A stretch of 25,208 bases of DNA from a virus. Positions 1 through 25,208 of the stretch are shown here, piece by piece. A program made the translations under genes and the position numbers. A model generated the notes under the pieces. It was given only the letters and a program-made list of their open reading frames with translations. It was not told where the DNA came from and searched no databases. The stretch covers positions 1 through 25,208 of the IMG/VR virus record IMGVR_UViG_3300025128_000305. The stretch is one strand, 5' to 3'. The stretch's first letter is position 1. The number at the start of each line of letters is the position of its first letter.

Positions 1-273
1 AGTAACATTGTTTTTAATCCCACTAGCTACTGTGTTGATCAAATTTCCAACGTGCCCAAAATGCTCACCGGTAATAGTTGTTAAAAAACTAAAAGACAGA
101 TCACCTACCCTAGCAGCACTTGGGAACTGGCCCAAAGATCCCTTCGCGCCTATCATATAAAGGGCTTGTTGGGTATTGGAGAAATTCAAGGAGCAATCAG
201 TAGCCAAAAGCTGTTCAGTAACCCCGTTATGGGTTACTTCTACCGCTGCCTTATCATAGAATACTGTTGCCAT
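1..273 (-). CDS. tail-tube-like structural protein, partial (3' end outside window)
   Basis: The reading frame opens at ATG 273 on the minus strand and runs off the left edge, giving 91 residues that begin MATVFYDKAAVEVTHNGV. Its layout of a short beta-rich start, a segment ending in a hydrophobic strand (GDLSFSFLTTIT), then a helix-like stretch (HVGNLINTV) parallels the N-terminal parts of the two other tube-like proteins here (298-1137 and 21299-22552), where the matching strands read TASLNVNTLF and TVSFDTSYYL. I infer a third member of one structural family, probably forming a ring at or near the tail tube. An AGTGTAAT element lies 15 nt upstream, and the preceding gene on this strand ends at 298. 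A specific role (tube, tube cap, distal tail ring) cannot be assigned from the fragment. Confidence 0.6.
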   Translation of the reverse strand, partial: MATVFYDKAAVEVTHNGVTEQLLATDCSLNFSNTQQALYMIGAKGSLGQFPSAARVGDLSFSFLTTITGEHFGHVGNLINTVASGIKNNVT

Positions 274-288
274 AAACCTATACTTTTT

Positions 289-296
289 ATTACACT
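289..296 (-). promoter_or_regulatory. AGTGTAAT element upstream of the gene starting at 273
   Basis: AGTGTAAT reads on the minus strand in the 24-nt gap between the stop at 298 and the start at 273, leaving 15 nt to the ATG. The same element occurs upstream of the genes starting at 1137, 1201, 19080, 21204 and 25132. Its function as a promoter is inferred from position only. Confidence 0.45.
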
Positions 297-297
297 C

Positions 298-1137
298 TCA
301 TGTTATTATAGAAGAATTCAAACCAAAATTAACCGTTGCATTAGAATCTACAGGAGCACTAAAAGATTCCGACGTCAAAAGCATATTATCAAAAGAATAC
401 GTTAATAATGTAGTGTCGGAGTTATTTTTTTTCAAAGTTATTGTGGTGTTTTTAAAGGATGTTTCGTTGGGCACGAACCTCATATTTTTTATTTCGTAAT
501 CATCTACTTCTAGAGCAAAGTTAACCTCCACTTGAACTGGGTTTCCAGCTATCACTGTAGTGGGCTCATCTCCATTGAGAGCGTAAATAGGAACACGAGG
601 AGTGTTGATGCTTAGGTCAAAAGAACTGACACGATTGGTGGTAAATTCATCAAGATTAATTTCTATACTACTGTACCCCGGTATAGCTAATTCTTGAGGG
701 GATGGAACGTTCGAAGGAAAACTTATATCCCCAGTTCCCAATTCTCCAAAAACAGTTGAATTGGTTGAAATTTGAGGTATTTCCCCTATAGCGCAGGAAA
801 CGCTGTAATTGTTTACGTACGCCTTCTTAAAGAGAAAATTTTTGGTGCCGTACTTCATTTGACCACTAAAAGGAACGTCCCCCGTAAAGTTTAAAAAAAA
901 GTTTTCTGAAAGAATATTGGATGCACTCGCTATTTTGTGGGAAAAAAGGGTATTTACATTCAAGCTTGCCGTTTGGGGGCCTTCCGGCGCGTAAACTGGA
1001 CCATTAACCCCCTGAATCCCTAAACTAGATAGGGGTCGGGCCGCAGAACCGTATTCCACATCCACCGACTGAACTCCTTGTATCCCACTACCGTTTATGG
1101 TGATACTTTCCGCTTCTCTCCTAATTCTCCCTAACAT
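298..1137 (-). CDS. tail-tube-like structural protein (279 aa)
   Basis: This is a beta-rich 279-residue protein with no signal peptide or membrane segment. Two regions match the tail tube protein at 21299-22552. Near the N terminus both have a strand-turn pattern (IQGVQSVDVEYG here, LSRVQSCNYSFNVS there). At the C terminus both end with a short motif built around SESFS and a final beta strand (LTSESFSAPVDSNATVNFGL here, LDSESFSSSIGDNKNVTLDF there). I infer a paralogue of the tube protein, possibly a tail-tip or neck ring component or an alternative tube subunit. It is transcribed divergently from the gpM-like gene and is followed after 24 nt by a third relative. The start at 1137 has a weak AAGG close upstream and an AGTGTAAA element 14 nt upstream. 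Confidence 0.65.
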   Translation of the reverse strand: MLGRIRREAESITINGSGIQGVQSVDVEYGSAARPLSSLGIQGVNGPVYAPEGPQTASLNVNTLFSHKIASASNILSENFFLNFTGDVPFSGQMKYGTKNFLFKKAYVNNYSVSCAIGEIPQISTNSTVFGELGTGDISFPSNVPSPQELAIPGYSSIEINLDEFTTNRVSSFDLSINTPRVPIYALNGDEPTTVIAGNPVQVEVNFALEVDDYEIKNMRFVPNETSFKNTTITLKKNNSDTTLLTYSFDNMLLTSESFSAPVDSNATVNFGLNSSIIT

Positions 1138-1151
1138 TACCTTATCTTTAT

Positions 1152-1159
1152 TTTACACT
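1152..1159 (-). promoter_or_regulatory. AGTGTAAA element for the leftward gene
   Basis: This minus-strand AGTGTAAA copy lies 14 nt upstream of the ATG at 1137 in the 63-bp divergent region. It is the left arm of an inverted repeat (1153-1160 with 1167-1174, TTACACTT/AAGTGTAA). The repeat is best read as two head-to-head copies of the same element, one for each divergent gene. Confidence 0.45.
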
Positions 1160-1167
1160 TGTTTTTA

Positions 1168-1175
1168 AGTGTAAT
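1168..1175 (+). promoter_or_regulatory. AGTGTAAT element for the gpM-to-gpJ operon
   Basis: AGTGTAAT on the plus strand is followed by an AT-rich TAATAAATAAA stretch and then AAGGA and AAGGG boxes before the ATG at 1201 (25 nt gap). This is the only noncoding region upstream of the rightward operon, so the promoter for its tip genes should lie here or be read through from outside. The identity of the element as a promoter is inferred. Confidence 0.5.
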
Positions 1176-1200
1176 ATAATAAATAAAGGATTAAGGGAAA

Positions 1201-1791
1201 ATGGCATTTAACAATAGCATTTACAATGTAGAGAATTGGGTTTCGGGAGCAAGCTACTCCAAAAACGATATAGTGGCTCGCATAAGTTATGCCGGAGTGC
1301 CCTCTACCCCCAACAAAGTCCCCACATCCATTAAATATTATTACGCGCTCACTGACACAAGTGGGACCACTCATCCCGAAAGTGACACTACCAAGTGGGG
1401 AGGATACACTACAATAGGGAAAAATAAGTTTATCCCCCTATTTTTATGGAAGCCTTCTTATAATATCTCAACAAAACACAACCCGAGGGTTAATGTTGTC
1501 AAATTTGGTAATGGGTATGAACAAAGGAATCAAGACGGCCTGTTTGCTGGCCTCATCCAATTAGATATAACTTTTGAAAAGCGAACAGAGAAAGAAGCTC
1601 GCGCTATTCTCCACTTCCTGAAGGCGAGAAAAGGCGTGGAAAGCTTTACTATAAAAGAGCTACCAGATCTTTACGCGGATAATACCGCAGGAGGATTCAG
1701 AAAGCGATTTGTGTGTCCCAACTTTAACAGTAATTACGTTTTCTTCAATAACTATACTATTACCGCCTCTTTCACACAAGAAAACAACTAA
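1201..1791 (+). CDS. lambda gpM-like minor tail protein with N-terminal carbohydrate-binding-like module
   Basis: Residues about 70-196 match the Phage_min_tail / lambda gpM family: an entry strand with WKPSYN, then NPRVNVVKFGNGYEQRNQDG, an LDITFEKRT strand, a helix (EKEARAILHFLKARKG), and a closing beta region. In lambda, gpM is a tail-tip protein joining the distal end of the tape measure/tube complex to gpL. Residues about 8-68 are extra compared with lambda gpM. They look like a small type 5/12 chitin-binding fold: W-x3-SY-x-K-x-D-x-V, then YYYALTD and a final KW. A related module sits inside the next gene. This is the first gene of the plus-strand operon, 2 nt ahead of the gpL-like gene, with AAGGG as ribosome binding site. 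The family call is confident; the sugar-binding role of the extra module is inferred. Confidence 0.85.
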   Translation: MAFNNSIYNVENWVSGASYSKNDIVARISYAGVPSTPNKVPTSIKYYYALTDTSGTTHPESDTTKWGGYTTIGKNKFIPLFLWKPSYNISTKHNPRVNVVKFGNGYEQRNQDGLFAGLIQLDITFEKRTEKEARAILHFLKARKGVESFTIKELPDLYADNTAGGFRKRFVCPNFNSNYVFFNNYTITASFTQENN

Positions 1792-1793
1792 AA

Positions 1794-3002
1794 ATGGCAC
1801 AAGGATCAATAACAAAAAGCCAATCAGAGTCCTCAATAAAATCTTTGATCTTTGAGCTGAGTAACCTCACCCCCTCCGCGGTAGTAACTCTTTTCGATAT
1901 TGATCTTACCAATTTGTTGGACTCTAAATCTCTCCCCAACCTTACTGCCAGCGCTGAAAGGGTAGGGTTTACCCCGCAAGTAGACCAAATATTACGTTTT
2001 CACAACAATATAAAAGTATTTAACTCCCAAATAACGTGGCAAGGCAACACCTATTTTCCGGCTCCTATTCAGGCCTCTGGGTTTGAAAACTCTAGCAAAG
2101 GAACACTTCCTACCCCGATGCTCACCATTTCCAGCCAATCAGAAAAAGGAAACGACATCCTTTCCTTGTTGAAGCACCAAATTCTCTCTTTCGGTGATAT
2201 AATTGGAGCTAAAGTGACGCGTCGTCGCACCTTTGCTAAATATTTAGACTGGACTAATTTTCAATTCGAGAGCGAGCTCACACAGAAGCAACCCTTTTCC
2301 CCACGCATACAAGAGCTTCCGGAGGGATATGAGCCCGACCCTAACGCCGAACTCCCTTTGGATATTTATTTTGTAGAAAGGAAAACTGGGGAAAACAAAT
2401 CAACTATACAATACCAACTTTCCTCAGTTCTTGATTTGGAAGGGGTAAAGGTTCCCCGCAGAACTATAATTTCAGACCGATGCCAATGGGAATACCGAGG
2501 ACCGGGGTGTTGGTACCAACACGTAGACAACAATGAAGTAAGAAGCGACCTCAACGAACCTCTAGAGAACGTTCCGGTCCTTAAAAAAGCTCAACTCACC
2601 ACGTCGCAACTCACCCTCCCGAGCTTTGCTGCCCCTGTTGCAACTGATAATGATGAGCTAATAGCCTCCATCACAGAAAAAGTAGGGCAATATACCAGCG
2701 GGGGGAACCAATTCAAATGGGAAAACCAAAGCACTTACAAAAAGGATGATTTTGTTTTCATTCAGAAAAACAATATAAAATTTTATTTTGTGGCAAAAGT
2801 TGATGTACCCGCCAACACCCCACCCCCCAACTCCACCTATTGGATAGCGGATGAATGTTCGAAAAGTTTACACGGATGCCGTTTACGTTGGGCAAGCGGC
2901 ACAGGAGCCGTAAAAGACAACGGCGGATGCCCCATAGGATTAGCAAACGGTCTTCCATACGGAGGATTTCCGGCCGCTAGAAAAGTAGGGGGAGGAAGAT
3001 AG
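1794..3002 (+). CDS. lambda gpL-like minor tail protein, Fe-S type, with inserted module
   Basis: This is a 402-residue relative of lambda gpL (232 residues). The N-terminal domain has the family pattern FHNNIKVFNSQITWQGNTYF, then PIQASGFENSSKG and TPMLTISSQ, and a helix ending DIIGAKVTRRRTFAKYLD. The C-terminal domain holds C230-x8-C239 and C355-x6-C362, the same spacings as the four cysteines known to ligate a [4Fe-4S] cluster in lambda gpL. A fifth cysteine is at 379, followed by the usual LPYGGFPAARK ending. In lambda the two cysteine pairs are about 22 residues apart, but here they are 115 apart. The spacer includes a CBM5/12-like module at about residues 304-353 (W, TYKKDDFV, YFVAKVD, YW). 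A bound cluster is inferred from the cysteines. The gene lies between the gpM-like and gpK-like genes with 1-2 nt gaps. Confidence 0.9.
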   Translation: MAQGSITKSQSESSIKSLIFELSNLTPSAVVTLFDIDLTNLLDSKSLPNLTASAERVGFTPQVDQILRFHNNIKVFNSQITWQGNTYFPAPIQASGFENSSKGTLPTPMLTISSQSEKGNDILSLLKHQILSFGDIIGAKVTRRRTFAKYLDWTNFQFESELTQKQPFSPRIQELPEGYEPDPNAELPLDIYFVERKTGENKSTIQYQLSSVLDLEGVKVPRRTIISDRCQWEYRGPGCWYQHVDNNEVRSDLNEPLENVPVLKKAQLTTSQLTLPSFAAPVATDNDELIASITEKVGQYTSGGNQFKWENQSTYKKDDFVFIQKNNIKFYFVAKVDVPANTPPPNSTYWIADECSKSLHGCRLRWASGTGAVKDNGGCPIGLANGLPYGGFPAARKVGGGR

Positions 3003-3003
3003 A

Positions 3004-3738
3004 ATGTTTTCAGAAATAATTAAAGAAAAAATTAAATCTCATGCTCTAGAAGACGCCTCCAAAGAATGTTGCGGTTTTGTTGTCGGCGAAGAAACCTTTC
3101 GGTGCCGTAACTATTCCGAAAAACCCAAGCGCCATTTTAATATATCTCCGTATGAATATTTAAAAGCCTCCCGCAAAGGAACTATAAAGGCGGTATACCA
3201 TTCGCACGTTTCCGGAAAGCCTTCTTTTTCCATTCATGATAAACAAGCAAGCCATAATCACAACTTAAAATTTTTGATGTACCACAATCCCACGGGAGGT
3301 TTTTTTACCTATGATCCCGCAAAGGAAAAAACCGTGCAGGTTAATAAAAAGTTTATCCTTGGTGAATCGGACTGTTATACGTTGGTGAAAGATTACTATA
3401 AAGATCTGGGGATAGAACTTGCCGGAAAAAATACTCTCGGTCATGATTGGGTAGATGAAAACCCCCACTTGATTCAAGACCTTTTTGATTTAAATAAAAG
3501 CAACCCAACATTACCCATAACCGAATTACGCAAAGAAACACCTCTTGAAAAACATGACGTTATAGTATTCGAAATGATCAAGGGGATCGGGCCATGCCAT
3601 GTTGGAATCTACCTAGGCGATGAATCCTTATACCATCACCAGAGAAATAAATTTCCCACGATAGAGAAATTAAACAAAACAATTAAAAATAAAATCTATA
3701 AAATATATAGACACACCGCCTTAAATGAACAAAGTTAA
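3004..3738 (+). CDS. lambda gpK-like tail tip protein: JAMM metallopeptidase + NlpC/P60 hydrolase
   Basis: This is a 244-residue two-domain protein typical of lambda gpK. The N-terminal domain (about 1-110) carries a complete JAB1/MPN/Mov34 (JAMM) zinc site: E21 in KECCGFVVG, then H66-S-H68-x7-S76-x2-D79. The C-terminal domain (about 115-244) is NlpC/P60-like, with the nucleophile cysteine C124 in GESDCYTLV and the catalytic histidine H199 in GPCHVGIYLGD. The known role of such C-terminal domains is cleavage of murein peptide bonds during tail penetration. The JAMM domain may process tail proteins. All key residues seen are intact. The last 14 nt overlap the gpI-like gene, as expected of coupled tail-tip genes. 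Confidence 0.93.
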   Translation: MFSEIIKEKIKSHALEDASKECCGFVVGEETFRCRNYSEKPKRHFNISPYEYLKASRKGTIKAVYHSHVSGKPSFSIHDKQASHNHNLKFLMYHNPTGGFFTYDPAKEKTVQVNKKFILGESDCYTLVKDYYKDLGIELAGKNTLGHDWVDENPHLIQDLFDLNKSNPTLPITELRKETPLEKHDVIVFEMIKGIGPCHVGIYLGDESLYHHQRNKFPTIEKLNKTIKNKIYKIYRHTALNEQS

Positions 3739-4492
3739 AATAACCCTACACGGAATACTTGCCGAACAAGCCAATCGTAATGAATGGAACCTGAAGGTTA
3801 AAAACGTAAGCGAAGCCGTAAGAGGTATTCAGTCCCAATGGAAACAGTTTTATTCTTCTTTGATTAAAAATGATAAAAAGCATATAAAATATAGAGTGCT
3901 GATAAACGGGGATGACTTCATGATAGAAGAAGGAAAGGATCCCAACACTAAAGCGGGATTGATGTCTTCAGAATTATGCTTGGACAAAATTTCTAGCCTT
4001 AAATCCATAGATATCGTTCCTGTCATAGAGGGGTCTGGAGATTTTTTTGATTGGTTTACTGTTATACTAGCGGTTGCTTTAATTTGGGTGGGGGGAGCAG
4101 CCATAGCGGCAGGAGCAGCATGGGGTAGCATGTACGGAATGGCTGTTGTAGCAGGTATTGGTTTGCTAGCGGCCGGGGTGTCCAACCTACTTGCGGAAGA
4201 TCCGGAGTTTGACGACTTCAGGGAAGTGGAAGGGGGAGGCAGACCTTCTTATGTTTTTTCTGGCCCTCAAAATGTCGTAAAAGAAGGGGGTCCAGTCTTT
4301 ATAGCTTACGGTAGGCTTTTAGTCGGAAGTCAAGTCATACAGGCAGCGACAGATTACTTCGATGAGCTGGCTGGAGTGCCAAGAAATGATCATTGGGGCT
4401 CTTCTGCTTTCGGTTTATACTACAATATCAGGGGAATAGGCGACAGTATTGACTCTCGGGTTGATCAATACGAAAAAGAAATAGAGGTATAA
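3725..4492 (+). CDS. lambda gpI-like tail assembly protein
   Basis: This is a 255-residue homologue of the lambda tail assembly protein I family. The N-terminal half is a ubiquitin-like beta-grasp region starting KVKITLHGILAEQ, with a helix (VSEAVRGIQSQW) and RVLINGDDF. It is followed at about residues 107-155 by a long Gly/Ala-rich hydrophobic stretch (VILAVALIWVGGAAIAAGAA and onward) that could span a membrane. The C-terminal part has the family signature SYVFSGPQNVVKEGGPVFIAYGRLLVGSQVI. In lambda, gpI is needed for tip assembly and is not retained in the finished tail. Position between the gpK-like and gpJ-like genes matches the lambda order. Its start lies inside the end of the preceding gene and its stop is 1 nt before the next ATG. 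Confidence 0.9.
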   Translation: MNKVKITLHGILAEQANRNEWNLKVKNVSEAVRGIQSQWKQFYSSLIKNDKKHIKYRVLINGDDFMIEEGKDPNTKAGLMSSELCLDKISSLKSIDIVPVIEGSGDFFDWFTVILAVALIWVGGAAIAAGAAWGSMYGMAVVAGIGLLAAGVSNLLAEDPEFDDFREVEGGGRPSYVFSGPQNVVKEGGPVFIAYGRLLVGSQVIQAATDYFDELAGVPRNDHWGSSAFGLYYNIRGIGDSIDSRVDQYEKEIEV

Positions 4493-4493
4493 A

Positions 4494-7400
4494 ATGGGTT
4501 TATTTGGAGGAGGAGATGAAATGGAAGCGCGGCCCGTAATTACGGACCAAGGGGGGGTTACATCCAACGGCAATCTACAAGTTGTGGATTCTTCAGCGGA
4601 GGTAGTTGACTTACTTTGCGAAGGAGTAATGGAGGGTCTTGTCAGCGGCTCCTATGCCTATAACGGTACTCAAGGTGATACAGGCTTCTATGAAACAGGT
4701 TTTACCCCTTACATAACAACAGGAACGTCTGGGACACTTTCCACTGAGCTGGGGTTTTTGCGCTCAGTTTATTGGAACGATTTGCCAGTTGTGGATCAAA
4801 ACGGATATTATAACTATTCCAGTATAAACGTCGAATACCACAAAGGGGACCCCGAAGGAAAGCTGCCTGAATTACGAAGTGATTTGCCCGCAAATGAAAC
4901 TCTTGACCTTACCGTCGAAAGACCCATAGGAGAAAGACTTTACGGCCTCTCTACTCAAGGAGGTTCCTATACGTCAAATCTTCAAGGCTTAGCTGACAGT
5001 GCAGCCGTAGACACCGTAGCTAAAACTTACACTATCCTTAATAAAGAATGTACTACCGTAGAAGTAAGAATAAAAGTCACCCAACTCTTCGAGCAGATAA
5101 GAAACGAGGATGCCCCTCGCGATCAGAAAAAAGGTAGAAAACCCGCCCCAGTAGGATACGGCGACATCAAGGCTCGTTCCATAGAGTATTACATTTATTG
5201 GCAGCCCATGTTTGATGACAGGTTCAACCTAGTTTCCTCAACCTCTACTCCTGCCGCTGATACAACTCCGCAAAAATGGCACGGTCCCAGACGCGAAAAA
5301 ATAACAGGCAACGTAGAGCAAGTATACATAAGAAACTCAAAGATCCACTTAAACCGAAGTGGCATATACGCAACCGGACCAAATGCCACGATAACAGATT
5401 ACACCATCATACCCGGCTTTGTCGGCTGGAGGATAAAAATAATCCGTATTACTCCCGAGTCATTAACAGCCTATCTCAAGAATCAATCATACGTAGATTC
5501 CTTAGTGGAAATATATGGGACCAAGCTTCGTTATCCGTATAGCTCGATGGTTTACTCTAAATTTGACGCGGAATTTTTTAACCGGATCCCTAGTAGATCA
5601 TATGATACGAGATTAATAAAAGTCAAAGTTCCAAACAATTACGACCCTATCAAGAAAACTTATGGAATAAGTGATGCTATAGATGTAGGTGCAGTGGACA
5701 GAAGAGGGAACCCTGTTGTATGGCCCCAAAACGTAAAAGTAAAGTCGCGCCTTAAGACTGGGCAAGTAGTCACGTTCGAAGGTGGGGCAAAACTGTACTT
5801 AACTGGGGACACCCCAGATATAACTTACCCAGCTACTTTTTACCAAGAAGTCAACACCCACAGTCTTTTGCACTTTGACGGAGCTAACGGCGATCAGTCT
5901 ACGGTCGACTCAAGTACTTACCCAATACAAATTACCTTAAATGCAGACGCTGAACTTTCCACGACGCAAAAGAAATTTGGAACCTCCAGCCTTTACCTAG
6001 GTGGAATCGGGGATAACGCAACACTAGGAGCAAACGATGGATCTTCATTTGCGTGGAGTAATTCGAGCTGGGGAATCGAATGCTGGGTTAGGCCAGCTAG
6101 TGGATCTTTTTCGGCTGTTCAAATGATTTTTGACTCGAGCGGAGTAATTTACTTGCAAATAAACACGGACGGAAAAGTAGTCTTGCGGAATAAAAAGGCA
6201 AGTGACAGCTCTGAATTTGCAACCATCACTACCACCCAAGCTTTAACTGTGGACACATGGCACCACATAGCGGCCGTAAGAAACGGTAATGACTTTAAAG
6301 TTTATATAGACGGAACCAGTTACGGAAATGCCACGGCGTCAGATACTATCAAGACTGCTACGGCAGCCTCCACAATAGGAGAATACGAAGGGGGTTCTTC
6401 CCAGTACTTTAAAGGGTACATGGATGAATTCCGCATAACAATCGGAGAAGCCCCTTACACCGCCAACTTCACCCCGGCCACAACAGCTTTTCCCAACCCC
6501 TACAAGATTACAAATTACGGAGCTCTCACATCGGGAGCCGCTTACAAATTCGGAATAGGGCAGGGGGTGCATGCCGGGACGCCCAACCATGCTGATCCAG
6601 TCTTTGCCGAAACAGGAGCCACCACAGAAGGATATTCGGGCACAACAGAAGTGGATAACTTTTGGGACGGTGGGTTCAAGCAGGTTTCGGTATGGCCCGA
6701 AGGAGCAGCGGTCGCAACTGACACCGACCCATTAATAATTAAGGAGTGGACAGATAACCCTGCGTGGTGTTTTTATGATTTACTAACCAACCCAAGATAT
6801 GGCTTGGGCGAATATATAAACGAACCTCAAGTAGACAAATGGGCTTTATACGAAATAGCCCAATATTGTGACGTTCTTGTTCCTGACGGTTACGGTTCAA
6901 TCGAACCAAGGTTCACAATGAATCATATCATAACTTCCCGTGAAGAAGCGTATCAGGCAGTAAACAATCTAGCTTCTGTTTTTCGGGGTATTGCATATTA
7001 CGCTAATGGCCTTATCTTTGCGGTACAGGATTCATTCAAAAAACCCTTATATCAATTTAATAATACTAATGTAGTAGAAGGGAATTTTGCCTATTCTTCC
7101 TCTTCAAAAAAAGCACGCCACAGCGTAGCCATTGTTAGATATATTGATAAGCACAATTTATTTGTTCCTGCTGTTGAGTATGTAGAAAACGAGGAATCTA
7201 TAAAAAGATACGGTATACGACAAATAGAAACTTCAGCTTTGGGCGTAACCAGTCGAGGACAGGCGCGTAGACTTGGTCAATGGGTGTTGGCCAGCGAAGC
7301 CGAAGAAACCGAAAGCGTAACTTTTACCGTAGGTCAGGACGGAGCCTATATGAGACCGGGAGACGTTGTTCAAATTTATGACCAGTACAGAACCCCACTC

Positions 7401-10400
7401 AAGCTCGGAGGAAGAACCAACAGCGTTATTGGAACGGGTGTGGCCCCGAGCTCAATAGATTGGTCAAATCCACCAGAAGATCAAAATGGCTCCATAACGG
7501 GTAATAGTGTAATAATAGACAACGTTGTTGAATTTACCACCAACCAAGTCTATAAATTTTCTCTTCTTACTCCAACCTACAATTATGAATCGTCGGACGT
7601 CTCAGACCTAGATTCCAACAGTATCACTGAGATAAGAAGATCTCAACTTCAGACTCTTTATTTTGAGGGAAGTCATGCCCTTTCCGTAACAGGATATTAC
7701 AAATCAGATTATGAGGAAGGGGGCAGCGGAATAGCCACGCAAATTTATTTTCATACCGGATTGATAGTAGAGGGAGGGGAACCCATTGGAACAGGCAACC
7801 AATTAGATTTTGATAATTATGTAATTACAGGGTACACAAACAATTACGTTCAAGGTCCAGACGCGCCTATTATAATGTCGTATTCAGGAGGATGTTTTTC
7901 CGGCGAAAACCTAGTATGGAGTGTTGAACCTAACAACCCTAGTGCACCGGAGTTTATTAGTGGAAACCTATCCAACTACCGTATTATAAACGTAGCTGAA
8001 AATGACGAGGATACCACCTATAATATTTCTGCATTGGCTTACGCCTCGGGAAAGTATGACAAGGTTGAAAATCGATTAAAATTTGACAATCCAATTCAAT
8101 CCCAACCTCCTATCTGGCCATATTATGAAAAGGATAACAATTATTACGCATGGGATGCGGTAAAGATAGAAAAAGCAGGGCCTCACACCCAACAAACCAA
8201 TCCCGCATCGCTACCTCTTACGAGCAACGAAAAAGACAAGTTTAACACCCTTGAAGTAACTATACCTCAAGCCGGACTGAAAACGAAAACCCCCAAATTA
8301 ATGTCTGAAGGTGGTCGTTATAGTTATGAAATTGACGAATCAGAGTCCAGCTTGGTCGTTAACGCAATGTCTTATGGGGTGTTCATTTATGAACAACTAG
8401 CATTGGATGATGTGGGCACCCACCCGCCTTTCGGTGATATCAATCTCAAGTCAGAGCTGTTTACTGCTGAACGAGGCTCAACTCTTCTCTGGCCGGTTAG
8501 CGACGACCAGTGGGGAAACTATAAAAATCGTGAATTTATAACAATAAATGGCAATCCGGGACAAAAAATAGCAAATGGAGGCAACGCAATTCCTTCGGAC
8601 GGAAACCTCTCGGCTTTCTTTGCTGAGGAATTTCTTAATAAAGACACTAACTATTGGGTGGCCGTCTTTGCTTTTAATAATCAAACGCGTTCGGCCAAAG
8701 CTTTAATAGGGCTAATCCCAGCTTCAAACAGCAACATAGCAAGCGATCAAGACACCACCATTGGAAGAAACCAAATACAAAAAGACTCCGCCTTTTCATT
8801 TATAGATGGTATAAACGTCACCAGCTTGACATCAGCCGACCTTATAGGTGATACTCAAATTGCGGGATTAAACCAACTGTCCTCCACCCAACCCTCCTTT
8901 AGCTGGGACGCAGCCTCCGAGTATACCCTCGCAGATGACTACAATCAATTAATGGATATTCCCAGTTACCATGACTATCGAATTACCATTAGGAAGCATG
9001 ATTCAAATCTGAGTCCCAACACCCCCTCCAATGAGATTTATGTGGAAATTACAGGATACAAACCAACAGAAGGTTCTTTTGTTTTCCTCAGAGACTATAA
9101 CAGCCCCCACGTTGTCGAAGATCTTCCCAGTGAAGTAACCGCAGGCAGAGCGACTCTGACCAACAAAAACGGTCACAATTGGTACACGGTAGAAGAAAGC
9201 GGTATTATTTTTAGGGGCGATAAAAATAGTTTTCCCTTAAGAGAATTTGATATTGTTGTAGAAGCTCACGATCCGGCTGGCCTCACCAGTGCAGGCAACA
9301 ACGTAGGAGACAATACTATTCTTGGCCAAAAAGATACCTACACAGATGGCGCGGAAGGATATCAGAAAATGTCCTGTAACATAGGTATTCCAAGCGGGAT
9401 AGTTTTTGCGCAGGGGGATTCTTCATCAGAGGTAGACGCACTGGATGATTACTTCTTCCTAACTCCGTCCCAAGCCTACACAAGAAAATATCCATACGTA
9501 GCGAAGGCTGCATTATACAACAATGGTACACTAAATCTATCCATAGAGCCCTCCACAGACAAAGCGGGAAACAGAATTTTAAACGAGACGCAACTTTCGA
9601 ATTCTTTTCCAGATGTTCGGGGAGTAGTTTACTATTATTCCACAGGAGACAATACGCTTATAGATGAGAGAGTCCAAACAGACCAAGGTTTGGGCGAAGT
9701 TATTTTCAACCCGAAAAACAAAGCTCCAAAGTTTACTTTCTATCCTGACAATATACCCACTTCGCAAATCTTGGGTTATCAAGGGGAAGTAAACTATATG
9801 ACAGCTGCCGATGAGTTCAAACAATGGAGGGAATCTAATCCGAACGCCCCGGGGGTAGCCCACTTCTCGTACACCGAGTCTAAGAACTCAAATGCTGCTT
9901 TTCAATCGTATAGAAATTTTTATGTATTTGATAATTCTACAGATGCGGCAAACATTACCATACCTTTCCCCGACATCGGCGAACCAAGCGTACAAAACAT
10001 CCAGCTAACAATAGCGCTGTTTGATAGCCTTACCTATTTTGAACACTTCAACAGTGATGGAACCCCCAAAACAACCACAATAAATAACTCGGCTTACGCT
10101 GACCCAAACACCGACTACCCTTATCCAGCATGGAACGGTAACGAACTTATTCCTACCTTGTTCACGGAAAGAAACATGAACTTTTCCACGTTACCCCAAA
10201 AAATATACAGTAAGGGGGACACAGGTACAGCTGTGGAGTGGAGGGACAAAGATTTCGGACCCAGCGCAGAAGGGAGCCAAATCTTCCTGAAAGAGCGCAG
10301 CTTACAAACTCAGGGACAAGACGCTCTGGCTTATAGAGCGTGGTTTGATATAACCTTGGACCCCGGCGAAAGAAAACTTATTATGGATTTTGATAAAGAT

Positions 10401-11573
10401 GAGAAGTTGGATCACACATCTTATCGGGGAGGGCATCTGCGGCAAAAGAATGGCACTGTAGCCCTCTACCCAAAGAAAAACAAACTCAAGGGATTCAGCA
10501 AAATGGTTTTTGAAGAAAAGCTTCTTTACGATACGGGTGTAACCGGTACGCATAAATGGTTTCTTTATGGGGGTTATTTGTCTCTTTATTTTGACGATAA
10601 AGTTGGTTTCGATCCTGAACAGTACACAGTCGACGTTGAATTTTCCCAAACAGATTTGGCTTCTGCCTATCTAGCAGCCAACACTTATAAAACCGTAAAA
10701 ATAAGCGACAGTCGAGATCCCTTGGCTGAAGAGAACCAATTAAACCCTAACACCAGAGATTTCGTAGCAAGTAGCACCAATCTTCCCTTGTGTCATCTTT
10801 ACGAAAAAGGCCGAGGATATGTAAAGTTTTATCTCGAGCCTTTTATGTTAAAATCGTATGGCACTGAAATCATTGAGAGAATGCAATCGGGACAGTGCCT
10901 GTGGGTTGTCCAAGCGTGGTTCGTAGGAAATAGTGATTTTGCAGAGTACCCAAACCCCAGAATGAATAATGAGAATCCCAGACAACTAGTATACGAAAGG
11001 GAAAACACGTTGAAGTATGGAACTCAACTCTATAGACAACGAACAATACGCCTCAACGACTTTTATCCCTACGAGGCAAGTCCCAATAAATGGTATAATC
11101 CGGTAACGGCGAACTTCGAAGAGACAGTAACCTATACCAACTTCTTGACCGGTGCTGACAAAGTAACCAAATCAGCTAATATTCAGATTCGTTCTTACAT
11201 ATGGGATACAGGAAAGAAAAGATGGCACACCTTAGAAGATGGGAGCACAATTGAGAGTAACGTTCTAGTGTGGGGTAAGCCATATGGAACCACAATAACT
11301 TGGAGTGGGGGCTTAGTAAACGGAAAAGGGGAAATAAGCGGAACCTCAACACAGACCCTCAAACTTCCCTCTGTCGCTGGAAACGAAGCAATGGAAGCAT
11401 TAAGCGCCGGACAAAAAGCCGTGGCAGTAGGTAACTATATAAACGATGTGGAGGGAATAACAGATACTGATACCAAGACAAACAAACAAGCGTTCCTAGG
11501 AAACATAATCAAACTACGCGGAGGCATCCTTTTAAGCGACAAGCACGGCGGCAAAGTAAATTCGGGGGAGTAA
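4494..11573 (+). CDS. giant lambda gpJ-like central tail tip / host-specificity protein with internal LamG domain
   Basis: This is a 2359-residue protein, about twice lambda gpJ (1132). The N terminus has the family entry (SSAEVVDLLCEGVMEGLVSG, then LRSVYWNDLPVVDQNGYYNY). The core motif is at about residues 749-815 (WTDNPAWCFYDLLTNPRYGLG, then a WALYEIAQYCD helix), followed by RFTMNHIITSREEAYQAVNNLA. Residues to about 962 complete the conserved hub, ending in the MRPGDVVQIYD barrel strand. A concanavalin-like LamG domain is spliced in at about residues 455-665 (HFDGANGD, SSWGIECWVRP, TWHHIAAVRNGNDFKVYIDG, YMDEFRI). The C-terminal 1400 residues are beta-rich, unlike anything I can name, and probably form the fibre that contacts the receptor. 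Nothing suggests truncation. Upstream gap is 1 nt; a GGAGG-like box is not evident, so translational coupling to the gpI-like gene is likely. Confidence 0.92.
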   Translation: MGLFGGGDEMEARPVITDQGGVTSNGNLQVVDSSAEVVDLLCEGVMEGLVSGSYAYNGTQGDTGFYETGFTPYITTGTSGTLSTELGFLRSVYWNDLPVVDQNGYYNYSSINVEYHKGDPEGKLPELRSDLPANETLDLTVERPIGERLYGLSTQGGSYTSNLQGLADSAAVDTVAKTYTILNKECTTVEVRIKVTQLFEQIRNEDAPRDQKKGRKPAPVGYGDIKARSIEYYIYWQPMFDDRFNLVSSTSTPAADTTPQKWHGPRREKITGNVEQVYIRNSKIHLNRSGIYATGPNATITDYTIIPGFVGWRIKIIRITPESLTAYLKNQSYVDSLVEIYGTKLRYPYSSMVYSKFDAEFFNRIPSRSYDTRLIKVKVPNNYDPIKKTYGISDAIDVGAVDRRGNPVVWPQNVKVKSRLKTGQVVTFEGGAKLYLTGDTPDITYPATFYQEVNTHSLLHFDGANGDQSTVDSSTYPIQITLNADAELSTTQKKFGTSSLYLGGIGDNATLGANDGSSFAWSNSSWGIECWVRPASGSFSAVQMIFDSSGVIYLQINTDGKVVLRNKKASDSSEFATITTTQALTVDTWHHIAAVRNGNDFKVYIDGTSYGNATASDTIKTATAASTIGEYEGGSSQYFKGYMDEFRITIGEAPYTANFTPATTAFPNPYKITNYGALTSGAAYKFGIGQGVHAGTPNHADPVFAETGATTEGYSGTTEVDNFWDGGFKQVSVWPEGAAVATDTDPLIIKEWTDNPAWCFYDLLTNPRYGLGEYINEPQVDKWALYEIAQYCDVLVPDGYGSIEPRFTMNHIITSREEAYQAVNNLASVFRGIAYYANGLIFAVQDSFKKPLYQFNNTNVVEGNFAYSSSSKKARHSVAIVRYIDKHNLFVPAVEYVENEESIKRYGIRQIETSALGVTSRGQARRLGQWVLASEAEETESVTFTVGQDGAYMRPGDVVQIYDQYRTPLKLGGRTNSVIGTGVAPSSIDWSNPPEDQNGSITGNSVIIDNVVEFTTNQVYKFSLLTPTYNYESSDVSDLDSNSITEIRRSQLQTLYFEGSHALSVTGYYKSDYEEGGSGIATQIYFHTGLIVEGGEPIGTGNQLDFDNYVITGYTNNYVQGPDAPIIMSYSGGCFSGENLVWSVEPNNPSAPEFISGNLSNYRIINVAENDEDTTYNISALAYASGKYDKVENRLKFDNPIQSQPPIWPYYEKDNNYYAWDAVKIEKAGPHTQQTNPASLPLTSNEKDKFNTLEVTIPQAGLKTKTPKLMSEGGRYSYEIDESESSLVVNAMSYGVFIYEQLALDDVGTHPPFGDINLKSELFTAERGSTLLWPVSDDQWGNYKNREFITINGNPGQKIANGGNAIPSDGNLSAFFAEEFLNKDTNYWVAVFAFNNQTRSAKALIGLIPASNSNIASDQDTTIGRNQIQKDSAFSFIDGINVTSLTSADLIGDTQIAGLNQLSSTQPSFSWDAASEYTLADDYNQLMDIPSYHDYRITIRKHDSNLSPNTPSNEIYVEITGYKPTEGSFVFLRDYNSPHVVEDLPSEVTAGRATLTNKNGHNWYTVEESGIIFRGDKNSFPLREFDIVVEAHDPAGLTSAGNNVGDNTILGQKDTYTDGAEGYQKMSCNIGIPSGIVFAQGDSSSEVDALDDYFFLTPSQAYTRKYPYVAKAALYNNGTLNLSIEPSTDKAGNRILNETQLSNSFPDVRGVVYYYSTGDNTLIDERVQTDQGLGEVIFNPKNKAPKFTFYPDNIPTSQILGYQGEVNYMTAADEFKQWRESNPNAPGVAHFSYTESKNSNAAFQSYRNFYVFDNSTDAANITIPFPDIGEPSVQNIQLTIALFDSLTYFEHFNSDGTPKTTTINNSAYADPNTDYPYPAWNGNELIPTLFTERNMNFSTLPQKIYSKGDTGTAVEWRDKDFGPSAEGSQIFLKERSLQTQGQDALAYRAWFDITLDPGERKLIMDFDKDEKLDHTSYRGGHLRQKNGTVALYPKKNKLKGFSKMVFEEKLLYDTGVTGTHKWFLYGGYLSLYFDDKVGFDPEQYTVDVEFSQTDLASAYLAANTYKTVKISDSRDPLAEENQLNPNTRDFVASSTNLPLCHLYEKGRGYVKFYLEPFMLKSYGTEIIERMQSGQCLWVVQAWFVGNSDFAEYPNPRMNNENPRQLVYERENTLKYGTQLYRQRTIRLNDFYPYEASPNKWYNPVTANFEETVTYTNFLTGADKVTKSANIQIRSYIWDTGKKRWHTLEDGSTIESNVLVWGKPYGTTITWSGGLVNGKGEISGTSTQTLKLPSVAGNEAMEALSAGQKAVAVGNYINDVEGITDTDTKTNKQAFLGNIIKLRGGILLSDKHGGKVNSGE
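5860..6485 (+). other. LamG / concanavalin-A-like domain inserted in the gpJ-like protein
   Basis: The segment encodes about residues 455-665 of the gpJ-like protein. It shows the order of LamG-type lectin domains: a HFDGANGD opening, a WSNSSWGIECWVRP strand, a VDTWHHIAAVRNGNDFKVYIDG core and a closing YFKGYMDEFRI strand followed by a TANFTPATTAF tail. Lambda gpJ lacks such an insert. Domain limits are approximate. A role in binding glycans on the host surface is inferred. Confidence 0.75.
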
Positions 11574-11611
11574 AATTTGAATAACAAGACTCTAAAGTCT
11601 ATAATTAATCA

Positions 11612-12478
11612 ATGAAATCCCAATTTTTCAAGGGGACAATTAATGAAGGATCCAATGAACTCTACGCTTCCAGCGAATATAATGTGGAGGCCCGCAACGG
11701 AACCTTTGTAAAGATCGGAAAAAACGAAATATTTTACCAGATAGAAACATCAAAGAAACTTAATTTAAAAAAAAGGTTTCGGTCTTGCGTTGATCACCTT
11801 ACCATAAAAGGAGATTATAGCTCCAAAATTTCCCCGGGCGACAATGCGAAACTGTACTTCAGCGAAAGTGAAGCGGTTTCTGTAACCAAGATAGTTGACG
11901 GAGGGAAAAAACACCAATTTGATGATACCTTTCACGTGAAAGGAGGCTTCCTCTCCAATACTTCGGATAACTTAAACGGTCAACCAACCATTCTAAAAGT
12001 TACCAGTGTACGCAAAGACAAATCAGTTCAAGAATTTAAAATAGAAAACCCGGGTAGATACCTTACTCCTCCGGAAAATCCCGTCATAGCAAAAGATGAA
12101 GACGGAAACGTCATTCAAATAGAAATGGAGTTTGATCAAGCGGCGGAAACTTCTATTTTTGAGCGAGACTTTAAAAGCGTGCATTACAAGGACGGGAAAA
12201 CTTTCCTTCATCTAAATTACTCCTTTCCCGCTGAAATTAAAAGTGGGGAACTCATACTCTCAAAGAGTGTTATTTGTCTAAGCAAGGAATACGCGGCCTC
12301 CTCTGTTACCGGTGCCCCATGCCAGACATGTGAAGATTTTTCGCCCATTAATAAAATACCCCTAATGCCCCCAAGAACAATATCCGCTCACTCCATCTAT
12401 AATAAAGCAATGGAAACTATTGATCAAAGATTCCAAGAGATGGAGAAACGCCTAACCCGATTAGAGAATAGAAATTAA
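11612..12478 (+). CDS. protein of unknown function following the gpJ-like gene, C-terminal coiled coil
   Basis: I do not recognise this 288-residue protein. It is mostly beta-rich, with repeated short strands such as IEMEFDQAAETSIFERDF and FLHLNYSFPAEIKSG. A Cys-x2-Cys pair occurs near the C terminus (GAPCQTCEDF), followed by a proline stretch (IPLMPPRT) and a final heptad-like helix (METIDQRFQEMEKRLTRLEN) that could trimerise or dimerise. It is the last gene of the plus-strand tip operon, 38 nt after the gpJ-like stop, which suggests a fibre-associated or tip-decorating protein. No clear ribosome binding site precedes ATG 11612; a weak 5-bp inverted repeat (AGACT/AGTCT) lies in the gap. Its stop codon overlaps that of the convergent tape measure gene by 4 bases. 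It is probably a genuine gene given length and amino acid composition. Confidence 0.7.
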   Translation: MKSQFFKGTINEGSNELYASSEYNVEARNGTFVKIGKNEIFYQIETSKKLNLKKRFRSCVDHLTIKGDYSSKISPGDNAKLYFSESEAVSVTKIVDGGKKHQFDDTFHVKGGFLSNTSDNLNGQPTILKVTSVRKDKSVQEFKIENPGRYLTPPENPVIAKDEDGNVIQIEMEFDQAAETSIFERDFKSVHYKDGKTFLHLNYSFPAEIKSGELILSKSVICLSKEYAASSVTGAPCQTCEDFSPINKIPLMPPRTISAHSIYNKAMETIDQRFQEMEKRLTRLENRN

Positions 12479-15400
12479 GGGGTATTGGGTTTTCCCTGAA
12501 GGAGACCCCCGGGTCGTTGCTGTTTCATTATTTCTTGCAGAACAACTGTTTGAAGAGCCACTCCAAGCTCCTTATTCTTTTGAGCGTCGGCTGCTGCATT
12601 CTCAGAACTTGTATTATCTGTAGATGTTTCCGGCGAGGTACTAACGTCAGCGTTGCCACGCCTATCTATGTTGACGTTAACACTAACATTATTATTTACC
12701 GAACCAACTCCTCCGCCTACGACGCCTCCCACAGGACCTCCCCCGGCCATACCGGGCATCTTGCCTCGATTTAATTCGCCCATGAAACCCAACCCGTGTT
12801 GACGAACGGTGCCAGCGTTCATAATAAACTCACCGCCAGTTAATAGAGCGGGAGAACTTCCCATTGATCCACCCGTCGCAGCCAGCCTCGTGCCGGTGTT
12901 ATTTGCCCCCCCTATCACAGGTGGCCTCGTAATATCATAAATATCTCTTTGTGAGGGAAGGGGATTACTTAGGTTTGGGTTGGGGTCTGACTGCCATGTG
13001 TTCCAACCTTTCTTCGCTATACCAGCCGCTCCTGTCTTGCCCATTAAATAACTTCCTCCCATGAGCATGGCAGCATTCATATATGCCCCGATCAATCGTT
13101 GTCTTTTTTGTTTTTCGTGCGCCTTGATTACAGCTTTTCTACGGGCAGTTTCGGTGAAAAGATAATCAGAGTAAGAACCCATTTTTGTTTCTTTACCAAA
13201 CATCCGTGCTGTTTGAGGATCCTCCGAACCAAGTCTTCCAGCTAACGATAACGCGGAGCTTACCTCATATCTACCCTCTGTTGGGCGTGCTTTTTCACTA
13301 ATTAGCCTTCCCGTTTTGGGATCCCTTCTATAATAAACATAAGCTTTATTTAACGATACTTGAGCGGCGTTACTTCCACCCGCAAAAGAACTCCCCCCTC
13401 CGGCATCTGGATCAGGGCCACCAAAATAACCATGTTTACCCCTACCAAATCCGTAATTCTTTCCTCTCCAAGGTTTCTTTCTTCCGCCCTGACCACTTTG
13501 ATTCAAAAATCCAGAAGCAGCGCTTGCAGCAGCCGATACAGCAAACATACTTCCCATACTGGGCCCTCCAGATTGAAATCCGGGTAACCCTCCAGAATTT
13601 ATAGCGTTCAAAGTTCCATAACCAATTTTTTGCGCTGATGATTTCTTAATTACATATTCTCCTCCACTCATCATTGTGGGAACATCGTCCTTGTACCCTG
13701 AACCTCCCGTAACAACACCTCCACTTGCATACGTGCCACCGCCCCACCCCATTTTGCTAAACAGCATGTTGGTCATCATTTGGTTGGATACATCAGAAAT
13801 AGAATCAAGAATGCTTGAAGCCATGTTAGCCAAAGCTCCTTGAACAGTATCTGCCCCGCTTGCAATAGACTTAAATGCATCAGAAAAAGATGACTTCATG
13901 TTTTGGGCGACACTTCTTGTTCCCGCTTCCCAGTCTTCAAGCATATCTACTGGTTTGTAACCCATTTCGTTTACAAACCCCGCCTTAAAAGCTCTATTAA
14001 AATCACCCGGTTGAACACCTTCAGCCGCAACATCCCTTGCAAGTTTCGCTGAATAGGCTGAAGCATAACCTCTCGCACCAAGCTTCCCACCCCGCATACG
14101 TTCTTCAGCATCCCTTAATTGATGACCAGCCAATGACGCCTCAATCAGTCTTTGTTCTTGGGCTCTGGCTTTGTTGTATTCATACTGAAGAGCCAAGGAT
14201 TTTTTATCAGTTTCAAATTTTTTCTCCGCTATTTCGTTAGCTTTAGCCAAGTCATCAGCATTGGCTATTACTGCCCCATCTAGATCTTTGAATGCCTTAT
14301 CCAACATCTTAATGGTTTCGGGAAGGAACTTAAACGACGAAGCATCTTTTGGGTCAACCACTCCCTTGATCATCTTGTCACCGGTTAATCCCATTAACCT
14401 TTCTCGCAGCCTTGCAATCTCTGCTTCTGACCCTTCTTTTACCCCGGTAATTTTTCCATCTTTGCTTACTGTGAGGTTGGACTGAAGGGCTTGGAGATCC
14501 GCTAAAGCCTGCCGACCCGTTTCAGCGGTGAACCCCTGTCCTGCCGCAAATTTTACAAAGTCTTGTTTTTCTAAGCCGCCTGCGACCGCTTCCTCAAATT
14601 TTTTCCTAGCTATACGTTCCTTTTCTCCCCCAATTCCAAAGACCTTCCGATTTTCATCCAAAGCTCTTTGTCTAGCTGCCGGTATCGCTGCTGCCCGAGT
14701 CATGGTTGCGTTTTCGATAGCCACTGCCTGAGCGGTTTCGAAACCGGTCATTTTCTTGCGATGAGCCACTTCACGAGCAAGCTCTTTTGACGAAAGTCTA
14801 AGCTCATGCGCGAACTTTCTGAGGGCCTCCTGTCCCGCATTGGCTTCAATTAAAACCTTCTGGAAGTTATCAGCCTCTTCGTCTATCCCTTGTTGGGTGG
14901 CAATCAAACGCTTTAATACCTCATTGTACCTATCGCTATCAGCAAAAATATTAACCAAATGATCCCTTAAAGCATCGAAACCTTCCGACCCCAACGCCGA
15001 AAGACCTCTATTCTCCCCGACTAAATCACCTTGCACTAATTGGCGCGCTTCCGCACCTTGGAGCCCTAAGAGAGCACCCAACATATCCTCCATGCTAAAA
15101 TCTGAGATTCCTTGGGCAGTAATCCCCCTATTATATAACGCTTCGAAACCCGCTCTTTCACCTTCTTTGCCACTTAACCCTAAATTTGAGATAAGCCCCT
15201 TAATTAATTCGGGATCAGGTTTTTTGAAAGCGTCTTTTTCCGCTGTAAATTGAAGAGAGTTGATAAATTTCTTTCGTTGTTCCTCTCTAAATTCAAGTTG
15301 TCGGATGTCATTTCCCATATACGGACTCAACGCTCCCGTACTCATATATCTCGTTATCCCCTCACCTACTTGTTTATTTACAGCCTCGGATGTTGGGATT

Positions 15401-18400
15401 AATGAAGTCCGGTCTCCGGTCAATGAAGCTAATTTTTGTTTACTAGCTATGCGAGTATCCAGTTTAGTTTTAAGATTTTCTAGCTGTTTTACAGAGGTTG
15501 CCCCCTCTAAAGCTTTAAATTCCTCAGTCCCACCTATACCCAAAGACTTAAAGTCTTTTGCGCCTGAGTAAGTCGTTTTAGTTATGTCTACCACATTCCT
15601 AACGGATACTGCGTCGAGTTTATTCTTTAAAGCCTCTATGTTTTCAGAGGCTTTTTCAGAGGCTTTGGCCAAGCTTAATTGACTATCTGTTTCTGTATCT
15701 AGGGCGTCACCAGCTTCATCTGCAGCCCCCGTAAAAAGTTTAATTGCTTCTGTTACTATCCCCAAGGCTCCCCCTATTACAGCGCCGGGGACCCCTCCGC
15801 CAAACGCAGCGCCCATAGCAGCGGAAGAAGCTATATTCACTAAAGGGTTATCCATGGCACCCATTAACCCGAGAGCACCTATTCCAGCTCCGCCTTGTCC
15901 TACTCTCTTACCAAAGCCCTGAACCTTTTCAAACCTTGACCTGCCAAGATGTTTGATCCCAAATTTAGCAAGACCCAAACCAAAATTAGGAACAAATCCT
16001 GAAGCTGCTCCGTGCATCGTGGGATCTATACCACTTCTTTGAGATCTTCTAATTCCTTGACTTAAACCGGCGGGTTCGTGAATAGTATTATAAACTCCCA
16101 CACCTCCGGGATTTCCCGCAGACCTTAACGCAGGATTAGTTCCTACCCTTATCGCAGAAGCGGGCACCCCAGCCATCATTTCCCTTCCTACAGAATTGGA
16201 TAATGCCGAAGCAAAATTAGGAACATATCCTCGTGCTGCACCGGGAGTTCCATATCGGATTCGCTTATTCTTGAGCATACCTTCATAACCGGGACGCTCA
16301 CTTGACAATCTTCTCTGAAACGCAAACTTTTTAGTGGGGTCTCTCATTACTCCCCCCTCCTTTTCTAAATTGGACGTGTATGTTAAGTTGTTTCCTCGAG
16401 CGCCATTAGTTAATAATTCATTTATTAACTTATTCACCATCGAATCCACTGGAGATTCCCGATCAGAAATTTTCAAATCACCTTTTTCCCACGGAATACC
16501 TCCTCCCCCAAACAAGCTTTTTACATCTTTGTTAGGGTTAAACACATCCCAATCAGCTAAAGTATTTCCTTTGTTTTTCGGATCAGATGCAGACAGATGC
16601 ATTGAAGCTAAAACCCCCGTCTCGAAAGCGGCTCCCGCAGCCGAGTTTATTGCTCCCATTGCCCCCTTTATTCCAAAACCGGGGTGTCCCGGCTCAAGGG
16701 TTCCCGCTATAGCTGCTTTAAACGTGTCCTTGTCCCAATTAGTTCCCGGGGGTACGAGAGAAGCTGAAACATTGGCCGCAGCCCCAGCTGCAGCTGAGAG
16801 CATCATATCCTCTATATCGCCGGGGGGATTTTTTTTATTCTTTCTGGCCCATGAATTACTGTAACCAATCGACGGAAAAGTAGCTGTCCATTTCTTATTT
16901 TCTTTTCTTCCTACACCGGTAAAAGCTAAATTTTGATAACCCAACTTGGGTATCAACATTGCAAAAGCGTTCTTTTTAACTTGTATGTGACCTCCAGCGG
17001 TTCTGAAGTCGTTGAATAATTGCCTGTCTGCCCCTTTTGCCTGCTTAGATGCACCAATTGTCTGAAAATGACCTGCCGTCTTGGGCATCTGTTGCCCCTT
17101 ACCTATCCCAAATTTACTGCCCAAACCAAAAGCAAAATTAGGAACAAACCCACTTGCGGCATAAGGATCAAAACCATGAGCAGCACCAAAAGCGGCTTTG
17201 TATCCCGCTCCAGCAGGGCTTCCCTGAGGAGGCATGATAGCTGACTGAGACATTCCGGGAAAACGTTTAACCGTTTCGGCAGAATTATACATCATAGTTC
17301 CCGCACCCGGCTGTGACATAGTCCTAATACTTCCGGCCCTATATCCCCCAGCGGCCGCGGCCGCTCTTTCCGACCCGGCATCCGCGAAGTTAGGAACAAA
17401 ACCCTCGGCTCGTCCCCTTCCTCCCCCTCTTAAATATGTCCCACTACTCCCTACTCTAGCCCCTCTTCCATACAAAGCTCCCGCTATGGGCCTTGCGTAA
17501 GCCTGCATTTTAGCTCTTTCCGCTGTTTGAAGCTTGAGCGTATTAAGAACCCTTTGCTCTAGTGAAGCAACATCCAAAGTCCCTTTTGCTACCTGTTTTA
17601 ATAAAGCGGGCTCGGCAGCTATTGTAGCAACCACAGCCTCCTCAAGAGCTGCTCGTTGTTTAGTAGCGCTGTTTATCCCTACTACATCCATTAGGGCTTG
17701 TTTGGCGAACTTGCCCAGACTCATTGCCAGCTTGGCAAAAACGGCAGTAGCCATGATCAAACCCGGGCCCCCTATGAACTTGCCCATTCCTTTTACAATA
17801 TCTGATCCAAAACCCTCTCCAAATTTTTCAAACTTTCCACCTTCTCCAAAGGCATCTATTATACCGTTGACGGTTCCCAAAATATTTTCTATGGCTGGCC
17901 CGAAAAGACCACCTCCCAAAGTAGCTCCAGCTTGAGTCAAGTTGGCTAAAGTTCTGTTTACCAATGAGTCCAAGGTCTGATTTAACCTTTCGTTCTTGGT
18001 GTAAGCTTCATCAGTAGCGCTATTGGCTGCTCTTAACGCTCCGCTATAAGCGGAAGTCTCCTGCGACAAATCCGCTAACGCTGCTTTTAAAATATTAACC
18101 TGAAAAACACCCGCAACATTTTCTGAAATAGTGGCTTGCTGGGACCTTGTAAGTTTATCAAATTCTCCAGCTAAATTCTGCAATACTTTAATGCCCGAAA
18201 GCATATTGCCCTGCATGTCCCGGGTAGCTACCCCAATATTAGCGAGCTTTTGCTGAACCTCACTACGTTGTATACGCGTGAAAATTGTTTTAAAGGCGTT
18301 ACCAATTACAGCACCACCCCGAGCAGTTCTCTGTTGGACAGCCGTTGTGATAGCCATCAACTCATTCATGTTTACTCCAGCCGAAACCGCAGAAGCACCC

Positions 18401-19080
18401 ACACGAGAAATCGACTTTGCCAAATCTTCAGAACTTACGGCAAACTTGGCGTCAACCTTAGCCATTCTATTAATAACCTCTGAAGAAGTGACACCCTCTT
18501 TATTAAATGAGTTAACTGCGGCCGTTAAAGTTTTAACTGCGTCAGCCGCGTTCATTCCGGTCAGACGAGTAAGGATCAGGGCATCTTTTGTTCGCAAGAG
18601 AGTCTTTTCTGTTCCCAAACCTTGACGAGCAAGTTCTACCCCCGCCTCCGCTACAGTCTCAAAAGCTTGAGCCGTTTCCTTGGCAACCTTGAACATTCCT
18701 TTACCAAACTTTTCTAGTTGTTTGTTGTTCAAGTCCATGACGATGTTGACATCCATCAGGGCTTTTTCGACTTTAAGGGCGGAAGCTACCATTGCTTTCA
18801 TAGCACGGTCTACGCCCATTATAAGACCAGCCGAAGCACCAAACGCTATAACGCGTGCGTTAGATGCTTCTAATGATTTGCTGAATTCATCGGCTTTGAC
18901 AGTAGCCTTGGATAGTCCTGTTCCGAGGGCGCGTACTTTGTCGCCACCACCTCCAGCCCCCCCAAAGGCTTTTCCCATGGTTTTCCCCATGTCCCCAAGC
19001 TTACGATTAATCTTTGCGATTTCTCGTTCGGCCTGCTTGGTGGCCAACATAAGATCGACCGTTATTTTATCCCTAGCCAT
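12475..19080 (-). CDS. tail tape measure protein with repeats and an internal nuclease-like segment
   Basis: This 2201-residue protein matches the TP901-type tape measure family at about residues 50-330 (GASAGLIMGVDRAMKAMVAS, AVNSFNKEGVTSSEVINRMA, then VGASAVSAGVNMNELMAIT and FTRIQRSEVQQKLANIGVA). Long coiled and Ala/Gly-rich stretches follow, including hydrophobic segments near 440-470 and 1060-1115. Four A-x-G-[FY]-V-P-N-F motifs sit at F561, F645, Y952 and F1029, and the 300-residue segment between the second and third has nuclease-like residues (separate entry). Two C-terminal GGE[YF] repeats (near 1805 and 2083) with nearby IN-x-G-x2-P are common in tape measure C termini. The lambda rule of about 0.15 nm per residue would give a tail up to roughly 330 nm, less if the insert is not extended. 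The start at 19080 has AGGA 4 nt upstream, within a 14-bp palindrome. Confidence 0.93.
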   Translation of the reverse strand: MARDKITVDLMLATKQAEREIAKINRKLGDMGKTMGKAFGGAGGGGDKVRALGTGLSKATVKADEFSKSLEASNARVIAFGASAGLIMGVDRAMKAMVASALKVEKALMDVNIVMDLNNKQLEKFGKGMFKVAKETAQAFETVAEAGVELARQGLGTEKTLLRTKDALILTRLTGMNAADAVKTLTAAVNSFNKEGVTSSEVINRMAKVDAKFAVSSEDLAKSISRVGASAVSAGVNMNELMAITTAVQQRTARGGAVIGNAFKTIFTRIQRSEVQQKLANIGVATRDMQGNMLSGIKVLQNLAGEFDKLTRSQQATISENVAGVFQVNILKAALADLSQETSAYSGALRAANSATDEAYTKNERLNQTLDSLVNRTLANLTQAGATLGGGLFGPAIENILGTVNGIIDAFGEGGKFEKFGEGFGSDIVKGMGKFIGGPGLIMATAVFAKLAMSLGKFAKQALMDVVGINSATKQRAALEEAVVATIAAEPALLKQVAKGTLDVASLEQRVLNTLKLQTAERAKMQAYARPIAGALYGRGARVGSSGTYLRGGGRGRAEGFVPNFADAGSERAAAAAGGYRAGSIRTMSQPGAGTMMYNSAETVKRFPGMSQSAIMPPQGSPAGAGYKAAFGAAHGFDPYAASGFVPNFAFGLGSKFGIGKGQQMPKTAGHFQTIGASKQAKGADRQLFNDFRTAGGHIQVKKNAFAMLIPKLGYQNLAFTGVGRKENKKWTATFPSIGYSNSWARKNKKNPPGDIEDMMLSAAAGAAANVSASLVPPGTNWDKDTFKAAIAGTLEPGHPGFGIKGAMGAINSAAGAAFETGVLASMHLSASDPKNKGNTLADWDVFNPNKDVKSLFGGGGIPWEKGDLKISDRESPVDSMVNKLINELLTNGARGNNLTYTSNLEKEGGVMRDPTKKFAFQRRLSSERPGYEGMLKNKRIRYGTPGAARGYVPNFASALSNSVGREMMAGVPASAIRVGTNPALRSAGNPGGVGVYNTIHEPAGLSQGIRRSQRSGIDPTMHGAASGFVPNFGLGLAKFGIKHLGRSRFEKVQGFGKRVGQGGAGIGALGLMGAMDNPLVNIASSAAMGAAFGGGVPGAVIGGALGIVTEAIKLFTGAADEAGDALDTETDSQLSLAKASEKASENIEALKNKLDAVSVRNVVDITKTTYSGAKDFKSLGIGGTEEFKALEGATSVKQLENLKTKLDTRIASKQKLASLTGDRTSLIPTSEAVNKQVGEGITRYMSTGALSPYMGNDIRQLEFREEQRKKFINSLQFTAEKDAFKKPDPELIKGLISNLGLSGKEGERAGFEALYNRGITAQGISDFSMEDMLGALLGLQGAEARQLVQGDLVGENRGLSALGSEGFDALRDHLVNIFADSDRYNEVLKRLIATQQGIDEEADNFQKVLIEANAGQEALRKFAHELRLSSKELAREVAHRKKMTGFETAQAVAIENATMTRAAAIPAARQRALDENRKVFGIGGEKERIARKKFEEAVAGGLEKQDFVKFAAGQGFTAETGRQALADLQALQSNLTVSKDGKITGVKEGSEAEIARLRERLMGLTGDKMIKGVVDPKDASSFKFLPETIKMLDKAFKDLDGAVIANADDLAKANEIAEKKFETDKKSLALQYEYNKARAQEQRLIEASLAGHQLRDAEERMRGGKLGARGYASAYSAKLARDVAAEGVQPGDFNRAFKAGFVNEMGYKPVDMLEDWEAGTRSVAQNMKSSFSDAFKSIASGADTVQGALANMASSILDSISDVSNQMMTNMLFSKMGWGGGTYASGGVVTGGSGYKDDVPTMMSGGEYVIKKSSAQKIGYGTLNAINSGGLPGFQSGGPSMGSMFAVSAAASAASGFLNQSGQGGRKKPWRGKNYGFGRGKHGYFGGPDPDAGGGSSFAGGSNAAQVSLNKAYVYYRRDPKTGRLISEKARPTEGRYEVSSALSLAGRLGSEDPQTARMFGKETKMGSYSDYLFTETARRKAVIKAHEKQKRQRLIGAYMNAAMLMGGSYLMGKTGAAGIAKKGWNTWQSDPNPNLSNPLPSQRDIYDITRPPVIGGANNTGTRLAATGGSMGSSPALLTGGEFIMNAGTVRQHGLGFMGELNRGKMPGMAGGGPVGGVVGGGVGSVNNNVSVNVNIDRRGNADVSTSPETSTDNTSSENAAADAQKNKELGVALQTVVLQEIMKQQRPGGLLQGKPNTP
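15978..17409 (-). repeat. four A-x-G-[FY]-V-P-N-F repeats in the tape measure protein
   Basis: Copies are centred on F561 (codon 17398-17400, EGFVPNFA), F645 (17146-17148, AASGFVPNFA), Y952 (16225-16227, AARGYVPNFA) and F1029 (15994-15996, AASGFVPNFG). Copies 2 and 4 share a longer unit, with the motif followed by GLG-x-KFGI. The linkers before them are also alike (MYNSAETVKRFPGMSQS and VYNTIHEPAGLSQGI, each with a later DP). The repeats divide the protein into a short linker, a domain of about 300 residues and another short linker. Confidence 0.85.
16250..17110 (-). other. candidate PD-(D/E)XK nuclease-like cargo domain inside the tape measure protein
   Basis: This encodes about residues 657-944, between the second and third GFVPNFA-type repeats. 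A helix AGAAFETGVLASM carries E820. A strand-like LADWDVFNP carries D843 and D845. A strand GDLKIS carries D868-x-K870, followed by a helix (VDSMVNKLINELL). This order, acidic residue in a helix, then D, then D-x-K, fits the restriction-endonuclease-like (PD-(D/E)XK) fold. The composition is globular, with none of the coiled repeats expected of a ruler segment. Fold and activity are inferred from motif order only. Confidence 0.5.
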
Positions 19081-19093
19081 ATTCCTAGGAATA
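19080..19093 (-). promoter_or_regulatory. 14-bp palindrome over the tape measure ribosome binding site
   Basis: TATTCCTAGGAATA is a perfect palindrome. It contains the AGGA that would act as Shine-Dalgarno and reaches the first base of the start codon at 19080. In RNA it could form a 5-bp stem with a CUAG loop, limiting ribosome access, or it could be an operator. It abuts an ATTACACC (GGTGTAAT on the minus strand) element at 19094-19101. Confidence 0.3.
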
Positions 19094-19101
19094 ATTACAC
19101 C
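19094..19101 (-). promoter_or_regulatory. GGTGTAAT element upstream of the tape measure gene
   Basis: The minus strand reads GGTGTAAT, 13 nt before the tape measure ATG and downstream of the stop at 19111 of the preceding gene. It differs by one base from the AGTGTAAT elements elsewhere in the window. Promoter function is inferred from recurrence. Confidence 0.4.
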
Positions 19102-19110
19102 AATTTTAAC

Positions 19111-20106
19111 TTACATTCCGTGAAGTTTCATCATATCGTCCATATTAAGCTTTCCTCCCTTTTCGGCAGCTTTTTTGGCCATGTTTATCGTCTCATTAGG
19201 ATTGTCTAAACCAAGGCGTTTAAGATCCTCTTTTGTTGCCCCCACCAAAGATGTCGCCGACCCTTCTGCGTCAGCGTTTCTTGACTTATCCAATGTTTCT
19301 TTGGCGCTCTTGGAAGAGTCAAACCACTCCACCAACTTGTCAGGATCACCGCTTATCTCCTCGGGAGGTTTATTATCGGAATTTTCCATCACGCTTTTAT
19401 AGTACCTACCGTATCCGAAAAGTTCAACTTGATAAAAGGTTAATTGAACCAAAGGCTTCCCGAAAAAAGAGTAGGCATTATTCTCGCAAAGATAAAAAAG
19501 GTTAGTAAAGAAGCCAGAAAGAGAAAGCTTCTTCAAATCACCAGAATTAAATTTTTGAGTGCTTTTATTGTAAACCCCTATGAACTCTATCAGCTTTCCC
19601 TCTTCGAGTTCCTCAAATTCCTCAGCGGTAAATAGCCTCTCTCCACTTTCTTTAAGTAGGGCATTGTACATATAATGTTCATTTATCCTTCTTGATGCAT
19701 ACGACTCAGCACAGAACCCTATCAATTCTTCTTTTTCCAGACTTAAGGTGGAAAGTTCAGCTTGGTTCTTTTTTAAATCGTTATTGATCTGATCGATATG
19801 AGCCCGAAGAAAAACTTTTGATCTGGAGACTTTTAAACCTGCGATAAGACTTTGAAGGTTTAATATTCGTTTGCTTTTTTCTTCGGTCCATATATCCTCC
19901 TCAAGAAGATGGTCAATCCGTTGCTTTCTTGTCGGGAGACCTTGGGAAACGGCTTTTTCGTAGAAAAACCTATTTTTAATGTCTAGTTCGGCCGAGTCAA
20001 AATTATTGAAGTGCTTTATTTTTATATCACCAAATTCAGGAATGTTTGCAAGAGTGTAACCCCGTAAAATCTCCGAAAAAACAACCTTTAAATTCCCCTC
20101 TGCCAT
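19111..20106 (-). CDS. tail protein of unknown function upstream of the tape measure (possible second assembly chaperone)
   Basis: This 331-residue protein is alpha-helical. The start (GYTLANIPEFGDIKIKHFN) is beta-like. From about residue 40 to 120 helices carry charged heptads (RKQRIDHLLEEDIWTEEKSK, then HIDQINNDLKKNQAELSTLS). The C-terminal quarter is acidic and flexible and ends LNMDDMMKLHGM. No signal peptide or membrane segment is visible. The place directly before the tape measure gene is where tailed phages encode tail assembly chaperones (lambda G/GT), so I infer a chaperone-like or tape-measure-binding role without clear homology. Its ATG overlaps a TAA in the -1 frame of the preceding gene (TAATG), suggesting translational coupling to a frameshifted upstream product. 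Confidence 0.7.
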   Translation of the reverse strand: MAEGNLKVVFSEILRGYTLANIPEFGDIKIKHFNNFDSAELDIKNRFFYEKAVSQGLPTRKQRIDHLLEEDIWTEEKSKRILNLQSLIAGLKVSRSKVFLRAHIDQINNDLKKNQAELSTLSLEKEELIGFCAESYASRRINEHYMYNALLKESGERLFTAEEFEELEEGKLIEFIGVYNKSTQKFNSGDLKKLSLSGFFTNLFYLCENNAYSFFGKPLVQLTFYQVELFGYGRYYKSVMENSDNKPPEEISGDPDKLVEWFDSSKSAKETLDKSRNADAEGSATSLVGATKEDLKRLGLDNPNETINMAKKAAEKGGKLNMDDMMKLHGM

Positions 20107-20171
20107 TAGATCTTAGCGTCTATTCGATCCATGGAAACACCAAAGAGTTTTTTACTTAACTCTTTTTTTTT
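20106..20171 (-). other. candidate programmed -1 frameshift site and extension
   Basis: Near the 3' end of the upstream gene the minus strand carries nine consecutive A (plus-strand T at 20163-20171). In the 0 frame translation stops at 20156 after KKKS. In the -1 frame it continues KKELSKKLFGVSMDRIDAKI and stops at 20106-20108, the TAA sharing two bases with the next gene's ATG. The frameshifted product would be 282 residues instead of 265. The tight fit to the next start argues that the -1 frame is used. A homopolymer base-count error in the sequence is the alternative explanation. Confidence 0.55.
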
Positions 20172-20953
20172 GTTTCCTCTTTTTTCTTCTCTTCGGGAAC
20201 GTTTTCTTCCTCGTCGAGCTTCAAAGCTAAGTCAATCATCTCCTGAAACTCTTTTTGGGTGTTGGGACGACCCACAAACCAAAAACTGACGTAATAAGCG
20301 AACTTTCTTGCTACAACAATGTCGAAAAACTCCTCCCCCTCATCAATTTCATCATACCGTTCAATTTTCTTGTTAAAATCCCCCTCCCCAAAGAATTCGC
20401 TCTCTTTCTCCCCCTCTTCCGTGTGGGCTAGGTAAAGCATCCACCATAGGATGACCTTGTTCCTAGCGCGACTTTCGGCAGTTTCCTCGTAAAGACTATC
20501 CTCGACCAATTGTAAGTCTCTGAGCGCCCTCCTAGTGGGCTTAATTTCGTTATCCAGCTCCTTAAGTCTCTTCTTCTGGGTCGGAGTCCTCTTTTTTTCG
20601 TCAATATCGAGTATTTTGGACTGTTCTTTGTGAAAACCCTGTAATTTTGTGATTATTTTCTGGTATTCCTTGTTTTCGTCATCACTTCTGGTTCCACCGT
20701 CGTTTTCAAACCTTTTTTCGAGCAAAGCGCGCGTTAAAAGGCCTGCTTTTATGCCTTCGGCAAGTTTTACGCCGTAATAAAGCTCGGCTTCGTCAGTCAT
20801 TGCGCGTGTTGGACGCCGCAGAAAGAACTTGTAGGGCACTTCTTTTTTTACATCTTTCGCGGTGGTAACCTCTGTGCCGTCTTTTTTCTTCTCCACAGAC
20901 TCTTCTTTGACTGTTTCTTCCTTATTTACGGTAAACTCGTATATACGCTTCAT
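20156..20953 (-). CDS. probable tail assembly chaperone (265 aa; 282 aa if frameshifted)
   Basis: This highly charged, mainly helical protein opens with MKRIYEFTVNKEETV and a Lys/Glu-rich stretch. It then has a conserved-looking block YKFFLRRPTRAMTDEAELYY followed by KLAEGIKAGLLTRALLEKRF, a coiled region (about 95-145) and a hydrophobic helix (VILWWMLYLAH). It ends in a disordered Lys/Glu tail. Position between the tail tube and the tape measure, and a probable -1 slip in the A9 run at its 3' end, parallel the lambda gpG/gpGT arrangement, in which a fraction of ribosomes shift to make an extended chaperone. I do not see direct sequence similarity to gpG. Its ATG overlaps the stop of the preceding small gene (ATGA). 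Confidence 0.7.
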   Translation of the reverse strand: MKRIYEFTVNKEETVKEESVEKKKDGTEVTTAKDVKKEVPYKFFLRRPTRAMTDEAELYYGVKLAEGIKAGLLTRALLEKRFENDGGTRSDDENKEYQKIITKLQGFHKEQSKILDIDEKKRTPTQKKRLKELDNEIKPTRRALRDLQLVEDSLYEETAESRARNKVILWWMLYLAHTEEGEKESEFFGEGDFNKKIERYDEIDEGEEFFDIVVARKFAYYVSFWFVGRPNTQKEFQEMIDLALKLDEEENVPEEKKKEETKKKS

Positions 20954-21204
20954 TTTGGTTTATTATTGTTGTATTCGACAAATTTTTCAAAGTATTCTTC
21001 CAATTCTCGGATACAATCATTGCCTAAATCGAGGATTCTTTTGCGAATCCTTTGGTGGGTTTCTTCGGGGATTTTTACTCCGTTAACTTGGAGATCTTCG
21101 AGGATGAAAAAAAACTGTTTGTAGAGATTCGTTATCTTTCGCCGAGTTTGAAACGCGAAAAAATTATTGATAATATCCCTATCTGGACCTTCTTCCTTTT
21201 CCAT
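20950..21204 (-). CDS. small helical protein of unknown function (84 aa)
   Basis: I do not recognise this protein. It is almost wholly helical and charged (RRKITNLYKQFFFILEDLQ, then QRIRKRILDLGNDCIRELEE and YFEKFVEYNNN), with one predicted turn at NGVKIPEET. It begins after the tail tube terminator, preceded by an AGTGTAAT element and by AGG boxes (AAGG before ATG 21204). It ends with an ATGA overlap onto the probable chaperone gene, so the two are likely translated together. A minor chaperone or a tape-measure-associated factor is possible from context only. Confidence 0.65.
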   Translation of the reverse strand: MEKEEGPDRDIINNFFAFQTRRKITNLYKQFFFILEDLQVNGVKIPEETHQRIRKRILDLGNDCIRELEEYFEKFVEYNNNKPK

Positions 21205-21230
21205 GCCTTATACCTTATATCCTACTTAAA

Positions 21231-21238
21231 ATTACACT
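21231..21238 (-). promoter_or_regulatory. AGTGTAAT element restarting transcription after the tube terminator
   Basis: AGTGTAAT on the minus strand lies 26 nt before the ATG at 21204 and directly downstream of the intrinsic terminator at 21246-21274. A promoter here would restart transcription for the chaperone and tape measure genes. This placement is among the best arguments that the element is a promoter. Confidence 0.5.
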
Positions 21239-21245
21239 AAAATAC

Positions 21246-21274
21246 AAAAAAAAGTCCCTCGTGAGAGGGACTTT
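21246..21274 (-). terminator. intrinsic terminator after the tail tube gene
   Basis: On the minus strand a 10-bp perfect stem (AAAGTCCCTC / GAGGGACTTT, plus-strand arms 21251-21260 and 21265-21274, 4-nt loop) is followed by a run of eight T (plus-strand A at 21246-21253, overlapping the stem end). It lies 24 nt beyond the tail tube stop. It would give the tube gene its own transcript end, which fits a highly expressed major structural protein. The stem is A/T-flanked on both sides, so weak bidirectional activity is possible. Confidence 0.9.
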
Positions 21275-21298
21275 TGAAAAATATAAAAGGGGCTTTAA

Positions 21299-22552
21299 TT
21301 ATTCATTGTCATTATTCATACCACTCATGAATAAACCGACACCAGACTGAGTAGGTCCCCCAATTTGACAAGAGAAATCTAATGTCACGTTCTTGTTGTC
21401 GCCGATAGAAGAACTAAATGATTCGCTATCCAGCTTCAAACCCTTGACAATATAGTTACAAATGACAGCTGGCGTATGGGTATTACCACAAGTCGGTTCT
21501 TTAATAGAAACACGAGCATCATACTCCTTATCACAATCAATAATATCAGCCAATGAACCACTAGTTAAATCAGCCAAAACAGCATCAACACTCAAGCTAA
21601 CACTAACTGGGAAATCAACCACGCGCGCAAAAGCAAACTTACTACCCAACTTCTGAATGGGAGACCTGCTTAAATCAAAGCCTATAGTATAACTTTGGAT
21701 GTGCGCATCTTCAATATTCACACCTGCATAATCAGACGGCATACTAGTGGTAGTAGCAGAGGAGGCAATATCATCCGTCTTCTCTGCTAGGGTAAGGGTT
21801 ATATCTCCGGGCCTAAGTGCGGAAATAGTAGCGGCACCAGTCGTGGCAGGGTCCTGTTTAGCAACAGGAAGAATTGCGCCTTGGTTAAGTTTCTGCCCAT
21901 TTGTGGGATTAATCGCAGGAGATTCTCCTGAAATAAAAGTTAATGAGTTGAAGTTACCATTAGCTTGTCCCGTTTTAAAACCGGGAGTGGGATCGCTTGT
22001 TGCCGCACCCGCGAGGTAAGGCACGTTAACAAAATTCATGTTCTGCCCTTCAACACCAATAGAAACCGTGGGTAAACCGCCAACAGAACCTTCAGAGCTG
22101 TAAGAGGTCAAAAAACCGTTACCTATTCCGATAATACTTTCATAATCTCCACTGGTAAAATCTGCAACAGAATCCTTACCCTCTTTGGTAGTCAGAATGT
22201 AATAGTTTTTCTGATTGTCGTTAGAGGAGCTATCAATGATATTGGTAATAGCTGACTTAAAAGTTTGTATACCGCTATTGGTTACATAAAAACCCAAACG
22301 CTCCTCGTTGAAAAAGTTAGCCAAATAATACGATGTATCAAAAGATACCGTTGGAGATTCTGTGATGATTCTGTCAATAGAAGCCAGCTCTCCAAACTGA
22401 TTGACATCTTGCCTAGACACGTTAAAGGAGTAGTTGCAACTTTGCACGCGGCTCAGATCCCTAATGTCACCAGAAGCGGTTTGATCCTCATTATAGACGG
22501 ACTGACTGCAATAAACAGACTGACTTTGATAAATTACTCGATTTCTTGCCAT
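21299..22552 (-). CDS. probable major tail tube protein (417 aa)
   Basis: This beta-rich protein starts MARNRVIYQSQSVYCSQSVY. It has a tube-like strand arrangement (LSRVQSCNYSFNVSRQ, then SPTVSFDTSYYLAN), a middle portion rich in Gly/Ser/Thr/Asn (about 110-260) that looks like an insertion or exposed domain, a core strand QSYTIGFDLSRSPIQKLGSK, and a final SESFSSSIGDNKNVTLDFSC motif. No family name is certain. Position before the chaperone/tape measure genes, its own intrinsic terminator and a strong AAGAAGGA ribosome binding site all suit an abundant tube subunit. It is clearly related to the products of 298-1137 and, more weakly, 1-273. Length exceeds lambda gpV (246), mainly through the middle insert. 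Confidence 0.75.
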   Translation of the reverse strand: MARNRVIYQSQSVYCSQSVYNEDQTASGDIRDLSRVQSCNYSFNVSRQDVNQFGELASIDRIITESPTVSFDTSYYLANFFNEERLGFYVTNSGIQTFKSAITNIIDSSSNDNQKNYYILTTKEGKDSVADFTSGDYESIIGIGNGFLTSYSSEGSVGGLPTVSIGVEGQNMNFVNVPYLAGAATSDPTPGFKTGQANGNFNSLTFISGESPAINPTNGQKLNQGAILPVAKQDPATTGAATISALRPGDITLTLAEKTDDIASSATTTSMPSDYAGVNIEDAHIQSYTIGFDLSRSPIQKLGSKFAFARVVDFPVSVSLSVDAVLADLTSGSLADIIDCDKEYDARVSIKEPTCGNTHTPAVICNYIVKGLKLDSESFSSSIGDNKNVTLDFSCQIGGPTQSGVGLFMSGMNNDNE

Positions 22553-22579
22553 TTTAAAAATTCCTTCTTAGTATATTAA

Positions 22580-22587
22580 TTTACAGT
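22580..22587 (-). promoter_or_regulatory. ACTGTAAA variant element upstream of the tail tube gene
   Basis: ACTGTAAA on the minus strand lies 27 nt before the tail tube ATG, at the same distance as the copies before 21204 and 1201. It differs from AGTGTAAT at two positions, then continues TTAATATAC before the AAGAAGGA ribosome binding site. It is the weakest member of the motif set. Confidence 0.3.
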
Positions 22588-22615
22588 TAATATGGCTAAA
22601 AGTGAAATTATTTTG

Positions 22616-23482
22616 TTATTGTCGAGGGAATCTGACTTTATTAATTTCAAAATCAATTATAGTAGAGTAAACATTGGGATTAAATTTTCTTACTTCATTC
22701 TCAAGAACCCTGTCGAAACGTGAAACATTTACATCCTCCAAAAACATTAACTCAGCGTCCCCCTTACCATTTACGACACCTGTATAATTAAATTGAACGT
22801 CATTCCTATAATAACCATATTGATTAAAAGGCATCTCCGCGGCTGTAAATAAACCAATACTACTATGGACTTGATCCCTGAAAAGAGACCCTATTGCATC
22901 TATTTCAAACTGACTGTCCGCTACCACAATAGCTCTCGCTTTAAATATTGTGTTATCTTGTCCCCCAAAAGCAAAGGGATCGTTATGACTTCCATCATTC
23001 TTTAAATACACCACTGGATAAGTTTTAGTACCCGGCTCCAACCCAGTAGGCACAACGGTAGAAACTTTATTCCTGTTGGTGTACTGGGTTTGGAATAAAA
23101 TCTCATCTTCGGTGCTGTTTGTTAGGAAAGTATTGAAATCTTTAATAGCGAAACTTCCCGTAACATCATTACCCTGTGTTCCTGACCAGTACGAACGTCC
23201 ATTATTATAATCAATAGAGTATAAACCTGTCGCGCCCCCTTCTCCTACGTTAACAAGATTACTACCCACATATAAACCTGTAGGAATAGTAGCTCCCGCG
23301 ACAGAAGCGTCCGCTACTACCTGTGAATAGGAGCTTGAATAAGTATCTAACCCGGCATATTCCGCGGAAACATTGTAAAATTGACCCGTAGTATTTTGAA
23401 AAGCTTCCCCTTTGGTCAAAAGGGTGTTGTCAAACCATAATAACAGGCTGGACATTACTTGGTTGTCGAATTGAGGTTTCAT
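22616..23482 (-). CDS. structural protein of unknown function between tail completion and tube genes (288 aa)
   Basis: This 288-residue protein has an N-terminal helix (DNQVMSSLLLWFDNTLLTKG) and then beta-rich sequence high in Gly, Tyr, Asn and Asp (TGQFYNVSAEYAGLDTYSSS, then IPTGLYVGSNLV). The C-terminal portion includes AIVVADSQFEIDAIGSLFRD and ends NPNVYSTIIDFEINKVRFPR. It has no Cys cluster, signal peptide or membrane segment. Position between the tail completion candidate and the tube gene is where lambda-like phages encode the tail terminator, but it is about twice the length of lambda gpU (131) and I see no certain match. It could be a terminator with an extra domain or another neck protein. 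Its start overlaps the previous stop (ATGA). Confidence 0.65.
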   Translation of the reverse strand: MKPQFDNQVMSSLLLWFDNTLLTKGEAFQNTTGQFYNVSAEYAGLDTYSSSYSQVVADASVAGATIPTGLYVGSNLVNVGEGGATGLYSIDYNNGRSYWSGTQGNDVTGSFAIKDFNTFLTNSTEDEILFQTQYTNRNKVSTVVPTGLEPGTKTYPVVYLKNDGSHNDPFAFGGQDNTIFKARAIVVADSQFEIDAIGSLFRDQVHSSIGLFTAAEMPFNQYGYYRNDVQFNYTGVVNGKGDAELMFLEDVNVSRFDRVLENEVRKFNPNVYSTIIDFEINKVRFPRQ

Positions 23483-24075
23483 TTTAGTTCTCGCCTTAGT
23501 TTCTCAAGCAACGCTGTAACGTAGGGGGTTGGTGAAAAAGTAACAAACCCAACATTTTGTTTGCTTTGAAGAGCTACTCCCGACCTGCTTCGGTCCGACT
23601 CCCTAAAGATCGTTTTTACTGCGTTAGTTATTCCTTTCTCTACCCCCTTAACCCAGCTTTTACTGCTCCAAGCCATGGGAGTAACCAAATATATATCCTC
23701 CTTTGAGGGAATATTTATGTCGAAATCCCACTGAAAAGTAGTGGGGGTAACCTTTTTCAATCTTCCTTTTTTACTTTTAAGGAATATTTGTCGTTCTAGA
23801 GTATCCCTAACAATTTCTACGGGTCTTTCTCCTTGGTTGAAACCTAAAAACCCAAAAAAATTCCCGCGGCCGCCCAAAAGAAGACTATTGTTTCCGGACG
23901 TTCCCCTTTCTAGCTCTTCGGTAACTTCGTGCTTATTAAATTCATCTACGGTTTTCTTTTTTAGGGCTTCGGTTTTCTTTTTGACCGCTCCGTAAGCTAA
24001 ATTTTGAAAAACTTTAGAATTAGAGAATGCTCTTTTAGTTACTTGATCGATTGTTATTTTTCCTCTTACTGCCAT
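23479..24075 (-). CDS. probable tail completion protein (HK97 gp10 / lambda gpZ-like position)
   Basis: This is a 198-residue basic protein. N-terminal helices (KVFQNLAYGAVKKKTEALKK, then VDEFNKHEVTEELERGT) lead to a GRGNFFGFLGFNQGERPVE turn and beta strands (TTFQWDFDINIPSKEDIYL). A WVKGVEKGITNAVKTIF helix follows, and a last strand/helix pair (GFVTFSPTPYVTALLEKLRR). Helical start, mid beta sheet and later helices suit the gp10/gpZ tail completion family, which joins tail to head. The homology is inferred from architecture and place rather than a motif. TAATG overlap with the preceding gene and ATGA overlap with the following one indicate one operon. Confidence 0.6.
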   Translation of the reverse strand: MAVRGKITIDQVTKRAFSNSKVFQNLAYGAVKKKTEALKKKTVDEFNKHEVTEELERGTSGNNSLLLGGRGNFFGFLGFNQGERPVEIVRDTLERQIFLKSKKGRLKKVTPTTFQWDFDINIPSKEDIYLVTPMAWSSKSWVKGVEKGITNAVKTIFRESDRSRSGVALQSKQNVGFVTFSPTPYVTALLEKLRRELK

Positions 24076-24512
24076 TAGGTTGTAGCCTCCAAATAAAATA
24101 CATAATAGGTTTTACCTAAGAAATAACGCGCTCCTTCGGAGCTGACTATATTAAAAGGATTTCCTCCTATATCTATAGAAAGGGTTTTTCCTTTCTCGAT
24201 GTAGCTTTTACAATCAGCCTCCACTTTAATCCGGACATCTCCCTTTTCTATGTTCGCTTTGAGTTCGTCTTGATAATCTAGAGGTTGATTTTCTTTATAA
24301 TTAACAATTGCGCTAAAAGTTTGGCTTACCGTGGTGTAGGTTACCTGCTCTTTCGGCGCACTATACCCGGCGTAAATATTTTGAGAGGCTGACAAGGTAA
24401 CCGTCTTCTGAGGCTCCTTGTTAACCGTTATAGTGGCTTTAAAGGTGTCGAAATGATCTGCGAGAGCCGCCTCCAAGATGGTCGCTTCCGCTGCTGATAC
24501 TAAAGATGCCAT
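24075..24512 (-). CDS. candidate head closure / connector protein (145 aa)
   Basis: This 145-residue protein has one N-terminal helix (SAAEATILEAALADHF) followed by beta strands: FKATITVNKEPQKTVTLSAS, SQTFSAIVNYKENQPLDYQD, then GDVRIKVEADCKSYIEKGKT and a terminal hairpin KTYYVFYLEATT. A small beta barrel of this length and place fits head closure (SPP1 gp16 / lambda gpFII class) proteins that sit between adaptor and tail. This is an inference from fold impression and order; no signature motif was recognised. It is coupled on both sides by TAATG overlaps. Confidence 0.5.
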   Translation of the reverse strand: MASLVSAAEATILEAALADHFDTFKATITVNKEPQKTVTLSASQNIYAGYSAPKEQVTYTTVSQTFSAIVNYKENQPLDYQDELKANIEKGDVRIKVEADCKSYIEKGKTLSIDIGGNPFNIVSSEGARYFLGKTYYVFYLEATT

Positions 24513-25132
24513 TAGACGTAATTAGGTGATACTCTGTTATAAGGATAACCATCGTAATCAATTGAATATTGCCCCACCTGAGTATCATCTCCCGCTACCT
24601 GCACGGGAGAAGCCTTCCTCAATTTGTAAGCGTTAATTAAATCAATTAATTCCCCATACTCCTCTTTCTTTAAGGAAAGATATGTTTTACTTAATTCATT
24701 TTTGTTGATTTTTCTTACGCGAGAACCATCAGAAGCAACCTCCACAACCGGATCACTTGAGGCAGCCCCAACCGTAGTACGAATTTGTTGATCATAATAA
24801 TGAACAATGTACATTTTCTTCAAAATTGAAGCTTCTTCGGCTTGAATAGAAACTATAGCAGGGAGAGAAGCTGTTCCATTGTCCCCACTCAGCGAAAGCC
24901 CCAAAGCACCACTAGCCTCATTGAAAGCTTGGGGCTCATTTTCAGGAGAAACAAAACTCCCCGAAAACTCATAGGCTTCAGTGCCATAATCCACAATTTT
25001 AAATGTGGTATTAATCCTATTATTCAATTCCCCCACATTACTCCTGATCCAAAAAGAAATCGCGGGGATAGAAATCGTTGAAGGTTCTCCGAGTTCCCTG
25101 AAAATTTCGTCTGCAATATCAACAATTTTCAT
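24512..25132 (-). CDS. candidate head-tail adaptor (206 aa)
   Basis: This 206-residue protein has an opening helix-turn-helix portion (IVDIADEIFRELGEPSTISI, then PAISFWIRSNVGELNNRINT) as seen in gp6/gp15-type adaptors, where helices pack on the portal. It continues with helices (EEASILKKMYIVHYYDQQIR, then TYLSLKKEEYGELIDLINAY). The C terminus is a flexible Asp/Tyr-rich tail (DDTQVGQYSIDYDGYPYN), also typical of adaptors. It is first in the minus-strand neck/tail operon. There is no visible Shine-Dalgarno: the 10 nt between an AGTGTAAT element and the ATG read TTCTATAAAT. Family call is by architecture and place. Confidence 0.6.
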   Translation of the reverse strand: MKIVDIADEIFRELGEPSTISIPAISFWIRSNVGELNNRINTTFKIVDYGTEAYEFSGSFVSPENEPQAFNEASGALGLSLSGDNGTASLPAIVSIQAEEASILKKMYIVHYYDQQIRTTVGAASSDPVVEVASDGSRVRKINKNELSKTYLSLKKEEYGELIDLINAYKLRKASPVQVAGDDTQVGQYSIDYDGYPYNRVSPNYV

Positions 25133-25142
25133 ATTTATAGAA

Positions 25143-25150
25143 ATTACACT
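25143..25150 (-). promoter_or_regulatory. AGTGTAAT element upstream of the adaptor gene
   Basis: AGTGTAAT on the minus strand ends 10 nt before the ATG at 25132 with no purine-rich box between, so a transcript started from it would be leaderless or nearly so. It lies in the 21-nt gap (25133-25153) after the stop of the upstream gene. Confidence 0.45.
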
Positions 25151-25153
25151 ATT

Positions 25154-25208
25154 TTATTGGTTGTTCTCCAATGTTTCTATCCTCTTTAGAGCATCTTGGA
25201 GTGCCGAC
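25154..25208 (-). CDS. 3' end of an upstream gene ending in a coiled coil, partial
   Basis: One minus-strand frame entering from the right edge reads SALQDALKRIETLENNQ and stops at 25154-25156. The heptad pattern (L, L, I, L) is a plausible coiled-coil C terminus and resembles the ending EMEKRLTRLEN of the protein at 11612-12478. A competing frame ends 6 nt further on without a recognisable pattern. The rest of the gene lies outside the window, so its product is unknown. Confidence 0.45.
   Translation of the reverse strand, partial: SALQDALKRIETLENNQ

Follow-up and report, generated by a model that had tools for sequence, protein, structure and literature searches.

Why should a phage tape measure protein (TMP) enclose what looks like a nuclease? 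The question is raised by the window analysed here, a stretch of 25,208 nt (positions 1 to 25,208 of IMG/VR virus record IMGVR_UViG_3300025128_000305). Its tail genes are of the lambda type (gpM, gpL and a gpK-like protein), the 2201-residue frame among them is a tape measure gene by its PhageMin_Tail domain and its matches to several tail-length tape-measure PHROGs, and the source is an uncultivated lambda-like siphophage (Table 1). The initial annotation had placed a globular insert at TMP residues 657-944 (exact in-frame range 16249-17112) between repeats of the GFVPNF type, read its acidic and lysine residues as a PD-(D/E)XK nuclease fold, and suggested delivery into the host. The insert was borne out, with repeats beginning at residues 644 and 951 on either side of it; a fourth repeat, again GFVPNF, lies at residue 1028.

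Table 1. Window coordinates of the tape measure gene and of features within it.
Feature	TMP residues	Position	Strand	Remarks
TMP, 2201 aa		12475..19080	-	ORF; PhageMin_Tail E 7.3e-27; several tail-length tape-measure PHROGs
PhageMin_Tail, conserved N-terminal TMP domain	133-324	18109..18684	-	block used to find relatives
Repeat 1, GFVPNF	560-565	17386..17403	-	
Repeat 2, GFVPNF	644-649	17134..17151	-	upstream cassette boundary; L008/L013 identity breaks here
Cassette between repeats 2 and 3	650-950	16231..17133	-	
Folded nuclease-like domain	about 683-908	16357..17034	-	AlphaFold2 with 55 rows; family profile
G816 of GxxFE	816	16633..16635	-	invariant, 64/64
E820, predicted acidic residue, helix 1	820	16621..16623	-	63 E + 1 D of 64; model helix 137-155
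D845, predicted metal ligand	845	16546..16548	-	64/64; immediately ahead of model strand 175-176
D868 of D-x-K	868	16477..16479	-	52 D + 12 E of 64; model strand 195-198
K870 of D-x-K	870	16471..16473	-	63/64, one S
K884, next helix	884	16429..16431	-	58 K + 6 Q of 64; model helix 204-221
Repeat 3, GYVPNF	951-956	16213..16230	-	downstream cassette boundary
Unit from repeat 3 to repeat 4 (GVYNTI unit)	951-1033	15982..16230	-	conserved; 70-74% identity to L002-L005

The tail-tip genes lie on the plus strand and converge with the TMP gene. They encode a gpK-like protein with Prok-JAB and NlpC/P60 domains (3004-3738) and a gpJ-like protein (Phage-tail_3; 4494-11573), the latter with a Laminin_G_3/concanavalin-like stretch at residues 520-648 (E 9e-20) that suggests a receptor-binding insert; in one relative (L005) the corresponding gpJ-like stretch appears without it.

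Relatives of the cassette were reached through its flanks. Direct scans with the cassette segment failed to reach the closest relatives, whereas scans with the N-terminus of the TMP and with the GVYNTI unit did so. The N-terminus found four close relatives (71-81% identity in the probe) in which the segments between the same repeats differ, yet the order GxxFE, FD, DxK recurs, or the segment is missing (L005). The GVYNTI unit yielded 49 loci and the N-terminal block 385 relatives, of which 80 were taken, some of their contigs being already in the set. A first profile iteration drifted via the shared repeats into unrelated cassettes, so the flanks were stripped and the search was redone; the iterative search then assigned to one family 76 of the 183 segments lying between repeats in related IMG/VR phages. 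The domain is a member of this previously unassigned family. Pfam, NCBIfam, PADLOC and PHROG gave it no assignment, and searches with the segment alone found no match in Pfam, among PDB sequences or among named phages and drew one weak match from the PHROGs (E 0.11).

The domain belongs to TMPs. In 59 complete non-redundant TMP frames, scored with hmmsearch --max because the default setting missed members, it is present in 46 of the 47 with at least three repeats and in two of the 12 with fewer, counts that describe the group rather than phages at large, the loci having been chosen by likeness to this TMP. Sister TMPs without it are L005/L020, L064 and L072. A search of 23 phage records gave matches in 18, each inside a large, TMP-size frame free of stop codons, and never outside a TMP frame. 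Related TMPs also occur on three bacterial-genome contigs binned as Flavobacteriales, one of them with the family domain, and these binned viral contigs give a weak hint of Flavobacteriales as host; 395 other Flavobacteriales genomes gave no match to the domain.

What holds the family together is a small set of residues. Over 64 non-redundant members, at about 17% identity, the majority of the remaining columns are variable. The hallmark of the PD-(D/E)XK superfamily is a bipartite (P)D...(D/E)xK motif with an acidic residue on helix 1 (PMC1189080), and both elements are found in the cassette domain; to judge from the alignment, E820, D845, D868-x-K870 and K884 are the PD-(D/E)XK residue set, in order. 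The five positions originally named (E820, D843, D845, D868 and K870) are all where they were said to be, and the homologues keep the acidic and lysine set, including D or E at position 868 in every member, although the profile that collected them rewards these columns; its first round, however, required whole-domain similarity alone. D843 falls outside the site, being D in just 13 of the 64. K884, absent from the original list, is K or Q throughout, and F819 is kept in 61 members.

Predicted structure accommodates this site but leaves the fold unproven. AlphaFold2 gave a pLDDT of 34 from the segment as a single sequence and, with 55 aligned relatives, a model with mean pLDDT 79.9 and pTM 0.76 (TMP residue = model residue n+671). 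The model begins with a four-strand meander (26-69) and helices 85-104 and 113-121, continues through the helix bearing E820, the strand that follows D845 and a helix at 180-186, and ends with the strand of D868, the helix of K884 and a further strand (228-232); the model is confident over about TMP residues 683-903, and the final ~40 residues of the 657-944 segment are linker-like. After the meander the order is thus helix, strand, helix, strand, helix, strand, as against the alpha-beta-beta-beta-alpha-beta core. PD-(D/E)XK enzymes likewise have a helix with E, then D, a strand with (D/E)-x-K, a helix with K/Q and a following strand, whereas the cassette model adds the N-terminal meander and the short helix between D845 and D868. 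Foldseek found no solved relative (best E 0.5 in PDB, 0.4 in BFVD) and no PD-(D/E)XK nuclease among the best 50 matches listed from either database. In hhalign the domain matched neither UPF0102 nor Mrr, a comparison without power, since the positive control, UPF0102 against Mrr, failed too. No significant match was obtained by sequence, profile or fold. The proposed nuclease fold has the motif set, its order and the secondary structure on its side and the Foldseek result and the departure from the textbook order of elements against it; on the model, the domain may be an unusual PD-(D/E)XK variant.

The cassette is also the place where close relatives part. Between L008 and L013 it is 41% identical (about 30-50% along its length) whereas the adjoining blocks are 96-99% identical: identity is near 100% up to repeat 2, breaks at GFVPNF/GF[VI]PNF on either side of the cassette, and returns to about 98% past repeat 3. 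Taken alone this pair, a case of apparent allelic replacement or extreme divergence, fits either exchange or very fast divergence. Across the relatives, as far as their alignments tell, whole cassettes come and go, and they are replaced, or diversify rapidly, as a unit. The domain itself is under purifying selection by the codon comparisons, dN/dS being 0.016-0.35 in unsaturated pairs, with an exception in L010/L012 (0.58) that differ too little to judge. No RNA structure is indicated at the cassette border (z 0.36). The L008/L013 plot has a second variable stretch around residues 1000-1400. In the TMP studied here, residues ~1034-1400 (about 14881-15981, minus strand) form a stretch that includes a glycine-rich hydrophobic segment; the counterpart of this stretch in L008/L013 varies between 10 and 72% identity.

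The idea that such cassettes are cargo is supported by sister TMPs, because in these a database-recognisable enzyme occupies the same region. In L104 a single frame encodes PhageMin_Tail (E 7e-23), the family domain and PolyA_pol (E 1e-13), and residues 1213-1681 are a poly(A) polymerase head domain with GGAPRD and DWD intact. For the copy in L044 the matches are solved CCA/poly(A) enzymes (E 2e-22), and GGAPRD...DWD is kept in both. L044 (record G416) is itself a TMP-like frame of 10,566 residues with two nuclease-like domains beside the poly(A)/CCA-type nucleotidyltransferase. Further inter-repeat cassettes, in L024 (residues 944-1099 and 1106-1299) and L046 (residues 1022-1165), are candidates for P-loop NTPase-like, kinase/APH-like and HAD-like domains. 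The P-loop likeness is weak, and the kinase-like (DLHGSN, IDPG) and HAD-like (DWDGT) features were recognised by eye alone, these kinase/APH-like and HAD-like cassettes having no family matches. Short cassettes in L026 (residues 636-807), L030 (634-831) and L039 (632-782) have an E...D...(E)xK-like pattern of their own, e.g. LLEVKSG, and are possibly a second nuclease-like family.

A folded domain of ~220 residues would be expected to be tight in the lumen of a tail tube, which speaks against delivery. In the pathway proposed here by analogy, the cassette would be made as part of the TMP, be housed in the tail tube with no rigid fold, exit together with the TMP upon tail discharge, and fold in the host, where it would cleave nucleic acid of the host, of a plasmid or of a rival phage at a magnesium-dependent PD-(D/E)XK-type site formed by E820 on its helix, D845, D868-x-K870 and K884. 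DNA would be the presumed substrate, and the phage would presumably benefit. On leaving the tail, TMPs contact the membrane or enter it, and for contractile systems it has been proposed that a globular domain accommodates itself to the lumen and takes up its fold once ejected (PMC13277306). That the locus encodes a diversifying TMP cassette of a metal-dependent nuclease of PD-(D/E)XK type that enters the host along with the TMP, we regard as about an even proposition.

Several known systems resemble this arrangement in part. The MuF polymorphic toxins of temperate phages also place exchangeable enzyme domains on a virion-type protein, but their carrier is a MuF head protein whose C-terminal toxin varies, and they come with immunity proteins, whereas here the carrier is the TMP and the cassette is internal (PMC5576092). 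Domain search found no MuF domain in the TMP; a variable effector beside a conserved carrier, as in MuF systems, is nevertheless what the L008/L013 comparison displays. Proteins of the polyvalent type, which are injected together with phage or plasmid DNA, similarly combine several unlike enzyme domains in a single virion-associated chain; the main text of their survey makes no mention of tape measure proteins, and the scaffold in the present case is the tail ruler (PMC5512222). In the TMP-related effectors Sle1 and Tme, exchangeable domains on a TMP-like scaffold are likewise packed in a tube and ejected, but these belong to bacterial contractile injection systems and their domains are C-terminal rather than internal to a phage TMP (PMC13277306). 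TMPs of the SPbeta YomI type (annotated as transglycosylase) also contain an enzyme, but one that cuts peptidoglycan during entry, whereas the site here is of nuclease type. Mosaicism in phage proteins was surveyed in 2023, with a mosaic signal from TMPs that the authors were unable to confirm as genuine (PMC10684548). Our literature search returned no report of nuclease-type cassettes in phage TMPs, a weak absence in that most subscription journals were outside its coverage.

The main rival to delivery of a nuclease is a real enzyme that serves the phage itself, processing or holding the incoming DNA end or assisting tail assembly, rather than attacking host or competitor. Near-universal presence in the repeat-bearing TMPs of the group is what housekeeping predicts, and confinement to the TMP frame agrees with it, but some sister TMPs do without the domain, other cassettes hold unrelated enzymes, and replacement or strong divergence of the non-site sequence between near-identical phages fits conflict better than fixed assembly; we hold this reading to be unlikely. 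Somewhat less unlikely is that the fold is other than PD-(D/E)XK, E, D, DxK and K making up a metal or phosphate site with a different activity. The Foldseek matches listed, devoid of such nucleases despite a pTM of 0.76, and the unusual order of elements, with its leading meander and the helix between D845 and D868, would be explained. Yet PD-(D/E)XK members are notorious for evading similarity searches, and the residues are exactly the superfamily's hallmark, including the D/E and K/Q swaps at the usual positions (PMC1189080).

Two further readings were considered. Homing endonucleases are known to interrupt TMP genes, as in phage ICP1 (PMC10448857), and a nuclease motif combined with mobility might likewise denote a selfish element residing in the gene for its own spread. 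The segment is, however, in frame, with zero stop codons across all matches, its borders are protein repeats rather than those of an intron, and neighbouring cassettes of sister phages include enzymes that are not nucleases; a homing-like origin is very improbable. The insert might instead be inert, a length or spacer element with an accidental motif. Tail length is set by TMP length and inserts can be tolerated, as would suit the sister TMPs that lack the segment, but the invariance of acidic and lysine residues at such low overall identity and dN/dS values well below 1 leave this reading scarcely tenable.

Beyond the proposed delivery of a nuclease cassette, a more general reading covers a broad group of uncultivated siphophages and would make their TMP a magazine from which exchangeable enzymes are injected, with the GFVPNF repeats as cassette borders, the new nuclease family near-universal, and other slots filled by CCA/poly(A)-type nucleotidyltransferase and by the P-loop, kinase-like and HAD-like candidates. 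We rate this tentatively, at a little below even. Injection of enzymes from the phage head is already known; if true, the magazine would add to MuF and polyvalent head proteins a third class of carrier for polymorphic phage effectors. It would raise a structural question, namely how so narrow a tube can hold a domain of ~220 residues and how that domain regains its fold once ejected. The differences bounded by repeats constitute natural experiments, near-identical phages differing mainly in such variable regions. A TMP with a diversifying nuclease-type domain, and in its sisters a nucleotidyltransferase, would amount to a delivery scaffold whose contents can be read from sequence.
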